This document shows, piece by piece, positions 1 to 64,000 of a DNA stretch of 64,000 nucleotides. A program made the position numbers and the translations under genes. The DNA is from Glaciimonas soli (GTDB lineage Bacteria > Pseudomonadota > Gammaproteobacteria > Burkholderiales > Burkholderiaceae_D): assembly GCF_009497155.1 (NCBI RefSeq), contig NZ_WINI01000001.1:744001-808000 (forward strand), given 5' to 3'. How positions within the stretch are numbered: position 1 is the stretch's first letter; the number at the start of each line of letters is the position of its first letter. The notes under the pieces were generated by a model. That model was not told where the DNA came from, searched no databases, and was given only the letters and a program-made list of their open reading frames with translations.

Positions 1-22
1 AAGCGATCGGTTTGCATCAGCG

Positions 23-1243
23 ATGACTACCCTGCACTTATCTCTGCCTGCTGCACGTGCATTGCAACTTGCGGCGCAAAACCTATTGCAAGCACCACGT
101 AAAAAGGCAACCAAAGAAGATGTCTTAAGCACCATACGCCAAATGCATGTATTGCAAATTGATACAATTCATGTGGTCGCGCGCAGTCCTTATCTGGTGT
201 TGTGGAGTCGGCTCGGAGATTACGAGCCGAAGTGGCTAGAGGCGCTGTTAGAAGAGAAAAAACTGTTTGAGTATTGGGCGCATGAGGCGAGTTTTTTGCC
301 GATAGAAGATTACGGTCTATATCGGCATCGCATGATAGATCCGGGCTCTATGGGCTGGAAATATTCGGCCAAATGGATGCAGGAGCACCGTACAACCATC
401 AATCAGTTGGTCGAACATATTCGCGAAAATGGTCCGGTGCGTTCCGCTGATTTCAAACGCACCGATGGCAAAAGTGGCGGTTGGTGGGAATGGAAACCAG
501 AAAAGCGCTCGCTGGAAGTCTTATTCACCGCCGGTCGTTTAATGATCGCACGACGGCAAAATTTTCATCGCGTCTATGATCTGAGCGAACGAATTCTGCC
601 GGACTGGAACGATGCAGACATGCCGTCCATGGCCGATACGCATCGCACGCTATTGCTAAAAGCAGTACAAGCGCTCGGCGTCGCCAAATCGACCTGGATC
701 GGTGATTATTTCAGAACCGCCAAAAGCCGCCCGACACCACATCCAGAATCCCTGGTTGAAGAAGGCGCTTTGCTCAAAGCCACGGTCGAGGGCTGGGATG
801 CACCAGCGTATATCCATCCCGCGCATCGTGAACTGGCACAGGCAGCAGTCAACGGCACATTAAAACCGACCGTGACAACATTGCTGTCGCCGTTTGACCC
901 TATCGTCTGGGATAGACAACGTGCGCAAGAACTGTTTGATTTTGAGTATCGACTGGAATGCTATACGCCCGAAGCGAAACGGACTTATGGCTATTTCACC
1001 TTGCCTATCCTGCATCGCGGTGCATTGGTCGGACGACTAGACGCCAAAGCACATCGCAGCGACGGCGTGTTTGAAGTAAAGGCGCTATATCTCGAATCTG
1101 GTGTCCGTATTACGCAAAGGCTGACAAGCGATTTAGCTGCTGCACTACAACGTTGTGCGACCTGGCATGGAACAGAAAAAGTGAAGATCAGTCAATGTGA
1201 TCCGCGTGCATTTGGTATCGCCTTGAAGGCTGCAATACTATAA
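23..1243 (+). CDS. ycaQ: YcaQ-family DNA glycosylase (interstrand crosslink repair type)
   Basis: A 406-residue winged-helix protein of the YcaQ/AlkZ (HTH_42) family, whose characterised members unhook DNA interstrand crosslinks by removing alkylated bases. The catalytic QxD motif of the family is visible as Q45-I46-D47, inside the conserved stretch LQIDTIHVVARSPY. Length matches the usual 390-410 residues. The ATG at 23 is the first in frame; only 22 bases precede it in the window, so a longer N terminus cannot be excluded. It stands alone, followed after 73 bases by the beta-lactamase gene on the same strand. Family assignment is firm; the exact lesion spectrum is not readable from sequence. 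Confidence 0.88.
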   Translation: MTTLHLSLPAARALQLAAQNLLQAPRKKATKEDVLSTIRQMHVLQIDTIHVVARSPYLVLWSRLGDYEPKWLEALLEEKKLFEYWAHEASFLPIEDYGLYRHRMIDPGSMGWKYSAKWMQEHRTTINQLVEHIRENGPVRSADFKRTDGKSGGWWEWKPEKRSLEVLFTAGRLMIARRQNFHRVYDLSERILPDWNDADMPSMADTHRTLLLKAVQALGVAKSTWIGDYFRTAKSRPTPHPESLVEEGALLKATVEGWDAPAYIHPAHRELAQAAVNGTLKPTVTTLLSPFDPIVWDRQRAQELFDFEYRLECYTPEAKRTYGYFTLPILHRGALVGRLDAKAHRSDGVFEVKALYLESGVRITQRLTSDLAAALQRCATWHGTEKVKISQCDPRAFGIALKAAIL

Positions 1244-1316
1244 TTGCTGCACCTTCGTCATTTTTCCCTCTGTTTTACGTATTTCTTATTTTCATCATCC
1301 CAAGGATTATCCAAAA

Positions 1317-2501
1317 ATGCATCACAAAGCGCTAAGCACATTAAAATTTCTGCCAATGTTAGTCTGTTTTATCTCTGGCAGCAGCTATGCAGCCGGCAAC
1401 CTCGGTCAACCCACAATCGCGGAAACCGTAGACGCGACAATCAAACCGTTGGTACAAAAATATAATATCCCGGGAATGGCCATCGCCATTACCGTCGATG
1501 GCAAGAATTATTTTTATAACTATGGTGTGGCATCCAAGGAAACCAAACAAGCGATCACCAATGCCACGCTTTTTGAAATTGGATCAATGAGCAAAACATT
1601 TACGGCTACTCTGGCCTCTTCTGCTCAAGTCGATGGCAAACTTTCTTTTTCGGATAATGCCAGCAAATATTTACCTGCCTTGCGCGGCAGCAGCTTCGAC
1701 AATATCAGCCTGCTTAACCTTGGAACGCACACGTCCGGCGGCCTGCCGCTGCAATTTCCAGACGACGTTCAGACTAACGATCAATTATTCGCGTATTACA
1801 AGAACTGGAAACCGGATCATCCTGCTGGTACCTATCGGACTTATTCCAATCCCAGCATCGGCATGCTCGGGATGATTACAGCGAAAAGCATGAATATCTC
1901 TTATGACGATGCGATTGAAAAGAAATTATTCCCTGCGCTTGGCATAAAACATAGTTACATCAATGTGCCAGCAAACCAGATGAAATATTACGCACAGGGC
2001 TATACCAAAACGGATGCGCCTGTCAGACTGAATCCAGGAATACTGTCATCCGAAGCCTACGGAGTAAAGTCCAATACGGTGGACATGATTCGTTTTGTGG
2101 AAGCCAACATGCAAGTCATCAAACTGGATCAAAAGTTGCAGCGTGCGATCAATGACACGCACACCGGATATTTCAAAGCGGGTGGCATGACACAAGATTT
2201 GATATGGGAACAGTATCCCCAATCGGCTGACCTGAATCAGGTGCTGGAAGGCAATTCCGATGCCATGGTTTACAACCCGACGAAAGTCACTGAGATCACG
2301 CCACCGCTAGCGCCGCAAAAAGATGTGTATATCAATAAAACCGGGTCGACCAACGGTTTTGGCGGTTACGTTGCCTTTATTCCAGCAAGTAAAATAGGTA
2401 TCGTCATACTGGCAAATAAAAACTATCCGGTTGATGCGAGAGTGACGGCGGCCTATCAAATATTGAGCCAGTTGAAAAGTGAGATTACGCAAAAAAAGTA
2501 A
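1317..2501 (+). CDS. ampC: Class C (AmpC-type) beta-lactamase
   Basis: Serine beta-lactamase of class C, 394 residues, predicted periplasmic: a hydrophobic signal peptide occupies about residues 9-26 (ending SSYAA). All three active-site elements are present: S90-M-S-K93 (nucleophile Ser90), Y176-S-N178 and K341-T-G343. Around these the protein carries AmpC-like stretches such as GGLPLQFPDDV and YSNPSIGMLG, which distinguish it from EstB esterases and DD-peptidases. Unlike classical inducible ampC loci there is no divergent ampR; the next gene downstream encodes an efflux pump on the opposite strand. Hydrolytic spectrum and expression level are unknown. Class assignment is strong; true cephalosporinase activity is inferred. 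Confidence 0.88.
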   Translation: MHHKALSTLKFLPMLVCFISGSSYAAGNLGQPTIAETVDATIKPLVQKYNIPGMAIAITVDGKNYFYNYGVASKETKQAITNATLFEIGSMSKTFTATLASSAQVDGKLSFSDNASKYLPALRGSSFDNISLLNLGTHTSGGLPLQFPDDVQTNDQLFAYYKNWKPDHPAGTYRTYSNPSIGMLGMITAKSMNISYDDAIEKKLFPALGIKHSYINVPANQMKYYAQGYTKTDAPVRLNPGILSSEAYGVKSNTVDMIRFVEANMQVIKLDQKLQRAINDTHTGYFKAGGMTQDLIWEQYPQSADLNQVLEGNSDAMVYNPTKVTEITPPLAPQKDVYINKTGSTNGFGGYVAFIPASKIGIVILANKNYPVDARVTAAYQILSQLKSEITQKK

Positions 2502-2529
2502 TCTCATCTCTGCTGTAATTGTTGGGTAT

Positions 2530-2558
2530 TACCTGCGCAGTTGGCAACTGCACAGGTA
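2530..2558. terminator. Hairpin downstream of ampC
   Basis: A near-perfect inverted repeat, TACCTG-c-GCAGTT / AACTGC-a-CAGGTA with a three-base centre, lies 28 bases after the ampC stop. It lacks a T-run, so it may terminate weakly or only stabilise the mRNA end. It sits between the convergent ampC and PACE genes. Confidence 0.45.
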
Positions 2559-2617
2559 CTTAAGTAAGTCCAATTACTGAATTGCGCAGGCGGGCACAGC
2601 GCAAATTTACACTGCGC

Positions 2618-3079
2618 TTACACTGCTCTCACGCGTCGCGCCATCAATCTTGCTCGGACTTTGTCATAGATCAGATTAAACAAAAACGTATAAGGCAAGA
2701 AATACAAAATCAAACCAACATCAAGAATAAAAGCATCTAACATACTCACACCCAGCCACCAGGCAGCCAACGGTACCAGCATCACCACCAAACCAAACTC
2801 AAACGCAGTAGCATGCGCAATCCGCACGACAACGGTACGTATTAACTGATAACGCTGTTCGATTTTTTCAAACAGCATGTTAAACACCATATTCCAAGCC
2901 ATCGCCACCGACGAGAACATCAATGCCAATGCGCCGGCATGCGCCATCGGCACTCCCATCGCCCATGCCACAATGGGCGCACTGGTAAGCACGGCCAATG
3001 ACTCAAACATCACCATGTGCAAGCAACGCTCAGGAAAGGTTTTGGGCGGGGTCATACTTTTTGAAGTGCTTTTGCTCAT
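2618..3079 (-). CDS. PACE-family multidrug efflux pump (chlorhexidine/AceI type)
   Basis: A 153-residue, four-helix inner-membrane protein of the proteobacterial antimicrobial compound efflux (PACE) family, which exports biocides such as chlorhexidine or short polyamines by proton antiport. It shows the tandem BTP-domain architecture: two copies of the R-x-x-H-x-x-x-FE signature (ERCLHMVMFE and VRIAHATAFE) and the Trp-Asn motif in the first helix pair (AWNMVFN). The start at 3079 is preferred over a start 33 bases upstream because a GGAG box lies five bases before it. The gene is divergent from the LysR gene at 3201, the typical arrangement of AceI with its regulator AceR. Substrate is not predictable. 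Confidence 0.85.
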   Translation of the reverse strand: MSKSTSKSMTPPKTFPERCLHMVMFESLAVLTSAPIVAWAMGVPMAHAGALALMFSSVAMAWNMVFNMLFEKIEQRYQLIRTVVVRIAHATAFEFGLVVMLVPLAAWWLGVSMLDAFILDVGLILYFLPYTFLFNLIYDKVRARLMARRVRAV

Positions 3080-3140
3080 CACTGCTCCGATAAAAGGATA
3101 CTGTAGGTGCATTTCTTAAAATGAATGCAGTTATTATCCT

Positions 3141-3156
3141 CAGTATTACTGATACT
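3141..3156. promoter_or_regulatory. Candidate LysR operator in PACE/LysR intergenic region
   Basis: Within the 121-base divergent spacer lies CAGTA-t-TACTG (3141-3151), overlapping AGTAT-N5-ATACT (3142-3156). Such dyads fit the T-N11-A style binding sites of LysR regulators. No experimental support; the call rests on the symmetry and on its position between the regulator and its probable target. Confidence 0.4.
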
Positions 3157-3200
3157 ATAAAGCTAGTTATCATCGGAAATATCGATACATTGGAATAAGC

Positions 3201-4061
3201 ATGTCCCACTCGTTAGAATCCTTATTCATGTTTGTTGAAACAGCAAGCCTGGGCTCGTTTTCGGCCGCGGCGCGCAAACTCAACAAGCAACAATCGACCG
3301 TTAGCGAAGCCATTGCCAATCTGGAAATTGATTTGGGATTAAGTTTGTTCGACCGTAGCACCCGGCGTCCAACCTTGACTGTACACGGCAAAGCAATGTT
3401 GGTGCATGCGCAACAGGTATTGGATGCCAGCGACCGCTTATCACGTTCGGCGCACAAACTGGCCGGTGGCCTGGAATCTGCCTTGACGCTGGTACTGTCA
3501 GACACTTACCAATCTGTCCGTTTCGAAGCGATTTTCACTGAATTCGAGCAGCGTTATCCCGAACTGGAGCTGGAATGCATGATAGCGGAGCATGGCGATG
3601 TGGTGGCGTTAGTGCAAGAAGGTCGGGCGCAATTGGGACTGGTCGGTTCGCAGCCCGATTACCCGCCCGATGTCGGATTTGAATCAGTGGCTGAGCGCTC
3701 CGAGATTGGCTTGTATGTCGGCAAAAGGCACCCGCTTGCCACCGCAGATCAAGTTACCACTGCGATGCTGCATCAGGCGCGCGAATTACGAATTAATACT
3801 TATCGCAATGACACCATCGAGCGCCGGCGCGGTATCTGTTGGTCATCTTCCAGTTATTTGTTATTACTGGAAATGACCGAACTAGGATTTGGCTGGGCGG
3901 AACTGCCGCGCTGGCTGGTCAAACGCTTTGCTGCCGAAGGTTTGCTGGAGCTGCAGGTACGTGGCTGGCCAAAAAGTTTGCAAGTTGATGCGGTCTGGTC
4001 CAGGCGACATGGACTTGGAGAAGCGGGAGGATGGTTGCTAGATACTTTGCTGATGCCATGA
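3201..4061 (+). CDS. LysR-family transcriptional regulator, likely controls the PACE pump
   Basis: A 286-residue LysR-type regulator. The N-terminal winged helix-turn-helix covers about residues 1-60 (GSFSAAARKLNKQQSTVS, then the FDRSTRRPTLT wing), followed by a periplasmic-binding-protein-like effector domain. It is slightly shorter than the usual 295-310 residues. The gene is divergent from the PACE pump gene, the classic arrangement for a LysR protein activating its neighbour, and a dyad lies in the shared promoter. Start ATG at 3201 is preceded by a GGAA box. Regulation of the pump is inferred from position only; the effector is unknown. Confidence 0.85.
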   Translation: MSHSLESLFMFVETASLGSFSAAARKLNKQQSTVSEAIANLEIDLGLSLFDRSTRRPTLTVHGKAMLVHAQQVLDASDRLSRSAHKLAGGLESALTLVLSDTYQSVRFEAIFTEFEQRYPELELECMIAEHGDVVALVQEGRAQLGLVGSQPDYPPDVGFESVAERSEIGLYVGKRHPLATADQVTTAMLHQARELRINTYRNDTIERRRGICWSSSSYLLLLEMTELGFGWAELPRWLVKRFAAEGLLELQVRGWPKSLQVDAVWSRRHGLGEAGGWLLDTLLMP

Positions 4062-4125
4062 ACTCATTTGGCTTTTCGGCATCACATGTAGAATGTTTTT
4101 TCAAACCGTCAGCCATTTGCCAAAT

Positions 4126-4692
4126 ATGAAACACACTTACGCCAAATCATCCATCGTCGCCCTGCTCGCTATGATCGTATGCACGATCACGACCTTACCT
4201 GCTAACGCCCACGAGGCGCATGTGCATGGAGTAGGTACGCTAGACGTTGCCACAGACGGCGCGCAATTGAATCTGCATCTGGATACACCGTTGATGAATT
4301 TATTAGGATTTGAACATCCGGCCAACAGTGAAAAAGATCAGCTAGCCGCAAAAAAAATGGCGCAACAGTTACGCGCTGCAGGCAACATATTTATCACCAC
4401 CACAGATGCCGAATGTAAGCTAACCTCAGTCAAATTGGAATCAGCCGCATTAACTCCCGCTCTATTGGGTGAACCGGTCTCCGCAAAAAAATCAATTACA
4501 GCACCATCAGAACATGCCGACCTGAATGCCGATTTCGTTTTTCAATGTGCGCATCCTGAACGTTTAAAAACCATCGACGTCAAACTGTTCAGCGCGTTTC
4601 AAGGCTTCCAAAAAATCAACGTACAAATGGTGACGCCTAAGAAACAATTAGCGGCAACGTTAACGCCATCGGCATTTCGAATTTCCTGGTAA
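4126..4692 (+). CDS. DUF2796 / ZrgA-like periplasmic zinc-uptake protein
   Basis: A 188-residue secreted protein of the DUF2796 (ZrgA) family. A signal peptide ends near PANA28, and the mature protein begins HEAHVHGVG, the hallmark His-rich start of the family. Vibrio ZrgA takes part in zinc acquisition with an ABC pair; here the next two genes encode exactly such an ATPase and FtsX-like permease. The long His/Asp-rich loop of some homologues is missing; only scattered His residues remain in the middle. The start at 4126 is chosen over 4093 because it gives a canonical signal peptide. Zinc as substrate is inferred from the family. Confidence 0.75.
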   Translation: MKHTYAKSSIVALLAMIVCTITTLPANAHEAHVHGVGTLDVATDGAQLNLHLDTPLMNLLGFEHPANSEKDQLAAKKMAQQLRAAGNIFITTTDAECKLTSVKLESAALTPALLGEPVSAKKSITAPSEHADLNADFVFQCAHPERLKTIDVKLFSAFQGFQKINVQMVTPKKQLAATLTPSAFRISW

Positions 4693-4724
4693 TTTTCCTG
4701 ATCAGTTATTGATAACCTGAATAG

Positions 4725-5441
4725 ATGAACACAACAAACGACACCGTCATCGATCTGCAAAACGTCTCCTTCAGTTGGCCAAAGCAGACCGTCCCGACTT
4801 TGCAGATGGATGCGTTCACGGTACAACGGCAAGATCAAGTGTTCATTTCCGGCCCTAGCGGCAGCGGGAAAAGCACCTTACTGGCGCTGATTGGCGGTAT
4901 CGTCGTGCCACAGCTAGGCACCATCACCTTGCTCGGTACTGAACTGCATAGCATTTCGGCTTCGGCACGCGACCAGTTTCGCGTCGATCACATCGGTTTT
5001 GTGTTTCAACAATTCAATCTGATTCCCTATTTATCAATACTCGATAACGTGTTGCTGCCGTGTCAGTTTTCAAAATATCGGCGGCAACGGGCGCTTGCAC
5101 AAGGAGCGACTTTGCGCGCAGCGGCGGAATCACTGTTGCAGCATCTCGATCTGGCACCAGCGCTTTGGAATAAGCCAGTTACCCAATTATCGATAGGCCA
5201 GCAACAGCGCGTCGCCGCAGCGCGTGCCTTGATTGGGCAACCCGAAATCATAGTCGCCGATGAGCCGACTTCAGCCTTAGATGCAGACCGTCAGCAAGGT
5301 TTTCTCGATCTGGTACAACGCGAATGTGCACAAGCCCGCTCTACCTTGTTATTTGTCAGTCATGATCAACGTCTGTCTACGCACTTCAGTCATCAACTCG
5401 CGTTGAATGAACTCAATCATGCAGCACATGCGGAGGCGTAA
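4725..5441 (+). CDS. ABC transporter ATP-binding protein, LolD/MacB type (Zrg-like)
   Basis: A 238-residue ABC ATPase. Walker A is G43-PSGSGK-S-T51; the signature reads LSIGQQQRV rather than LSGGQ, followed by Walker B IIVADEPTSALD and a switch His in VSHD. The sequence type is that of LolD/MacB/FtsE ATPases that pair with FtsX-like permeases, not classical importers. It lies 32 bases after the DUF2796 gene and abuts the permease gene directly (TAA then ATG), so the three are surely one transcription unit. It probably powers a mechanotransmission-type complex working with the periplasmic DUF2796 protein; the precise role is inferred from context. Confidence 0.85.
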   Translation: MNTTNDTVIDLQNVSFSWPKQTVPTLQMDAFTVQRQDQVFISGPSGSGKSTLLALIGGIVVPQLGTITLLGTELHSISASARDQFRVDHIGFVFQQFNLIPYLSILDNVLLPCQFSKYRRQRALAQGATLRAAAESLLQHLDLAPALWNKPVTQLSIGQQQRVAAARALIGQPEIIVADEPTSALDADRQQGFLDLVQRECAQARSTLLFVSHDQRLSTHFSHQLALNELNHAAHAEA

Positions 5442-6710
5442 ATGCAAGTAATTACGCTAATCCGTTTAGCTGCCAGCAGCGCCTGGAATCGCCGTTTTAC
5501 ATTAGGCTTGATACTGTTATCGATCGCTTTATCGGCCACCTTATTATTAGGTATAGAGCGCATTCGACATGATGTACGCGAGAGCTTTTCGCAATCTGTT
5601 TCCGGTACCGATTTAGTCGTCGGCGCACGTACCAGTTCAGTACAATTAATGCTGTATGCGATTTTTCATATCGGCGGCGCGACCAATAATATTGGCTGGG
5701 ATAGCGCTCAAAAATTGGCAAACAATCCCGCAGTCGCCTGGACCATTCCACTCTCACTGGGGGATTCGCATCGCGGTTTTCCGGTGCTGGCAACCAATCA
5801 GAATTATTTCGATCATTTTCATTACGGCGATCAGCAAGCGCTGCATTTTGCAGAGGGCGCACCGTTTCATAGCGTGTTTCAAACTGTATTGGGTGCTGAC
5901 GTCGCCCAACAGTTGCATTACAAAATCGGTGACAAAATCATTCTCAGTCATGGCAGCGGCGGCGCCCATTTGACCGAGCACGCCGACAAGCCCTTTACTG
6001 TCGTCGGCATTCTGGCCAAAACCGGCACGCCGGTTGATCGCACCGTCCATATCGGCTTGGATGCGATGGAAGCTATCCATTTAGATTGGGAAGCAGGCGC
6101 ACCGATCAAAGGCTTAGTCATTCCTGAAGAAATGGTGAAAAAATTTGATTTAACACCAAAGACCGTAACAGCTGTTCTCGTCGGTTTGAAAAATCGCGCC
6201 AGCGTATTTGCATTACAACGTGAGATTGCCGCCGATAAGGATGATCCACAAATGGCAGTGTTGCCCGGCGTAGCGCTAGACGAATTATGGCAAGTGGTTG
6301 GTATTGGCGAACAAGCGCTGCTGGCAGTCTCAGCAATGGTCGTCGTGGTAGGTTTGGCCGGTTTGATTTCTTCAATACTGGCCAGCTTAGGTGAGCGTCG
6401 GCGCGAATTGGCGATCTTGCGTTCGGTTGGCGCCCATCCACGCGATATCTTTTTCCTGCTGGCGCTAGAAGGTTTGGGCGTGATGTTAATCGGCGTTTTG
6501 CTCGGCATCGTCATCTTAAACCTCGCCATTTGGACATTGGGTCCAGTGCTTGCCACCCAATTTGGTATCAGCTTGCATCCCAATTTACCGACTACAGGAG
6601 AATGGTGGCTACTGTTGTGGATGGTGATCGCCGGTTTGGTGGCGAGCTTGTTACCGGGCCTGCGCGCCTATCGCTTGAGTTTGTCGGATGGATTGACACC
6701 GCGAGCATAA
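5442..6710 (+). CDS. FtsX-like ABC transporter permease (Zrg-like)
   Basis: A 422-residue permease with the MacB/LolCE fold: one N-terminal transmembrane helix (about residues 18-37), a large periplasmic domain, and three C-terminal helices. The FtsX signature region, with a cytoplasmic loop GERRRELAILRSVGA between helices 2 and 3, is clear. It starts immediately after the stop of the ATPase gene, with which it must form the complex. The next gene is convergent, 22 bases away, ending the operon. Family is firm; the metal-uptake role follows from the DUF2796 partner only. Confidence 0.85.
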   Translation: MQVITLIRLAASSAWNRRFTLGLILLSIALSATLLLGIERIRHDVRESFSQSVSGTDLVVGARTSSVQLMLYAIFHIGGATNNIGWDSAQKLANNPAVAWTIPLSLGDSHRGFPVLATNQNYFDHFHYGDQQALHFAEGAPFHSVFQTVLGADVAQQLHYKIGDKIILSHGSGGAHLTEHADKPFTVVGILAKTGTPVDRTVHIGLDAMEAIHLDWEAGAPIKGLVIPEEMVKKFDLTPKTVTAVLVGLKNRASVFALQREIAADKDDPQMAVLPGVALDELWQVVGIGEQALLAVSAMVVVVGLAGLISSILASLGERRRELAILRSVGAHPRDIFFLLALEGLGVMLIGVLLGIVILNLAIWTLGPVLATQFGISLHPNLPTTGEWWLLLWMVIAGLVASLLPGLRAYRLSLSDGLTPRA

Positions 6711-6732
6711 AGACGCGCAGGAATTGCATTTT

Positions 6733-7605
6733 TTATGAAAGCCTATCAATTTCCACTTCTAGTTCGACTATCGTTTTTTGCTGATGAATCACTTTGCACT
6801 GAAAAGTATATCGCGGCGATATGGATGCCGTCGGGATGAATTCCGCCTGAAATGACAATGGATCGCTCGATGAAATCAACTGCTTTACATCAAGCTTCAC
6901 CTGATGAATCGCATATTTTTCTTCCGCACCAATCACATGATGGAATAATTTTCCGGCAACTTGCAGCAAACTATAGGCAATGATCGCGACAGGCCAGGCT
7001 GGGTAGCCAGAAAAATGGCCCGCGCATTGATCCGGCTCAAGAGCACTGCTGTGCGCAATCAAGCCAGTGTTACTTGCTTTGTCAAAGCGTAGTGGTATTG
7101 ATTGTTTGTATGGCGAGTCAGATAACGCGATGACTTGATTGTTACTGAAATTGGAAAACATGCGTTTAAATAATTTTTCGGGCAAGACTGAATACTCAAC
7201 CAGCAACGTAGCAAAAGTTTCATTATCAGATGCGGATGTAAAAGACTTCAACGTGCGTGCGTTTCCATTTTCATCGGGAATAATTTTTGCCAATGCATGT
7301 AGCACTTGCTCGGGCTGAGCATTCTGCTTTTCCTGGCGTAAGGCTATGTAGTGCGCTTTCATCGCCAGATAATAAACACGCTCGTCATGTGGCAAGGCAG
7401 CTGCCGCTGCACATGAACCTAAAATGGCTAAATGTCGCCCCAATTCTGCGGCACTCACCAATCCACATTCATAGCCCATTGCCTGCTCTGGAACAAAATC
7501 ACCATATACCGTACCATCATCGTCTTTTGTTAACTGTTTAAATGCAAAATAGGGAGGGTCCACGGCGATACGTCGATGGATGGTCGAGAGATCTAATGAT
7601 TGCAT
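6733..7605 (-). CDS. Double hot-dog fold protein, FabA/FabZ-like (function unknown)
   Basis: A 290-residue cytosolic protein that I do not recognise as a named family. Its second half has the pattern of a hot-dog acyl-thioester enzyme: AGHFSGYPAWPVAIIAYSLL resembles the FabZ/FabA GHFPGxPxxPG segment, followed by strands ending in IVELEVEI. The first half (GYECGLVSAAELGRHLA, then YYLAMKAHY) looks like a second, diverged hot-dog, so the whole is probably a tandem fold. The FabZ catalytic His-Glu pair is not obvious beyond GHF. The start at 7605 is supported by an AAGGA box seven bases upstream; a start 57 bases further up has none. It is divergent from the DUF3299 gene with paired palindromes between. 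Confidence 0.6.
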   Translation of the reverse strand: MQSLDLSTIHRRIAVDPPYFAFKQLTKDDDGTVYGDFVPEQAMGYECGLVSAAELGRHLAILGSCAAAAALPHDERVYYLAMKAHYIALRQEKQNAQPEQVLHALAKIIPDENGNARTLKSFTSASDNETFATLLVEYSVLPEKLFKRMFSNFSNNQVIALSDSPYKQSIPLRFDKASNTGLIAHSSALEPDQCAGHFSGYPAWPVAIIAYSLLQVAGKLFHHVIGAEEKYAIHQVKLDVKQLISSSDPLSFQAEFIPTASISPRYTFQCKVIHQQKTIVELEVEIDRLS

Positions 7606-7677
7606 AAAATTTTCCTTAATGAAGTTAACAAAAATCACCAAAAAAGAGCAACATGAACTCATATGAACAGGTCACGG

Positions 7678-7744
7678 AATTTATATTGCAAAGCAACATT
7701 TATTCAGCTTAGTTCACAAAATTCATATTGCAAGGCAACATTCG
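7678..7744. promoter_or_regulatory. Two 25-bp direct repeats, each with a TTGC-N3-GCAA palindrome
   Basis: The sequences at 7678-7702 and 7720-7744 match at about 21 of 25 positions. Each contains the dyad ATATTGC-N3-GCAACAT (6 of 7 pairs complementary), and the copies start exactly 42 bases apart, four turns of B-DNA. They lie in the 237-base spacer between the divergent hot-dog and DUF3299 genes, so a dimeric repressor or activator binding cooperatively on one DNA face is likely. The regulator is unknown; the motif does not look like the Zur or Fur consensus I remember. Confidence 0.55.
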
Positions 7745-7842
7745 TTTTTTCTTCGAAATACAAATTCATGCTTGTTTTATACTTGGCATAAATTGCCGGA
7801 AATGCAATCAACAGACGCTACACAGATGATATTTACTTACTT

Positions 7843-8514
7843 ATGAAAACATTTTTATGGATAGCCTTAATTGTCATCGCAGGTCTGGCAACGGGATCAA
7901 TTGGACGCTATTTTTTTCAACAACATAACAAGCCTGCCGTCACGCAAGACAGTAGCGATAGCGGCTATAAAATCGGCGATCGCTTGCAACAAACCCCTTT
8001 AGTCGCGTCAGAACCCACCACCACAACAACGACGCCAGCGACCTCAACTTCGCCATTTACGGAAATCAAATGGGAGCAATTGGCCCCTGCCGATTGGGAC
8101 CCGATGCAACCGTTTAAAGGCATCGACCTAAGCAAAATGGATGATGCTGATCCACGCGCAGATGCAGCATTACAAAAAGCGAAAGAGTGGTGGAAAAATG
8201 CGCCGGTCAATCCAGCCATGAACGGTAAAGCTGTCAAGATTGCCGGTTTTGTCGTGTCGTTAGAGCGGGAAGGCGATGCGCTGAAAGAATTCTTGTTAGT
8301 CCCCTATTTCGGCGGCTGCATCCACGTGCCACCGCCACCGGCGAATCAAATCATTCATGTGCATAGCGACAAAGCGATAAAAGGCATACGGACGATGGAT
8401 GCGGTGTGGATTAGCGGCGTGATCACGGTCAAACCGTCGTCGACACAAATGGGAGATGCCGGGTATTCTGTGGCTGCGCAGCAGGTGGATTTGTATAAAG
8501 TAGCGGAAAAGTGA
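7843..8514 (+). CDS. DUF3299 periplasmic protein (ZrgD-like)
   Basis: A 223-residue envelope protein with one N-terminal hydrophobic segment (about residues 4-22) that acts as signal or anchor, a Thr/Pro-rich linker (residues 50-65) and a C-terminal DUF3299 domain. The domain is recognised by the conserved stretch FLLVPYFGGCIHVPPPP (one Cys, OB-fold-like strands), followed by IRTMDAVWISG. In some genomes DUF3299 proteins are encoded with DUF2796/ABC clusters of the Zrg type, which agrees with the neighbours at 4126-6710, although here a hot-dog gene on the other strand separates them. Function at molecular level is not known. Confidence 0.75.
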   Translation: MKTFLWIALIVIAGLATGSIGRYFFQQHNKPAVTQDSSDSGYKIGDRLQQTPLVASEPTTTTTTPATSTSPFTEIKWEQLAPADWDPMQPFKGIDLSKMDDADPRADAALQKAKEWWKNAPVNPAMNGKAVKIAGFVVSLEREGDALKEFLLVPYFGGCIHVPPPPANQIIHVHSDKAIKGIRTMDAVWISGVITVKPSSTQMGDAGYSVAAQQVDLYKVAEK

Positions 8515-8521
8515 GATAGCG

Positions 8522-8734
8522 ATGAATTCCGTTACTCTCGAATCTGTAGTGACCTGCCCTCACTGCGGCTTTGCCAAGCAAGAAACCATGCCTACAGACG
8601 CTTGCCAGTTTTTTTACGAATGCAACAACTGCAAGACTCTGTTGCGTCCAAAATCAGGGGACTGCTGTGTATTCTGTTCGTTCGGATCGGTAAAGTGTCC
8701 GCCGGTCCAACGGGATCAAGGATGTTGTCGATAG
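8522..8734 (+). CDS. Small Cys-rich GDCCVxC-domain protein
   Basis: A 70-residue protein with four cysteine clusters: CPHC, CNNC, GDCCVFC and a C-terminal CC, the diagnostic pattern of the GDCCVxC family. Such proteins are thought to bind metals and often accompany heavy-metal transporters; an actual function is not established. It begins seven bases after the DUF3299 stop and is therefore cotranscribed with it. A zinc or copper handling role is inferred from the cysteines and from the Zrg-like neighbours. Confidence 0.8.
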   Translation: MNSVTLESVVTCPHCGFAKQETMPTDACQFFYECNNCKTLLRPKSGDCCVFCSFGSVKCPPVQRDQGCCR

Positions 8735-8735
8735 T

Positions 8736-8912
8736 ACTTAGAGCGGACGTAAAATAGCGCCGGGTATCGCATTTTATTCACGATCTCGTAACGTGACTAT
8801 CAACGGTAAAGTGGGCTACACCAACTCTGAACCAGACCACTTTCTTTTTGCGTGTCGTCTTTTTTAAGCAAAAATGCGATACCCAGCGCTGTTTTACGTA
8901 AGTCCTCAGTAA
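8736..8912. repeat. Large inverted-repeat element (MITE-like)
   Basis: Outer arms of about 45 bases face each other at 8736-8782 and 8866-8912. The best part, TAAAAyAGCGCyGGGTATCG followed by CATTTT on the left, recurs in reverse complement on the right with two or three differences. The right arm ends in TTTTACGTAAGTCCT, a sequence with relatives elsewhere in the window (36463, 54003). The interior has no ORF. The element separates the GDCCVxC gene from the convergent kinase gene and could also act as a bidirectional terminator. Confidence 0.55.
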
Positions 8913-8913
8913 A

Positions 8914-10413
8914 TCAAGTCCTTGGTAACACGATCGTCGCCAACAAGCCGCCTTCAGGATGATTCGCCAGCAGCAATTCCCCGCCATGCGCCTGCACGAT
9001 ATTGCGAGCGATGCCCAATCCCAATCCCATGCCGCCGGCATTTTGATCACGCCCATGTTCCAGTCGCAGATAAGGTTGGAATAATGTGTCGAATGCTTCT
9101 TCCGGCACACCGGGACCATGATCGCGGATTTGTATTTCTATATTATCCGTACCTTGAGCATCGTTGTTTGATCGACTGACCGCTATCTCTACTTTCTTGC
9201 CGTAGAAAATCGCGTTATCAAACAAATTGCCAATCGCACGTTTGAGCGCCAACGGCTTCGCCATCACCGTTAATCCTGATTCGACAAAAGCAACGTCATG
9301 TCCGGCCATACGAGCGTCACGGATCATGCGTTCAATCAGCGCATCCAAACGCACTTCGGTGCGATTTTCATGAATGTCACTGTCTTTCACCGATTGCAAT
9401 GCGCCTTTGACCATCATGTCCAGCTCATCCAGATCTTCGTGAAATTCGGCACGCAACGCATCGTCATCCAACAATTCAGTGCGTAATTTCAAACGTGTAA
9501 TCGGTGTGCGTAAATCATGTGAAATCGAAACGAAGAGTCGCTCTCTATCTTCCAGATAACGTTTGATCCGTTCGCGCATGGCGCTAAATGCGCGCGCCGT
9601 TTTGATAAATTCACGACTACCGGTTGCAGGCAATTCCGGCACTGTTTCGCCTTTACCAAACGCTTCTGCCGCATCCGATAAAGCTGCCAGAGGCCGTGTG
9701 GTCCAGCGGACCACTAAAATAGACAACAACAAAATAGCGGCCAGCGACATACCTTGCAATATCAAACGATGCGGCGCTAAAGGACTGTCGCTTTCCAAGA
9801 AATAGGGATTCGGCATCAGCGTTGCCAGATACAACCATTTACCGGGTTCGAGCTGCGTTTGTATCACTAACACTGGGGCAGGATTAGGTTGTATCAACAA
9901 AATATGTTGCACCCAACTATCCGGCAAATCAGACACTTTCAAGCCGTCATCGGACACCAGTAAATCTTCAGGTTGCACAAAGGCCAAGCGAAAATCGGAC
10001 AAGAATGGCAAGTCTTCTTTCAATGCCTTCAATGCACTGGCGGCGGCAATGTTGGCCAGCGAATTGTCTGCAATCACTTGCATCTTCACTGGCCCGTTAT
10101 TCGTATTCACGAAAAAGCGCGTACCGCCCATTTCGCGCAATTGTGAAATCATAATGGGCCGATAATTCGCCGGCAAGCTTTTGAAATAACGAATCGCGCT
10201 GGCGGCGCTATGCCCCAAATGTTGCGCTTCGATGGTCGTTTCAGTTACTGCTTTTGAACGCAATTGCGCGGACCAGATCAACCCGCCGACCAATTGGGTC
10301 ACCAACACACCCAGCACCATCACGACCGATAATTGTCCCAGCAGAGAATGAGGTAACGCCCACGCCAAAAAGCGCGCTAAAAATCGCGACGATTTTCCAT
10401 CATTGCTGACCAT
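8914..10413 (-). CDS. Sensor histidine kinase, EnvZ/OmpR-type (GtrS-like)
   Basis: A 499-residue membrane kinase. Two transmembrane helices (about residues 24-45 and 215-235) bracket a periplasmic sensor domain of roughly 165 residues; then come HAMP, the HisKA dimerisation box with phospho-acceptor His299 (SISHDLRTP), and the ATPase with N box (NLFDNA), G1 (DHGPGVP) and G2 (GMGLGLG). It starts one base after the stop of the response regulator gene, so they are translationally linked partners. The upstream gene encodes a sugar-binding protein; in Pseudomonas the analogous GtrS-GltR pair controls glucose uptake, so a sugar-sensing role is inferred. Confidence 0.87.
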   Translation of the reverse strand: MVSNDGKSSRFLARFLAWALPHSLLGQLSVVMVLGVLVTQLVGGLIWSAQLRSKAVTETTIEAQHLGHSAASAIRYFKSLPANYRPIMISQLREMGGTRFFVNTNNGPVKMQVIADNSLANIAAASALKALKEDLPFLSDFRLAFVQPEDLLVSDDGLKVSDLPDSWVQHILLIQPNPAPVLVIQTQLEPGKWLYLATLMPNPYFLESDSPLAPHRLILQGMSLAAILLLSILVVRWTTRPLAALSDAAEAFGKGETVPELPATGSREFIKTARAFSAMRERIKRYLEDRERLFVSISHDLRTPITRLKLRTELLDDDALRAEFHEDLDELDMMVKGALQSVKDSDIHENRTEVRLDALIERMIRDARMAGHDVAFVESGLTVMAKPLALKRAIGNLFDNAIFYGKKVEIAVSRSNNDAQGTDNIEIQIRDHGPGVPEEAFDTLFQPYLRLEHGRDQNAGGMGLGLGIARNIVQAHGGELLLANHPEGGLLATIVLPRT

Positions 10414-10414
10414 G

Positions 10415-11128
10415 TCAATTAGGCAGAGCTGTAGTTACGTCAGCAGAAAATACGTAGCCTGCGCCACGCACCGTTTTGATAATGTGCGGCTGTTTACCGT
10501 CGTCACCCAGGCGCAAACGCAGCTTGCTGATTTGCACATCTAACGAACGGTCCAAAGGCCCGGCATCGCGCCCCCGCGTTTGTTCACACAGCACGCTGCG
10601 ATCGAGAATATCTCCCGGATGCTCCACGAAATATTTTAATAATTGATAGTCTAATCCGGACAATACAACCAGTTGTTGCTGCGCATCGACTACCGTGCGT
10701 TCCACCGTATCGAGAGTGAAGCCAAGAAAATGATAGTGACGTGGCGCCGCTGCATTGTCGATGCCCATACGTCTATGAATAGCTTTTATCCGCGCAAGCA
10801 ATTCGCGTGGGCTGTACGGTTTGGCTATGTAATCATCCGCACCCAGTTCCAACCCCACCACCCTATCAGTTTCATCGGAACTGGCAGTCAACATAATGAT
10901 GGGAACATTGGAACGGCCTCGGACAATTTTGCATAAAGCAAAACCATCTGTATCGGGCAACATCACATCCAGAATCACCAACGACAACTCATCGGAATAG
11001 CGCTGAAATTCAGCCATAAAAGAAGCGCCGTCATGCGCCAGATTCACTTCATATTGATTCTTTTCCAGATAGGCTTTTAATAGCGCTCGGGTCTTTTGGT
11101 CATCATCGACAATTAAAATTTTACGCAT
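10415..11128 (-). CDS. OmpR-family response regulator (GltR-like)
   Basis: A 237-residue two-domain regulator: receiver with acidic pocket D8-D9-D10, phosphorylation site Asp54 (VILDVMLPDTDG), a conserved Thr in MLTAS and the Lys in AKPYSP, then a winged-helix DNA-binding domain of the OmpR/PhoB type (about residues 130-232, ending IKTVRGAGYVF). It precedes the kinase gene with one base between them. The sugar-binding protein gene upstream ends 106 bases before it, so the three may form one unit with an internal promoter. Target genes cannot be read from sequence; control of sugar uptake is an inference. Confidence 0.88.
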   Translation of the reverse strand: MRKILIVDDDQKTRALLKAYLEKNQYEVNLAHDGASFMAEFQRYSDELSLVILDVMLPDTDGFALCKIVRGRSNVPIIMLTASSDETDRVVGLELGADDYIAKPYSPRELLARIKAIHRRMGIDNAAAPRHYHFLGFTLDTVERTVVDAQQQLVVLSGLDYQLLKYFVEHPGDILDRSVLCEQTRGRDAGPLDRSLDVQISKLRLRLGDDGKQPHIIKTVRGAGYVFSADVTTALPN

Positions 11129-11234
11129 GCGTTCTCACCCTATTCATTCACTGATATAGCGCAGTAGACTATGTTCACGTTGGGAGACCGTTGGCAAAAA
11201 ATGTCATCCCCGTTCTGGCTCTGCGTCATATCAG

Positions 11235-12587
11235 TTATTCAAATTTTGAAGTGCTCGACATAGTCCGTGCAATCGCGCTCAATCGTCGCTGCGTGTCGGC
11301 TTCGCTAATGGTATCGTCCATAAAATAGCGCCTGACTTCCCCAATAATGGCGTCTTTTGCAGTTTCGTTGGCAGCCATCCTATGTACCAGACTCGGTGCC
11401 TGAAATGCAGCCCCCTGACTGAAACTACGCCATGAAGCAATTGCGCAGCTATCCATTTTCGCTAAATTTGGCATGCGAACTACTGGAATCGCGCCTTTGT
11501 AGCGATTGTAGTCGGCTTGCACTGTTGGCGACATCAGCAATTGTGCCAGTTTTTCTTGCGCTGGCTGATGCGTATAATCACCGGCAAACATCGCCAGTGT
11601 ATCAACACTATATAAATGATATGCCGCAGTGCCGGGCACGGTACTGCAACCGAAATCGACATCCGGCACTTGATTCCATGCCATTAATTCGCCTTTAGCC
11701 CAATCCCCCATCACGAACATGCCGGCCTTGCCATCAGCAAATTGGCGCGTCATTTCCGGCCATGAGCCTTCTTTAATCGGTGTCGGCATCCACTGCTTCA
11801 ATGCCCGCAGGCGTTTCAGTGCATGCTGCAATCGCGCATCGCCGTAGGCACGCGGATCCAGCTCAACAAACAACTGACGATAATATGCTGGACCACTTTC
11901 AGCCAGCACCAGATTTTCAAACAAAGTCGCCACTTGCCATGCTTCGCTGCTTTGCGCTAATGGCGTGATGCCAGCTTGTTTAAGCTGCCTGGCAACCTGA
12001 TCAAAATCGGCCCAGGTTTTCGGCGGCGTTAAACCTAAACGCGCAAAAATTTTCTGGTTATAAAACAGCACGTTGATGCGATGTATGCCTAGTGGTGCCG
12101 CGACAACGTGATTGCGAATTTCAATCAGCGACCATACTGTAGGAAACAAAGTTTTTTGCCAGTTTCCTTGCGTCGCGACATTATCCAGTTCCAGTAACAA
12201 ACCAAGATCGGCCCACTCGCCAAATACGACACCATTCAGCTGCGTGACTTCCGGTGCCTTGCCAGCTAACACCATGCTTTTCAATACTTTGCTGGCACCA
12301 AGCCCGGCACCGCCCGGAATGGCGACATCCTGCCAGATTACATTTTCCTGGGCTAATTTGTTGACGATGACGTCCGCTGCCTGACGTTCGCTGGCAGAGG
12401 TCCACCAATGCAGTACATGCAATGAAGTAGGAGGAACCGGCTGCACAAAAGGTGCTGCATGACTATGCGTAAACGATGAGACGACAAACAGCAAGCCTGT
12501 AGAGAGGAGTAAATGCCTCCAGGCTGACCCTAGATTTAATCGTTGTACGGATTTAATTTTCGCTATTTTTTTTATTGGTATAGCCAT
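11235..12587 (-). CDS. Periplasmic sugar-binding protein, GtsA (glucose/mannose) type, without permease genes
   Basis: A 450-residue family 1 extracellular solute-binding protein with a signal peptide (hydrophobic core about residues 27-38, ending THSHA). The ligand domain carries features I associate with GtsA-type glucose/mannose binders: HVLHWWTS at the mature N terminus, EVTQLNG, HRINVLFYN, and AGMFVMGDWAKGE. The start at 12587 (ATG) is preferred to a TTG 15 bases upstream. No permease or ATPase adjoins it; instead a response regulator and kinase follow. It may feed the importer at 21.6-26 kb or work as ligand receptor for the kinase; both are speculation. Confidence 0.8.
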   Translation of the reverse strand: MAIPIKKIAKIKSVQRLNLGSAWRHLLLSTGLLFVVSSFTHSHAAPFVQPVPPTSLHVLHWWTSASERQAADVIVNKLAQENVIWQDVAIPGGAGLGASKVLKSMVLAGKAPEVTQLNGVVFGEWADLGLLLELDNVATQGNWQKTLFPTVWSLIEIRNHVVAAPLGIHRINVLFYNQKIFARLGLTPPKTWADFDQVARQLKQAGITPLAQSSEAWQVATLFENLVLAESGPAYYRQLFVELDPRAYGDARLQHALKRLRALKQWMPTPIKEGSWPEMTRQFADGKAGMFVMGDWAKGELMAWNQVPDVDFGCSTVPGTAAYHLYSVDTLAMFAGDYTHQPAQEKLAQLLMSPTVQADYNRYKGAIPVVRMPNLAKMDSCAIASWRSFSQGAAFQAPSLVHRMAANETAKDAIIGEVRRYFMDDTISEADTQRRLSAIARTMSSTSKFE

Positions 12588-12717
12588 ATGTCTCGTGTCC
12601 AACTACGCAATGCGCTGCTGACTATAGCTTAAAATGATGATGCCGTGATAATTGCAGATGCCCACTGCATGTTTATTTTGCATTTATTATTTTTTTGATA
12701 TTTTCAGATATACGAAT

Positions 12718-14127
12718 CTATGCCACAGGGCTTCCCAAATTTATCGATTTTTTAAATAGTGCCATTGCTAATAGTCGTTGTGACGCATGATTAACAATTG
12801 GCATGGGATAGTCGCCGATAGCGCTTGATCCGGCTTCATTCAACCACGGCGCATGAATGGCTTTATCGTTCAGTAGTGCCAGTTCCGGGCAATAACGGCG
12901 AATGAACTTTCCCTGCGCATCAAAGCGCTCTGATTGTGTGATCGGATTGAAAATTCTGAAATAAGGTTGGGCATCGCAGCCGGTCGAGGCAGCCCACTGC
13001 CAGCCGCCGTTATTCGCGGCCAAATCATAATCCATCAACTTCTGAGCGAAATACTGCTCGCCCCAGCGCCAATCGACGAGCAAATCTTTGACCAAAAAGC
13101 TTGCCACAATCATCCGCAAGCGATTATGCATAAATCCGGTTTGATTTAATTGACGCATGGCAGCATCCACAATCGGGAACCCGGTACGCCCTTCACACCA
13201 TGCGGCAAAGTATTCACAATTATTCGGAAAGACAATGCTGTCGTATGCAGGTTTGAACGCATGCCCGACAACGTCGGGCCGATGCCAAAGAATTTGATGA
13301 TAAAAATCGCGCCAGATAAGCTCTGAAAGCCAGGTTTCGGCGCCAGCTCCGCCTATTTGTTTGGCAATCCGCGCCAGCTCTCTAATCGATACCGTGCCAA
13401 AACGCAGGTGAGCCGACAGATAGGAAACACCTTTGATAGCGGGAAAATCTCTGGCTTCGCGATATTGCGTTATGCGTTGGCAAAACTCTTCAAACAACAA
13501 TTCCCCACCCTGCATGCCGGGTTTGTATGTATCGACATTAACATCGTCAAAACCTAACTCAGATAAATTCGGTAACGCGCCATCAATAAATTTTTCCAGA
13601 TGATCAAAGTAAGGTTGCACCGGATATGACCGCAGATAGAAGTCATCCAACCTGGCAAGCCATGCCCGTTTATAGGGTGTAAATACGCTGTACATCTGTT
13701 GCGCTTGCGTTTGTATCTCATCCTTCTCAAAAATCACCTGGTCTTTATAGGTATGGAAGCCAACCCCTTGTGCTGCCAGTTGTCGGCAGACACTGGCATC
13801 CCGCAATATCGCTGATGGTTCATAGTCGTGGTTGGTATAGACCGCATTCGCCTTGTAACGCTGCGCTAACAAGGGAATCTCATTACATGGATCGCCATGC
13901 CGCACGATTAAATCCGAGCCTTGTTCGCGCAAGCTGGTTTTTAATTGTTGCAAGCTGTGCCAAATAAATGCCACTCGGCGATCTTGCCTGGGGAGTCCGT
14001 CTAAAATCGTCGAGTCAAATATAAATACTGCAATCACACGTTGCGAATTTTTCAGAGCATGATACAAAGCAGCGTGATCAAACAGGCGTAAATCGCGACG
14101 AAACCAGATAAGTACAGTGGAGTACAT
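12718..14127 (-). CDS. phrB: Deoxyribodipyrimidine photolyase (CPD class I)
   Basis: A 469-residue photolyase that repairs UV-induced cyclobutane pyrimidine dimers using light. The N-terminal antenna-binding alpha/beta domain begins LIWFRRDLRLFDH; the FAD domain shows WRDFYHQILW and the signature NNGGWQWAASTGCDAQPYFR, with FNPITQSERFD after it, as in bona fide CPD photolyases rather than cryptochromes. Length is typical. It lies 55 bases downstream of the TetR gene on the same strand and probably belongs to the same transcript, which is opposed by the lipid-modification operon. Clustering of photolyase with such operons suggests control by light or photooxidative stress. Confidence 0.93.
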   Translation of the reverse strand: MYSTVLIWFRRDLRLFDHAALYHALKNSQRVIAVFIFDSTILDGLPRQDRRVAFIWHSLQQLKTSLREQGSDLIVRHGDPCNEIPLLAQRYKANAVYTNHDYEPSAILRDASVCRQLAAQGVGFHTYKDQVIFEKDEIQTQAQQMYSVFTPYKRAWLARLDDFYLRSYPVQPYFDHLEKFIDGALPNLSELGFDDVNVDTYKPGMQGGELLFEEFCQRITQYREARDFPAIKGVSYLSAHLRFGTVSIRELARIAKQIGGAGAETWLSELIWRDFYHQILWHRPDVVGHAFKPAYDSIVFPNNCEYFAAWCEGRTGFPIVDAAMRQLNQTGFMHNRLRMIVASFLVKDLLVDWRWGEQYFAQKLMDYDLAANNGGWQWAASTGCDAQPYFRIFNPITQSERFDAQGKFIRRYCPELALLNDKAIHAPWLNEAGSSAIGDYPMPIVNHASQRLLAMALFKKSINLGSPVA

Positions 14128-14182
14128 AAGATTTGAAAGAAAGCGATTGCGAGTTTACAGGTCGAATTTCTATTAAACGCAA

Positions 14183-14791
14183 CTACGCGGTAAACCCTTG
14201 AAAGGCAACCTGCAACATGTGCGCAATAATTTCTTCATTATCTATTTTGCTAAATTTTTGCAAGTATTCCACGGCAGGATCGCAAGTACGGGCGTAGTAA
14301 CTATACAAAATCACGTCACTAGGAAGCGCCTGATTGAGCGAGCCATCCTTTTGTGCGGCGATCACCAGCTTTTCTAATTTTGTATTCAGAACTAAAACGC
14401 GCGCAACATACTTGATATTGCGCATCAGCATGTCACGCACATGGGCGCTGGTGGATGGCAAAAATGGCATGCCGCCATCAAGCCGGACGCGTAAAGCCCA
14501 TTCCAATAAAGCAGAGAGTTTTTGTATCGGTGTAAGGTGCTTATCCATTTGCGCCAGAAAATCACTCGCGCCATCTATTAGCCGAATCATCGCGTCGCCC
14601 ACCAGCTCTTCTTTCGATTTGAAGTGCTTGTACAGACTGGGCTTAGAAATACCCACTGCATTGGCGACATCATCCATGGTCATTAAGTCATAACCTTTGC
14701 TGCCAAGTATGCTGGTGGTGGCATCAAGGATGGCATCTTCGCGTAGCTTAAATGCTTGTTTTTTAAAGCTTATTTTAGGAAAGATACTCAT
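14183..14791 (-). CDS. TetR/AcrR-family regulator of the lipid/photolyase locus
   Basis: A 202-residue TetR-type repressor. The helix-turn-helix occupies about residues 30-60 (MTMDDVANAVGISKPSLYKHFKSKEEL split over the recognition helix) and an all-helical ligand domain follows. It is divergent from the FAD-oxidoreductase operon, and a perfect 12-base palindrome lies 14 bases upstream of its start codon, which strongly suggests autoregulation and repression of the divergent operon. Photolyase follows on the same strand. In related light-responsive loci a MerR/LitR regulator or a sigma-E/ChrR pair does this job, so a TetR here is a notable swap. The inducer is unknown. Confidence 0.87.
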   Translation of the reverse strand: MSIFPKISFKKQAFKLREDAILDATTSILGSKGYDLMTMDDVANAVGISKPSLYKHFKSKEELVGDAMIRLIDGASDFLAQMDKHLTPIQKLSALLEWALRVRLDGGMPFLPSTSAHVRDMLMRNIKYVARVLVLNTKLEKLVIAAQKDGSLNQALPSDVILYSYYARTCDPAVEYLQKFSKIDNEEIIAHMLQVAFQGFTA

Positions 14792-14801
14792 CTGAAAATT
14801 T

Positions 14802-14819
14802 AGTTACCAATTGGTAGCT
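14802..14819. promoter_or_regulatory. Palindromic TetR-type operator
   Basis: TACCAATTGGTA at 14805-14816 is a perfect 12-base palindrome; including flanks, AG-t-TACCAATTGGTA-g-CT pairs at 16 of 18 positions. It lies in the 111-base divergent spacer, 14 bases before the TetR start codon, the usual place and shape for a self-regulated TetR operator. A promoter for the rightward operon would lie close by in the AT-rich stretch 14820-14880. Confidence 0.65.
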
Positions 14820-14902
14820 TTTTTGTTTCGTCGGTAGTAATATTAACACAGAACAATAAAACAGCATCAATCCAGCAACTCACATAGCAACAAAAAAACA
14901 CC

Positions 14903-16183
14903 ATGAACAGCAAGATTCGGCAACGTATTGCGGTGATTGGATCGGGAATTTCCGGTCTTGCCAGCGCTTATTTTCTCGGTCGCCAGCATGATGTTTGCCT
15001 ATTTGAAGCCGGTAACTATTTGGGTGGGCACACCAACACTGTTGACGTCACGCTTGAAGGACAAACGTGTCCTGTCGATACTGGTTTTCTGGTGTTTAAT
15101 CAAGCGACCTACCCCAATCTGATTGCTCTGTTATCGGAGCTTGGCGTATCAAGTTATGCCACGGATATGTCGTTTGGTGTGTCGTTAGATGATGGGCGAC
15201 TGGAATGGGCGGGCACCAGACTGGATACGGTATTTGCACAACGTGGTCGTCTTTTATCCCCTTCCTTTCTGGGAATGCTGCGCGATATCATGCGCTTTAA
15301 TGCCGCGGCAGAAAAAAATCTCCGGCAAGCTAGCGTGGATGGCACAACATTGGAGCAGTTGCTAGAAACAGGCCGCTACGGAACCATGTTCCGCCATGCC
15401 TATTTACTCCCCATGGCTGCCGCAATATGGTCGAGCTCTCCCGCTGACATCCTGCAATTTCCGGCTAGTACGTTCTTACGGTTTTGTATCAACCATGCGC
15501 TTTTACAAGTGCGCAATCGGCCACAATGGCAAACGGTGCAAGGCGGTGGCCGCGCCTATGTGCGCAAAATTGTTGCGACTTTGCCTGATTGCAGAATCAA
15601 TACACCGGTACATAAGGTAGAACGCGGCAACGATTCCGTCACTGTCACTAGCGATGCTGGAAGTGAGCAATTCGATGCCGTCATTTTTGCCACGCATACA
15701 CCGCAAACTTTGCGCATGCTCTCGGATGCCAGCGATAGCGAACGCAAACTATTAACTAGTATTAGTTATCAGTCGAACAAAGCTATATTGCATACCGACA
15801 AACGCCTGATGCCACAGCATCGCAAAGTCTGGTCGGCATGGAATTATCTCGGCGCTGGCGCCACCGATCAGCAAAGCCCTGTCTGCGTGAGTTACTGGCT
15901 GAATCAATTACAGAATCTCCCTTTCTCTACGCCTGTTATCGTCACGTTAAATCCATTTATGGCGCCTGCGCCTGAAACAGTGATTGCGCAATTTGACTAT
16001 GAACATCCGGTCTTTAACCATACCGCTATCGCCGCACAACAACAGTTACCAACAATCCAAGGAAAAAATCGTACCTGGTTTGCCGGTGCATGGACCGGCT
16101 ATGGTTTTCATGAGGACGGATTGAAATCAGCATTACGCGTGGCGGCTGATTTTGGTCTCTCCCCTGCATGGGCTAAGGTGTAA
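14903..16183 (+). CDS. FAD-dependent oxidoreductase (amine-oxidase/desaturase fold), lipid-modification operon
   Basis: A 426-residue flavoprotein. The Rossmann dinucleotide motif G13-SG-IS-G18 (IAVIGSGISGLASAYFLG) with the acidic residue of FEAGNYLGGH binds FAD; the C-terminal FAD contact is visible as WFAGAWTGYGFHEDGL. This is the NAD/FAD-binding protein type that heads clusters with DUF1365 and cyclopropane synthase genes. In Rhodobacter a related set is induced by singlet oxygen and linked to furan fatty acid formation, as I recall. First gene of a seven-gene operon with tight or overlapping junctions. Substrate, probably a phospholipid acyl chain, is inferred from the neighbours. Confidence 0.82.
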   Translation: MNSKIRQRIAVIGSGISGLASAYFLGRQHDVCLFEAGNYLGGHTNTVDVTLEGQTCPVDTGFLVFNQATYPNLIALLSELGVSSYATDMSFGVSLDDGRLEWAGTRLDTVFAQRGRLLSPSFLGMLRDIMRFNAAAEKNLRQASVDGTTLEQLLETGRYGTMFRHAYLLPMAAAIWSSSPADILQFPASTFLRFCINHALLQVRNRPQWQTVQGGGRAYVRKIVATLPDCRINTPVHKVERGNDSVTVTSDAGSEQFDAVIFATHTPQTLRMLSDASDSERKLLTSISYQSNKAILHTDKRLMPQHRKVWSAWNYLGAGATDQQSPVCVSYWLNQLQNLPFSTPVIVTLNPFMAPAPETVIAQFDYEHPVFNHTAIAAQQQLPTIQGKNRTWFAGAWTGYGFHEDGLKSALRVAADFGLSPAWAKV

Positions 16184-16186
16184 GCC

Positions 16187-16966
16187 ATGCAAGCGCCGGC
16201 CTACCTCATTCGCGGTCAGGTCATGCATGAGCGACTGCGGCCTGCGCACAACCGCTTTGTCTATCCGGTTTTTTATCTGCGGCTCAATTTAACCCGTTTG
16301 GACGAGTGTAGTTCGCCGTGGTTTGGGATAGACCGCTGGCGCCCTATGTCGTTGCGCACCAGCGATTACGGGCCGCGCGATGGTTCTAGTCTGACATTGT
16401 GGATGCGCACCATACTTGCCGACAATAGCATTGCCGCTGACGGCGCTATTTGGCTACAAACATTTCCGCGTATTTTTGGTTTCGTATTTAATCCAGTCAA
16501 TTTTTGGTATTGCTACGACAAAGAAGAAAATTTACGTGCCGTGCTGGCTGAAGTCAACAATACCTTTGGTGAAACGCATCGTTATCTTCTTACCAGCAAA
16601 CCACAGCAATCCATCTCGGCTGAAACCGTATTGGCTTGTCAAAAACGTCTGCATGTATCGCCATTCTGTGATGTACGTGGCGAATATCGTTTTCGCTTTC
16701 GTGATACAAAAAATACGGCATTTGTTGGCATTGATTATTACGATGATGACGGTCTCCTGCTTAAAACTGCCATAGGCGGCCACACACAGATCATGCAATC
16801 TCCCGCGTTACTGCGCGCGCTCATATCGCAACCTTTTATGACGTTGGGGGTAGTCGCCCGTATTCATTGGCAAGCTTTAAAACTATGGCGTAAGCGCGTG
16901 CATTTATTTCGCAAACCGCAACCGCCCAATCAAAGTATTAGTTTTCAAAAGGAGCGCTCGTCATGA
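16187..16966 (+). CDS. DUF1365 domain-containing protein
   Basis: A 259-residue DUF1365 protein. Conserved features include an early R-H-x-R-x-x-P-x-x-N-x-F-x-Y-like region (MHERLRPAHNRFVYPVFYL), FGFVFNPVNFWYCYD, and EVNNTFGETHRYLL. The biochemical role is unknown, but the family is almost always encoded between an FAD oxidoreductase and a cyclopropane synthase-like methyltransferase, as here: three bases separate it from the upstream stop, and its own last four bases (ATGA) overlap the next start. A part in acyl-chain modification or lipid handling is inferred from this conserved context. Confidence 0.85.
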   Translation: MQAPAYLIRGQVMHERLRPAHNRFVYPVFYLRLNLTRLDECSSPWFGIDRWRPMSLRTSDYGPRDGSSLTLWMRTILADNSIAADGAIWLQTFPRIFGFVFNPVNFWYCYDKEENLRAVLAEVNNTFGETHRYLLTSKPQQSISAETVLACQKRLHVSPFCDVRGEYRFRFRDTKNTAFVGIDYYDDDGLLLKTAIGGHTQIMQSPALLRALISQPFMTLGVVARIHWQALKLWRKRVHLFRKPQPPNQSISFQKERSS

Positions 16967-18174
16967 GCCAAACGCAAACCCTGACGGCAATGCCACGCAC
17001 AGCACCTTCTGCGGCAAGACTCTTCTTGAATCTGCTGTCTTACCTGCAATCAGGTCATCTTCAGCTAATTACACCGGATGGCAATCGTTTGATGTTCGGC
17101 GATATGCATCAACCTCCAAGCGCAACATTACAAATTAATGACTGGCGTGCGTGCGCCCGAATTATTCGCGCTGGCGATATCGGATTTGCTGAAAGTTACG
17201 CCGATAACTGGATCGCTACGCCTGATTTGGCATCGTTATTACGTTTAGCCATACGCAATGAAGCTGTGCTGAACCGGATGGTATTCGGCGGCCCCTTAGC
17301 CAAACTGTGGTATCGGCTTCACCATTGGTTGCGCCCTAATACGCGCAATGGCAGCCGTCGTAATATCCATGCCCATTACGACATAGGCAACGACTTTTAT
17401 CGCCTCTGGTTAGATCCGAGCCTGACCTATTCAAGCGCCATCTTCGACGGAGATTACACACTATCGCTATACGATGCTCAAATCAAAAAATACCAACGCA
17501 TTATCGACAAACTCGGTTTGCGTGCCGGAGATCGCGTGCTGGAGATCGGTTGCGGCTGGGGTGGCTTCGCCGAATATGCCGGACTCTTGGGAATACATGT
17601 GGATGGCGTCACGATTTCATCGTCCCAACTAGAGATTGCAAAACAAAGAATCGCGCAGCAGCACATCCAACATCGGGTTGATTTGCAACTTCGCGATTAT
17701 CGCGATCTAGACTCGCAATATGATGCCGTGGTATCGATCGAAATGTTTGAAGCGGTTGGCGAGCGTTTTTGGAATGAATACTTTACAACCGTCTGCGCAC
17801 GGTTGAAGCCAAATGGCAAAGCCTTGATTCAATCCATCACCATTGCTGAACCGTATTTCGAACGCTATCGCAGCAATACGGATTTTATTCAGCAATATAT
17901 TTTTCCTGGCGGGATGCTGCCGAGTCCAGAGCGTTTTTGCCAGCATGCCAGCGACGCTGGCTTACACACCACCGAACAGTATGCTTTTGGTCAAGACTAT
18001 GCCGAAACACTACGGCGTTGGCATAACGCATGCGAACACAAGAGCGATGCCATCGCTAAACAAGGATTTGATGAACGTTTTATTCGTATCTGGCGCTTGT
18101 ACCTGAATTATTGCGAGGCCGGATTTGATGAAGGGAGAACTAATGTTGTCCAATTCTTACTTCATCGGGCATAA
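16963..18174 (+). CDS. cfa: Cyclopropane-fatty-acyl-phospholipid synthase-like methyltransferase
   Basis: A 403-residue SAM-dependent enzyme of the CFA synthase family, which adds a methylene or methyl carbon to unsaturated acyl chains of membrane phospholipids. The N-terminal lipid-binding part is followed by the diagnostic HAHYDIGNDFYRLW and YSSAIF segments and the SAM motif I VLEIGCGWGGFAEYA. The start overlaps the DUF1365 stop (ATGA) and a good AGGAG lies upstream. Because of the FAD oxidoreductase and DUF1365 partners, the product may be a methylated or further oxidised (for example furan) fatty acid rather than a plain cyclopropane; this cannot be decided from sequence. Confidence 0.88.
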   Translation: MSQTQTLTAMPRTAPSAARLFLNLLSYLQSGHLQLITPDGNRLMFGDMHQPPSATLQINDWRACARIIRAGDIGFAESYADNWIATPDLASLLRLAIRNEAVLNRMVFGGPLAKLWYRLHHWLRPNTRNGSRRNIHAHYDIGNDFYRLWLDPSLTYSSAIFDGDYTLSLYDAQIKKYQRIIDKLGLRAGDRVLEIGCGWGGFAEYAGLLGIHVDGVTISSSQLEIAKQRIAQQHIQHRVDLQLRDYRDLDSQYDAVVSIEMFEAVGERFWNEYFTTVCARLKPNGKALIQSITIAEPYFERYRSNTDFIQQYIFPGGMLPSPERFCQHASDAGLHTTEQYAFGQDYAETLRRWHNACEHKSDAIAKQGFDERFIRIWRLYLNYCEAGFDEGRTNVVQFLLHRA

Positions 18175-18751
18175 GAATCTCCTATCGCTCTTCGGAAGGC
18201 GCTCGCCAATTGCGCTCATGAAAAGCGTTTTGTCGTCGATGCTGGCGGCACTTTTCTTCGTAGTACCTGTGCATGCAGCAAGCTGGCAAAGTGAACTGCC
18301 ACAAGCCAAGGTAGTGGGAAGTGGCGATTTTCACTGGTTTGGTCTGAATATTTATAGCGCCAGACTTTGGAGTGAACAGCAGCCATTTAAGGCCAGCGCG
18401 CCGTTCGCACTAGAACTTACTTATCATCGCAAAATCAATCGCCAGCGCCTGGTCAAAACCAGTATGGATGAGATCAAACGTTTGTCGGATAAAAGTTTGT
18501 CCGCTGAAAAACTACAGCGCTGGGAAAGTGAATTAGCGCGCGGTTTCACTGATGTCGCTTCTGGGGATCAGTTGATCGGCGTTTTTATTCCTGCGCAGGG
18601 CTGTCGTTTTTATAATCAAAAAGGACTGATTGCCGAGATTGACGATCCCGAATTAGCGCAGGCTTTTTTTAATATCTGGCTCGACAAACGCAGCAAAGAT
18701 AATCAATTGCGCGCACAGCTGTTAGGGCTGACTACGGGCCATTCCCAATGA
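18143..18751 (+). CDS. Chalcone-isomerase-like periplasmic protein
   Basis: A 202-residue protein with a chalcone-isomerase-like domain (GDFHWFGLNIYSARLW, LELTYHRKINRQRLVKTS, GCRFYN). An internal signal-like segment (about residues 33-45, ending VPVHA) suggests export. The start at 18143 lies inside the end of the cfa gene and is preceded by AGGGAG five bases away; starts further upstream (18125 TTG, 18128) lack this spacing, and one at 18218 would give a shorter, more typical signal peptide but has no close ribosome site. The last four bases overlap the MFS gene. Bacterial members have no proven enzymatic role; lipid or isoprenoid-like ligand binding is a guess. Confidence 0.7.
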   Translation: MLSNSYFIGHKNLLSLFGRRSPIALMKSVLSSMLAALFFVVPVHAASWQSELPQAKVVGSGDFHWFGLNIYSARLWSEQQPFKASAPFALELTYHRKINRQRLVKTSMDEIKRLSDKSLSAEKLQRWESELARGFTDVASGDQLIGVFIPAQGCRFYNQKGLIAEIDDPELAQAFFNIWLDKRSKDNQLRAQLLGLTTGHSQ

Positions 18752-20034
18752 ATACCACGGCATCCAATTATTCATTGCAGAACATGACCGGTTACGCGGC
18801 GTATGGCTTGTTGGGTATGCCACTGGCGATGTCGGCGCTACCGGTCTATGTTCAAGTACCAGCGTACTACACTACGCAGCTAGGCTTGACGTTGACAAGC
18901 ACCGGTTGGGTACTGTTTTTAGCGCGGCTGATCGACACTTTCCAAGATCCTTTATTGGGCCTATGGATAGATCGTTTGCGCGGTGGTTTACATCGCTGGC
19001 TGATCGTTGCCGCAATCGGATTATCCGCTGCGTTTTTGGGATTGTGGCTACCATTAGTCGCTACTTCTTATCTTGCGCTTTGGCTAGGACTGATGCTGAT
19101 CTTGACCTATACCGCGCACAGCATGATCAATATTGCCTATCTTTCGTGGGGTGCGAAATTACAGCCAATCAAAAAAAATAATGCCAGCATGTTGCTTGGT
19201 GCAGCAGCCTGGCGTGAAGGCGCGGGACTAATGGGCGTCATTATTGCCAGTGTCATCCCAAGCATCATTATGCTGAAACCGCGTGAACAGATTGCCGCGG
19301 CGATGGGTTGGTATAGCCTGGCGTTTGCCGGTTTGCTCATGCTCGCGATGATCGCTTTGTTGTATGGTTCGCCGAAGTGGCAACGCACGGCGACCGCACA
19401 TACTCACGGCCATGCTGCATGGTCAGTATTGACCGGGAATCTGGCATTCCGACGTTTACTCGCACCGTATTTCCTGAATGCGATTTCCGTCGCGATTCCC
19501 GCAACTTTGGTGCTGTTTTTTATTCGTGACAGATTGCAAGTGCCGAATCAGACAGGCTTGTTTTTAGCCGTCTATTTCATTGCCGCCGCCATCGGATTGC
19601 CGATGTGGGTCGCGTTGGCTAAACGCTTTGGCGTAGCACGGTGCTGGGGGCTAGGAATGTTGCTAGCGATACTGGCTTTTTTCAGTGCAGCCTTGCTGAC
19701 AGCAGGCGATAGCGAAAAATATCTTGCGGTTTGTATCGCTGCCGGCCTTGCTCTCGGCGCTGATCTGGCGTTACCGCCGGTGCTTCTGGCGCAAGTCATC
19801 GCTGCTGATGAAGCCGCTGCGGCCTATTACGGCATCTGGACTTTACTAGGTAAATTAGCGTTGGCCTTGTCGGGGCTGGCGTTGCCTTTTCTTGCGTATT
19901 TTGGTTATCAACCCGGGCAAGCCGGCGGCGCGGTATTAGGATGGACTTATGCCGCTGTTCCGTGTGCTTGCAAATTCATCGCTCTGTTGTTGCTCATCGC
20001 TTCACATCGCTCTTTCAGTAAAACGACAAAGTGA
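18748..20034 (+). CDS. MFS transporter, GPH (MelB-like) type
   Basis: A 428-residue membrane protein with about twelve transmembrane helices, of the glycoside-pentoside-hexuronide cation symporter type (MFS_2). Typical features are the early helix YAAYGLLGMPLAMSALPVY and the loop DPLLGLWIDRLRGG, which corresponds to the DxxxGxxxDR motif of MelB. The gene begins by ATGA overlap with the chalcone-isomerase-like gene. Members in this operon context are not believed to carry sugars; lysolipid-like cargo is possible, since MFSD2-type lipid carriers share the fold, but this is speculation. Confidence 0.83.
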   Translation: MNTTASNYSLQNMTGYAAYGLLGMPLAMSALPVYVQVPAYYTTQLGLTLTSTGWVLFLARLIDTFQDPLLGLWIDRLRGGLHRWLIVAAIGLSAAFLGLWLPLVATSYLALWLGLMLILTYTAHSMINIAYLSWGAKLQPIKKNNASMLLGAAAWREGAGLMGVIIASVIPSIIMLKPREQIAAAMGWYSLAFAGLLMLAMIALLYGSPKWQRTATAHTHGHAAWSVLTGNLAFRRLLAPYFLNAISVAIPATLVLFFIRDRLQVPNQTGLFLAVYFIAAAIGLPMWVALAKRFGVARCWGLGMLLAILAFFSAALLTAGDSEKYLAVCIAAGLALGADLALPPVLLAQVIAADEAAAAYYGIWTLLGKLALALSGLALPFLAYFGYQPGQAGGAVLGWTYAAVPCACKFIALLLLIASHRSFSKTTK

Positions 20035-20062
20035 CGTTATTTTTCAAGAAAAGGTTTTCATC

Positions 20063-20845
20063 ATGTTTGCCGCTATGAACAAACCAATTCATGATTGGCA
20101 TCAACAACGCATTTGGTTGATTGGCGCATCCAGTGGCATTGGTGCTGCATTAGCACAACATGCCTTGGCTGCCGGTGCCGATGTGATTTTATCGGCACGC
20201 CGGGTTGATCGGCTAAATCAGATCGCGGGAAAACATCCTGCCGCGTATGTAGTGCCGCTAGATGTTCTTGACACTCCTGCCTGGGGTGTTGCGTATCAAC
20301 ATATACTCGATCAGATTGGCCCCATCGATTTAATCGTTTTTTGCGCCGCCAATTACCGTCCTGAACGGTGTTGGGACGTAGATTCCGCCGTCGCCGAATC
20401 CACTTTGCGCATCAACTTAGGTAGTGTCTATACCGGGCTGGCAACCATCTTGCCCGATATGTTATCGCGCGGCAGAGGAGGTATTGCACTGATTGCCAGT
20501 GTCGCAGGCTACATGGGTTTACCTAACGCTAGCGTTTATGGCCCCAGTAAAGCGGCATTAATCAATTTGGCAGAAATTTTATATAGCGATTTACATCCGA
20601 AAGGATTAAATGTGTATGTCGTCAATCCTGGATTTGTCAAAACCGAATTAACCGCCAAAAACAGCTTTGTGATGCCGGCTCTGCAGACGCCGCAGCAGGC
20701 TGCCAATGCCATTTGGAAAGGCATGAGTGCCGGCAATTTTGAAATTCATTTTCCCCATCGTGTTACGCAAGTCATGAAGTTCGTGCAACTGTTACCCTAT
20801 CGCTGGCGCTTTGCTCTATTAGCACGATTCTTAAAAATATCATGA
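20063..20845 (+). CDS. Short-chain dehydrogenase/reductase (SDR)
   Basis: A 260-residue classical SDR. The cofactor motif is GASSGIGAAL (TGxxxGxG class, with Gly in place of the first Thr), the catalytic triad is in IASVAGYMG (Ser) and the YxxxK of VYGPSKAAL, and NPGFVKTEL follows. An Arg pair (SARRVDRL) after strand 2 suggests NADP preference. The start at 20063 has an AAGG box eight bases upstream; the longer frame back to 19949 lies inside the MFS gene and is rejected. The stop overlaps the next start (ATGA). Substrate unknown, presumably a fatty acyl or related intermediate of the operon. Confidence 0.85.
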   Translation: MFAAMNKPIHDWHQQRIWLIGASSGIGAALAQHALAAGADVILSARRVDRLNQIAGKHPAAYVVPLDVLDTPAWGVAYQHILDQIGPIDLIVFCAANYRPERCWDVDSAVAESTLRINLGSVYTGLATILPDMLSRGRGGIALIASVAGYMGLPNASVYGPSKAALINLAEILYSDLHPKGLNVYVVNPGFVKTELTAKNSFVMPALQTPQQAANAIWKGMSAGNFEIHFPHRVTQVMKFVQLLPYRWRFALLARFLKIS

Positions 20846-21267
20846 CACAACTTGATGCCTTGTTATGCTGGTTCAGCGAACTTACTCCCGCAACGATTAA
20901 GCACGCTGAGCGCTTCTATCAGCCTGATGCCCACTTTAAAGATCCATTTAATGATGTCCGTGGAATTGCCGCCATAGAAGCAATATTTACCCATATGTTT
21001 GCAACAACGGAAAACCCGCGTTTCGACATCACTCAAAAAATCGCGCAAGATCAGCAAGCCTTTGTCACCTGGACTTTTCATTTTTCACTTAAGGGAAAAG
21101 CCTATGCGATCGAAGGAGTATCGCATTTACTATTTTGTAGCGATGGCTTAGTGACGATGCATAGGGATTATTGGGATACGAACGAAGAATTATTTCAAAA
21201 ATTGCCATTGATCGGTGGCCCGGTTCGTTGGTTACGAAATCAATTCATGACGCCTAAAAAGAAGTAA
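20842..21267 (+). CDS. NTF2-like (SnoaL-type) protein
   Basis: A 141-residue cone-shaped NTF2-like fold protein, recognisable by YQPDAHFKDPFNDVRG and the strand pattern FVTWTFHFSL, with HRDYWDTNEELF near the C terminus. It closes the lipid-modification operon, overlapping the SDR gene by four bases. The family includes polyketide cyclases, isomerases and ligand carriers; which applies here is unknown. It is a constant member of the photolyase/cfa/DUF1365-type clusters, supporting assignment of the seven genes to one pathway. Confidence 0.8.
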   Translation: MTQLDALLCWFSELTPATIKHAERFYQPDAHFKDPFNDVRGIAAIEAIFTHMFATTENPRFDITQKIAQDQQAFVTWTFHFSLKGKAYAIEGVSHLLFCSDGLVTMHRDYWDTNEELFQKLPLIGGPVRWLRNQFMTPKKK

Positions 21268-21631
21268 AACAGCGCGCCCAACGGCATGAGCAGTCACTAA
21301 ACGGCGCCCCTTTTGTAAATTTTTGTAAATATTAATAAGTATTCATGAGTACAGTAACGCCTGCCCATGCAAGCCTTACTTAAACGATTCCCTTCTTTTG
21401 TAGTGAAATTTCAGAATTCCCACTCGGCACAGCTCCGCGCGTGTAAATATTTGTAATCCAGCGTCAACGCCATTTGATATCAATAATCAATAAAATCAAA
21501 TAGTTACGCCAATAAACATTTCAAAAAATACCAAAACTGGCTTCACCATTGCTATGGTGCTACTGTGCAACCTTGAGCAGACATAAGAGCTGCCACTTCC
21601 CTATTTTGTAGTCCAACCAAGGAGACCAGCA
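21268..21631. promoter_or_regulatory. 364-bp regulatory region of the amino-sugar importer operon
   Basis: No ORF of interest. Two near-identical 15-mers, TGTAAATTTTTGTAA (21314-21328) and TGTAAATATTTGTAA (21442-21456), lie 128 bases apart and could be paired regulator sites. A perfect palindrome CACCAT-tgct-ATGGTG (21544-21559) sits 73 bases before the start of the binding-protein gene, an operator-like position. An AAGGAG ribosome site (21619-21624) precedes the ATG at 21632. No transcription regulator is encoded in the operon, so the binding protein is elsewhere. Confidence 0.45.
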
Positions 21632-22909
21632 ATGCCCTCATCTTCAACCGCGTTTGCATCAATTCGCAATATCCGTAACGCCGTCCTCATCGCCCTGGCC
21701 ACTATCGGCGTAGCACAAGCCGGTACGATCACCATAGAAAGCTGGCGCGTTGATGACAAGGCATTGTGGGAAAACGTCATCATTCCTGCCTTCGAACAGA
21801 AAAATCCTGGCATTCAAGTTAAGTTCGCACCGACTGCGCCAACCGAATATGACTCAAGCTTGACCGCGCGTTTAACCGGCGGCACTGCCGGCGATTTGAT
21901 TGCTTGCCGCCCGTTTGATGTTTCTCTTTCGCTATACAACAAAGGCCATCTGGAAAATCTGAATGGCAAGCCTGGCATGGAAAACTTCCCTGCTTCCAGC
22001 AAAGTTGCATGGCAAACCGATGACGGCAAAGAAACCTTCTGTATGCCTGTCGCATCGGTTATCCACGGCTTTTTGTATAATCAGAAAATCTTTAAAGAGT
22101 TGAACATTCAACCGCCGAAAACCGAAGCAGAATTCTTTAAAATTCTTGACACCATCAAGGCCAATGGTAAATACACACCTTTGGCGCTCGGCACCAACGA
22201 TCAGTGGGAATCAAGCCAGATCGTGTTTACTAGCATCGGTCCTAACTACTGGAAAGGCGAAGAAGGTCGTAAGGCTTTGATCTCAGGCAAAGCGAAATTT
22301 ACTGATCCACAATTTGTGTCGGCCTTTGAATACGAAGCCAAATTAGGGAAATATCTGTCCAAAGGTGCCAGCTCGCAAACCTACGGCGATAGCCAAAACT
22401 TGTTCGCTCTCGGCAAAGCAGCGATTTATCCAACCGGATCTTGGGATATTGCTTACTTCGATGCCAATAAAAAAGGTTTCGATATGGGCGTGTTCGCACC
22501 ACCGGTACCTAAGGCTGGCGACAAATGCTACATCTCGGATCACAATGATATCGGTATGGGTGTCAACACAAAATCCAAGAATAAAGCAGATGCTTATAAA
22601 TTCCTGGCCTGGGTAGGATCACAAGAGTTTGCTGATATTTATACTAATAAAGTCACTGGCTTCTTCTCGTTGTCGAATCATTTGATCACAGTGAAAGATC
22701 CGATCGCCAAACAAATGATTGACTGGCGCAAATCCTGCGCTTCGACTATCCGTTTGAATGCGCAAATTCTGAACCGTGGCACGCCAAGCATGGAAAACGA
22801 ATTGTGGAACGTCAATGCACAAGTGTTGAATGGCAAATTGGCGCCAAAAGACGCAGCTGCGAAGATTCAAACTGGTTTCGCCAAGTGGTATAAACCGCAA
22901 CAGAACTGA
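21632..22909 (+). CDS. ABC sugar-binding protein of the amino-sugar importer
   Basis: A 425-residue family 1 solute-binding protein with a signal peptide ending VAQAG. The mature protein starts TITIESWRVDDKALWENVI, then has the usual sugar-binder features (AGDLIACRPFDVS, FLYNQKIFKELNI, GKAAIYPTGSWD). It begins the operon that continues with two permeases, an ATPase and amino-sugar catabolic enzymes, so the ligand is most likely N-acetylglucosamine or a chitooligosaccharide; this is inferred from the neighbours. A strong hairpin follows the gene and may set a higher expression of the binding protein than of the membrane parts. Confidence 0.87.
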   Translation: MPSSSTAFASIRNIRNAVLIALATIGVAQAGTITIESWRVDDKALWENVIIPAFEQKNPGIQVKFAPTAPTEYDSSLTARLTGGTAGDLIACRPFDVSLSLYNKGHLENLNGKPGMENFPASSKVAWQTDDGKETFCMPVASVIHGFLYNQKIFKELNIQPPKTEAEFFKILDTIKANGKYTPLALGTNDQWESSQIVFTSIGPNYWKGEEGRKALISGKAKFTDPQFVSAFEYEAKLGKYLSKGASSQTYGDSQNLFALGKAAIYPTGSWDIAYFDANKKGFDMGVFAPPVPKAGDKCYISDHNDIGMGVNTKSKNKADAYKFLAWVGSQEFADIYTNKVTGFFSLSNHLITVKDPIAKQMIDWRKSCASTIRLNAQILNRGTPSMENELWNVNAQVLNGKLAPKDAAAKIQTGFAKWYKPQQN

Positions 22910-22916
22910 TTTTTCT

Positions 22917-22942
22917 CCCCTCTCCCGCCTGCGGGAGAGGGG
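22917..22942 (+). terminator. Hairpin between binding-protein and permease genes
   Basis: A perfect 12-base-pair stem, CCCCTCTCCCGC / GCGGGAGAGGGG, with a two-base centre, starts eight bases after the binding-protein stop. No T-run follows on the plus strand. It looks like a partial terminator or 3-prime mRNA stabiliser that makes the binding protein more abundant, a common device in ABC importer operons. Confidence 0.55.
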
Positions 22943-23076
22943 ATAGTCAGTGCATCAATATTTCCCTGTCCTCTTCAAGCTGTCACCTCCCAACAGCTTC
23001 TTCTGAGGTTGTCGACGGCACTGCATAATGACGCATACAGTGTCGCCGACTCTTTTTGTCTGTTTGGAGCTTCACC

Positions 23077-23991
23077 ATGAAAAAAAACTTCCCCTGGCAT
23101 ATCATTGTTTTTCTTGCGCCAGCGGTGATCATCTATTCGATGTTCAGCGCTCTGCCGCTGATAGACACATTGCGCCTCAGCTTTTACACCACCAATGACG
23201 CTGGCGTGCATACATTTGTCGGAATGTCCAACTTCCACACCATTTTGTTTGATCCAGACTGGTCGGCCGCATTCTGGAACGCCATGTGGAATAACGTAAA
23301 ATTCTTTGCCGTCCACATGCTGCTGCAAAATCCCATTGGCCTATTGCTGGCAACACTATTTAGTCTGAAAGGTTTACGCTGGGCGCGTTCCTACCGCACA
23401 TTAATTTTTCTGCCGACTTTACTATCGGTCGTGATCATCGGTTTCATCTGGCAATTGATCTTATCGCCGCTATGGGGCGTTGGTGAAAAATTGATGGGCT
23501 TCGTCGGGCTGGAAAATTACTTTGCACCGTGGCTGGGTCAAGAAACGACCGCGCTGATTACATTGTCGTTGATCTCCGTTTGGCAATATATCGGTATCCC
23601 GATGATGTTAATTTACGCAGCATTGTTAGCTGTGCCGGAAGAAATTATTGAAGCGGCATATGCCGAAGGAGCGAGTTCTTTCCGCATTTTCTGGCAAATC
23701 AAATTACCGCTAATTTTGCCAACCTTAGGTTTGGTCACGATCTTGACCTTTGTTGCCAATTTCAATGCCTTCGATTTAATTTATTCAGTCAAAGGTGCGC
23801 TGGCAGGACCAAACTATTCAACCGATTTACTCGGCACTTATTTCTATCGCACCTTCTTCGGCTATCAGGCGCAAATCGGCAGCCCGACCATGGGTGCAGC
23901 TGTGGCAACGTTGATGTTCCTGGTAATCCTGATGGGCGTCGCGGTATATTTTTATGTAGTACAGCGTAAGCTGACTCGTTACGAGCTATAA
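23077..23991 (+). CDS. ABC sugar permease 1 (MalF-type)
   Basis: A 304-residue inner-membrane permease with six predicted helices. The EAA loop that docks on the ATPase is clear (EEIIEAAYAEGASSFRIFWQI followed by KLPLILPTLG). The ATG at 23077 is preferred, with GGAG nine bases upstream, over an in-frame TTG at 23056. It follows the binding-protein gene after a 167-base gap holding a hairpin, and is separated from the second permease gene by nine bases. Confidence 0.9.
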   Translation: MKKNFPWHIIVFLAPAVIIYSMFSALPLIDTLRLSFYTTNDAGVHTFVGMSNFHTILFDPDWSAAFWNAMWNNVKFFAVHMLLQNPIGLLLATLFSLKGLRWARSYRTLIFLPTLLSVVIIGFIWQLILSPLWGVGEKLMGFVGLENYFAPWLGQETTALITLSLISVWQYIGIPMMLIYAALLAVPEEIIEAAYAEGASSFRIFWQIKLPLILPTLGLVTILTFVANFNAFDLIYSVKGALAGPNYSTDLLGTYFYRTFFGYQAQIGSPTMGAAVATLMFLVILMGVAVYFYVVQRKLTRYEL

Positions 23992-24000
23992 GGAGCAACA

Positions 24001-24852
24001 ATGACGAACACTAACTCCTTCCGCCCGTTTCAGCATTTAGGTCGCATTTGGGTGCATCTGGTGCTGTGCGCTTATGCAGTGATTGCCTTGTTTCCGATTG
24101 CGCTGATTTTGATCAACTCGGTTAAATCACGCGATGCTATTTTTGATAATCCTTTGGCCCTTCCAAGCGCCGATACATTTTCACTGATTGGTTTTGAAAA
24201 GGTACTCCATAACACCAACTTCTTGCTTTATTTTGGCAATAGTCTGGTCGTCACGCTCTCCTCTTTATTCCTGATTGTGCTGTTCGGCGCAATGGCGGGC
24301 TGGGCTCTGTCAGAATATAAATTCCCCGGCAATCGCTGGATGGCGTTGTTTCTGGCACTCGGCATCATGATCCCGATACGTCTGGGTACAGTGTCGATTT
24401 TGCAATTGGTGGTAACACTCAATCTGATCAATACGCGGACTGCACTGATACTGGTGTACACCGCACAGGGCTTGCCGTTGGCGGTGATGATTTTGTCTGA
24501 ATTCATTCGTCAAATTCCAAAAGAATTGAAAGAAGCGGCACGTTGCGATGGCGTCGGCGAATTCAAAATATTTTTCCAGATCATATTGCCATTGATCCGC
24601 CCTGCGATTGCCACCGTGGCCGTGTTCACCATGATCCCAGCATGGAACGATTTGTGGTTCCCATTGATTTTGGCACCAGGCGACGACACCAAAACCGTCA
24701 CTCTCGGCGTTCAGCAATTTATTGGGCAATATGTCACTGACTGGAATTCAGTATTAGCGGCATTGTCGATGGCGGTGATTCCGATTTTGATTCTCTATGT
24801 GTTGTTCTCGCGCCAGTTGATTCGTGGTTTGACTTCAGGTGCGGTGAAGTAA
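24001..24852 (+). CDS. ABC sugar permease 2 (MalG-type)
   Basis: A 283-residue permease with six predicted helices and a typical EAA loop (KELKEAARCDGVGEFKIFFQI, then ILPLIRPAI). It forms the membrane channel with the preceding permease. A strong AAGGAG ribosome site lies just before its ATG at 24001. An inverted-repeat element follows before the ATPase gene. Confidence 0.9.
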   Translation: MTNTNSFRPFQHLGRIWVHLVLCAYAVIALFPIALILINSVKSRDAIFDNPLALPSADTFSLIGFEKVLHNTNFLLYFGNSLVVTLSSLFLIVLFGAMAGWALSEYKFPGNRWMALFLALGIMIPIRLGTVSILQLVVTLNLINTRTALILVYTAQGLPLAVMILSEFIRQIPKELKEAARCDGVGEFKIFFQIILPLIRPAIATVAVFTMIPAWNDLWFPLILAPGDDTKTVTLGVQQFIGQYVTDWNSVLAALSMAVIPILILYVLFSRQLIRGLTSGAVK

Positions 24853-24861
24853 AAAACATAA

Positions 24862-24933
24862 CGTAGGTTGGGCCGAAAAGCCCAACAGAGATAACAAATG
24901 TAAGCAATGTTGGGTTTTTCAGCCCAACCTACG
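24862..24933. repeat. REP-like inverted repeat with 25-base arms
   Basis: Arm 24862-24886 (starts CGTAGGTTGGGCCGAAAAG) and arm 24909-24933 are reverse complements with two differences in 25, separated by 22 bases. It sits between permease and ATPase genes inside an operon. The GTTGGGC-GAAAA type is a dispersed hairpin element I recall from several proteobacterial genomes; no second copy was found in this window. As RNA it would form a long stem that could influence mRNA decay. Confidence 0.7.
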
Positions 24934-24958
24934 CAACGCAAGAAAAGAGATAAATATT

Positions 24959-26083
24959 ATGGCTAACGTCAGTATTAAAGAACTTAAGAAATCCTACGAC
25001 GGCAAACAAGACATCCTTGCCGGTATCAATTTAGAAGTCAAAGATGGTGAATTTTGCGTGTTGGTTGGTCCTTCTGGTTGCGGCAAATCGACTTTGTTGC
25101 GCATGTTGTGCGGCCTCGAAGACATCACCGGGGGTGAGTTATCCATCGGTGGTCAGGTCGTCAATCATTTGCCGCCAGCAGAACGCGGTATCGCGATGGT
25201 ATTTCAAAGCTATGCCTTGTATCCGCACATGAACGTATATAAAAATATGGCGTTCGGTCTGAAAATCGCCGGTGAAAATAAAGCCGCAATAGATCAACGC
25301 ATCCGCCATGCTGCCGGCATTTTGAAAATTGATCATTTGCTGGATCGGCTGCCACGTGAACTATCCGGCGGGCAACGGCAACGTGTTGCGATTGGCCGTG
25401 CCATTGTGCGTGAACCTAAGCTGTTTTTATTCGATGAACCTTTGTCGAATCTGGATGCGGCATTGCGCGTTCAGACCCGTTTGGAAATTGCCAAACTGCA
25501 CAAACAATTGGCCGCTACGATTGTCTACGTCACCCATGACCAGGTCGAAGCGATGACCTTGGGCGATAAAATTGTGGTGATGAATGACGGTCATATTCAG
25601 CAGGCTGGCACACCGTTGGAACTGTATCAACAACCGCAAAACTTGTTTGTGGCGACATTTATCGGCTCGCCAAAAATGAATCTGTTTAACGGTCTGATCA
25701 CCGCAGTCGAAACCGATGCGGTCAAAGTACAATTGGAAGGTGGCCAGGAAATTCGTGCGGATGTAATGCCAACTGCCAGTACTCGCATCGGTGATGCAGT
25801 GACATTGGGCATACGTGCTGAGCATATTCTGGAAAATACCAATGGCAGCGAAGTTTTCAGCGGCAAAGTGAATATCGTTGAACATCTGGGTGAAGCGAAT
25901 TTTATTTACGTTACCTTGCAAAACGGTCAAGATGCCGTCGTGCGCGGTGATGGCGACAATACGGTACACATAGGCACAACGATTTCATTGTCTGCTCCGA
26001 GCAGCGCATTCCATGTATTTGACGCAGACGGCCTGGCGCTGCGCCGTGTCAAACCGGGGAATATGATTTCGTCGAAACAATAA
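24959..26083 (+). CDS. ABC sugar-import ATPase (UgpC/MalK/MsmK type)
   Basis: A 374-residue ATPase with Walker A GPSGCGKST (about residues 37-45), signature LSGGQRQRVAIGRAI, Walker B LFLFDEPLSNLD and a C-terminal TOBE/OB regulatory domain (about 240-365). This is the CUT1 class, which normally serves one or several MalFG-type permease pairs; the permeases at 23077 and 24001 are its partners. A short imperfect hairpin (26094-26121) follows the gene before the kinase gene. Confidence 0.9.
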   Translation: MANVSIKELKKSYDGKQDILAGINLEVKDGEFCVLVGPSGCGKSTLLRMLCGLEDITGGELSIGGQVVNHLPPAERGIAMVFQSYALYPHMNVYKNMAFGLKIAGENKAAIDQRIRHAAGILKIDHLLDRLPRELSGGQRQRVAIGRAIVREPKLFLFDEPLSNLDAALRVQTRLEIAKLHKQLAATIVYVTHDQVEAMTLGDKIVVMNDGHIQQAGTPLELYQQPQNLFVATFIGSPKMNLFNGLITAVETDAVKVQLEGGQEIRADVMPTASTRIGDAVTLGIRAEHILENTNGSEVFSGKVNIVEHLGEANFIYVTLQNGQDAVVRGDGDNTVHIGTTISLSAPSSAFHVFDADGLALRRVKPGNMISSKQ

Positions 26084-26159
26084 ACTAGCGCTCTCCTCGC
26101 CCTTTTGTGGGAAGGGGAGTAAATCTACAGAGTCAAATTTGCAATCAACAGGACATAAA

Positions 26160-27074
26160 GTGGCAACTAGCTACGACTATTTTATCGGTGCTGACGGTGG
26201 CGGAACCAAAACCCATGTCCGCATTGAAGCTGCCGATGGCACGCCGATCGCTGAAGCAACCGCAGGTCCATCAGCACTAATGCATGGTCGCCAGGCAGCC
26301 TGGAACGCCATACTCGATGCGATACACGCTGCATTCCACGCAGCCAACATCACACCGCCGGCCAACGAACGGATGGCAATCGGCTGCGGTCTGTCCGGGG
26401 TCAACATCCCGCAATGGGCAGATGAATTTGCGCAGTTGAATCCGGGCTTCGGCAGTATCGCCGTCGCTTCTGACGCGATCACTACTTTGCTGGGCGCCCA
26501 TCAGGGTAAACCCGGCGCTATCGTCGCTATCGGCACTGGCAGTATCGGCGCGGTCCGGCAGGAAAATGGCGCACAACACTTGCTCGGAGGCTGGGGCTTT
26601 CCGTCCGGTGATGAGGCTAGCGGTGCCTGGCTCGGCTTACATGCGATCAATCATGTGCAACAAGTGTTTGATGGTCGTGCCTCCTCAGATAGTTTTGCTG
26701 AGGATGTCATGGTATTTTGCGGCGGCGATGGCAGTGACGAGAGTAATCGCAATAGCGTACTGGCATGGTTGGCTCGCGCCAATCAAAGCATGTACGCACA
26801 ACTGGCGCCATTTGTTGTGAAGCATGCCGAACACAGTAAAATTGCTGGCAGTATCATGGAAAAAGCCGGAGCAGAAATCGCAAAACTGGCATTCGCGCTG
26901 GACCCTTCTGCCCAATTACCTTTGGCGCTTTGTGGTGGTTTAGCAGTCCCGCTACGACAGTTTCTACCGCCGGCGCTACGACAACGTGCGCTATCCCCAT
27001 TGGCCGATTCTGCCACCGGGGGATTGATTTTGATACGTCAGCAGTTGCAACCATCCCCTACGGAGCATATTTGA
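26160..27074 (+). CDS. N-acetylglucosamine kinase, BadF/BadG/BcrA/BcrD ATPase family
   Basis: A 304-residue ASKHA-fold kinase. The phosphate-1 loop is FIGADGGGTKTHVRI near the N terminus; the phosphate-2/adenosine region shows AIVAIGTGSIG and GGWGFPSGDEASG, typical of eukaryote-like N-acetylglucosamine kinases. It would phosphorylate imported N-acetylglucosamine to the 6-phosphate, the substrate of the next enzyme. The start is taken as GTG at 26160 with an AGGA box six bases upstream; an in-frame TTG at 26139 lacks one. Its stop overlaps the nagA start (TGATG). Confidence 0.85.
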   Translation: MATSYDYFIGADGGGTKTHVRIEAADGTPIAEATAGPSALMHGRQAAWNAILDAIHAAFHAANITPPANERMAIGCGLSGVNIPQWADEFAQLNPGFGSIAVASDAITTLLGAHQGKPGAIVAIGTGSIGAVRQENGAQHLLGGWGFPSGDEASGAWLGLHAINHVQQVFDGRASSDSFAEDVMVFCGGDGSDESNRNSVLAWLARANQSMYAQLAPFVVKHAEHSKIAGSIMEKAGAEIAKLAFALDPSAQLPLALCGGLAVPLRQFLPPALRQRALSPLADSATGGLILIRQQLQPSPTEHI

Positions 27075-28204
27075 TGTCCTCCATTACACAAATTGAAGGC
27101 AATGTTCTGACCCCACAAGGCTGGGTGTCCGGAGCATTACATTTCAGCGATCTGATCACCGGGATGACTGGTACACCGCTGGAATTTGACCCGACCGATG
27201 ACGACCACACCGGCGATTATATTTTGCCCGGCTTTATCGACTTGCATGTACATGGCGGTGGCGGTCAAGATGTCATGAACGCCGGCGACGCGGTACACAC
27301 CATTGCGCATATGCACGCGCAACATGGCACCACCAGTATGTTGGCCACTACCATGACTGCGCCATTACCCGATCTGGAACTTGCTTTGGCGGCAATCGGC
27401 CGCGCCTGTCTGGCACGTCAGAGCGGATGTGCCCGGATACTCGGTACGCATCTGGAAGGGCCTTATATCAATCCAGGCAAGCTTGGTGCCCAACCTAATT
27501 TTGCGGTTGCCGCGACGTTGGAACAGGTCGATTGGTTACGCAGTTTTGCACCGCTAAAACTTATCACCATCGCGCCGGAAATGAGCGGCCACCTTGCTTT
27601 GGTCAAAACACTCAGCGACAACGGTATGCGGGTGCAAATTGGCCATACATTGGGCACCTATGAAGACGGCGTCGCTGCATTGGAAAATGGTGCCGCTGGT
27701 TTTACCCATTTGTTCAATGCAATGACCGCCATGCATCACCGCGAACCCGGCATGGTAGGCGCGGCTTTAGCCCACGCCGAATATGCGGAACTGATTCCAG
27801 ATTTGCTACACGTCCATCCCGGTGCCATCAAAGCAGCAATCCGCGCGATTCCACATCTATATTGCGTAACTGACTCCACTGCCGCATCCGGCATGCCCGA
27901 CGGTGAATATATGCTGGGCCGTCAGGTGGTACACAAATGTATGGGCGGCGTCCGTCTGGCCGATGGCACCTTGGCCGGCAGCACCTTGACCATGGATCAA
28001 GCCTTACGCAATCTGGTTTCGCTCGGCCTGTCGCTGGAAGAAGCATCGCTACGCACCTCGACCTACCCTGCCGACTATCTTGGCATTACCGAACGCGGGC
28101 GCCTAAAAACCGGCTGCTTCGCCGATATTCTGGTGTTTGATCGCCAGCTCAAACTCAAAGCTGTATATGTAGAAGGAGAACAGATTGACCTCAACAACGC
28201 CTGA
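27074..28204 (+). CDS. nagA: N-acetylglucosamine-6-phosphate deacetylase
   Basis: A 376-residue amidohydrolase that removes acetate from N-acetylglucosamine-6-phosphate. The metal and catalytic motifs are all present: GFIDLHVHGGGG, GTHLEGPYINP, IGHTLGT, GFTHLFNAM and VTDSTAASG (catalytic Asp). The ATG at 27074 overlaps the kinase stop; the frame is open further upstream but that part is out-of-frame kinase sequence. The end overlaps the next gene by 20 bases. Confidence 0.93.
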   Translation: MSSITQIEGNVLTPQGWVSGALHFSDLITGMTGTPLEFDPTDDDHTGDYILPGFIDLHVHGGGGQDVMNAGDAVHTIAHMHAQHGTTSMLATTMTAPLPDLELALAAIGRACLARQSGCARILGTHLEGPYINPGKLGAQPNFAVAATLEQVDWLRSFAPLKLITIAPEMSGHLALVKTLSDNGMRVQIGHTLGTYEDGVAALENGAAGFTHLFNAMTAMHHREPGMVGAALAHAEYAELIPDLLHVHPGAIKAAIRAIPHLYCVTDSTAASGMPDGEYMLGRQVVHKCMGGVRLADGTLAGSTLTMDQALRNLVSLGLSLEEASLRTSTYPADYLGITERGRLKTGCFADILVFDRQLKLKAVYVEGEQIDLNNA

Positions 28205-29234
28205 TTCAAAGTCAGACTCACTGATGCTGAAAGAAGCACAATCAGCAGGACAGCATGTCGCCGCACAATTAAAACAAGATCGCGATCGCTATGCCGAACT
28301 CGGCGCACGTCTGCGCGCTGCGCCGCCTGGCAGTATTTTGACTGTAGCGCGTGGCAGCTCCGATCATGCGGCCAATTATTGCGCCTATCTGATCATGGCG
28401 CGCTTGGGGCGCATCGTCGCCTCGCTGCCAATGTCTCTCGTCACCTTGAATAAAGCGCCACTGCTTGCGCGTGATGCATTAGCCATTGCGATTTCACAAT
28501 CCGGCCAAAGCCCGGATGTGATCGAACCTATCCGTTATTTCCGTGATGGTGGCGCCACCACTGTCGCACTGGTCAATGATGCCAGCTCTCCACTTGCCAC
28601 AAATGCAGAATGGGCGATGCCATTACACGCCGGTGCGGAACTGTCGGTCGCAGCGACCAAAAGTTTTATCGCTAGTCTGGTCGCCGGCGCACTGCTCACC
28701 GGCCATTGGCAAAATGATGCAGCATTTTTAGCTGCGTTAGATACATTGCCAGAAGCGTTAGATGTTGCCAGTCATAGCGATTGGTCGCCTGCGTTGGAGG
28801 TATTGACTCCAGCCACCAACATCATGGTGGTAGGACGCGGCATCAGCTTCCCGCTGGCACTGGAATCCGCACTGAAATTCAAAGAAACTTCAGCGATTCA
28901 GGCTGAAGCCTTCAGCGGCGCAGAAATCAAACACGGTCCGATGGCCTTGATTGATGAGGGTTATCCGTTACTGATGTTCGCTACCAGAGGTCCGACTCAA
29001 GCTGGTTTGTTGAAACTGGCAGAGGAAATGCGCGGACGCGGCGCCAAAGTATTACTCGCCGCACCAAGCGATGTTGCAGAGCGTGATCTGACTTTGCCAA
29101 TTGCAGCGACACCAGATCTGGACCCTATCGTTGCTATACTGGCGTTTTATGTGATGGCGGCGCAACTGTCAGTTGCCCGTGGCATGGACCCGGATCGTCC
29201 GCGTCACTTGAGTAAAGTAACAAAAACTAGTTAG
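28185..29234 (+). CDS. SIS-domain glucosamine-6-phosphate deaminase (NagB-II type)
   Basis: A 349-residue protein with two SIS domains, like the isomerase half of GlmS but lacking the glutaminase half: VARGSSDHAANY, AISQSGQSPDVIEPIR, SVAATKSF and EAFSGAEIKHGPMAL. In amino-sugar operons such proteins replace classic NagB, converting glucosamine-6-phosphate to fructose-6-phosphate and ammonia. The start is TTG at 28185, inside nagA, chosen because a perfect AAGGAG lies seven bases before it; the next in-frame ATG is 39 bases later without one. It completes the route kinase, deacetylase, deaminase. Confidence 0.88.
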   Translation: MTSTTPDSKSDSLMLKEAQSAGQHVAAQLKQDRDRYAELGARLRAAPPGSILTVARGSSDHAANYCAYLIMARLGRIVASLPMSLVTLNKAPLLARDALAIAISQSGQSPDVIEPIRYFRDGGATTVALVNDASSPLATNAEWAMPLHAGAELSVAATKSFIASLVAGALLTGHWQNDAAFLAALDTLPEALDVASHSDWSPALEVLTPATNIMVVGRGISFPLALESALKFKETSAIQAEAFSGAEIKHGPMALIDEGYPLLMFATRGPTQAGLLKLAEEMRGRGAKVLLAAPSDVAERDLTLPIAATPDLDPIVAILAFYVMAAQLSVARGMDPDRPRHLSKVTKTS

Positions 29235-29241
29235 GGAATGT

Positions 29242-29445
29242 GTGGAAAATAGACTCATAGCCATCGAAATCAAAGTCTCGCGTCAAGAGGATTTGCTCGA
29301 TGAACTCAACAAACTGGTTTATCTGCAGCAGAAAAAGATAGACCAGTTAGAAACCATGTGCGCAGCATTGGCCCGTCATATCAAAGGAATGGCTGACAAT
29401 GCCAATGCAGGTGGGTTGCCGCATGAGCGGCCACCGCATTATTGA
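29242..29445 (+). CDS. slyX: SlyX family protein
   Basis: A 67-residue, mostly coiled-coil protein of the SlyX family (heptad pattern from about residue 3 to 45, LLDELNKLVYLQQKKIDQLE). Function is unknown in all species. It starts at a GTG seven bases after the deaminase stop, with AGGGA in front, so it is read with the amino-sugar operon although there is no functional link. Confidence 0.82.
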   Translation: MENRLIAIEIKVSRQEDLLDELNKLVYLQQKKIDQLETMCAALARHIKGMADNANAGGLPHERPPHY

Positions 29446-29504
29446 AATTTACTAAATTTGTGATTTCCCGACAGCGCACTTCGATCTTTCTTGCACAATC
29501 CTTT

Positions 29505-30065
29505 ATGCAAACATCTTCATTAAAATCGCTTGTGTTCTGTCTTTTTGCAGCAATGACTGGGACGGCTATTTCAGTACCATTACAAACTGAGTCGAGCTTC
29601 AAATCAGCGGTAGAAAATAGCTCGGAGTATGCAATTTTCACTGTTATTGACGATAGAACTGGCCATTCGCGCACCGGTTGCGCTTGTACAAATTTTCTAA
29701 GAGGCGCATTTCATATCGAGTACGAAATTGGGTATACCTCTGAGGAAAGTAAGAAAGTCGTCACTCTGATACTGTCGCACACAGACCGTACTTACCATTT
29801 TACAAACCCAAAGGCAATCGCAAACATTCCGTTTTATTACTCTGAAAAGGATGTTGAAACAGCGCGATCTAGGCTAGAAGGGATGAGCAATCAGCAATTA
29901 CGCGAATTTGTATCTTCAAAGGGTGATCTCGAATCACTGCGGCAGACAGCATCAGGTTCAATGGAAAACCATAATGCGCGTCGCGACTCCACAATTTGCG
30001 CTCTCATTGAGCGTGGTTTTTCAGCTGGAACAGGTGACCGTACCGACCGAATCTGGATTAAATAA
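29505..30065 (+). CDS. Secreted protein of unknown function
   Basis: I do not recognise this protein. From the ATG at 29505 it is 186 residues with a signal-like N terminus (SLKSLVFCLFAAMTGTAIS). The frame opens at 29442, overlapping slyX by four bases, but that start would put 21 polar residues before the signal. The mature part holds two neighbouring cysteines (GCACTNF), a beta-rich middle (HIEYEIGY, VVTLILSH) and a charged C-terminal half with a possible helix (EKDVETARSRLEG). A palindrome-rich stretch (ATGGCATGCCAT, 30079-30090) follows it and may end the transcript. Confidence 0.5.
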   Translation: MQTSSLKSLVFCLFAAMTGTAISVPLQTESSFKSAVENSSEYAIFTVIDDRTGHSRTGCACTNFLRGAFHIEYEIGYTSEESKKVVTLILSHTDRTYHFTNPKAIANIPFYYSEKDVETARSRLEGMSNQQLREFVSSKGDLESLRQTASGSMENHNARRDSTICALIERGFSAGTGDRTDRIWIK

Positions 30066-30136
30066 GATGCTCAAAGACATGGCATGCCATGGCAGGCCGT
30101 GCCATATCATCTCACCATCCGTTTTCCATCAAAACA

Positions 30137-30340
30137 TCACCCCAACGCCGCTTTCGCCGCCTCTTCCGGCGTGACGCCGTCATAGAACTGATCAGTCAGT
30201 TCTTCAATATTTTCTTCAATAAAATCCTGCGCCTGAACCAAGGTTGCGCCGCCAGCCACTAAAAATGGCTCCATCTCGGTACACCATTGAATCAACGCCA
30301 GCGTTTCCGGGTCGAGATCATCTTCTTTTTTCTTTGCCAT
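30137..30340 (-). CDS. Small acidic protein of unknown function (67 aa)
   Basis: A 67-residue acidic, helical protein beginning MAKKKEDDLDPETLALIQW and ending GVTPEEAAKAALG. The ATG at 30340 has a GAAGGA box about eight bases upstream; the longer frame to 30391 lacks one. Not recognised as a named family; the composition suggests a compact helical bundle. It faces the secreted-protein gene and is divergent from the MFS gene at 30502. Confidence 0.6.
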   Translation of the reverse strand: MAKKKEDDLDPETLALIQWCTEMEPFLVAGGATLVQAQDFIEENIEELTDQFYDGVTPEEAAKAALG

Positions 30341-30501
30341 TGTGATTTCCTTCGCTTCTTGATAATTTATTTTCCAACATAAGGCCCACATTAACCTATA
30401 CTTTTAACGCTGATGCAATATTATTTACAGAGTTGAATGAGCACAAAATCCGACATCGCCTACTCTAGCACCTAATAATAAATCTCATAAAGAGGATGTA
30501 C

Positions 30502-31785
30502 ATGGCAGACAATACTCCATCCAAGGCTAACGCCACCTATACCAAAGTCACCTGGCGTTTGATGCCGCTGTTATTTCTCTGCTATGTCGCCTCCTATCTG
30601 GATCGCGTCAACGTTGGTTTCGCCAAACTGCAGATGCTTAATGATTTGCAGTTTAGCGAAACCATATATGGCCTTGGTGCCGGGATTTTCTTCATCGGCT
30701 ATTTTCTGTTCGAAATCCCCAGCAATATCATTTTGCACAAAGTCGGTGCGCGAATATGGATTGCGCGCATCATGATCACGTGGGGGATTATTTCTGCTGC
30801 GATGATTTTTGTGACGACGCCGACCACATTTTATATCATGCGGTTTTTGTTGGGTGCTGCGGAGGCGGGCTTTTTCCCGGGTGTGATTTTATATCTGACC
30901 TATTGGTTCCCATCCCATCGCCGTGGAAAGATCATTGCCATCTTCATGACCGGCGTCCCGATTGCAGGTGTCATCGGCGGCCCTTTATCTGGCTGGATTT
31001 TACATAGCATGTCTGGTGTGAACGGTTTAGCCGGCTGGAAGTGGATGTTTATTGTAGAAGCGATTCCATCCTTCATATTAGGCGCTGTCGTGATCTGGTA
31101 TTTACAAGACCGGATTCGTGATGCCAAGTGGTTATCTGAAGAAGAAAAGCAAATACTAGAAGCTGATATCAAAGCAGAAGACCATCAGAAACAAACGCAA
31201 TCGCTGGGCCAACTCTTCGTTAATCCAAAAGTCTGGTTGATGGCGGTTATTTATTTTTCCTTCGTCATGGGACTGTATGGCGTCGGCTTTTGGCTACCCA
31301 CTATTATCAAAACCACCGGCGTCACCGATCCGCTCAACATCGGCTTGCTCACCATGATTCCCTATGCCGTATCTGCCGTCGCCATGGTTTTGATAGGCCG
31401 CAGCGCCGATGCCCGACGCGAACGTCGCTGGCACGTGGCGATTCCCGCTTTTCTTGGCAGCGTCGGTCTGATTTTAAGCACGGTATATGACCACAACACC
31501 TTGCTGGCAATGAGTTCTTTGACGCTGGCGACCGCTGGCATCATGACGGTGTTGCCGCTGTTTTGGAGCTTGCCAACGGCCTTCCTCAGCGGCGCCGCCG
31601 CAGCCGCCGGGATCGCCTTGATTAACTCACTCGGCAATCTGGCGGGCTTCGTCAGTCCTTTCATCATCGGCTGGCTTAAAGATACGACGCACAGCACCGA
31701 TATCGGCATGTATGTATTGGCTGCGTCATTGATTGTCGGCGGCTTGCTAACACTGACAGTGTCAAAACAACTCGTCAATAAATGA
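30502..31785 (+). CDS. MFS transporter, anion:cation symporter family
   Basis: A 427-residue, twelve-helix transporter of the ACS family (tartrate, glucarate, phthalate or related organic acids). Signatures: SYLDRVNVGFAKLQM after helix 1, GYFLFEIPSNIIL in helix 2, GAAEAGFFPGVILYLTYWFP in helix 4-5. The ATG at 30502 is preferred, six bases after AGAGG, over the ATG at 30496. A periplasmic DsrE-like gene follows after 37 bases. The substrate cannot be named; no catabolic genes adjoin. Confidence 0.87.
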   Translation: MADNTPSKANATYTKVTWRLMPLLFLCYVASYLDRVNVGFAKLQMLNDLQFSETIYGLGAGIFFIGYFLFEIPSNIILHKVGARIWIARIMITWGIISAAMIFVTTPTTFYIMRFLLGAAEAGFFPGVILYLTYWFPSHRRGKIIAIFMTGVPIAGVIGGPLSGWILHSMSGVNGLAGWKWMFIVEAIPSFILGAVVIWYLQDRIRDAKWLSEEEKQILEADIKAEDHQKQTQSLGQLFVNPKVWLMAVIYFSFVMGLYGVGFWLPTIIKTTGVTDPLNIGLLTMIPYAVSAVAMVLIGRSADARRERRWHVAIPAFLGSVGLILSTVYDHNTLLAMSSLTLATAGIMTVLPLFWSLPTAFLSGAAAAAGIALINSLGNLAGFVSPFIIGWLKDTTHSTDIGMYVLAASLIVGGLLTLTVSKQLVNK

Positions 31786-31822
31786 TGACGCAACAAATAA
31801 TGAGACAACGAAGGAATATGTC

Positions 31823-32290
31823 ATGAACAATCTTTTCAAATCGCGCCGCACCCTCTTCCTCAGTTCGCTTGCCATAACTGGGCTTGCCGGATTTTTCGGT
31901 AAGAGCGCAAAGGCGCAAACACCTCAAGCGGCGAACGTTACTGCCAAAGGTATAAAAGCAGTTTTCGCCATCAGCGATGCCGATCCAAAAAAATGGTGGC
32001 TCACTTTAGGCAATGTGAAAAACGCGCAAAAAGAAATAGGAAACGACAATGCCACGCTGGAAATCGTGGTGTACGGCCCGGCGATTGAGATGCTGTTGGC
32101 AAAATCAGAAGTCGCCGATAAAGTCTCAACTACCGTGGCTTCAGGTGTGAAAATTGTCGCTTGTGAGAACAGCATGCACGGCGCGCATTTCAGTCATGAC
32201 GACATGATCAGCACCATAGCTTATGTCCCGTCCGGTGTGGTTGAGTTGATGAAGCGCCAAAATGAAGGGTATGCATATATACGTTCTTAA
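31823..32290 (+). CDS. Exported DsrE/DsrF-like protein
   Basis: A 155-residue protein with an N-terminal signal carrying a twin Arg (SRRTLFLSS, hydrophobic core about 12-24, end KAQ), so possibly Tat-exported. The body is a DsrE/DsrF/YchN-like domain (AVFAISDADPKKWWLTLGNVKNAQ, IVVYGPAIEML) with a single conserved Cys in VACENSM, the place of the sulfur-carrier Cys in DsrE proteins. Exported DsrE-like proteins are widespread but uncharacterised. Gene spacing (37 and 61 bases) suggests cotranscription with the MFS and DUF1304 genes. Confidence 0.75.
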   Translation: MNNLFKSRRTLFLSSLAITGLAGFFGKSAKAQTPQAANVTAKGIKAVFAISDADPKKWWLTLGNVKNAQKEIGNDNATLEIVVYGPAIEMLLAKSEVADKVSTTVASGVKIVACENSMHGAHFSHDDMISTIAYVPSGVVELMKRQNEGYAYIRS

Positions 32291-32351
32291 TAATTGCACA
32301 AAGTTTCAATCCTGGACGTATCACAAAAACACATTCTGAAAGAATTTCATC

Positions 32352-32705
32352 ATGACCATCCTTGCCAACAGTTTGATCGCCATCGTCGCTTTGTTACATG
32401 CGTATTTTCTGGTGTTAGAAATGTTCTTATGGGATAAGCCTTACGGCTTAAAAACCTTCCGACTCACGCAAGAATTTGCCACTGCATCAAAATCATTGGC
32501 GGCGAATCAAGGTTTGTATAACGGTTTTCTGGCGGCTGGCCTGGTGTGGGGTTTGTCGCTTGGTTCTGCCGGCACAGCGATTAAAATATTCTTCCTGATC
32601 TGCGTCATCGTTGCCGGGGTGTTTGGCGCAGCTACAGTCAATCGAAAAATTTTGTTTATTCAAGCACTACCTGCGGCTATCGCTTTGGGGCTTCTGATTC
32701 TGTAA
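32352..32705 (+). CDS. DUF1304 membrane protein
   Basis: A 117-residue integral membrane protein with four predicted helices, of the DUF1304 family (LHAYFLVLEMFLWDKPYG near the N terminus, NQGLYNGFLAAGL in the middle). The function is unknown. Sixty-one bases separate it from the DsrE-like gene. The following 267 bases up to metN are AT-rich (an AT-only run near 32880-32915) and probably hold the metN promoter; no riboswitch structure could be recognised there. Confidence 0.85.
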   Translation: MTILANSLIAIVALLHAYFLVLEMFLWDKPYGLKTFRLTQEFATASKSLAANQGLYNGFLAAGLVWGLSLGSAGTAIKIFFLICVIVAGVFGAATVNRKILFIQALPAAIALGLLIL

Positions 32706-32972
32706 TGAAGAATTGCTCAAAATTGCATGCGGCAGATTGAAAAGCTTGGCTATTGGCCGGCAAGATTTTTGGTCAGTTCACTCAGGAGTGCTTGCATCGT
32801 GTCATTGTCATGCCGTAAATAGCATTTTTTGCGCGTTCTTCGCTAACACTACTGACAAGTGAAAATATAGCTTAATAGCATATTTGATATATACAAATAA
32901 TAATATATAACTTTGGCGCATATAGGAGCACTGATAAGATTGCAAGCCTGACTGAATTTGTGAAGCAAACTT

Positions 32973-34019
32973 GTGATCCGCATCGAACACCTGCATAAAA
33001 CCTATCCGCTGGAACGCAAAGCCAAAACCAACGACACTCCTGTCGCCGCGTTATCCGATATCAACCTGCACATCAAGAAGGGTGAAATTTTCGGCATCAT
33101 CGGCCGCTCCGGCGCAGGTAAAAGTACGCTGATCCGCACCCTCAATATGCTGGAGCGTCCATCCAGCGGCCAAGTGCTGATCGAGGGTGAAGACATTACC
33201 GCGCTTGATAACAGCGGCCTGCACCGGCTGCGCCAGCGCATCGGCATGATTTTTCAGCATTTCAATCTGCTCAGCGCCAAAACCGTCGCCGCCAACATCG
33301 ACTGGCCGCTAAAAATTACCGGCAAATATACGCAGCAAGAACGTGCCGCCCGGGTAACCGAATTGCTCAATTTAGTCGGTCTGAGCGAACAGCGCGACAA
33401 GTATCCGGCGCAATTGTCCGGCGGCCAGAAACAGCGTGTCGGCATCGCCCGCGCATTGGCCAACACGCCGCACCTGCTGCTGTGCGACGAAGCGACCTCT
33501 GCACTTGATCCAGAAACCACGCAAGCGATCCTGCGCCTGCTGCTCGATATCAATCGCAAGTTGGGTCTGACTATCGTATTGATTACGCATGAGATGCAAG
33601 TTATCCGCAACATCTGTGACCGCGTTGCGGTGATAGAAGCTGGACATATCGTCGAAACCGGCGACGTGGCCGAAGTGTTCCTTCATCCGCAGCATGCCGT
33701 AACGCGCAGCATGGTCGCCGAAAGCACACCATTCTCGGCCGAAACGTCATTGCTGCCGTCGACTGTGCCAGGCGCCAGCCAGTTGCGCGGGCTGCTGGTG
33801 CGTCTGACCTATGTCGGCGATATCACCTACCAGCCTATCCTGAGCAGTATCGCCGCTGCCACGCCGGCCTTGATCACTATTCTGCAGGGCACCATCGCCC
33901 GCATCAAGGATACTCCTTACGGCCAGCTGCTGGTGGAAATCCACGGCGAAACTGCCGACGTCGCGCAAGTATTCACCACGCTGGACCAGCACAACATTCG
34001 CCATGAGGTACTCGCATAA
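32973..34019 (+). CDS. metN: Methionine ABC importer ATPase
   Basis: A 348-residue ATPase with Walker A G44-RSGAGKS-T52, signature LSGGQKQRVGIARAL, Walker B LLLCDEATSALD and a C-terminal NIL regulatory domain (about 265-345) that binds methionine and inhibits transport. The start is GTG at 32973. The frame ends in TAATGG, so metI begins on the last base of the stop. Codon use and GC are higher than in the genes just upstream: one 60-base line (33481-33540) has 36 G or C. Confidence 0.93.
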   Translation: MIRIEHLHKTYPLERKAKTNDTPVAALSDINLHIKKGEIFGIIGRSGAGKSTLIRTLNMLERPSSGQVLIEGEDITALDNSGLHRLRQRIGMIFQHFNLLSAKTVAANIDWPLKITGKYTQQERAARVTELLNLVGLSEQRDKYPAQLSGGQKQRVGIARALANTPHLLLCDEATSALDPETTQAILRLLLDINRKLGLTIVLITHEMQVIRNICDRVAVIEAGHIVETGDVAEVFLHPQHAVTRSMVAESTPFSAETSLLPSTVPGASQLRGLLVRLTYVGDITYQPILSSIAAATPALITILQGTIARIKDTPYGQLLVEIHGETADVAQVFTTLDQHNIRHEVLA

Positions 34020-34678
34020 TGGATTTCTCTCTGATCGACTGGTCCGATATCTGGCAAGCCACCTGGGAAACCTTGGCCATGACTGGCTTTTCCCTGCTAT
34101 TTACAATACTGCTCGGGCTACCACTCGGCATCCTGCTATTCATCACAGGCAAACGCCAACTGCTAGAACAGCGCGGCATCTACCGCGTGCTGTCACTGAT
34201 CGTCAATGTATTGCGCTCGGTGCCATTCCTGATTCTGTTGATCGTGATGATCCCGATCACGGTACTGCTGGTCGGTACATCGCTCGGTGTGCTGGGCGCG
34301 ATTCCGCCGCTAGTGCTGGGCACCGCGCCGTTCTTTGCGCGACTGGTGGAAAACGTCTTGCGTGAAATCGACCGTGGCGTGGTGGAAGCCTGCCAGGCCA
34401 TGGGTGCCAACAAGCGCCAGATCATCTTCGGTGCCCTGCTACCGGAAGCCCTGCCCGGACTGATCGCAGCTACCACCGTCACCGCGATTGCCTTGATGTC
34501 CTACGCCGCCATGTCGGGTGTGATCGGTGGCGGCGGCCTCGGCGACCTGGCGATCCGTTTCGGCTACCAGCGCTTCCAGACTGAAGTCATGATAACCACC
34601 GTCGCCGTACTGGTGGTGCTGGTGCAAGTATTGCAATTTTCCGGCGATCGTCTGGTGCAGCATTTCACGCGTAAATGA
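34019..34678 (+). CDS. metI: Methionine ABC importer permease
   Basis: A 219-residue permease with about five transmembrane helices and a clear EAA loop (VVEACQAMGANKRQIIFGALLP), of the MetI type. It works with MetN and the binding protein MetQ to import methionine. It overlaps metN by one base and is followed after 62 bases by metQ. Confidence 0.93.
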   Translation: MDFSLIDWSDIWQATWETLAMTGFSLLFTILLGLPLGILLFITGKRQLLEQRGIYRVLSLIVNVLRSVPFLILLIVMIPITVLLVGTSLGVLGAIPPLVLGTAPFFARLVENVLREIDRGVVEACQAMGANKRQIIFGALLPEALPGLIAATTVTAIALMSYAAMSGVIGGGGLGDLAIRFGYQRFQTEVMITTVAVLVVLVQVLQFSGDRLVQHFTRK

Positions 34679-34740
34679 TTTTTGCAGCTTAGTTCGCAAG
34701 TTAAGTAACGTTGTTTTTAAAATCCAAAAAGGGAGTATCT

Positions 34741-35550
34741 ATGTCACGTAAATTTTCATTCTCGCTCGGCCTGGCCGCAGCAGTGTTCTCGACCTTCAGC
34801 CTGATCGCGGCAGCGCCGGCGCAAGCCGCCGACAAACTGGTGATCGCCGCGACTCCGGTGCCGCAGGCGGAAATCCTCGAATTCGTCAAGCCGATCCTGG
34901 CCAAGGAAGGTGTCGATCTGGAAGTCAAGGTATTCACCGATTACGTCCAGCCGGCGGTGCAGACTAACGAAAAGCGGGTAGACGGCAATTTCTTCCTGCA
35001 CTTGCCGTACCTGAACGAATTTAAGAAAAATCACAAGAACGACCTGGAAGTAGTGATCACGAAGGTCCATGTCGAACCGTTCGCTGGCTATTCAAGCAAG
35101 TACAAGAAACTGGCTGATTTGCCGGACGGTGCTACGGTCGCCATCCCGAATGATCCGTCCAACTCTGGCCGCGCCTTGCTGCTGCTGTCGCGTCAGGGGT
35201 TGTTGAAACTGAAGGATCCAGGCAATATCTCTGCGACTCAGAAAGACATCATCGAAAATCCCAAGCACCTGAAGTTCAAAGAGCTGGAAGCCGCCACCCT
35301 TCCGCGTGTGCTGAATCAGGTCGATCTGGCGTTGATCAACACCAACTATGCGATTGAAGCCAAGCTCAATCCGGTCAAGGATTCGCTGTTCATCGAAGAT
35401 GCTAATTCACCTTACGCCAACCTGTTAGTGGCCCGCGCCGACAACAAGGATAGCCCGGCCGTGAAGAAGCTGGCAGCCGCGCTAAATTCACCGGAAGTGA
35501 AGAAATTCATCGAAGAAAAATATAAAGGCGCAGTGGTTCCGGCATTCTGA
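34741..35550 (+). CDS. metQ: Methionine-binding periplasmic protein
   Basis: A 269-residue NlpA/MetQ family binding protein: signal peptide ending PAQAA, then KLVIAATPVPQAEILEFV, NGN-like ligand residues (VDGNFFLHLPYL, PNDPSNSGRAL, LINTNYAI). Unlike enterobacterial MetQ no lipobox Cys is seen, so the protein should be free in the periplasm. GGGAG lies a few bases before the ATG. A strong intrinsic terminator follows at 35594. Confidence 0.93.
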   Translation: MSRKFSFSLGLAAAVFSTFSLIAAAPAQAADKLVIAATPVPQAEILEFVKPILAKEGVDLEVKVFTDYVQPAVQTNEKRVDGNFFLHLPYLNEFKKNHKNDLEVVITKVHVEPFAGYSSKYKKLADLPDGATVAIPNDPSNSGRALLLLSRQGLLKLKDPGNISATQKDIIENPKHLKFKELEAATLPRVLNQVDLALINTNYAIEAKLNPVKDSLFIEDANSPYANLLVARADNKDSPAVKKLAAALNSPEVKKFIEEKYKGAVVPAF

Positions 35551-35593
35551 TCGCACTCATATCGTATCGACAACTAGCAGGCAGCAATAACAA

Positions 35594-35624
35594 AAAAAGC
35601 CCCCGCGATTTGCGGGGGCTTTTT
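35594..35624 (+). terminator. Intrinsic terminator of metNIQ
   Basis: AAAAAGCCCCCGC and GCGGGGGCTTTTT form a perfect 13-base-pair stem with a five-base loop (gattt), the GC core followed by a T-run on the plus strand. Textbook Rho-independent terminator 44 bases after metQ. Confidence 0.93.
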
Positions 35625-35680
35625 GGTTTACACTGGTGCTTTTGCAGTCAATGCATTCCCCAACATCTTAGAGGACCATC

Positions 35681-36259
35681 ATGGAAGAAAAAGTAGAAAC
35701 CAATGCATCCCAACGCGACGCCTTCCTGGAAGAGAAAGCATTCAAGTCACGCACCGTCCTGCTGTTCGGCCAAATCAACGACACCGTGGCGCGCGACGTC
35801 GTGCGCCAGCTGATTGCCCTCTCGGGCGAATCCAAGGCACCGATCAATTTTCTGGTCTGCTCACCGGGTGGCCATGTGGAATCGGGCGACGTAATCCATG
35901 ACGTGATCCGCTTCATCGATGCTCCGGTCAACATGATCGGCAGTGGCTGGGTCGGCAGCGCCGCAGTCAACGTGTTCCTGTCGGTTCCCAAAGAACGCCG
36001 CTTCTGCTTGCAAAACACCCGCTTCCTGATCCATCAACCGAGCGGCGGCGTCGGCGGCCAGGCTTCCGACATCGCGATACAGGCGCGTGAAATCATTCGC
36101 GTGCGTGAGAGAATCGGCGCCCTGATCGCCAAGGAAACCGGGCAGACACTGGAAAAAGTAAAGGCCGACATCGACCGCGATTTCTGGATGTCGGCACCGG
36201 AAGCCATCGAATACGGTCTGGTTTCGAAATCCATCGTCAGCGCCAAGGAAGTTGCCTGA
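35681..36259 (+). CDS. Solitary ClpP-family serine peptidase
   Basis: A 192-residue ClpP homologue. Alignment by eye to ClpP places the catalytic triad at Ser93 (GSGWVGSAA in place of the usual GQAAS), His118 (FLIHQPSGG) and Asp167 (DRDFWMSAPEA), so it should be active. The C-terminal half is very ClpP-like (GQASDIAIQAREI), while the N-terminal axial-loop part is divergent and acidic. No clpX or trigger-factor gene adjoins; it stands alone between two intrinsic terminators. It is therefore probably a second paralogue of ClpP working in mixed rings or with a Clp ATPase encoded elsewhere. Confidence 0.85.
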   Translation: MEEKVETNASQRDAFLEEKAFKSRTVLLFGQINDTVARDVVRQLIALSGESKAPINFLVCSPGGHVESGDVIHDVIRFIDAPVNMIGSGWVGSAAVNVFLSVPKERRFCLQNTRFLIHQPSGGVGGQASDIAIQAREIIRVRERIGALIAKETGQTLEKVKADIDRDFWMSAPEAIEYGLVSKSIVSAKEVA

Positions 36260-36302
36260 CCGCGAAAGACATGAGCGTCGCTTAATCATTGAATAACGGC
36301 AC

Positions 36303-36335
36303 GAGGGGGCGAGTAAATGATTTACTCGCCCCCTC
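36303..36335 (+). terminator. Terminator of the ClpP-like gene
   Basis: GAGGGGGCGAGTAAA and TTTACTCGCCCCCTC make a perfect 15-base-pair stem with a three-base loop, followed by TTTC. It is placed 43 bases after the peptidase stop. Confidence 0.8.
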
Positions 36336-36503
36336 TTTCATGGCACCTGAAGCACTGCGATTCAAATATTCCGCACTATCTGTGTCATCATCAACCCTGT
36401 TCGAGGGTGGATAAAATACCTCATGTCGGAAGGCGCTACGCTTTTCCAACCTGACATTCTTTTTGCGTAAGTCCTGTAAATAATATTTTTAATGGGAATA
36501 CCT

Positions 36504-37061
36504 ATGCAACGCAAAGCAATTTATCGCGATGATGAATTTGAAATCCGACCATTAGATGTCAGCGAGGCGCCAGCTTTATGCGAAGCCGTTCAGTCTTCGT
36601 TAAACGAAATCGGGCGCTGGGAAACCTGGTGTACGGAGTCATTTTCTCTAGAAGATGCCAGCAACTTTTTACAATTTGCCGAAACCGATTGGGCCGCCAA
36701 AAACTCTTTCAATTTTAATATCATCGCGATTAAAACAGGGTTGATCGTCGGTGCTGTTGCCATCAACTGCATTAATCACCGTAATCAAATGGCCAATGTG
36801 GGTTACTGGGTACGCACCGACCACACCCGTCGTGGTATTGCGGTCCTTGCGGCAAAGACTATTGTGCGATTTGCCTTTGACCGGCTAGGTTTGACCCGAC
36901 TGGAAATCGTTATGCAAGAAGGAAATCTCGGTAGCCAGCGTGTCGCCGAAAAACTTGGCGCGCAATTTGAAACACTGGCAAGACATCGATTGGTGTATCG
37001 CGGTGAACCACGGGCGGCAAAAATTTTTTCGCTGATACCTGAAGATATTATCAGCGCTTAA
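36504..37061 (+). CDS. GNAT N-acetyltransferase, RimJ/RimL type
   Basis: A 185-residue acetyltransferase. After the opening strand FEIRPLDVSEAPAL come the acetyl-CoA binding strand and loop NVGYWVRTDHTRRGIAVLAA (R/Q-x-x-G-x-A type) and the C-terminal NLGSQRVAEKLGAQ. RimJ/RimL-like members acetylate protein N termini or small amines. The start at 36504 has a GGGAA box, unlike the ATG four codons earlier. It overlaps the end of the convergent small gene by four bases. The GC content drops here compared with both flanking blocks. Confidence 0.83.
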   Translation: MQRKAIYRDDEFEIRPLDVSEAPALCEAVQSSLNEIGRWETWCTESFSLEDASNFLQFAETDWAAKNSFNFNIIAIKTGLIVGAVAINCINHRNQMANVGYWVRTDHTRRGIAVLAAKTIVRFAFDRLGLTRLEIVMQEGNLGSQRVAEKLGAQFETLARHRLVYRGEPRAAKIFSLIPEDIISA

Positions 37062-37288
37062 GACTTTTTGAGCATGCCGCGCGCCGCACTAAGTGCAGCT
37101 TGTTCCGCTGCCGCTTCATTGGGAAATTCTTGCTCAATTAAGACGCGCTGAAATTTAAAAATATTATTCCGGTGCATGGGATTGCATGAAGGACCATAAA
37201 TATTCAGGTATGCGGCCCAACGTTCGGTATTGGGCAACAAAACACCTGAGTATTCAATTTCATAACCGGCAATTTTCTCCGATGGCAT
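37058..37288 (-). CDS. Hypothetical protein, 76 aa
   Basis: A 76-residue protein starting MPSEKIAGYEIEYSGVLLP with a strong AGGAGAGG box upstream of the ATG at 37288. It has an N-terminal beta part and a C-terminal Ala-rich helix (NEAAAEQAALSAARGML). I do not recognise the family. It is convergent with the acetyltransferase gene and lies upstream of no obvious partner. Confidence 0.6.
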   Translation of the reverse strand: MPSEKIAGYEIEYSGVLLPNTERWAAYLNIYGPSCNPMHRNNIFKFQRVLIEQEFPNEAAAEQAALSAARGMLKKS

Positions 37289-37401
37289 CGTCCTCTCCTT
37301 GTTATCGGAGATCGTATCATGGAAGAAAATACTGAGGCGGAACTTCCGTAAAACTGCCTCAGTCACGCAACAAGTTCACATCATCGTAAGGTCATTTCCA
37401 C

Positions 37402-38541
37402 TCAGCGACTAGAACGCGTACTGACATCCACCCACACCGCCAGCATCAAGATGCTGCCCTTGACGATCATCTGCCAGTAAGTATCGACGTCCAGCATGGA
37501 CATGCCGTTATCGAGGCTGGCCATCACCAGCGCGCCGATCAGCGCACCATATACTGTGCCGGAACCGCCACGCATGGAAGTACCGCCGATGAAACAGGCG
37601 GCGATGGCATCGAGCTCGCCCATATTTCCAGCGGAAGGTGAACCAGCCGCCAGTCGTGCGGTGTTGACCAGTCCGGCCAACGCGCACATCATGCCCATGA
37701 TGCCAAATACCCACAGCTTGACCGCCTGCACGTTGACGCCCGATAGCCGGGTCGCTTCCATATTGCTGCCGACCGAATAGATGCGACGACCGAACACAGT
37801 TTGCGATGTGATGTAGCTGAACAAACCAAGCAGAGCCAGCAGCAGCAACACTGGCACAGGAATGCCATCGTAAGTATTAAGGGTGCGCACAAATGCCAGC
37901 AGCACCGCGCCAATCAGCAGCACGCGAACCGTGTCGCGCCACACGGGCGGCACCGGCAAGCCGTGCTGCAGGCGGTTGCTGCGCTGACGCCAGCTCAGGC
38001 CCAGCGCCAATATGAACAGACCTATCCCCAGCACGATGCCGAATTGCGGTGGCAGATAACCTTGGCCGAGATACACCAGATCGCTGGAAACCGGGGCAAT
38101 CGTTAGGCCGCCGGTAACACCCAACAAAATCCCGCGGAACGCCAGCATACCGCCAAGGCCGACGATGAATGAGGGAATCCGCATATAGGCGGTGAGATAG
38201 CCGTTGAACAAACCCAGCCCCAACCCCATGAGCAACACCAGCAGCAGATTGAGCGGCAGCGGCAGATGGTGGGTGACGTTCAGCACTGCGGCGACGCCGC
38301 CCAGCAAGCCGAGCATGGAACCGACCGAGAGATCGATTTCGCCGGCGATAATTACCAGTACCATGCCGCAGGCAAGGATGCCGGTAATCGACATCTGGCG
38401 CAGCAGGTTGGAAAGATTGCGCGGCGTGACGAAACCGCCTTCGGTTTTCCAGCTGAAGAAAGCCCAAATGAGGGCGATGGCGATCAGCAAGACCATAATC
38501 TTGTATTGTCGGAACAATTGCTTGATATTGACAGTATTCAT
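37402..38541 (-). CDS. xylH: D-xylose ABC importer permease
   Basis: A 379-residue CUT2-class permease with about ten transmembrane helices, for example [21 protein letters not shown] and [13 protein letters not shown], and the C-terminal [21 protein letters not shown] motif of the RbsC/XylH family. Last gene of the xylAB-xylFGH unit; its start overlaps the xylG stop by four bases. Next downstream gene is convergent-free space toward the 76-residue protein gene. Confidence 0.92.
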
Positions 38542-40115
38542 AGTGATTCCTGATGATAGCGGTCGGCTGTGGTCGGCTGTAATGCCGGATGCTGCGATTG
38601 ATCGATGGCCGCGGCCAACACGGTTTCCTGACTCAGATTTTTGTTGGTGAAATTACCGCGCAGTTTACCTTCGCCAATCACCAGCACCCGGTCGGAGACG
38701 CCCAGCACTTCGGCCAGCTCGGACGACACCATGATGATCGCCACACCCTGCCGCGCCAGTTCCGCCATCAGACGGTAGATCTCAGCCTTGGCACCGACGT
38801 CGACGCCGCGCGTCGGCTCGTCCAGAATCAGCACTTTAGGTCGTGCCAGCAACATCTTGGCCAACACCGCCTTTTGCTGGTTACCGCCAGAGAGGCTGGT
38901 GATCGGCAAGAAGGGGCTGGCGGTTTTCAGCTGCAGGCGGGTAATTTCACCCTGTATGGTTTTTAACTCGGCTTCGGCATTGATGCGACTGTGGTGGGAA
39001 TAGTCCTGCAGCACGGTCAACGTGATGTTCTGACCGACATTCAGATCCGGCACGATGCCATGGTGCTTGCGGTCTTCCGGCACCATACACAGGCCAAGGC
39101 GAATAGATTTCAGCGGTGTGCCAGTATCGACCTTGGCGCCATCCAGCCAGACTTCTCCCTCGCAACGCCCCGGGTAAGCGCCGTACAAAGCCGACACCAG
39201 TTCGGTACGGCCGGCACCGACCAGCCCAGCTATTCCGAGAATTTCTCCGCGCCGCAAAGTGAAGGAAATATCGTCTACTTTTTTGCGCCGGGGATTATCG
39301 ACATCGTAACAAGTGATATTGCGCGCTTCAAACATCACCTCACCGATGTCATGTTCCTGATCGGGATACATGGCAGTGATTTCCCTGCCCACCATCTGAG
39401 TGATGATCTGGTCAACGTCCATTTCTTGCATTGGCGTGGTGGCGATATGCTTGCCGTCGCGGATGACTGCCACGGTGTCGCATACGGCGGCCACTTCATC
39501 GAGCTTATGTGAAATGTAAACGCAGGCGACGCCTTTGGCCTTGAGATCACGGATGATATCGAGCAGCACCGCAATTTCGGACGCCGTCAGCGATGAAGAC
39601 GGCTCGTCCAGTATCAGTAATTTGGCTTGCTTGTTGAGCGCCTTGGCGATTTCCACCAGTTGCTGATGGCCACCGCCGTATTGCATGACAGGCAATGCCA
39701 CATTGATGTCCGGCATTTTCAGTTCGCACATCAACTCGCTCGCGCGCTTGTACATGGCAGGATAATTCATGCGTCCGCCAGGCAGCGTGATCTCATGGCC
39801 CATGAAAATATTTTCTGCCACTGACAGTTCCTGTACCAGCATCAGTTCCTGATGGATGATGATGATGCCGGCCGCTTCCGTGTCGCGCATCGATTGCGAC
39901 TGCAAAGGTTGACCTTGCCAGAGGATCTCACCCTGCCAGCTGCCGCGCGGATAGATGCCGGACAGGACTTTCATCAGCGTTGATTTGCCGGCGCCGTTTT
40001 CGCCGCACAGGCCGAGACATTCGCCGGCCTTGACCTTGATGTCTATGCCATCGAGCGCGCGGACGCCACCGAAATCCTTGATGATGCCCTGCATTTCCAA
40101 CAGATAGTCGGACAT
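38538..40115 (-). CDS. xylG: D-xylose ABC importer ATPase (double ABC domain)
   Basis: A 525-residue CUT2 ATPase with two fused nucleotide-binding domains. The first has Walker [10 protein letters not shown] (about residue 37) and Walker [13 protein letters not shown]; the second has degenerate Walker A ([11 protein letters not shown]), signature [15 protein letters not shown] and [15 protein letters not shown]. Such asymmetry is normal for XylG/RbsA. It overlaps xylH by four bases; a hairpin separates it from xylF. Confidence 0.93.
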
Positions 40116-40151
40116 GTTCGTTCTCGCAGTCGTTGCGCAATATTTGAGTGG

Positions 40152-40181
40152 GCAACCGGCGCCTGATCTGGCGCCGGTTGC
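40152..40181 (-). terminator. Hairpin between xylF and xylG
   Basis: GCAACCGGCGCC and GGCGCCGGTTGC form a perfect 12-base-pair stem with a six-base loop; a second smaller one (CCGTATT-aatg-AATACGG, 40192-40209) lies next to it, nearer xylF. No T-run. Likely partial terminator or mRNA stabiliser that raises XylF over XylGH, like the hairpin at 22917. Confidence 0.6.
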
Positions 40182-40220
40182 AGTGACATTCGCCGTATTA
40201 ATGAATACGGTTGCGCAGCA

Positions 40221-41237
40221 CTACTTACTGCTGATTTGCGCTTCTGTGTAAAACCCATCCTTCACCAGCAGATTGACATTGGCGCTGGTAAGCGTCGTCG
40301 GTTTGAGCAGGATCGTATTGACTTTCTTGAGGCCGTTGTCGTACTGAGAGTTATAAGCTGGCTTTTCATTGCGAGCCAACTCTACTGACAGCTTGGCCGC
40401 TTCCGAGGCGATCAGATTAAGCGGTTTGTACACCGTCATAACCTGCGTTCCGGCAATCACCCGCTTGACGGCGGCCAAATCGGCGTCCTGTCCGGAAACT
40501 GGCACCTTACCGGCCATTTTTTGCGAAGCCAGCGCCTGAATCGCGCCACCAGCGGTACCGTCGTTAGAAGCGACGATAGCGTCGATCTTGTTGTTGTTGG
40601 CGGTCAGTGCGTTTTCAACAATAGACAATGCTTCGGTCGCACTCCAATCCTTGACCCATTGCTGACCGACGATTTTGATATCGCCCTTGTCGATGGATGG
40701 CTTGAGCACTTTCATTTGCCCTTCACGCAACATCTTGGCGTTGTTATCAGTCGGTGATCCACCCAACAGATAATAATTGCCCTTAGGTTGTGCCTTGAGC
40801 ACACCTTCAGCCTGCATTTCGCCGACTTTTTCATTGTCGAATGAAATGTAGGCATCGACATCGGCATTCAGTATCAAACGATCATAAGACACCACCTTGA
40901 TACCGGCTTTCTTGGCTTCCTTGACGGCGTTGGTCAGTACGGTAGCGTTGAACGGCACGATCACGATGACGTCAACACCGCGCGAAATCAGATTTTCAAT
41001 CTGGGCAATCTGGCGCTCCTCGCTGGCGTCTGCAGATTGCACGTACACTTTAGCGCCCAACTTGTCCGCCGCGGCGATGAAGAAATCGCGGTCACGCGCC
41101 CAGCGCTCCACCCGCAAATCATCGATAGAAAATCCGATCTTGGGATTCTTGGCATCAGCCATGGCGGCCGAACTGGTGAGTGAGAATATGGCTACCGACA
41201 TCATCGCCAACAGACTTTTTTTCAGGATCTTGTTCAT
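40221..41237 (-). CDS. xylF: D-xylose-binding periplasmic protein
   Basis: A 338-residue binding protein of the CUT2 class with signal peptide ending AAMA. The mature part begins DAKNPKIGFSIDDLRVERW, then AQIENLISRGVDVIVIVPFN and GQDADLAAVKRVIAGTQ, all XylF features. The ATG at 41237 has an AGGAG box eight bases upstream. It lies 97 bases after xylB with no obvious terminator between, so is probably read from the xylA promoter. Confidence 0.93.
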   Translation of the reverse strand: MNKILKKSLLAMMSVAIFSLTSSAAMADAKNPKIGFSIDDLRVERWARDRDFFIAAADKLGAKVYVQSADASEERQIAQIENLISRGVDVIVIVPFNATVLTNAVKEAKKAGIKVVSYDRLILNADVDAYISFDNEKVGEMQAEGVLKAQPKGNYYLLGGSPTDNNAKMLREGQMKVLKPSIDKGDIKIVGQQWVKDWSATEALSIVENALTANNNKIDAIVASNDGTAGGAIQALASQKMAGKVPVSGQDADLAAVKRVIAGTQVMTVYKPLNLIASEAAKLSVELARNEKPAYNSQYDNGLKKVNTILLKPTTLTSANVNLLVKDGFYTEAQISSK

Positions 41238-41334
41238 TGCTGTGTCTCCTATCATTCGTTTTAGTTAACTTCATATGACTACACTTGATGCTTCATGCTT
41301 AATACATCGTTCTTAATGCATCATTCTTAATGAT

Positions 41335-42840
41335 TCATACTGCTGAAAACACCGGTACTAACTGCTGATATAACAACGTGAATTTCTTGCGACGCTGCGC
41401 ATACAGCGCATGCTTTTGCGGATCAGGCTGATAGCTGGCAATCAGCGGCGGCACCGGACAAATTTCGTGCAGCGATGCAGCGTCATCGCTACTGTCAGCG
41501 ACGCCAATGCGCGCCAGCCGCGCCGCACCTAGTGCTGGTCCGACGTCACCACCCTGCCGCTGCACCATCTGACGGCCGCTAATGTCAGCCAGCATCTGCG
41601 CCCACACAGCGCTGCGCGAACCGCCGCCGATGAGGGTGATTTCTTCGGCTGCGATGCCGCAGCTATCAACAGCGTCCATGCCATCGCACAGGCCGAAACC
41701 AACACCTTCCAGTGTCGCCAGCACCAGATCTACGCTAGCAGTACCGGCGCGCAGACCGAAAAACACGCCTTGCGCATCGGGATTGTTATGCGGCGTACGC
41801 TCACCGTTCAAGTAAGGCAGGAACAACGGCGCATCGGCCGCAATGTCTGCCGTACCATGCTGCCCGACATCGGCCAGCAACGCCGCAACATCGGGATAGC
41901 CGCATAACTGCGCCGTAAAATCCAGACAGGAGGCGGCTGACAGCATCACCGACATCAAATGCCAGGTAGCAGGCAAGGCATGACAAAAACTGTGTACGGC
42001 GCGCTCGGGATTAGCATGAAAACCGTCGCTGACAGCGAAATACACGCCGGATGTGCCGAGCGACAGCATGGCTTGTCCGGGGCTGACGATGCCAACGCCG
42101 ATCGCACCAGCTGCGTTGTCGCCAGCACCAGCCACTACAGGAATTTGTGCCAAGCCCCAGCGCTGCGCCAACTCGGCCTTCAGTGCGCCGGTGATGTGTG
42201 GGCCTTCGTGCAGAGACGGCATCTGTGCACGGCTGAGGCCGGTGGCATGCAGTAGTTCGTCGCTCCAGTCGCGCTTGGCGACGTCCAGCCACATCGTGCC
42301 AGCAGCGTCCGACATGTCGCTGGCATACTCTCCGGTAAGCTGATACCGTAGCCAATCCTTGGGCAACAGCACCTTGGCAATCTGCTCGAATACTTGCGGC
42401 TCATGGTGCCTCAGCCATAACAGCTTGGGCGCGGTGAAACCGGGCATCATCAGGTTGCCGGTAATTTCTCGCGACGTCGGCACGCGCCTTTCCAGCTCGG
42501 CGCATTCGGCAAACGAACGACCATCGTTCCACAGGATCGCCGGTCGCAATACCTGCCCTTTATTGTCGATCACAGTGGCGCCGTGCATCTGACCGGTGAG
42601 ACCGATGGCTTCGATGGCGCCGATCGCAATTCCCATCTCCTTTGCCGTCCGCAGCAAGTCCAGCAGCGCCTGCTCACAGGCATGCCACCAAGCGGCCGGA
42701 TCCTGTTCGCGCCACAGCACGTTTTGCGGAGCCTGCGGCAATAGCGATAACGGCTGGCTGGCGCTAGCCAGCACCTGATCACGGCGATCCAGCAGGATCG
42801 CCTTGATGCCGGATGTACCCAGATCAATTCCAATGAACAT
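41335..42840 (-). CDS. xylB: Xylulokinase
   Basis: A 501-residue FGGY-family kinase that phosphorylates D-xylulose. Motifs: FIGIDLGTSGIKAILLD at the N terminus, TGQMHGA, WNDGR, GAGDNAAGAIG and LIGGGSRSAVWAQMLADISG. The start ATG at 42840 lies four bases after the xylA stop; the frame stays open upstream but that part is antiphase xylA sequence. Second step of the xylose isomerase pathway; product enters the pentose phosphate pathway. Confidence 0.94.
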   Translation of the reverse strand: MFIGIDLGTSGIKAILLDRRDQVLASASQPLSLLPQAPQNVLWREQDPAAWWHACEQALLDLLRTAKEMGIAIGAIEAIGLTGQMHGATVIDNKGQVLRPAILWNDGRSFAECAELERRVPTSREITGNLMMPGFTAPKLLWLRHHEPQVFEQIAKVLLPKDWLRYQLTGEYASDMSDAAGTMWLDVAKRDWSDELLHATGLSRAQMPSLHEGPHITGALKAELAQRWGLAQIPVVAGAGDNAAGAIGVGIVSPGQAMLSLGTSGVYFAVSDGFHANPERAVHSFCHALPATWHLMSVMLSAASCLDFTAQLCGYPDVAALLADVGQHGTADIAADAPLFLPYLNGERTPHNNPDAQGVFFGLRAGTASVDLVLATLEGVGFGLCDGMDAVDSCGIAAEEITLIGGGSRSAVWAQMLADISGRQMVQRQGGDVGPALGAARLARIGVADSSDDAASLHEICPVPPLIASYQPDPQKHALYAQRRKKFTLLYQQLVPVFSAV

Positions 42841-42844
42841 GGCG

Positions 42845-44161
42845 TCAGCCGAAGATCGCGCGGTTGACCAGATTTTCCAGCATCTCCTGGCGACCGCTGA
42901 CCGCTTGCGGATTGAGTTCCTTGGCAAAGGCGTGTTCGGCAATATCGCTCAGACTCAGTTTGCCAGCCAGCATATCGTGACCGATGCCGCTGTCCCAGCC
43001 AGCGTAGCGCTGCTTCTTGAACTGCCCCAGCAAATCGTTTGCTATCATGCCAGCGGCGCGTTCCAGCGACAACGCCAGTACATCCATGGCGCCGACGTGA
43101 CCATGGAACAGGTCGACTTCCTCCAGACTCTGACGACGTACCTTGGAATCAAAGTTATAGCCGCCGGTAGTAAAACCACCAGCTTTCAGAACTTCATAAG
43201 TGACCAGCGTCATTTCCTCGACACTATTAGGAAACTGATCGGTATCCCAGCCGTTCTGCGGATCGCCGCGATTGGCATCGATACTCCCGAGGATACCAAG
43301 CGAGGCCGCAGTAGCGATCTCATGCTGAAAACTGTGACCAGCCAGCGTCGCATGGTTGGCCTCGATGTTCACCTTGATCTCTTGCTCCAGGCCGTAATCC
43401 TTAAGAAAGCCGTAGACCGTCGCACTGTCGTAATCGTATTGATGCTTGGTTGGCTCTTGCGGCTTCGGTTCAATCAGCAGCGTGCCTTTGAAACCGATCT
43501 TGTGCTTGTGCTCTACCACCAACCGCATGAAGCGGCCGAGTTGTTCGCGTTCGCGCTTGAGATCTGTATTGAGCAGGGTTTCATAACCTTCCCGGCCACC
43601 CCACAGCACATAGTTGGCACCGCCCAGACGCTGAGTCGCGTTCATCGCGGTAAATACCTGCGCGGCCGCATAGGCGAACATTTCCGGATCAGGATTGCTG
43701 GCAGCACCAGCGGCATAGCGCGGATTGCTGAAGCAGTTAGCAGTGCCCCACAACAGGCGCAGGCCGGTCTGTTCCTGCTTACGTTCCAACACATCGAGCA
43801 TCCGGGCGAAGTTGTTGCGATACTCGGCTAAACTCGCACCCTCGGGGGCGACATCGGTATCGTGGAAGGTGTAATAGTCAATTCCCAGCTTGCTGAAAAA
43901 TTCGAAGGCAGCATCGGCTTTCTTGTGCGCCAATTCCATGGCATCGCCAGAACCATGCCAAGGGCGGTTAAAGGTACCTGCGCCAAAAACGTCTGAACCG
44001 GGCCAGACGAAGCTATGCCAGTAACATGCGGCCATGCGCAGATGCTCTCGCATCGGCTTGCCTAACACTAGTTTATTGGCATCGTAATGACGAAAAGCCA
44101 ACGGCGATTGCGCCTGCTTGCCCTCGAAAAGAATAGGGGTAACGGAAGGAAAATAACTCAT
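42845..44161 (-). CDS. xylA: Xylose isomerase
   Basis: A 438-residue class II xylose isomerase (long N terminus, [16 protein letters not shown]). Catalytic and metal motifs are present: TFHDTDVAP (catalytic His), [16 protein letters not shown], and [20 protein letters not shown]. It converts D-xylose to D-xylulose. First gene of the leftward unit, divergent from xylR. Class II length and motifs leave little doubt. Confidence 0.95.
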
Positions 44162-44437
44162 CGGTGGTCTCCGGTCGGGTGATGGTGCAGGTTATCGTGG
44201 CGTCATACTAGCAACCGAAGAGAGCACTTCACAATTACGAAATCCACCAGACCGGCTAGTGTTTCTTTCTATTGCACTTGCACAAAATGGTATTTAGCCT
44301 GACGCCAGCGACGCTGCTAGGTACAATCTGGCAAGGCTCGCTACAGGTCGTTTGACCGATGTCGGTCGTGACACGTTGACAAGCTTCTTAAGACTCCTTG
44401 CAGGGAGCATGCTTGCAAAACTCCAGGAGAGTGCGGA
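44162..44437. promoter_or_regulatory. Divergent xylA / xylR promoter region
   Basis: A 276-base spacer. On the minus strand ATTTCGTAATTG (44232-44243 reversed) resembles XylR half-sites as I remember them from enterobacteria, at a distance suitable for activating xylA. For xylR an AGGAGA box (44425-44430) lies seven bases before its ATG. The motif assignment is tentative. Confidence 0.4.
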
Positions 44438-45667
44438 ATGACAAAAATACCGGCGGTGCATCGCATCGCCCTGCTATTCAACGGCAACAAGATCTTCGAC
44501 CGCGACATCATCGCTGGCATCGGTGAATATCTGAGCAGCACGCGCGTCGCCTGGGACCTGTTTCTGGAAGAGGATTTCCGCTGCCGCCTGCAAGGTATAG
44601 AGCGCTGGCAAGGCCACGGCATCATCGCCGATTTCGACGACCCGGCGGCCTGCGAAGCATTGGCGCGGGTTAGTCTGCCGGTGGTGGCAGTGGGCGGTTC
44701 CTACGCCGATGCTGGCGACTACCCGGTCGACACGCCCTATGTCGCGACCGACAATTTCAAACTGGTCAAACTGGCCTATGATCATCTGATCGAAGCTGGC
44801 CTGCGCCGCTTTGCCTGCTTCAGCCTCCCCGTAGCAACTGTCAATCGCTGGGCCCAGGAACGCGAAAAAGCGTTCACTACGCTGATGCTGCGCGACGGTA
44901 TGCAAGGCGAAATATATCGTGGTGTCGGCACCAGCGCGCAGTCCTGGGACACCGCAGTGGAACAGCAAATCGCTTGGCTGCAAACGCTGCCCAAGCCTAT
45001 CGGTATCATCGCCGTCAGCGACGCCCGGGCCCGCCAATTACTACAGGCTTGTTTGTGCGCTGGTATCGCGGTGCCCGAACAGGTGGCGCTGATCGGCATC
45101 GACAACGATCCGCTGGCCCGCATCCTGACCCGGGTGCCGCTCAGCTCAGTGATCCAGGGCACGCGCGAAATGGGCCGCACTGCCGCCCATCTGCTGCATC
45201 AGATGCTGCATGGCCCAGGTTTGGCTGGCACTCGCATTCTGGTGCCGCCTGCCGGTATCAATGTGCTGGCGTCCAGCCGCCATGAAGCACTCAATCATCC
45301 GCATGTGATGCAAGCCATGCACTTCATCCGTCAGTATGCCTGCCAAGGTATTAAGACCGAACAGGTAGCGGACTACGTCGGTGTTTCGCGTTCGTCGCTG
45401 GAGTGGTACTTCCGACGCGAGCTGGGGCGCAGCGTGCATGACGAAATCCTGCGCTTCAAACTGGACGCCGCCAAGAATTTGCTGGAGAAGCAGCACGAAG
45501 AGGCGCGCAGCATCGCTGAAATTGCAGTCAGCTGCGGCTTCACCTCAGTGCAATACATGCATGCCGTGTTCAAACGTGAATTGGCATGTACGCCGCGCGA
45601 ATATCAGGACCGGATGACGTCCACCGCGCGCAGCATCAACCAGACAGAAAGCCAGAACAGCCTATGA
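44438..45667 (+). CDS. xylR: Xylose operon regulator (XylR, AraC family)
   Basis: A 409-residue activator: N-terminal periplasmic-binding-like domain of LacI type that binds xylose (RIALLFNGNKIFDRDI, then VAVGGSYADAG and VALIGIDNDPLAR), and a C-terminal AraC-type double helix-turn-helix (about 300-395, GVSRSSLEWYFRRELGRSVHDE, then SVQYMHAVFKRELACTPREY). The organisation equals E. coli XylR. Divergent from xylA, and its stop overlaps the epimerase start (ATGA). Confidence 0.93.
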   Translation: MTKIPAVHRIALLFNGNKIFDRDIIAGIGEYLSSTRVAWDLFLEEDFRCRLQGIERWQGHGIIADFDDPAACEALARVSLPVVAVGGSYADAGDYPVDTPYVATDNFKLVKLAYDHLIEAGLRRFACFSLPVATVNRWAQEREKAFTTLMLRDGMQGEIYRGVGTSAQSWDTAVEQQIAWLQTLPKPIGIIAVSDARARQLLQACLCAGIAVPEQVALIGIDNDPLARILTRVPLSSVIQGTREMGRTAAHLLHQMLHGPGLAGTRILVPPAGINVLASSRHEALNHPHVMQAMHFIRQYACQGIKTEQVADYVGVSRSSLEWYFRRELGRSVHDEILRFKLDAAKNLLEKQHEEARSIAEIAVSCGFTSVQYMHAVFKRELACTPREYQDRMTSTARSINQTESQNSL

Positions 45668-46725
45668 GCCAGACTACCATCACCAGTACCAGTGCCGATC
45701 ACGGCGTCACTCTCTACACGCTGCGCAATGCGCACGACATGCGGATCACCATCAGCGACCGCGGCGCCACCCTAGTTTCATGGTGGGCACCGGACCGCTA
45801 TGGTCGCGTTGCCGACATTCTGCTAGGTTATCCCGATAGTGATGGCTATCAAACTAACTCGCCCTACTTTGGCGGCCTGATCGGGCGCTGGGGCAACCGC
45901 ATCGCCAATGGCCGCTTTACGCTGGATGGTGCCGACTATCTGGTCGATCGCAACGAAGGCAACAACCATCTGCACGGCGGCGACAGCGGCTTCCATTTGG
46001 CGCAGTGGCAGGTAGAAGTCGGAGCAGATGGCTTGCGCCTGACGCTGGAATCGGCTGAAGGCGATGCTGGCTATCCCGGCAACTTGCTAGTCAGTGTGCT
46101 GTATAACCTGGACGACGATGGTCGCCTGAGCATAGATTACAGCGCCAGCTGCGATGCCCCGACGCCACTCAACCTGACATCACACGGCTATTTCAATCTG
46201 AACGGCGGCAGCGCAGATATCTACGACCATATCCTTGCCATCGCCGCCGACCAGTATCTGCAAGTCGATAGCCAACTGATTCCCGTAAAGGCCGCCAGCG
46301 TTGCCGGCAGTGCTTTCGATTTCCGCGAGCCAGCACCGATCGGACCGCGCCTGGCCTGGCCCGATCCTCAGCTCACATTAGCCAAAGGCTTCGACCATTG
46401 CTATTGCTTGCGGCAGCAATATCCCACTGTGCCGGACCAGGGTCGCAACGTGCAGCCGCTTAGGGAAGTGGCGACCGTCTACGATCCCGGCTCTGGCCGT
46501 CAATTGTCGGTGGCGACTACGGAAAGCGGTTTGCAGTTCTATAGCGGGAATTTTCTGGCGGGGATACAGGGGCGCAGTGCCGACGCCTACCGCAAGCACG
46601 ATGGCTTTTGTCTGGAAGCACAGGCTTATCCCAATCAGATCAACGGCCCCGATGCTGAAGCGGTAATACTGCGGCCGGGTCAGATTTATCGCCAGACCAC
46701 GACTTATCAGTTGAAAGTACGGTAA
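45664..46725 (+). CDS. galM: Aldose 1-epimerase
   Basis: A 353-residue galactose-mutarotase-like protein: GRWGNRIANGRFTLDG, NNHLHGG (catalytic His), LTSHGYFNLNG (second His) and FDHCYCL with the Asp, plus a C-terminal Glu in LEAQAYPNQ. It would speed interconversion of the sugar anomers, helping XylA. The start overlaps the xylR stop, so regulator and epimerase are cotranscribed. The frame open upstream is xylR antiphase sequence. Confidence 0.92.
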   Translation: MSQTTITSTSADHGVTLYTLRNAHDMRITISDRGATLVSWWAPDRYGRVADILLGYPDSDGYQTNSPYFGGLIGRWGNRIANGRFTLDGADYLVDRNEGNNHLHGGDSGFHLAQWQVEVGADGLRLTLESAEGDAGYPGNLLVSVLYNLDDDGRLSIDYSASCDAPTPLNLTSHGYFNLNGGSADIYDHILAIAADQYLQVDSQLIPVKAASVAGSAFDFREPAPIGPRLAWPDPQLTLAKGFDHCYCLRQQYPTVPDQGRNVQPLREVATVYDPGSGRQLSVATTESGLQFYSGNFLAGIQGRSADAYRKHDGFCLEAQAYPNQINGPDAEAVILRPGQIYRQTTTYQLKVR

Positions 46726-46815
46726 TCATTTGGCCTGATCAAACTATGAGTGGAAAATATGCTTCCAACCGTAGTTCTACATGAATCCTAAATAATAAAA
46801 TTGAGCACTTCCACC

Positions 46816-47364
46816 ATGAACGACTTCCCGACATTAGAAACTGAGCGTTTGCACTTGCGTGAAATTATTCCGGAAGATGCGGCTACTCTCTTTCGTATCC
46901 ACAGTGATGCCGACGTTATGCGCTATTTCGGCACTAATCCTATGGCTGATCTGACGCAAGCTGAAGCGTTGATCGAAAAATGGCGTAATACACCACACCC
47001 GGCAAGACGTTGGGGTGTTGCACGTAAATCCGATCAAACGTTAATCGGTACCTGTGGTTTTTTCAGATGGAATGTTGATTGGAGTTGCGCCATGCTTGGC
47101 TATGAACTTGACCAACAATATTGGCGTCAGGGATTTATGCGTGAAGCACTAGCGGCTACATTGCATTGGGGATTTATGGAGATGGGATTAAATCGGATTG
47201 AAGCACAAGTGCACCCTGAAAATCAGGCGTCACTGCAAGTCTTGGCGACCCATGGTTTCGTACAAGAAGGGTTGCTGCGCCAGGCCGGTTATTGGGCAGG
47301 AAAATATCAGGATTTATTACAACATTCCCTGCTGCGTGAAGAATATTCGTCGCCAACACTTTGA
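46816..47364 (+). CDS. GNAT N-acetyltransferase, RimJ/RimL type
   Basis: A 182-residue acetyltransferase with FPTLETERLHLREIIPEDA at the N terminus, the acetyl-CoA loop ELDQQYWRQGFMREAL and the closing NQASLQVLATHGFVQEG. Substrate unknown. ATG at 46816 is taken as start; TTG at 46801 is equally possible because neither has a clear ribosome site. It follows galM after 90 bases and is convergent with tRNA-Val. Confidence 0.85.
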   Translation: MNDFPTLETERLHLREIIPEDAATLFRIHSDADVMRYFGTNPMADLTQAEALIEKWRNTPHPARRWGVARKSDQTLIGTCGFFRWNVDWSCAMLGYELDQQYWRQGFMREALAATLHWGFMEMGLNRIEAQVHPENQASLQVLATHGFVQEGLLRQAGYWAGKYQDLLQHSLLREEYSSPTL

Positions 47365-47390
47365 TTGATTAAAGTAATCACACAAAACAA

Positions 47391-47421
47391 AAAGGGTTAC
47401 AAGCAATGCTTGTAACCCTTT
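47391..47421 (-). terminator. Intrinsic terminator of tRNA-Val
   Basis: AAAGGGTTACAAGC and GCTTGTAACCCTTT form a perfect 14-base-pair stem with loop AAT. On the minus strand TTTTGTTTTGTG follows, a proper T-tract for the tRNA transcript; on the plus strand it may also stop the acetyltransferase transcript. Confidence 0.88.
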
Positions 47422-47428
47422 AATATTC

Positions 47429-47505
47429 TGGTGGGCGGTGCAGAATTCGAATCTGCGACCCCTTGGATGTCGACCAAGTATTCTAACCAGCTGAACTAAC
47501 CGCCC
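47429..47505 (-). tRNA. tRNA-Val (anticodon GAC)
   Basis: A 77-base cloverleaf with encoded CCA. Acceptor GGGCGGT/ACCGCCC, D arm with GG, anticodon stem CTTGG/CCAAG, T arm GCAGA-TTCGAAT-TCTGC. The seven-base anticodon loop reads TCGACAT, giving anticodon GAC (valine) and, unusually, C instead of U at position 33. Body otherwise normal. Confidence 0.9.
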
Positions 47506-47641
47506 TTTTGCAACAGGACGAGATCATACAACAACAGCAAACACAGTTCAACCTTATTTTCTGATTTCTCCACGAAAAGATAAGTGAAAACCGAATAAAT
47601 GTTGCATATGATTAATATCAAGGAGTTTGTTTGAGCAACAA

Positions 47642-48367
47642 TTATCCTTCAGCGGGTGTATCAACAACTTTATGCCAAATACATTGCCCTTTAATTTGCT
47701 TATCAAGATCCGTTAATACGACTTCATGCGCAGCCAGTTCTTCCTCATTGGCGCTGCGTAGCAACACTTCGGCCAATGGTGCTAATGGAATTGCCGCACC
47801 GTGCTCATCAGTGCCGCTATCTTGATCGCCAAAATCAATACTGAAGCTGTTTTGACCGCGCGTCATGCCTAAATACACTTCGGCCAGTAATTCTGAGTCG
47901 AGCAAAGCGCCATGCAAAGTGCGATGCGCGTTAGAAATACCATAGCGATCACATAAAGCATCGAGCGAGTTACGCTTGCCCGGATACATTTCCTTGGCTT
48001 GCACCAGAGTATCTACGACACCAGCGACTTCACGGCTGAACTTCTCCTGCCCTAACAGGGCAAATTCCGCATCCAAAAACCCGAGATCGAACGGTGCGTT
48101 ATGGATAATGACTTCTGCGCCGTTGATGTAGTTTTTAAATTCCGCTGCGATCGCAGAAAATTTTGGTTTATCACTAAGAAATTCCGTAGTCAGTCCATGC
48201 ACCGCCAGCGCGCCCTCTTCCGAATCGCGTTCAGGGTTGATGTATTGATGATAATTATTGCCAGTCAAACGGCGGTCGATTAATTCGACGCAACCGATTT
48301 CAATAATTCGGTCGCCGGTACGAGGATTAAGGCCTGTCGTTTCTGTATCTAAAACAATTTGTCGCAT
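47642..48367 (-). CDS. dnaQ: DNA polymerase III epsilon subunit (proofreading exonuclease)
   Basis: A 241-residue DEDDh exonuclease: Exo I with Asp7 and Glu9 (VLDTETTGLN), Exo II HNAPFDLGFLDAEF, Exo III with HRTLHGALLDSELLAEVYL. It removes misincorporated bases during replication. The C-terminal tail (after about residue 190) is the part that binds the polymerase alpha subunit. It follows rnhA on the same strand with 21 bases between; rnhA-dnaQ is a conserved pair in proteobacteria. Confidence 0.94.
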   Translation of the reverse strand: MRQIVLDTETTGLNPRTGDRIIEIGCVELIDRRLTGNNYHQYINPERDSEEGALAVHGLTTEFLSDKPKFSAIAAEFKNYINGAEVIIHNAPFDLGFLDAEFALLGQEKFSREVAGVVDTLVQAKEMYPGKRNSLDALCDRYGISNAHRTLHGALLDSELLAEVYLGMTRGQNSFSIDFGDQDSGTDEHGAAIPLAPLAEVLLRSANEEELAAHEVVLTDLDKQIKGQCIWHKVVDTPAEG

Positions 48368-48388
48368 AGTCTTTTCAGTTAAAAATTC

Positions 48389-48823
48389 TTATAGAACCGT
48401 CGTCACACCACGATTGGCCAGCTCATCGGCACGCTCGTTGCCGACGTGCCCTGCATGCCCTTTTACCCAACGCCATTGAATCTGATGGCGCGCTTGCGCC
48501 GCATCCAGGGCTTGCCATAAGTCGACATTTTTTACAGGTGCTTTGGCGGCGGTTTTCCAACCCCGCGCTTTCCAGCCATGTATCCATTCGCTGATGCCTT
48601 TTTGGACGTATTGGCTATCTGTGTGCACGATCACTTCACATGGTTTTTTCAGCATATTCAATGCTTCGATCACGGCTAACAATTCCATCCTGTTGTTGGT
48701 GGTGTTTTTCTCGCCGCCGAACAATTCTTTTTCGTGATCGCCAGAAATCAACAACGCACCCCAACCACCAGTGCCAGGATTGCCTTTGCAAGCGCCATCG
48801 GTATAAATTTCTACTTTATCCAT
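48389..48823 (-). CDS. rnhA: Ribonuclease HI
   Basis: A 144-residue RNase HI that cuts RNA in RNA-DNA hybrids. Catalytic acids: Asp9 ([11 protein letters not shown]), Glu47 (NNRMELL), Asp69 (HTDSQYV) and the Asp of NERADELAN. The basic protrusion ([10 protein letters not shown]) is present. ATG at 48823 is used; a TTG five codons upstream is less likely. Paired with dnaQ downstream. Confidence 0.95.
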
Positions 48824-48862
48824 GTTCTCTTTTATCAATACACATTCATAGTAAGCATTACT

Positions 48863-49038
48863 CTGTATTCAGCACGGAGCATGGCGGACATCCGATTTTT
48901 TACCCGTGCGGAGAATACCAGAAAGAAAATTATTCACTTCAAAGAGCGTAGTGCAGGCCCAACCCTCTCTTGAACATCTACGCCACCATACCGCACGGGC
49001 AAAAAATCGGATGCCCGCCATACTCCAGTGCTCGACAG
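48863..49038. repeat. Inverted-repeat element of about 176 bp (MITE-like)
   Basis: Arms 48876-48911 and 48991-49026 are reverse complements at 33 of 36 positions (GGAGyATGGCGGrCATCCGA, then TTTTTTrCCCGTGCGG); weaker similarity extends the arms outward through AGCAC to CTGT. The 79-base interior holds a second dyad, GCGTAG and CTACGC. No ORF of note. It lies between the methyltransferase stop and rnhA. No target duplication was found at its ends. Confidence 0.65.
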
Positions 49039-49064
49039 AAAAAAACAGAAAAATCAACAACCAC

Positions 49065-49841
49065 CTATTTAGTTGACTTATTCGTCGCTACCACGCCCTT
49101 ATGCGCCTTAATTGCCTGCTTGTTAAATGCCGGGCCGATCAAGTGCATACCTTTGACACGTTTAATCGCTTGCACAATGTAAGTCGCGCCAAAATAAGGC
49201 CACCAACGATTCCCGGCTTTCTCCATAAATGCAAAACGATGCAACCATTTTTCAGTGCTGCACGGCGGCACATAGCAACCGAAGTGCCCGCGATTGACTT
49301 CCATATTCAGCAATTTCAACCAGTCTTTCAAACGCGGCAAGCTAATAAATTCAGCATTCTGCGGTAAAAAATGTGCGCCAGACAAGCGCCCTGTCGACTG
49401 CCGCAATCCCCACAAACTGGCGGGGTTAAAGCCGCAAATAATCACCTGACCTTCAGGAATCAATACGCGCTCCACCTCACGCAAGACCTGATGCGGCTCA
49501 GCCGAAAATTCCAATACATGCGGCAAAATTACCAAATCCACACTTTGCGTCGCGAATGGCAGCTCACTAAAATCGTGGGCGACCACAATTTTATTTGCGT
49601 TCTCGGCAGCGCCAACCTCACCATTGGTGAGCCATTGATAAGGCATACGATTGGCTTGTAATGCATGCATTTCCGGCATGCCGATTTGTAACGCATTAAA
49701 ACCAAAAATATCTGCCGTCAACGTATCCAAACGCGCTTGTTCCCAAGCTTGCATATAACTGCCTATAGGCGTCTGCAACCAGGGGCCGAGCGCTATAATG
49801 CTCTTTTCCGCAGGAAATTTATCTTTAGCCGGATGTGCCAT
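49065..49841 (-). CDS. SAM-dependent methyltransferase (class I)
   Basis: A 258-residue methyltransferase-like protein. The SAM fold is recognised by [48 protein letters not shown] and following strands; the motif I glycine loop is weak, as in this proteobacterial family that starts [19 protein letters not shown] and is usually encoded divergently from gloB. The ATG at 49841 has AAGG five bases upstream. Its start codon overlaps that of gloB on the other strand. Substrate unknown. Confidence 0.78.
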
Positions 49842-50676
49842 GAAGACCTTATTTAACAACAACACTTCGAACACTACTGAAAACACCAAGCTACGTGTGT
49901 TGACGATTCCTGCATTTCACGACAATTATTTGTGGCTGATCCATGATGATCAGCACGCAGCAGTCGTTGATCCCGGCGATGCTGCACCAGTGATTGCGGC
50001 ACTGGAAGCGCATAAGCTGACACTTTCCGCTATTTTACTGACACATCACCATGCTGACCATGTTGGTGGCGTACAAACTTTATTGCAGCACTTTGCCGAA
50101 CAAGGTCGCAAGCTACCAGTATACGGCCCAGCGCGTGAAAAAATCACGGGCGTGACGACGCATTTAAGTGAAGGCGATGTGGTTCACTTGCCAGAATTAT
50201 CATTAAACTTATCTGTTCTGGAAGTACCGGGTCACACCCTTGGCCATATCGCGTATGTCGCCGCCGAACAAAATTGGTTATTTTGTGGTGATACTTTATT
50301 TGCTGGTGGCTGTGGCCGCCTGTTTGAAGGTACGCCTGCTCAAATGACCTCATCACTGAGCAAGTTAGCATCCTTGCCAGTGCAAACACAGGTGTTTTGC
50401 GCGCATGAATATACGATGGCTAATCTGCGCTTTGCGTTTGCAGTTGAGCCGGGAAATGCAGCACTTCGCGCGCGTATTGCTCAGGAACAAGCTAAACGAG
50501 ACCAGCATATTCCAACCGTACCTTCAAGCATAGGATTGGAAAATGCGACCAATCCGTTTTTACGTTATCAACAAGCAGAAGTCATTGCCACGTTAAAACA
50601 TGCCGGCCGCTTAGATACAACGGCAGATGCAGTTCAAACATTTGCTGCGTTACGCGAATGGAAAAACACTTTTTAA
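49840..50676 (+). CDS. gloB: Hydroxyacylglutathione hydrolase (glyoxalase II)
   Basis: A 278-residue metallo-beta-lactamase-fold hydrolase that frees D-lactate and glutathione from S-lactoylglutathione. Metal motif T-H69-H-H71-A-D73-H74, then [27 protein letters not shown] and [13 protein letters not shown], all typical of GloB. About 18 extra residues precede the usual start [10 protein letters not shown]; a GTG or TTG start near 49897 would remove these, but has no ribosome site. If ATG 49840 is right, the gene shares its start tetranucleotide CATG with the divergent methyltransferase gene. Confidence 0.92.
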
Positions 50677-50885
50677 TCGCGCTGAATATACAAGAAAATC
50701 TTGTAATCACCTCTTTTGTTTTTGTCTTGCAACACCATCTAAGAATCCATCGCTCTCACAAAATTGTATCATCCTGCCAATTTTGAGCTCGCGCTCCTGA
50801 AATCAGCGCCACGTTTATAATGATGCATTAGCATTTGCGTCATTATCACTATCAATTTAACAATTATTTCCCTATAAGGTTTGTC

Positions 50886-51542
50886 ATGCAGTCAACCAAA
50901 AACGTCGATCATGCTTCTTCATCAGACGACATATTCGACTATGTTCCGCCATGTAAATTACCGACAAAATGGGGCACTTTCTCGCTTCATGCTTTTGTCG
51001 AACATAGCACCGGCAAAGAACATTTGGCACTGACATTCGGTGACATTGCCAACGGCGATCCGGTATTAGCACGCGTGCATTCTGAGTGCCTTACCGGCGA
51101 TGCGCTGTTTAGCCAGCGTTGCGACTGCGGTGCACAATTGGAAAGCGCGCTTGAAAGAATCGCGGCTGAAGGCCGTGGCGTGTTGCTGTATTTGCGCCAG
51201 GAAGGCCGTGGTATCGGTTTGGTCAATAAAATCCGTGCTTATGTTTTGCAAGACGCTGGCGCCGATACTGTTCTGGCTAATCAACAGTTAGGATTTGAAG
51301 CTGATTTACGTGATTACAGCATTACCCGTCCTATGCTGCAGCACCTGAATGTCAGCAGCGTGCGCTTGATGACCAATAACCCACGCAAAGTCGATGCATT
51401 AACCACTTTAGGCGTTAACGTCACAGAACGTTTGTCGTTGCGCGTGAATCGGAATCCATTTAATGAACATTATCTGGATACAAAAAAAGACAAGCTCGGC
51501 CATTTATTTGGCGCCAACGGCGAGCAGGATGATTGGGTGTAA
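50886..51542 (+). CDS. ribA: GTP cyclohydrolase II
   Basis: A 218-residue enzyme that opens the GTP ring as first step of riboflavin synthesis. Zinc site [17 protein letters not shown], then [15 protein letters not shown] and the C-terminal [12 protein letters not shown]. It stands alone, without the dihydroxybutanone-phosphate synthase domain. ATG 50886 has TAAGG seven bases upstream. No FMN riboswitch is visible in the 209-base upstream spacer. Confidence 0.94.
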
Positions 51543-51550
51543 ACGATAAA

Positions 51551-51577
51551 TGCCTTCCCTACAAATGGGAAGGCATA
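51551..51577. terminator. Hairpin after ribA
   Basis: ATGCCTTCCC and GGGAAGGCAT pair perfectly over ten bases around a seven-base loop, eight bases after the ribA stop. No T-run, so a weak or Rho-assisted terminator serving the convergent ribA and lipoprotein genes. Confidence 0.6.
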
Positions 51578-51602
51578 CTCAACACCGATTACACGTCTAC
51601 GA

Positions 51603-51995
51603 TCAGCAACTCACAAAGCTATTACCTTGATCAGTGTGGTATTCATAGACCATATCTTTGACCTGTAACTGCACAGTGTAGCCATCGATGATCATTTGCA
51701 TGTACATCTGACCAGGCTTAGGGCATCCCAATGCGCCATCCGACCATTGTTTATTCTCGACCTTCAAGACATTAATAGCACTATCTGGTATGCCAGTACG
51801 TTTACTAAGGTCTTGCTTGATGGTTTGTAAAAATGCTGACGACAGTCCCGGCTGTTCTGGTTGTGGCGCCGGAACTAACGGCGTGTGTTCATTGTGAACA
51901 CCCGTAGCCGATGCTCCTTGAGATTGACAGCCCGCAAGCGCCATCACGACACAAACCATAGAAAAAGCTGATCCCACTTGATATTTGATTTGCAT
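51603..51995 (-). CDS. Small lipoprotein of unknown function
   Basis: A 130-residue lipoprotein: signal with lipobox LAGC (Cys23), a Pro-rich linker (PLVPAPQPEQPG), then a small domain with SAINVLKVENKQWSDGALGCPKPGQMY and a final Cys, suggesting one disulfide. I do not recognise a named family, though the WSDGALGCPKPG segment recurs in small secreted proteins of many bacteria. It ends convergent with ribA and starts 26 bases after the trpS stop. Confidence 0.72.
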   Translation of the reverse strand: MQIKYQVGSAFSMVCVVMALAGCQSQGASATGVHNEHTPLVPAPQPEQPGLSSAFLQTIKQDLSKRTGIPDSAINVLKVENKQWSDGALGCPKPGQMYMQMIIDGYTVQLQVKDMVYEYHTDQGNSFVSC

Positions 51996-52021
51996 TGCTT
52001 GGCTCCTCAGTCTGTCTTGAT

Positions 52022-53224
52022 TCAGTTATATCCCAAACCCATCGCCTCACGTACATCACGCATCGTATCTTGCGCCAATTTGCGCGCATGATCGCAACCA
52101 TCAGCGACAATCGCCCGCACTAGCGACGGATCATCCAGATATTGCTGCGCACGTTCATGCATAGGCTCTTGCTCTTTAATGATCGCATCGATCACTGGCT
52201 GCTTACATTCAAGGCAACCAATGCCGGCCGAACGACAACCTTTTGCCGCCCACTCTTGCGTCGGTTTATCAGAGTAAACAAGATGGAATTGCCATACCGG
52301 GCATTTATCAGGATCACCCGGATCAGTACGACGTACGCGTGCCGGGTCGGTTGGCATGGTGCGAACCTGCTTGGTAACAACGTCTTTATCGGCACGCAAG
52401 GCAATCGAATTGCCATAGCTCTTGGACATTTTCTGTCCATCCAAACCTGGCAGGCGCGATGCTTCAGTCAGCAAGGCTTGAGGTTCAGACAGAATTAATT
52501 TTCGGCTGCCTTCCAGAAAGCCGAACAAACGTTCTCTATCGATCATCGACAGATTTTGCGCATCGTCGAGCATCGCCTTCGCTTGCTCTAATGCTTCAGC
52601 ACTGCCTTGCTGCTGGAATTCTGTACGCAGTTCGTTGTACAGCTTGGCCCGTTTGCTGCCGAGCTTTTTGACTGCATCTTGCGCTTTTTCTTCAAAGCCT
52701 TTTTCTTTGCCATATAAATGATTAAAGCGACGGGCGATCTCACGCATCATTTCGATATGCGGCACCTGATCATCACCGACCGGCACTTGCGTCGCACGAT
52801 AAATCAATACATCGGCCGCTTGCAACAACGGATAACCCAAGAAGCCATAGGTTGCCAAATCACGATCAGCCAGTTTTTCTTGCTGATCTTTATAGGTCGG
52901 AACACGTTCTAGCCAACCCAACGGTGTTGCCATTGAAAGCAGCAAATGCAGTTCGGCGTGCTCTGGTACTTTCGACTGAATGAATAAAGTCGATTGCGAT
53001 GGATCGACGCCGGCGGCCAACCAATCAACCAACATTTCCCACGTACTGGTTTCAATGACGCTAGGATCATCGTAATGCGTCGTCAGCGCGTGCCAGTCAG
53101 CGACGAAAAACAAACATGGCACTTCGGACTGCAGCCGAACCCAATTTTTCAAAGCGCCGTGATAGTGGCCAAGATGCAAAGCGCCAGTAGGACGCATGCC
53201 AGATACAACGCGGTCAGGATACAT
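52022..53224 (-). CDS. trpS: Tryptophanyl-tRNA synthetase
   Basis: A 400-residue class I synthetase. The HIGH-like motif is G14-ALHLGH20, the KMSKS loop GQKMSKSYGN. It is longer than E. coli TrpRS (334): an insert of about 60 residues with several Cys (CPVW, GCRSAGIGCLECK) near the C-terminal third resembles the cysteine-bearing form seen in some proteobacteria, possibly metal-binding. Upstream of it, 50 bases away, lies the protease gene on the same strand. Confidence 0.93.
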   Translation of the reverse strand: MYPDRVVSGMRPTGALHLGHYHGALKNWVRLQSEVPCLFFVADWHALTTHYDDPSVIETSTWEMLVDWLAAGVDPSQSTLFIQSKVPEHAELHLLLSMATPLGWLERVPTYKDQQEKLADRDLATYGFLGYPLLQAADVLIYRATQVPVGDDQVPHIEMMREIARRFNHLYGKEKGFEEKAQDAVKKLGSKRAKLYNELRTEFQQQGSAEALEQAKAMLDDAQNLSMIDRERLFGFLEGSRKLILSEPQALLTEASRLPGLDGQKMSKSYGNSIALRADKDVVTKQVRTMPTDPARVRRTDPGDPDKCPVWQFHLVYSDKPTQEWAAKGCRSAGIGCLECKQPVIDAIIKEQEPMHERAQQYLDDPSLVRAIVADGCDHARKLAQDTMRDVREAMGLGYN

Positions 53225-53274
53225 AGTTTATGGGTAAAAGTAGCTAAAAAGAATACAAGTATAGTGTCAAAAAT

Positions 53275-53955
53275 TTAATGAACCAGCGCCCATAAAGGTG
53301 TCGCCAACCATTGCAAGGCGGCATATCCGGCATTGATCAATGGATCCATCCAGAACGCATACAACAACCTTTGATCGCCAAATGGTATCAGCATCAACGC
53401 CAGCACAATGAAAAAACCATATGGTTCAATTTTGGCAAGTTTGAAAGCGTATTTATGCGGCAGCACGCTAAACAAGATACGGCCGCCATCCAGCGGTGGC
53501 AGAGGAAACAAGTTCAACGCAAACAAAACTAAATTAATGCGAATACCGTACTGCGCCATCATCGCAAAAAAGTCGCCTTTTTCTGCACCAGTCGCGGCCA
53601 AACCGATTAACGCCAACATCCAGCCTATGGCCATGACGATATTTGCCGCTGGTCCAGCTAAAGCAACCCACGCCATATCGCGCTTAGGTTGACGCAGCCC
53701 GCCAAAATTGACGGGAACTGGCTTGGCATAACCAAACATGAACGCACCGCCAGTTGAAAAATACAGCAATAAGGGAATCAATATCGTCCCCATAGGGTCG
53801 ATATGCTTGGCAGGATTCAAACTCATGCGGCCTTGCATATACGCAGTCGGATCGCCGAAATATTTTGCCGCATAAGCATGCGCTGCTTCATGCAGGGTAA
53901 TCGCGAAAAGTAGCGGAAGTGCTATTACCGAGATGGTTTGGATAAGATTATTCAT
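53275..53955 (-). CDS. Site-2 protease family (M50) membrane metallopeptidase
   Basis: A 226-residue integral membrane protein of the M50 site-2 protease family (YwhC-like). The zinc motif is H22-E-A-A-H26 in the first helix, and the third ligand comes from LFPLPPLDGGRILF. About five to six helices are predicted. Start ATG 53955. The pairing of this gene with trpS and a YciO/Sua5 gene upstream is common in betaproteobacteria. Substrates unknown. Confidence 0.87.
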   Translation of the reverse strand: MNNLIQTISVIALPLLFAITLHEAAHAYAAKYFGDPTAYMQGRMSLNPAKHIDPMGTILIPLLLYFSTGGAFMFGYAKPVPVNFGGLRQPKRDMAWVALAGPAANIVMAIGWMLALIGLAATGAEKGDFFAMMAQYGIRINLVLFALNLFPLPPLDGGRILFSVLPHKYAFKLAKIEPYGFFIVLALMLIPFGDQRLLYAFWMDPLINAGYAALQWLATPLWALVH

Positions 53956-54002
53956 GGCCGGGATTTTAACAGAGGAGCAGTCATGCCCCAAAAATAGAAA
54001 TA

Positions 54003-54100
54003 GGACTTACGCAAAATTGTCCTGGCAAGACACGACGGCAAAGATCGCACTTTAGGATCGCCAAGAGGAGTAATACAGCTGAAGTGATGTTGCGTAAATC
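54003..54100. repeat. Small inverted-repeat element with GGACTTACGCAA ends
   Basis: GACTTACGCAA at 54004-54014 is matched by TTGCGTAAATC at 54090-54100 (one mismatch). The 98-base unit has no ORF and fills the gap between the YciO gene end and the M50 protease start. Related ends occur at 8891-8905, 36463-36477, and (weaker) 54744 and 54798-54813, always in intergenic DNA. Confidence 0.5.
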
Positions 54101-54102
54101 GG

Positions 54103-54726
54103 TTACAAACCGAATACGCTTGCGTCACCACTGCCCTGACGTACCAATTCCGGTTCGCTTGAAGTCAAATCAATCACGGTAGTCGGCTCCAAGCCACAAG
54201 CGCCACTATCAATCACCAGGTCCAATTGTTTTTCCAATTGATCACGAATTTCGTCAGGGTCGGTTAACGGCAATTCATGATTAGGCAAAATCAAGGTCGT
54301 GCCAATCAACGGCTGCCCCAGCTCGCCGAGCAACGCCTGCACTACGGCACTGCGTGGCACACGCAACCCTATCGTTTTACGCGACGGATGACTGAGGCGG
54401 CGCGGTACTTCTTTGGTGGCCTCCAGGATCACGGTGTAAGCACCGGGCGTTGCATTTTTTAACATGCGAAATTGCTGATTATCGACTTTGGCATATTCAG
54501 CAATCTCACTTAAATCCTTGCATAGCAATGTCAAATGATGTTTGTCGCCTACCCCTCGAATCCGGCGCAAACGCTCAACCGCATCTTTATTGTCCAATTG
54601 ACATACCAAGGCATAACAGCAATCCGTCGGCAAAGCGACAATACCGCCATCATGAATAATTTGCGCCGCTTGTTTAATCAAGCGCCCTTGCGGATTATCT
54701 GGATGAATTTGAAAAAATTGACTCAT
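54103..54726 (-). CDS. YciO/Sua5/YrdC-type threonylcarbamoyladenylate synthase-like protein
   Basis: A 207-residue YrdC-fold protein with IVALPTDCCYALVC, KHHLTLLCKDLSEIAEYA and GPYT-like segment (ATPGAYTVILEA), plus GLRVPRSAVVQAL. It resembles YciO more than TsaC (which uses threonine, bicarbonate and ATP for the t6A modification), so real t6A activity is uncertain. It lies upstream of the M50 gene on the same strand, separated by the small repeat element. Confidence 0.82.
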   Translation of the reverse strand: MSQFFQIHPDNPQGRLIKQAAQIIHDGGIVALPTDCCYALVCQLDNKDAVERLRRIRGVGDKHHLTLLCKDLSEIAEYAKVDNQQFRMLKNATPGAYTVILEATKEVPRRLSHPSRKTIGLRVPRSAVVQALLGELGQPLIGTTLILPNHELPLTDPDEIRDQLEKQLDLVIDSGACGLEPTTVIDLTSSEPELVRQGSGDASVFGL

Positions 54727-54834
54727 GGCTCAAATTTGTGAATTAGGGATTACGCAAACAGTACACCTTGCGATAGGTAGACGTGATCCTGCTGAGAAGA
54801 TTTTGCGCAAGTTCTATCAATTCTATAAATAAAA

Positions 54835-54862
54835 GCGGCGATAGCCTTCAAACTATCGCCGC
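54835..54862 (-). terminator. Intrinsic terminator of htpX
   Basis: GCGGCGATAG and CTATCGCCGC form a perfect ten-base-pair stem with an eight-base loop; on the minus strand TTTTATTTA follows. Placed 19 bases after the htpX stop. Confidence 0.9.
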
Positions 54863-54881
54863 CCAGCTAAACAACTATAAA

Positions 54882-55775
54882 TTACAGTGCAGTCACGGTT
54901 GGATTATTACGCAATGCTGCGATACGCACCTCAAGCGGCGGATGGCTAGAGAACAAAGCCGACCAGCCTGGTTTGTCATTGATACCCATTGCTGCCATTG
55001 ATTCTGGCAAAGCCGCTGTCGCCGGATCGACGCCACCCAAACGCGCCAAAGCATGCTGCATCGGCAAGCTGCTGCCCATCAGTTTGGCAGAACCCGCATC
55101 CGCGCGGAATTCACGATGACGCGAGAACCAGGCAACGATCATCGATGCACCGATCCCCAGCACTACCTGACAGACCATCACCGATACCATATAACCAATA
55201 CCTGGACCATCGTTACTATTACGTGACATAGCGCGATCTACGGCATAACCAATGACGCGCGAGAGGAACACCACAAAAGTATTCACCACGCCTTGAATCA
55301 ACGTCATTGTCACCATATCGCCATTGGCAATATGCGCAACCTCATGACCCAACACCGCTTCGACTTCTTCTTTCGTCATGCTTTGCAGCAGACCGGTCGA
55401 CACCGCAACCAATGCAGAATTTTTAAATGCACCTGTCGCAAATGCATTTGGTGCGCCATCAAACACCGCCACTTCCGGCATGCCGATACCAGCACGTTGC
55501 GCCAGTTTAGCCACTGTATCTACCAACCAGGCCTCAGTCTGATTAGCCGGCGCGGTAATCACGCGCGCACCGGTTGAACGCTTGGCCATCCATTTGCTGA
55601 TCAACAGCGAGAAAATCGAACCAGCAAAACCAATCACCAGCGAAAACACCATCAGCTTCGGAATATCGAGTCCACTGTGCGTTAAAAACTTGTCCACGCC
55701 CAGCAAAGACAGGACGATACTCAACACCAACATCACGGCGATATTCGTGGCGAGGAACAGGAAAATACGTTTCAT
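54882..55775 (-). CDS. htpX: Protease HtpX
   Basis: A 297-residue M48 membrane metallopeptidase for quality control of membrane proteins. Two N-terminal helices (about 4-25 and 35-58), zinc motif HEVAH in [15 protein letters not shown], two more helices, and the third ligand in [15 protein letters not shown] strong AGGAG lies before the ATG at 55775. Stress induction (CpxR or sigma-32 type) is usual for the family but no site is claimed here. Confidence 0.95.
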
Positions 55776-56110
55776 GCGGAAACTCCTAAAGGGGAAGTTA
55801 ATAATTAATTAAACAAATGCGGTCAACATTGCAAATTTCAAGACTAGAACCCGGTTGGAGCCCCCTATTGTAACGATCTGCCTCGCATCTCAGCGAGTAA
55901 ATTTAAGATGTCAAATATGCGATGTCTTTTAATTAATGTTGATTTGCACTGCGACTTTGTTTATCTCGGGATTTTATTTAGACAATCTGATAACGAGCAA
56001 GTTCGTTAACTCGCGACTGGCACGCACTAAGCCAGTACATTCTGTTCAAAAAACAAAAAAGGACTATCAAATGACAGTCCTTTTTTTTGTTTCACACATC
56101 AACTTTTACA
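55776..56110. other. 335-bp intergenic region between htpX and pilE
   Basis: AT-rich spacer without a supported gene. It contains the htpX leader (AGGAG at its edge), AT-only runs (55798-55813 and 55925-55940) likely to include the htpX promoter, and the pilE terminator at 56055-56086. A 67-residue frame at 55936 runs through the terminator and is rejected. Confidence 0.6.
56055..56086 (-). terminator. Bidirectional terminator of the minor pilin operon
   Basis: AAAAAAGGACT and AGTCCTTTTTT pair perfectly over 11 bases around a ten-base loop, with A/T tracts on both sides, so it works in both directions. It lies 25 bases after the pilE stop. Confidence 0.92.
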
Positions 56111-56581
56111 TCACCAACAACCGCCCGAAGGTGGTGTAACTGCGGCGCCTGCTGACGTCACATTGGATTGGACGCCGAGGTTGTTAACAACGTAGGCATA
56201 GCATACGTCGGCCGTTTGACCTCCAGTTGGAGTAGCGGTAACGGTGTAATTTGTTGGGGCAGTCTGCGTAATAGTAAAAGTGTAATAACTTGGCCCGCTT
56301 GAACTGATAACTACCGCAGCGTCTGTTGCGTAATTCAATTTAGTAGCCAAGGTTGTATAGGTGTTATTCGTAGCGAAGAATTTTTCTTCCCGCCCCGCCA
56401 CTTCCAACACCGCATTCTTAGCGTCAACGCGGTGGCTTTTCAGAATGTATTGCTTATAGGACGGCAAAGCGATTGCCGCTAATATCCCGACGATGGCGAC
56501 CACCATCATAATTTCTATGAGGGTGAAGCCTCGTGCCTTGGTTAACGCACGCTGAAAAGGTTGAATTGACGGATGTCGCAT
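56111..56581 (-). CDS. pilE: Type IV pilin-like protein (PilE minor pilin)
   Basis: A 156-residue type IV pilin. After a 17-residue basic leader comes the prepilin peptidase site G/FTLIE ([17 protein letters not shown]), with Glu at mature position 5 and a hydrophobic helix. The C terminus has a likely disulfide pair (DVCYAYVV and GGCW). Last gene of the fimT-pilV-pilW-pilX-pilY1-pilE unit, in the place of PilE of Pseudomonas, which primes pilus assembly. It could instead be close to a major pilin, but position argues for the minor one. Confidence 0.9.
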
Positions 56582-56600
56582 TTATAAATCTCTCTTCAAA

Positions 56601-59600
56601 TTAACGCAGTTTTTGCCATGTGATCCGTTTTGCAACGAACGGTTGCGGATCAACTGGTATCGGTGTGTTGTTGGAGACGTTGGAGTCAGTACCACCGCCA
56701 GCGGAGCCGCTGCTGCCAGTGCCGCCTGTGCTACCACCACCGCTGCTTGGGCCACTAGAGCCGCTAGCGCTGCTACCGCTACTGTTGACTTGTTGTACTA
56801 GATATACCTTGCCTGTCGTAGTAGTAACAAGCGACGGTGAACCAGTGCCGCTCAGCCCGAGTCCAGAAACGATATTTGCTCCAGCTACAGTTCCAGTAGG
56901 GTTGTAACCCGAATTAGCAGATTGAGTTGCAAAGAACGAGGTTGGAAGCGCACCGCCAGTTTCTGGTGAAAGCGCCATCGTGTAACCGCTAGCCGGTTGC
57001 GCAGTGCAACTCAGTACCTGATTCACTCCTGGAATCGTGGTATTCACTAAAAAGACGCCATAGGCCGCGACCGGGTTATAAATGATTTGTTCACTGTTTG
57101 TCACTGAACCAGTTGTAGTCGACGGCAACGACAACTGCCAGCCATATTGTGTATTGCTACTTGCTGCTGAACCACACACCGTCGATCCGCTCCAGCAAAC
57201 TGGATTTTGAGATACCGTGCGATAACCGGATATATTGCCGCTCGCACTATTAACGGTTTGCAATATCGTCTGCGTTGCCAAGCTAGAGACGCCAATTGTC
57301 GTCGGCCCACTAACTATTGCGTCATATTGACTGCTACTTTTAGCATTCCAGGCAGTCATATTCCAATCCCAGATTCCATAGAGCGTCTGCGTACCACTGA
57401 CAAATGTCGTTGCACTCGTGAGGGTTTGTGGAAATTGTTGTCCGGTGCCAAAGGCAATGATCAACCTTGCAGGTCCGTTAGAACTAGCCGACTGGACCGC
57501 ATTGACTGTCAAGCGCGTCGTGATCGGCTGTCCAGCAGCGGTGGTAAATATTGGTTTGCTTGGCGCAACCCAATTTGCTGAATTGCTACCAGTCACATCG
57601 AAACGCCACACGTTGCCTTGGAAATCCCCTGCGTACAGATAATCGGTGACATGATCTCCATCCAAATCGGCTGAGGATACATAATCGATACCGTTCTTTG
57701 CAGTTGTGCTCTTATAGCCAGTATCAAGGAAGCGAATCGTAGTTGCGCCTGTGCTGTAATTGACGGTCATGATGTAAATACCAGCCGTGCCGGTACTGCT
57801 GTTGTGACCGTTCCCAAAAATGACCGCCCAATTACCATCGTGCATTTTTCGGATAATCGGTGTGCCGTAGACACTGCCGAGGCTGCTGTTACAAGTACTG
57901 GTCTTGGTGTCGGTAGTACAGATGATGGCGCTTGAATTCCATTCCCCCTTTACAACTGTGGCCGCGTTAGCTTCCGTAAAGTTAGCAGGGTTGGTGATAT
58001 CCAAGGCATAGAGATCACCGATGGCAGTACTGGTTGTGTTATTGATCGGGCCGGTCGCGTTACCACCCGCAGCTAAACCGCCAACCAGCCAAGTATGCCA
58101 GGCGCCGCCGTAGTACAGATCGCCGGTTGCGGGTGTCGCGTTGACGTAAAAGTTGTGAGCATATTGCGGTGATGAGAAATCGTATGATGTATTTGACGGA
58201 TGAATACTGCTGATCACTGCGGCGGGCACGTAAGCCAGCACTTCTTGTCCATCATTAGTCGCGGCATTGAAAACAGTACCGGTCGAATCATACGCACCGG
58301 CACGGAAACCATGCAGCATGCCGTCATTGGCGCCAACATAGACGATATTTTGACGTGTATTGTTATTGCTAACGAAGGTGTTGTAGCTCGCACCATATTC
58401 TGCTATGGATTTTTGGGTAAGGAGATCTACGCCGGTATAGGTATAGTTTGATGCTGGGATACCAACCCATGTCGGGCTCGAATTCATGATGTCGCCTAAA
58501 ACACCGTTGCGTCCACGGAACGCACCGCCATTGGCGATCTCCTGACTGCGATCACCACGCAAAAAGGATGTACGCTGTAATCCGTCAACGCTGCCGCCAA
58601 TCAAACTTTGCTGATTGGTTGACAAACTGGCGTATTCGAAAGGAATGCCAGTCGCCGCAGTATCATTCCAGCTAAGGATGCTGCGAGCAGTTGGTGCCTG
58701 TGCTGTATTGGTACCACCGGTCGCGCTACAAGCACCGCCAGTCAGTACGCAGTTGGCATCCCAATTTGCCGTGGAATTAATCGACACCACTCCAGCACTA
58801 TTGGCAACCAGATTCGATGCCGTCAGTGAGCCCCAGGAATTAACTGCATGGTAGTACGCAAAATAGACCTGTGAACCAACCTGCACCTGGGACGACTGTA
58901 CGTTGGTGCCTGCTGAAGTACCAGCCTGGTTAATTTGTGCCGCTTTAAAGCAAAGAATTTCGTGAACATTACTGCCCCCACCGGTACCGGCGGTAAAGCC
59001 AAATAAGAAATTGGCTGGCAACGGGCCATTCGTGGCGGTAATAGATTGTTTAGGGATAGCGGTAATCGGCGATCCGCCGTTCACGCTAAAAGTGAGGCTC
59101 AGATAGCCATCTTGCGTAATGTTTAGTGCATAAGTAAATACGTTTGCCTTACTACGCAACGGTGCGGCAACTCCCTCCTGATTGTATATGGTCGTCGCCG
59201 GTGTCGTCGCCGTCAGCGCCGCTACCGACGCCGGCGTCCCGATCAGGCTGTAATCGTAAACTGCTTCGGTGGTTGATTGTTTATTTGCGATCGATTTCTT
59301 ATTGGCATCAACAATCGTACTGCCACTCCAATTTTGCAGAAAACCAGTAGCACATGTTTTTTGTACAGCCGTGAGCAAATTGGCAGCGCTCAAACTTGAT
59401 GGATAGTATTTCGGATAAGTACTCTTTAATACCGCGCCGGTGATACTACCCGCACCGCGCATTGTAATCGCCCCTGGATTAGTGCCTGGGCCGGTCGCAG
59501 TATTGTCGCCTGGGTTCGAAAAATTACCGAATTCATCAATCCCCACTGCAACGTAGCCGCCATTCAAACCATCGGATGACGGGCTTTTTGAATTGGCGCA

Positions 59601-60140
59601 GCTGTAACCAAGGCTACCACCGAAGGCACCTGGGGGCGGGGGCGCGGTGCCAACCATTTTGCTACTATCCATCAAGAAAAACGCGATACCGTCTGCCCCC
59701 GAAGCCTGATTGTTGCTATTACTATAACCATTGCCACCATAAGACACCGTAGAAAACGTAACTTGAACCCCTTCGCTCGTTGGGAATGGGCTGCTTGAAA
59801 TAACCGCTCCCGTATTGTTATTACCATTCGATCCATTGATCTTGGTATCGCCGTTGCTCAGTCGCAGCGCACCCTGTCCAACAGGATCAGGCAACACGCC
59901 ACTAACCCCGCCGACCTGAGTCTTCCCGCTGTAATAAGCAAGGCCATTGCAAGCCGGAATCGTACCGGTATTATTTCCGGCAGTAAGACAAGCGCCACCC
60001 GTAGTAACCCATGGATAAGTGGATGAAGTCCCGTTGAGCGTATCACTGACAACTAACTGCGCATAAACGGGAAGCGGAGACAACACCGCGATCGCTAATG
60101 CCCAAATTGCACTTGTATATTTTTTATTGAGTTTTTTCAT
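56601..60140 (-). CDS. pilY1: PilY1-type pilus tip adhesin with N-terminal L-type-lectin-like domain
   Basis: A 1179-residue secreted protein. Signal peptide 1-27 (ends VYA). Residues about 28-265 look like a bacterial L-type lectin: DGIAFFLMD (150-158), GAFGGSLGYS (171-180) and GGYVAVGIDEFGNFSN (194-209, putative Ca/Mn ligands Asp202, Asn206). The usual von Willebrand A domain with its MIDAS motif is not seen. From about 560 the PilY1/PilC beta-propeller follows (NIVYVGANDGMLHGFRAG; EF-hand-like DLDGDHVTD at 825-833, next to YLYAGDFQGNVWRFD). A Gly/Ser-rich tract precedes the C-terminal ITWQKLR. It would sit at the pilus tip, regulate retraction and bind glycans. Confidence 0.88.
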   Translation of the reverse strand: MKKLNKKYTSAIWALAIAVLSPLPVYAQLVVSDTLNGTSSTYPWVTTGGACLTAGNNTGTIPACNGLAYYSGKTQVGGVSGVLPDPVGQGALRLSNGDTKINGSNGNNNTGAVISSSPFPTSEGVQVTFSTVSYGGNGYSNSNNQASGADGIAFFLMDSSKMVGTAPPPPGAFGGSLGYSCANSKSPSSDGLNGGYVAVGIDEFGNFSNPGDNTATGPGTNPGAITMRGAGSITGAVLKSTYPKYYPSSLSAANLLTAVQKTCATGFLQNWSGSTIVDANKKSIANKQSTTEAVYDYSLIGTPASVAALTATTPATTIYNQEGVAAPLRSKANVFTYALNITQDGYLSLTFSVNGGSPITAIPKQSITATNGPLPANFLFGFTAGTGGGSNVHEILCFKAAQINQAGTSAGTNVQSSQVQVGSQVYFAYYHAVNSWGSLTASNLVANSAGVVSINSTANWDANCVLTGGACSATGGTNTAQAPTARSILSWNDTAATGIPFEYASLSTNQQSLIGGSVDGLQRTSFLRGDRSQEIANGGAFRGRNGVLGDIMNSSPTWVGIPASNYTYTGVDLLTQKSIAEYGASYNTFVSNNNTRQNIVYVGANDGMLHGFRAGAYDSTGTVFNAATNDGQEVLAYVPAAVISSIHPSNTSYDFSSPQYAHNFYVNATPATGDLYYGGAWHTWLVGGLAAGGNATGPINNTTSTAIGDLYALDITNPANFTEANAATVVKGEWNSSAIICTTDTKTSTCNSSLGSVYGTPIIRKMHDGNWAVIFGNGHNSSTGTAGIYIMTVNYSTGATTIRFLDTGYKSTTAKNGIDYVSSADLDGDHVTDYLYAGDFQGNVWRFDVTGSNSANWVAPSKPIFTTAAGQPITTRLTVNAVQSASSNGPARLIIAFGTGQQFPQTLTSATTFVSGTQTLYGIWDWNMTAWNAKSSSQYDAIVSGPTTIGVSSLATQTILQTVNSASGNISGYRTVSQNPVCWSGSTVCGSAASSNTQYGWQLSLPSTTTGSVTNSEQIIYNPVAAYGVFLVNTTIPGVNQVLSCTAQPASGYTMALSPETGGALPTSFFATQSANSGYNPTGTVAGANIVSGLGLSGTGSPSLVTTTTGKVYLVQQVNSSGSSASGSSGPSSGGGSTGGTGSSGSAGGGTDSNVSNNTPIPVDPQPFVAKRITWQKLR

Positions 60141-60157
60141 TTTCTCGTCTTTTGTTT

Positions 60158-60805
60158 TCAATCCGAACCAAGATTTTTGGTTCGTGGGCCGACGGTCACA
60201 ATACTTTGCACCACCGAAGTACTATTGGTACTACCCCCGACACCAGCCCCAGTCACTGAATAATATGCACTCTGACCGTCTGATGTTTTCCCAAGATAAG
60301 CAATATAAAGCTGTGGTGCGCTGGAATAATTAATATCAAGATTTCCATTGCCGTCAGTTACGGTACCACCACCGGCAAGAACTTTCATCGCTGGAGGCGT
60401 ATAGAGTAAGGACGCAGCCCAATTTTGAGGAGTAGTCGGATTAACTAGTGCGTTGGTACATACAAGCATTTGACCGGGAGCAGTGACTGTGATCGTGTTG
60501 CTACACGCTACGCCCGTTTTAAGTATCACCCCGCTTTGCCCCAACCACCATTCACCATACTGTAGTGCGTTCTGTGCGGCTTCAAATGACCGTTCTTTCT
60601 CTCTGCTATTACCGGCTATTTTTTGCTGTATACCGTAACCGCGAAACATACTCAGGGCGAGTAAAGTCAGCATCACCAACAGCAGCATCGCCGTAATTAA
60701 CACGAAGCCCTGTTGTCTTGCGTAACCTGATCGGCCCGACGTTCTCAACGAAATCAAGCCTTTGACCTTGCTACGATAATTACTAGAATAGTGATGACGA
60801 CTCAT
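60158..60805 (-). CDS. pilX: Minor pilin-associated protein PilX
   Basis: A 215-residue PilX-type protein. After a basic leader the pilin-like helix is QQGFVLITAMLLLVMLTLLALSMFRG, where the position of Glu5 is occupied by Thr, as in many PilX proteins. The next conserved part is REKERSFEAAQNALQYGEWWL. Four-base overlap with pilW upstream; 17 bases to pilY1. Helps to build the initiation complex of pilus assembly at the inner membrane. Confidence 0.9.
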   Translation of the reverse strand: MSRHHYSSNYRSKVKGLISLRTSGRSGYARQQGFVLITAMLLLVMLTLLALSMFRGYGIQQKIAGNSREKERSFEAAQNALQYGEWWLGQSGVILKTGVACSNTITVTAPGQMLVCTNALVNPTTPQNWAASLLYTPPAMKVLAGGGTVTDGNGNLDINYSSAPQLYIAYLGKTSDGQSAYYSVTGAGVGGSTNSTSVVQSIVTVGPRTKNLGSD

Positions 60806-61581
60806 GTGTTGCTCATCAAACTGATAGTGTGAACCAGCGGGGGAAGAGTTGGCGCTTTGGTTGGCGTCGCATTGACCAAGTCAAGGAAAGTAATCGTGAT
60901 TTGCGTAGACATCACTTGAGCCCAATTAGCAACGGCACTTGCCGGTAGATAGGTGTCAACACTGTTTACCTTGTTTATTGTATTGACGCCATACAAGACG
61001 CTAATCGAAGCAACATTGTCGACCAGTACGCTAGGTGTACCGGGCGTTCCGCCATTTACACTGACGACACAGGTGAGCTGATTGGCAGCATTGATGGCAA
61101 AGCTGTTGGTCCAGATAACTGAGGATCCCGATGTATTGGTATCGCCCTGACAGTCCATTAAACCGTCACCGCTAGCGCTTTGAAATCGCACATTGATAGT
61201 ATCACTGGCTGGGCTAGTTCCCGTGGTTCCGACAATGCCCTGCGCCGCCGCAAACGTGGTGCCATCTGGATTGGCCGTCGACGTCGCAGGTAGAGCCGCG
61301 GCTGACAGAATGCTAGTTGGATTCGGAAAATATCCTGCGGTCCGGATCGTATTGTCCAACACTGTCAGAGAAAAACGTTGACTATCCTGGACATTAGAAA
61401 GCTGACCTTGCGTGTTAAAACTGCCTTTCATGCTAATGACGATGGCGATCATTCCGGCAATCATGAATAAGCCGATAGTGATCGCGATCATCAACTCTAT
61501 CAGGGTAAAACCGGATGTTTTAGGATTTTTTTTACGCATAGGGATATTGCGGGTTGGGCGCGAATGCGAAGGCTTCATCAT
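60802..61581 (-). CDS. pilW: Minor pilin PilW
   Basis: A 259-residue PilW protein with prepilin motif SGFTLIELMIAITIGLFMIAGM (residues about 23-44) and the conserved QLSNVQDSQRFSLTVLDNTIRTAGYF after it. Part of the minor pilin set. Overlaps pilV and pilX by four bases each. Confidence 0.92.
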   Translation of the reverse strand: MMKPSHSRPTRNIPMRKKNPKTSGFTLIELMIAITIGLFMIAGMIAIVISMKGSFNTQGQLSNVQDSQRFSLTVLDNTIRTAGYFPNPTSILSAAALPATSTANPDGTTFAAAQGIVGTTGTSPASDTINVRFQSASGDGLMDCQGDTNTSGSSVIWTNSFAINAANQLTCVVSVNGGTPGTPSVLVDNVASISVLYGVNTINKVNSVDTYLPASAVANWAQVMSTQITITFLDLVNATPTKAPTLPPLVHTISLMSNT

Positions 61582-62156
61582 GGCTGTACAAAGACACTAA
61601 ACGACTGCGTTGCTGTTGCGCTTCCACCGGGTGCTGTCGCGGCTGTCGTTTGGTTCATGGCGACCTGATTCTCGACCCAAGTAACATATATTTGGCAACT
61701 GACTGGTTGCGCGGCGTTGCCGGTACAGTTGACGTTAGCGGTATAAGTCGGAAACTGCTGATTCATGCCGGCTACCCACGTCTGTACATCATAGGCAGCC
61801 AATGCTGCGGGAGTACATTGCGTAGCACATCCACTCGATGCCGCGTTAAGAACACCGGTCGGGTCTGTCACAGTGGTTCCCGCAGCTGAAAAAGTGCTTG
61901 CATTTACAACTGCCGTAGAAGGGGCCCAATATGCCGTATTAACATGCATGGAGGAAACCAGACTGGCCACTTGCAAGGCAATCAGCGAACGGCTTCCTGC
62001 ATTGCTAGTACTGGAAACAGCCAAAGCCTGCATCTTTGCAAGCCCAAGCAATGCTACAGCGCTAACGACTATCGTAATCAACACTTCAAGCAAAGTGAAG
62101 CCGCGTACTGATTTATGCGCTTTATGAGCTTTATGATTCGAGGATGAATAATACAT
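61578..62156 (-). CDS. pilV: Minor pilin PilV
   Basis: A 192-residue PilV protein: Lys/His-rich leader (NHKAHKAHKS), then RGFTLLEVLITIVVSAVALLGLAKMQ. The start at 62156 gives a normal-size leader and leaves 11 bases to fimT; a start at 62234 would overlap fimT by 67 bases. The ribosome site is weak. Overlaps pilW by four bases. Confidence 0.88.
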   Translation of the reverse strand: MYYSSSNHKAHKAHKSVRGFTLLEVLITIVVSAVALLGLAKMQALAVSSTSNAGSRSLIALQVASLVSSMHVNTAYWAPSTAVVNASTFSAAGTTVTDPTGVLNAASSGCATQCTPAALAAYDVQTWVAGMNQQFPTYTANVNCTGNAAQPVSCQIYVTWVENQVAMNQTTAATAPGGSATATQSFSVFVQP

Positions 62157-62167
62157 AGACGAAAATC

Positions 62168-62719
62168 TCACGTGCACGCTCCCGTACCTGATGACTGCAC
62201 CTGCTGTCGACCTGTTTTTATAAGCGCCAGACATTGTGTAGCGGCGGTGTTTGTTGTGGCTGTATGAAGCGTGAATGTGACGGTACCTGTTCCGGGTAAA
62301 CCAGTCGTAAAACCATCCCGGCTATACGTCACAGACGACGCAGCACTATCAGCTACAAAAGTATCGGTACCTACAAAACTTTTTTGTATGCGAAGAAAAG
62401 TCACACCCGCAGCCGGTGTTGCAGACGCAGTTGGATCGGGGAAAATTATCCATCCAGTATTCCATGTGGTAGTCCCAAGACAAGTTGCACCATCTGCTGA
62501 TGCGCAAATGGTCACCGGCAAACCTTGCTCAATCGCCGATGCACGGGCAAATTGCAAATCCTTTGCAAACCCATTAATTTCTGCCTGCACACGAAATTGC
62601 TGTGTCATCGAAGTATACGAGGGAACAGCTATCACCATCAGAATTGCAGCAATGGCAATGACAACCATCAGCTCTATCAGAGTGACGCCGCGCTGGGATC
62701 GAGGAATAATATTGTTCAT
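62168..62719 (-). CDS. fimT: Pseudopilin FimT/GspH
   Basis: A 183-residue pseudopilin with short leader and motif QRGVTLIELMVVIAIAAILMVIAVPSY, then FAKDLQFARASAIEQGLPVTICAS and the GspH-type end. FimT-like proteins lead the minor pilin operon and, in some species, bind DNA for natural transformation. The ATG at 62719 is used; upstream TTG is unlikely. Confidence 0.9.
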   Translation of the reverse strand: MNNIIPRSQRGVTLIELMVVIAIAAILMVIAVPSYTSMTQQFRVQAEINGFAKDLQFARASAIEQGLPVTICASADGATCLGTTTWNTGWIIFPDPTASATPAAGVTFLRIQKSFVGTDTFVADSAASSVTYSRDGFTTGLPGTGTVTFTLHTATTNTAATQCLALIKTGRQQVQSSGTGACT

Positions 62720-63030
62720 GGGCAACTATATTACCAGAAAGAAATCATGATACAACACTAATGTTGCCGAAAAGTGACTTTGTTACATAAATCTGTGCCA
62801 GCTATAACAAATTTGAGATTGTTTCTGTCGTGCTTGATTAACAAGCCGTTTTTACATGCTTAGTCGAGTGGTGGGAGGAGGTTGGGATCGAGTAGCAACA
62901 GAAACCATGATGAAAGTTCATTTACTAATGAACATCATCACCGCCCTTTTCGCTCGGGCACTGAAGCTAGCTTGCTAATTCATTTACACAAATACGTAAG
63001 ATTTGCGAGGCGATGAAAGCTGCACGCATA
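62720..63030. other. Intergenic region upstream of fimT
   Basis: About 310 bases without a gene, holding the promoter of the minor pilin operon. Two weak dyads are seen: TTTGTTA and TAACAAA (62779-62785, 62805-62811), and a hairpin GTTCAT-ttacta-ATGAAC with flanking GATG/CATC (62909-62938). No function is claimed for them. Confidence 0.4.
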
Positions 63031-63036
63031 AAAAAA

Positions 63037-63064
63037 GGACTCAGAAGAAAAACTTCCAAGTCCT
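63037..63064 (-). terminator. Intrinsic terminator of tRNA-Pro
   Basis: AGGACT and AGTCCT, with an inner GAAG/CTTC pair around AAAAA, form a bulged stem; on the minus strand it is followed by a seven-T run. It lies 26 bases after the tRNA 3-prime end. Confidence 0.8.
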
Positions 63065-63090
63065 ATTTCTTAATACTTACAACTAAATTT

Positions 63091-63167
63091 TGGTCGGAGT
63101 ACAAGGATTCGAACCTTGGACCCCCTGGTCCCAAACCAGGTGCGCTACCGGGCTGCGCTACACTCCG
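63091..63167 (-). tRNA. tRNA-Pro (anticodon TGG)
   Basis: A 77-base tRNA with encoded CCA: acceptor CGGAGTG/TACTCCG (one G-T pair), D arm GCGC with a GG loop, anticodon stem CCTGG/CCAGG with loop TTTGGGA (anticodon TGG), T arm CAAGG-TTCGAAT-CCTTG. Normal U33. Reads all or most proline codons. Confidence 0.95.
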
Positions 63168-63349
63168 AAGAAGCAGCATGATACACACAAGTTCACGGCA
63201 CAGCAACACCATTAAGAAAAATAATTTTCTGATATAAATTGTATTGAATATGGCTGAAGAATCTGCCCCGGTGTGGGCTAGCCTGAAAGAATTTGCGTAG
63301 AATAACTATAGAGACATTTCGATCAACGCCTTCCACCTACAAAATCGCT

Positions 63350-64000
63350 ATGAACCAACTAGATCAACTCAAACAATTCACGACCATCGTTGCCGATACC
63401 GGAGATTTTCAAACGATAAAAGCCTATGCACCACGTGATGCCACTACTAATCCATCGCTCATATTAAAAGCGGTGCAAAAGCCGGAGTATGCGCCACTGC
63501 TGGCACAAGCCGTGAAAGAGCACGCGACATTGGCGACTGGTGACATTATCGACCGTTTGTTGGTGCTGTTTGGTCTGGAAATTCTGAAACTGATCCCAGG
63601 TCGCGTATCGACTGAAACTGATGCGCGACTGTCTTTTGACACCACCGGCACTGTAGAAAAAGGCCGTGCATTGATCAAGCTCTACGAAGCTGCAGGCATC
63701 TCTCGTGAGCGCATATTGATCAAAATTGCTTCAACCTGGGAAGGTATTCGCGCTGCAGAAATTTTGGAAAAAGAAGGCATACGCTGCAATTTGACGTTGT
63801 TGTTTTCGCTTCCCCAAGCGATTGCCTGCGCAGAGGCGAAAGTGCAATTGATTTCACCATTCGTTGGTCGAATTTATGACTGGTATAAAAAATCTACTGG
63901 CATCGACTACACCGGCGCCGATGACCCAGGTGTGCAGTCCGTCAAGCAAATTTACACCTATTTCCGCAAGTTTGGCTATGCCACGGAAGTAATGGGTGCC
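63350..64000 (+). CDS. tal: Transaldolase (3-prime end outside window)
   Basis: The first 217 residues of a transaldolase of about 315 residues; the frame runs off the window without a stop. Catalytic residues are present: Asp16 (VADTGDF), Glu89 ([12 protein letters not shown]) and the Schiff-base Lys125 ([13 protein letters not shown]), as in TalB. It links the pentose phosphate pathway to glycolysis and would take the pentose phosphates made by xylA/xylB in this window. ATG 63350 follows 182 bases after tRNA-Pro; no strong ribosome site is seen. Confidence 0.92.

Follow-up and report, generated by a model that had tools for sequence, protein, structure and literature searches.

A PilY1-family protein of Glaciimonas soli with a predicted L-type lectin domain in place of the von Willebrand A domain

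Type IVa pili carry PilY1 at their tip, where it acts as adhesin and surface sensor. Its N-termini are established as swappable effector modules (PMC8179133), and the 68 modular architectures of PilC/PilY1 counted in InterPro (PMC8179133, 2021, Dataset S2) possibly include the lectin form described here. According to section 2.1 of a May 2026 survey, no N-terminal domains other than vWFA and DUF4114 were identified in the published PilY1s that it compares (PMC13190605). The vWA-type is represented by the proteins of P. aeruginosa and L. pneumophila and by M. xanthus PilY1.3, while Myxococcus PilY1.1 and PilY1.2 carry DUF4114, for which a role with exopolysaccharide has been proposed (PMC9109919; PMC13190605, section 2.1). 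In S. sanguinis, the modular minor pilin PilC is described as carrying a ConA-like lectin that binds sialylated glycans and heparin oligosaccharides, and that its authors superposed on human galectin-7 (PMC9934059).

The Glaciimonas soli protein shares with the vWA-type PilY1s a propeller with its calcium loop, a minor-pilin operon and a single large N-terminal module, but that module is a predicted lectin jelly roll without a MIDAS motif, and the propellers of lectin-bearing PilY1s form their own clade. Like the DUF4114-type PilY1s it has an N-terminal module for which binding of polysaccharide and calcium is suggested, although from another domain family. As in S. sanguinis PilC, a ConA-like lectin would be displayed within a type IV pilus minor-pilin complex; however, the PilC carrier is a pilin rather than a PilY1, and its host is monoderm. 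The MshQ-type proteins (DUF6701, PF20419) are likewise large non-pilins with a related L-type lectin, in which the GGSLGY and DE(F/Y)GNF motifs are the same or nearly so, but their C-terminus is DUF6701 instead of a PilY1 propeller. The legume and archaeal L-type lectins (peanut lectin, 2pel; M. jannaschii, 7elv) share the fold and the core of the sugar/calcium site, but are unattached to a pilus-tip protein.

The window analysed is a 64,000-nucleotide stretch of the G. soli genome (contig NZ_WINI01000001.1, positions 744,001 to 808,000), and its relevant features are collected in Table 1. The PilY1 gene lies on the minus strand at 56601-60140, where an earlier note made from the sequence had placed it, and translates into 1179 amino acids and a stop codon with no internal stops; a model of the full-length protein has low confidence at residues 1-28. 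The FimT, PilV, PilW, PilX and PilE genes by which the operon of a PilY1/PilC type IVa pilus tip protein is recognised are all present in the window (Pfam, TIGR02523), and the host operon of this lectin-PilY1 is an ordinary minor-pilin operon. The same genome has matches to PilB, PilQ and PilT, all above their cut-offs.

Table 1. Features of the lectin-PilY1 operon of G. soli, in window coordinates; 32/32 refers to the sequences of alignment A3.
Feature	Residues	Coordinates	Strand	Evidence
PilE/ComP-like pilin, operon end		56111..56581	-	PF16732 ComP_DUS E 5.3e-22, N_methyl
PilY1 beta-propeller and C-terminal part	520-1135	56736..58583	-	PF05567, PDB 3hx6, Foldseek
Propeller calcium loop DLDGDHVTD	825-833	57642..57668	-	Aligned with the corresponding loop of P. 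aeruginosa PilY1 (3hx6)
Lectin-propeller linker	405-519	58584..58928	-	Low-scoring profile matches at profile positions about 350-430
L-type (legume-type) lectin domain, predicted	28-404	58929..60059	-	AlphaFold model, fold search, PF18483, peanut lectin profile match
C-terminal lectin signature FGFTAGTGGGSNVHEI	380-395	58956..59003	-	F380, F382, N391, H393, E394 identical in 32/32
Predicted metal/sugar loop D202-E-F-G-N206-F-S-N-P-G-D212	202-212	59505..59537	-	D202, N206, D212 in 32/32
G174-G175 of GGSLGY	174-175	59616..59621	-	G in 32/32; G175 aligned with peanut lectin residue 104
D150 of GADG, predicted sugar/calcium site	150	59691..59693	-	Aligned with peanut lectin Asp83 (HMMER alignment and residue count); D in 32/32
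Start codon and Sec-type signal peptide of PilY1	1-27	60060..60140	-	Sequence; signal peptide judged by eye
PilX minor pilin		60158..60805	-	PF14341 E 1.9e-9, PF13681 E 6.6e-9
PilW minor pilin		60802..61581	-	PF16074 E 3e-8, N_methyl
PilV minor pilin		61578..62234	-	TIGR02523 E 2.5e-13, 50.7 bits, slightly below cut-off 52.2
FimT/GspH-type minor pilin		62168..62725	-	PF12019 E 9.5e-17

The C-terminal part is a normal PilY1 propeller, as had been read from the sequence: PDB entry 3hx6 is matched over residues 520-1135 with an E of 4.6e-53 and is returned again by Foldseek for the propeller (E 6.1e-27), and PF05567 matches residues 548-928 (E 3.3e-35; 122.2 bits against a cut-off of 28.1). Within the calcium loop D825, D827, D829 and D833 fall in columns that are at least 90% conserved (alignment A4). 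Part of the linker preceding the propeller is common to PilY1s without a lectin, and in G031 the low-scoring linker-region match and the PilY1 match lie in the same ORF.

The domain at residues 28-404 is an L-type (legume-type) lectin as judged from its predicted fold, so that both halves of the protein are recognisable from sequence and structure prediction. The AlphaFold model of residues 28-520 (pLDDT 76.5, pTM 0.73) has as its best Foldseek matches peanut lectin (2pel, E 2.7e-8) and an archaeal legume-lectin domain, and VIA-align superposes Griffonia lectin at 2.8 A over 221 residues (Z 21.6); among the 50 VIA-align matches listed Z ranges from 20.4 to 21.6, with each alignment spanning the model from its residue 1 to about residue 378. 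The earlier note had proposed a lectin-like domain and a check of its fold, and the concanavalin-like jelly roll is what the model predicts, rather than some other fold. The motifs that it quoted are all present (GADGIAFFLMD at 148-158, GGSLGY at 174-179, GGYVAVGIDEFGNFSN at 194-209 and DLDGDHVTD at 825-833), but the range of 28-265 that it gave is too short, as the last strands of the domain, FGFTAGTGGGSNVHEI, carry part of the lectin signature.

Family profiles were compared using alignment A3, which consists of the window protein and 31 of the 38 lectin-PilY1 loci described below, leaving out four near-copies (L043, L052, L054, L073), the truncated L048, and L076 and L077 with their very long inserts. 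PF18483, the bacterial lectin family that had been suggested for a profile search, is matched by 23 of the 32 members at E <=0.1, although even the best (1.7e-10) is below the curated cut-off; the window protein itself has 15.9 bits (E 0.012) against a cut-off of 78.3, and L079, a bacterial lectin of like kind, also falls below it with 49 bits. At the same threshold PF03388 is matched by 13 members and PF00139 by two. In searches of PDB, the A3 profile finds peanut lectin with an E of 5.2e-6 (HMMER alignment); this match required the wider profile, since the narrower A2 profile gives one weak match, to 7elv of M. jannaschii (E 0.0089), and a single Novosphingobium lectin gives none below E 0.05. 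There was no match to DUF4114 (PF13448) in Pfam scans of the window protein at E up to 1 or of the 32 A3 members at E up to 0.1, none to DUF6701 in the window protein (Pfam) or its own genome, and none to PHROG phage families at E 0.01 for six members of A2.

In a genome scan, 38 of the 80 best lectin loci encode the lectin together with a PilY1 propeller in a single ORF; 31 of these 38 belong to records whose titles name betaproteobacteria (Cupriavidus, Variovorax, Aquitalea and others), and a minor pilin is encoded upstream in 34 of the 36 loci that could be tested. In a quick propeller tree of 80 rows, for which SH-aLRT is the sole support measure and in which some non-lectin branches are long, 46 rows form one clade (SH-aLRT 100) composed of 45 lectin-bearing propellers and L056_2, which comes from a lectin-PilY1 gene split in its contig and represents the propeller half; the tree leaves out every propeller piece shorter than 350 aa and 11 named rows that are copies of loci already present or short or secondary pieces, including L035 with its copy L128, L042 and L138. 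Independent lectin fusions are unsupported, as the tree requires two label changes and one of these is due to the split L056_2. The divergences of lectin and propeller correlate (Spearman 0.71 over 465 of 496 pairs, a value reached by none of 999 permutations). Four of the 13 lectin genomes that were searched, including one that is only 86% complete, yielded no PilY1 other than the lectin form. In genus-mates the same neighbour genes flank a PilY1 operon without the lectin (by eye), and the lectin is therefore dispensable at that locus.

The residues of the predicted Asp-Gly-Asn site (D150, G175, N206) and its putative calcium ligands (D202, D212) are identical in all 32 aligned members, N206 being placed on peanut lectin residue 127 when the HMMER alignment is extended without gaps; we take the aligned peanut lectin residues (83, 104, 127) to have sugar/calcium roles. 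All five positions are among the 37 invariant columns of the 377 (hypergeometric P about 7e-6, for five positions picked with the alignment in view). The transition-metal site of legume lectins comprises a Glu and a His, and the position that we take to be the Glu lines up with G200, a column with G in 30 and A in two of the 32 members, and the His was not located; the predicted site is thus probably not the complete plant one. Some relatives have large insertions between N206 and R228, with up to about 130 aa extra.

We consider it likely that in this PilY1 an L-type lectin has taken the place of vWA and serves, at the pilus tip, for calcium-organised glycan binding and retraction toward the glycan. 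The propeller with its calcium loop would cap the FimT-PilV-PilW-PilX-PilE complex and help to start pilus assembly, which would place the lectin at the outermost end of a retractable type IVa pilus, a position that we infer from PilY1 biology. There the lectin may bind a polysaccharide or glycoconjugate through D150, G175 and N206, with D202 and D212 holding the calcium, and retraction would pull the cell to the bound glycan; the bacterium thus probably grips surfaces by recognising sugars. The invariance of the predicted site is compatible with a tip that recognises glycans, as the earlier note had suggested.

The ligand could be the exopolysaccharide of the same or a sister cell, encountered in biofilm or matrix contact, instead of an external host or prey surface, and we give this variant of the preferred explanation somewhat less than an even chance. 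It is in keeping with the genera of the named relatives, which we take to live in a variety of soil and water habitats, and has a precedent in the DUF4114-bearing PilY1.1 of Myxococcus as described in PMC9109919. Relative to the vWA-PilY1s it is fair to speak, as the earlier note did, of a different adhesion chemistry, but not of an unprecedented one, given Myxococcus PilY1.1 and PilY1.2 as presented in PMC9109919 and PMC13190605, and S. sanguinis PilC in PMC9934059.

It is rather improbable that the fold has lost sugar binding and is kept to serve pilus priming or stability, either as a structural cap or by binding proteins. PilY1 N-terminal domains can act in assembly, as in Myxococcus, where N-terminal deletion of PilY1.1 or PilY1.3 is reported to phenocopy null mutants and combined deletions to abolish piliation (PMC9109919), and one of three aligned MshQ lectins has N and T replacing D150 and N206, so the lectin fold can persist without the site; but a pure scaffold would not need the five site residues, which are identical throughout an alignment with a mean column identity of 34%. 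A degenerate vWA domain hidden in the N-terminal half under a superficial lectin resemblance is rejected as scarcely credible, for although sequence searches can miss vWA domains and Pfam is blank even for MIDAS-bearing genus-mates, one lectin fold fills the 377 residues preceding the linker in the model, the linker, at 115 residues, could not accommodate a domain of vWA size, and a motif search finds no DxSxS ahead of residue 478.

The earlier note had seen neither a MIDAS motif nor a vWA domain, and the combination of the two that marks a vWA-type PilY1 is indeed absent from the window protein. The lack of a Pfam vWA match carries no weight by itself, because three genus-mate PilY1s with a DNSxS MIDAS motif (L028, L029, L030) likewise have none at E 0.01; vWA is excluded because the predicted lectin fold occupies its space. 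A motif search of the other long PilY1s of lectin-bearing genomes gave no MIDAS motif, but in loci truncated some 1500 bases upstream of the propeller; it also missed L014-L016, which bear the motif in the longer loci L028-L030, and so says nothing either way about vWA in those proteins.

The lectin-PilY1s add a variant to a modular pattern already known from vWA and DUF4114. Tentatively, they could be regarded as a further natural class of type IVa tips beyond these two, forming one coherent lineage, chiefly of betaproteobacteria, with a calcium-organised, glycan-binding jelly roll as a complete substitute for the vWA mechanosensor; where a genome encodes just one PilY1, that lectin would then have to serve assembly priming, attachment and surface sensing alike. 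Natural tips without vWA allow one to ask which PilY1 functions truly require it, and with a recognisable lectin of 377 residues and an intact predicted sugar site in the clade, the question of the ligand is testable at once. Workable hosts exist, as Cupriavidus necator strain SHC 2-3 (L044) is among the carriers. The related MshQ-type lectins suggest that the module may be shared between type IVa and MSHA pilus systems, and at least one MshQ-type gene (L025) lies behind a row of MSHA-like pilin genes, as judged by eye.

The lectin-bearing pilY1 gene of the window is uninterrupted, encodes 1179 residues on translation with an N-terminus resembling a signal peptide, and sits in a row of co-oriented minor pilin genes. 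We note that the pilin ending the operon has a match to the family of the ComP DNA-uptake receptor.

Genes of the pilY1 operon in the window, in gene order
Feature	Coordinates	Strand	Basis or position
FimT/GspH-type minor pilin	62168-62725	-	Profile match
PilV minor pilin	61578-62234	-	Profile match
PilW minor pilin	60802-61581	-	Profile match
PilX minor pilin	60158-60805	-	Profile match
PilY1	56601-60140	-	After PilX in gene order
PilE/ComP-like pilin	56111-56581	-	PF16732, E 5.3e-22; after PilY1, ends operon

The C-terminal half of the protein is an ordinary PilY1, because residues 548–928 match the Pfam PilY1 propeller (E 3.3e-35) and residues 520–1135 align by phmmer (E 4.6e-53) with 3hx6, the solved C-terminal domain of P. 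aeruginosa PilY1, the calcium loop DLDGDHVTD lying within the aligned part; the normal propeller and calcium site described in the earlier note are thus borne out. Residues 1121–1156 (window 56673–56780) form a Gly/Ser-rich PilY1 tail of low confidence.

For the N-terminal domain, the window protein on its own gives faint lectin matches (VIP36, E 0.72; PF18483, E 0.012; PF03388, E 0.02). With relatives added in an alignment of 32 lectin-PilY1s (A3), the lectin signal is clear from sequence: the L-type lectin family PF18483 is matched by 23 of the 32 members at E ≤0.1 (best 1.7e-10; its curated Pfam cut-off is reached by none of the 32), PF03388 by 13 and PF00139 by two at the same threshold, and the top match of the A3 profile is peanut lectin (E 5.2e-6), with both lectin halves aligned. 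An AlphaFold model built on A3 has pLDDT 76.5 and pTM 0.73, and the Foldseek search that the earlier note had proposed returns legume-type lectins as best matches: peanut lectin heads the ranking (E 2.7e-8), followed by an archaeal legume-lectin domain. VIA-align against Griffonia lectin gives Z 21.6 and 2.8 Å over 221 residues, with Z of 20.4–21.6 across the 50 entries listed, and the full-length model (pLDDT 78.7, pTM 0.74) has 3hx6 as its first match and archaeal and legume lectins next. A lectin fold is predicted with confidence. The domain had been placed at residues 28–265; since the structural alignments cover model residues 1 to ~378 (protein 28 to ~405), its span is 28–404, and with this boundary corrected the earlier reading stands, glycan binding being predicted.

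The putative sugar and calcium site is strongly conserved. D150 and G175 lie opposite peanut lectin residues 83 and 104 in the HMMER alignment (residues counted), and N206 lies opposite residue 127 by ungapped continuation of it; we take these three peanut lectin residues to be the core of the sugar site, with residues of the same loop presumably holding calcium. D150, G175, D202, N206 and D212 are each invariant in 32/32 A3 rows, where mean column identity is 34%, and all five are among the 37 invariant columns of 377 in the lectin (P ~7e-6, a rough value as the five were picked with the alignment in view). Position 200, which presumably corresponds to the transition-metal Glu of legume lectins, is G in 30 and A in 2 of the 32, and because G200 stands there in the window lectin, a calcium-only site is its likely state. 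The spacing between conserved anchors is very variable (22 to 156 residues for 206–228, 73 to 151 for 228–375) and would fit diverse ligands. In three loci (L060, L066 and L069) N206 and D212 are both retained although Ser/Thr-rich inserts of more than 100 residues separate them within the metal loop.

The lectin-PilY1 is a real, well-supported and recurrent PilY1 variant. A scan of one genome per species gave 572 pattern matches, 527 of which encode a relative, and in 38 of the best 80 of these 527 loci HMMs place the lectin and the PilY1 propeller on a single ORF; beyond the 38, L056 is a split gene with the two parts in different frames and L055 is cut by a contig end. Thirty-one of the 38 are labelled betaproteobacteria (Cupriavidus, Variovorax, Polaromonas, Curvibacter, Caldimonas, Aquitalea, a Neisseriaceae strain, Oxalobacteraceae and other Burkholderiales MAGs), and seven are MAGs labelled Gammaproteobacteria or proteobacterium. 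Two loci, L061 (295–3429) and L065 (660–3437), have a lectin of the same kind and a C-terminal part without a Pfam match, which by eye resembles a very diverged PilY1 propeller (NNDGFLYSV). Within the family of the window genome, a strong A3 match (best E ≤1.6e-62) is seen in 13 of the 294 genomes sampled; of the 46 genomes with any match, the remaining 33 are at E 8.5e-25 or weaker and, to judge from the profile positions matched, resemble free or MshQ-type lectins or PilY1 linker, four of them (L022–L025) having been examined individually. Any match to a six-member lectin alignment (A2) is found in 12/369 genomes of a class-wide sample, at least four of which have a lectin-PilY1 (the window genome, G373, G066 and G416). 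PilY1 is present in 84/120 genomes of an order-wide sample, and among the best-scoring 29 new PilY1 loci of that sample, two (L170, L176) have the lectin. The lectin-PilY1 is the sole PilY1 detected in four of 13 lectin-bearing genomes searched (G431, G458, G373 and G066; completeness 95%, 86%, 99% and 100%, respectively).

The lectin-PilY1s form one lineage. In a quickly built tree of 80 linker-propeller sequences, the 45 with a lectin and the propeller half of the split gene (L056_2) form one clade (SH-aLRT 100); the named rows closest to the window protein in the tree are Oxalobacteraceae. Lectin and propeller identities covary across 32 proteins (Spearman 0.71, 465/496 pairs; as high in 0/999 permutations). 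Upstream sequence of 1 kb or more is available for 36 lectin-pilY1 loci, and in 34 of them it holds a same-strand minor pilin; the exceptions are L050 and L070, where none is recognisable.

Modelling in M. xanthus, as reported in PMC13190605, places the PilY1 N-terminal domain at the extreme tip of the minor-pilin complex. We infer that the lectin would likewise be displayed at the tip and bind glycans, such that the pilus could attach to a polysaccharide or glycoprotein and its retraction would pull the cell in. The same paper, dated May 2026, gives vWFA and DUF4114 as the sole N-terminal domains identified among the published PilY1s it compared, and PMC8179133 (2021) gives 68 InterPro architectures of PilC/PilY1, among which the lectin-PilY1 may be listed. 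Its description was not found in the literature searched, which included PilY1 with 'L-type lectin', 'lectin' and 'concanavalin' and lay outside the PMC8179133 dataset; the S. sanguinis literature reached through PilY1 and concanavalin deals with modular pilins.

Five genomes of the genus were compared. The window genome and G002 have a lectin-PilY1 and a short PilY1 without an N-terminal adhesin (open frames of 661 and 643 aa), that of the window genome (L027, 7129–9081, 650 aa) being flanked by pilin-like genes by eye; similar short forms are in all five. G001, G003 and G004 each have one short and two other long PilY1s and no lectin match by A3 profile search; a DNSxS MIDAS motif is present in one of the two long PilY1s of each genome. 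Two genus-mate PilY1s (L031, 5825–9328; L032, 5140–8673) have a vWA-like start with NSES where DxSxS is expected. By eye, the G002 lectin operon (L021) and the non-lectin PilY1 operons of G003 and G004 (L031, L032) lie in opposite orientations between the same two neighbours, an ABC-transporter ATPase and a large PepSY-like gene; this looks like whole-operon replacement at one site, in agreement with the distant tree positions of those propellers. Because PilB, PilQ and PilT matches exceed NCBIfam cut-offs in the window genome, a working pilus is plausible there.

DUF6701 (MshQ, PF20419) is present in G001, G003 and G004 and was not found in the window genome or G002 among the five searched, an exact complement to the lectin-PilY1 that may mean nothing given n=5 and shared descent. 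Related lectins are present in DUF6701 proteins of the four family members tested (L022–L025, that of L025 partly masked), with GGSLGY and DE(F/Y)GNF motifs the same or nearly the same as in lectin-PilY1s; two site residues are lost in one of three MshQ lectins aligned. By eye, the gene for one of these (L025, 4805–7564) is behind a run of MSHA-like pilin genes, and the lectin module seems common to two pilus systems. Related lectins extend to L026 (4724–7504), a 926-aa protein of the window genome that combines an L-type lectin at its N-terminus with DUF11 repeats and is adjoined by a 1828-aa ORF, and the genome scan found more of them in large ORFs from Bacteroidota and from cyanobacteria.
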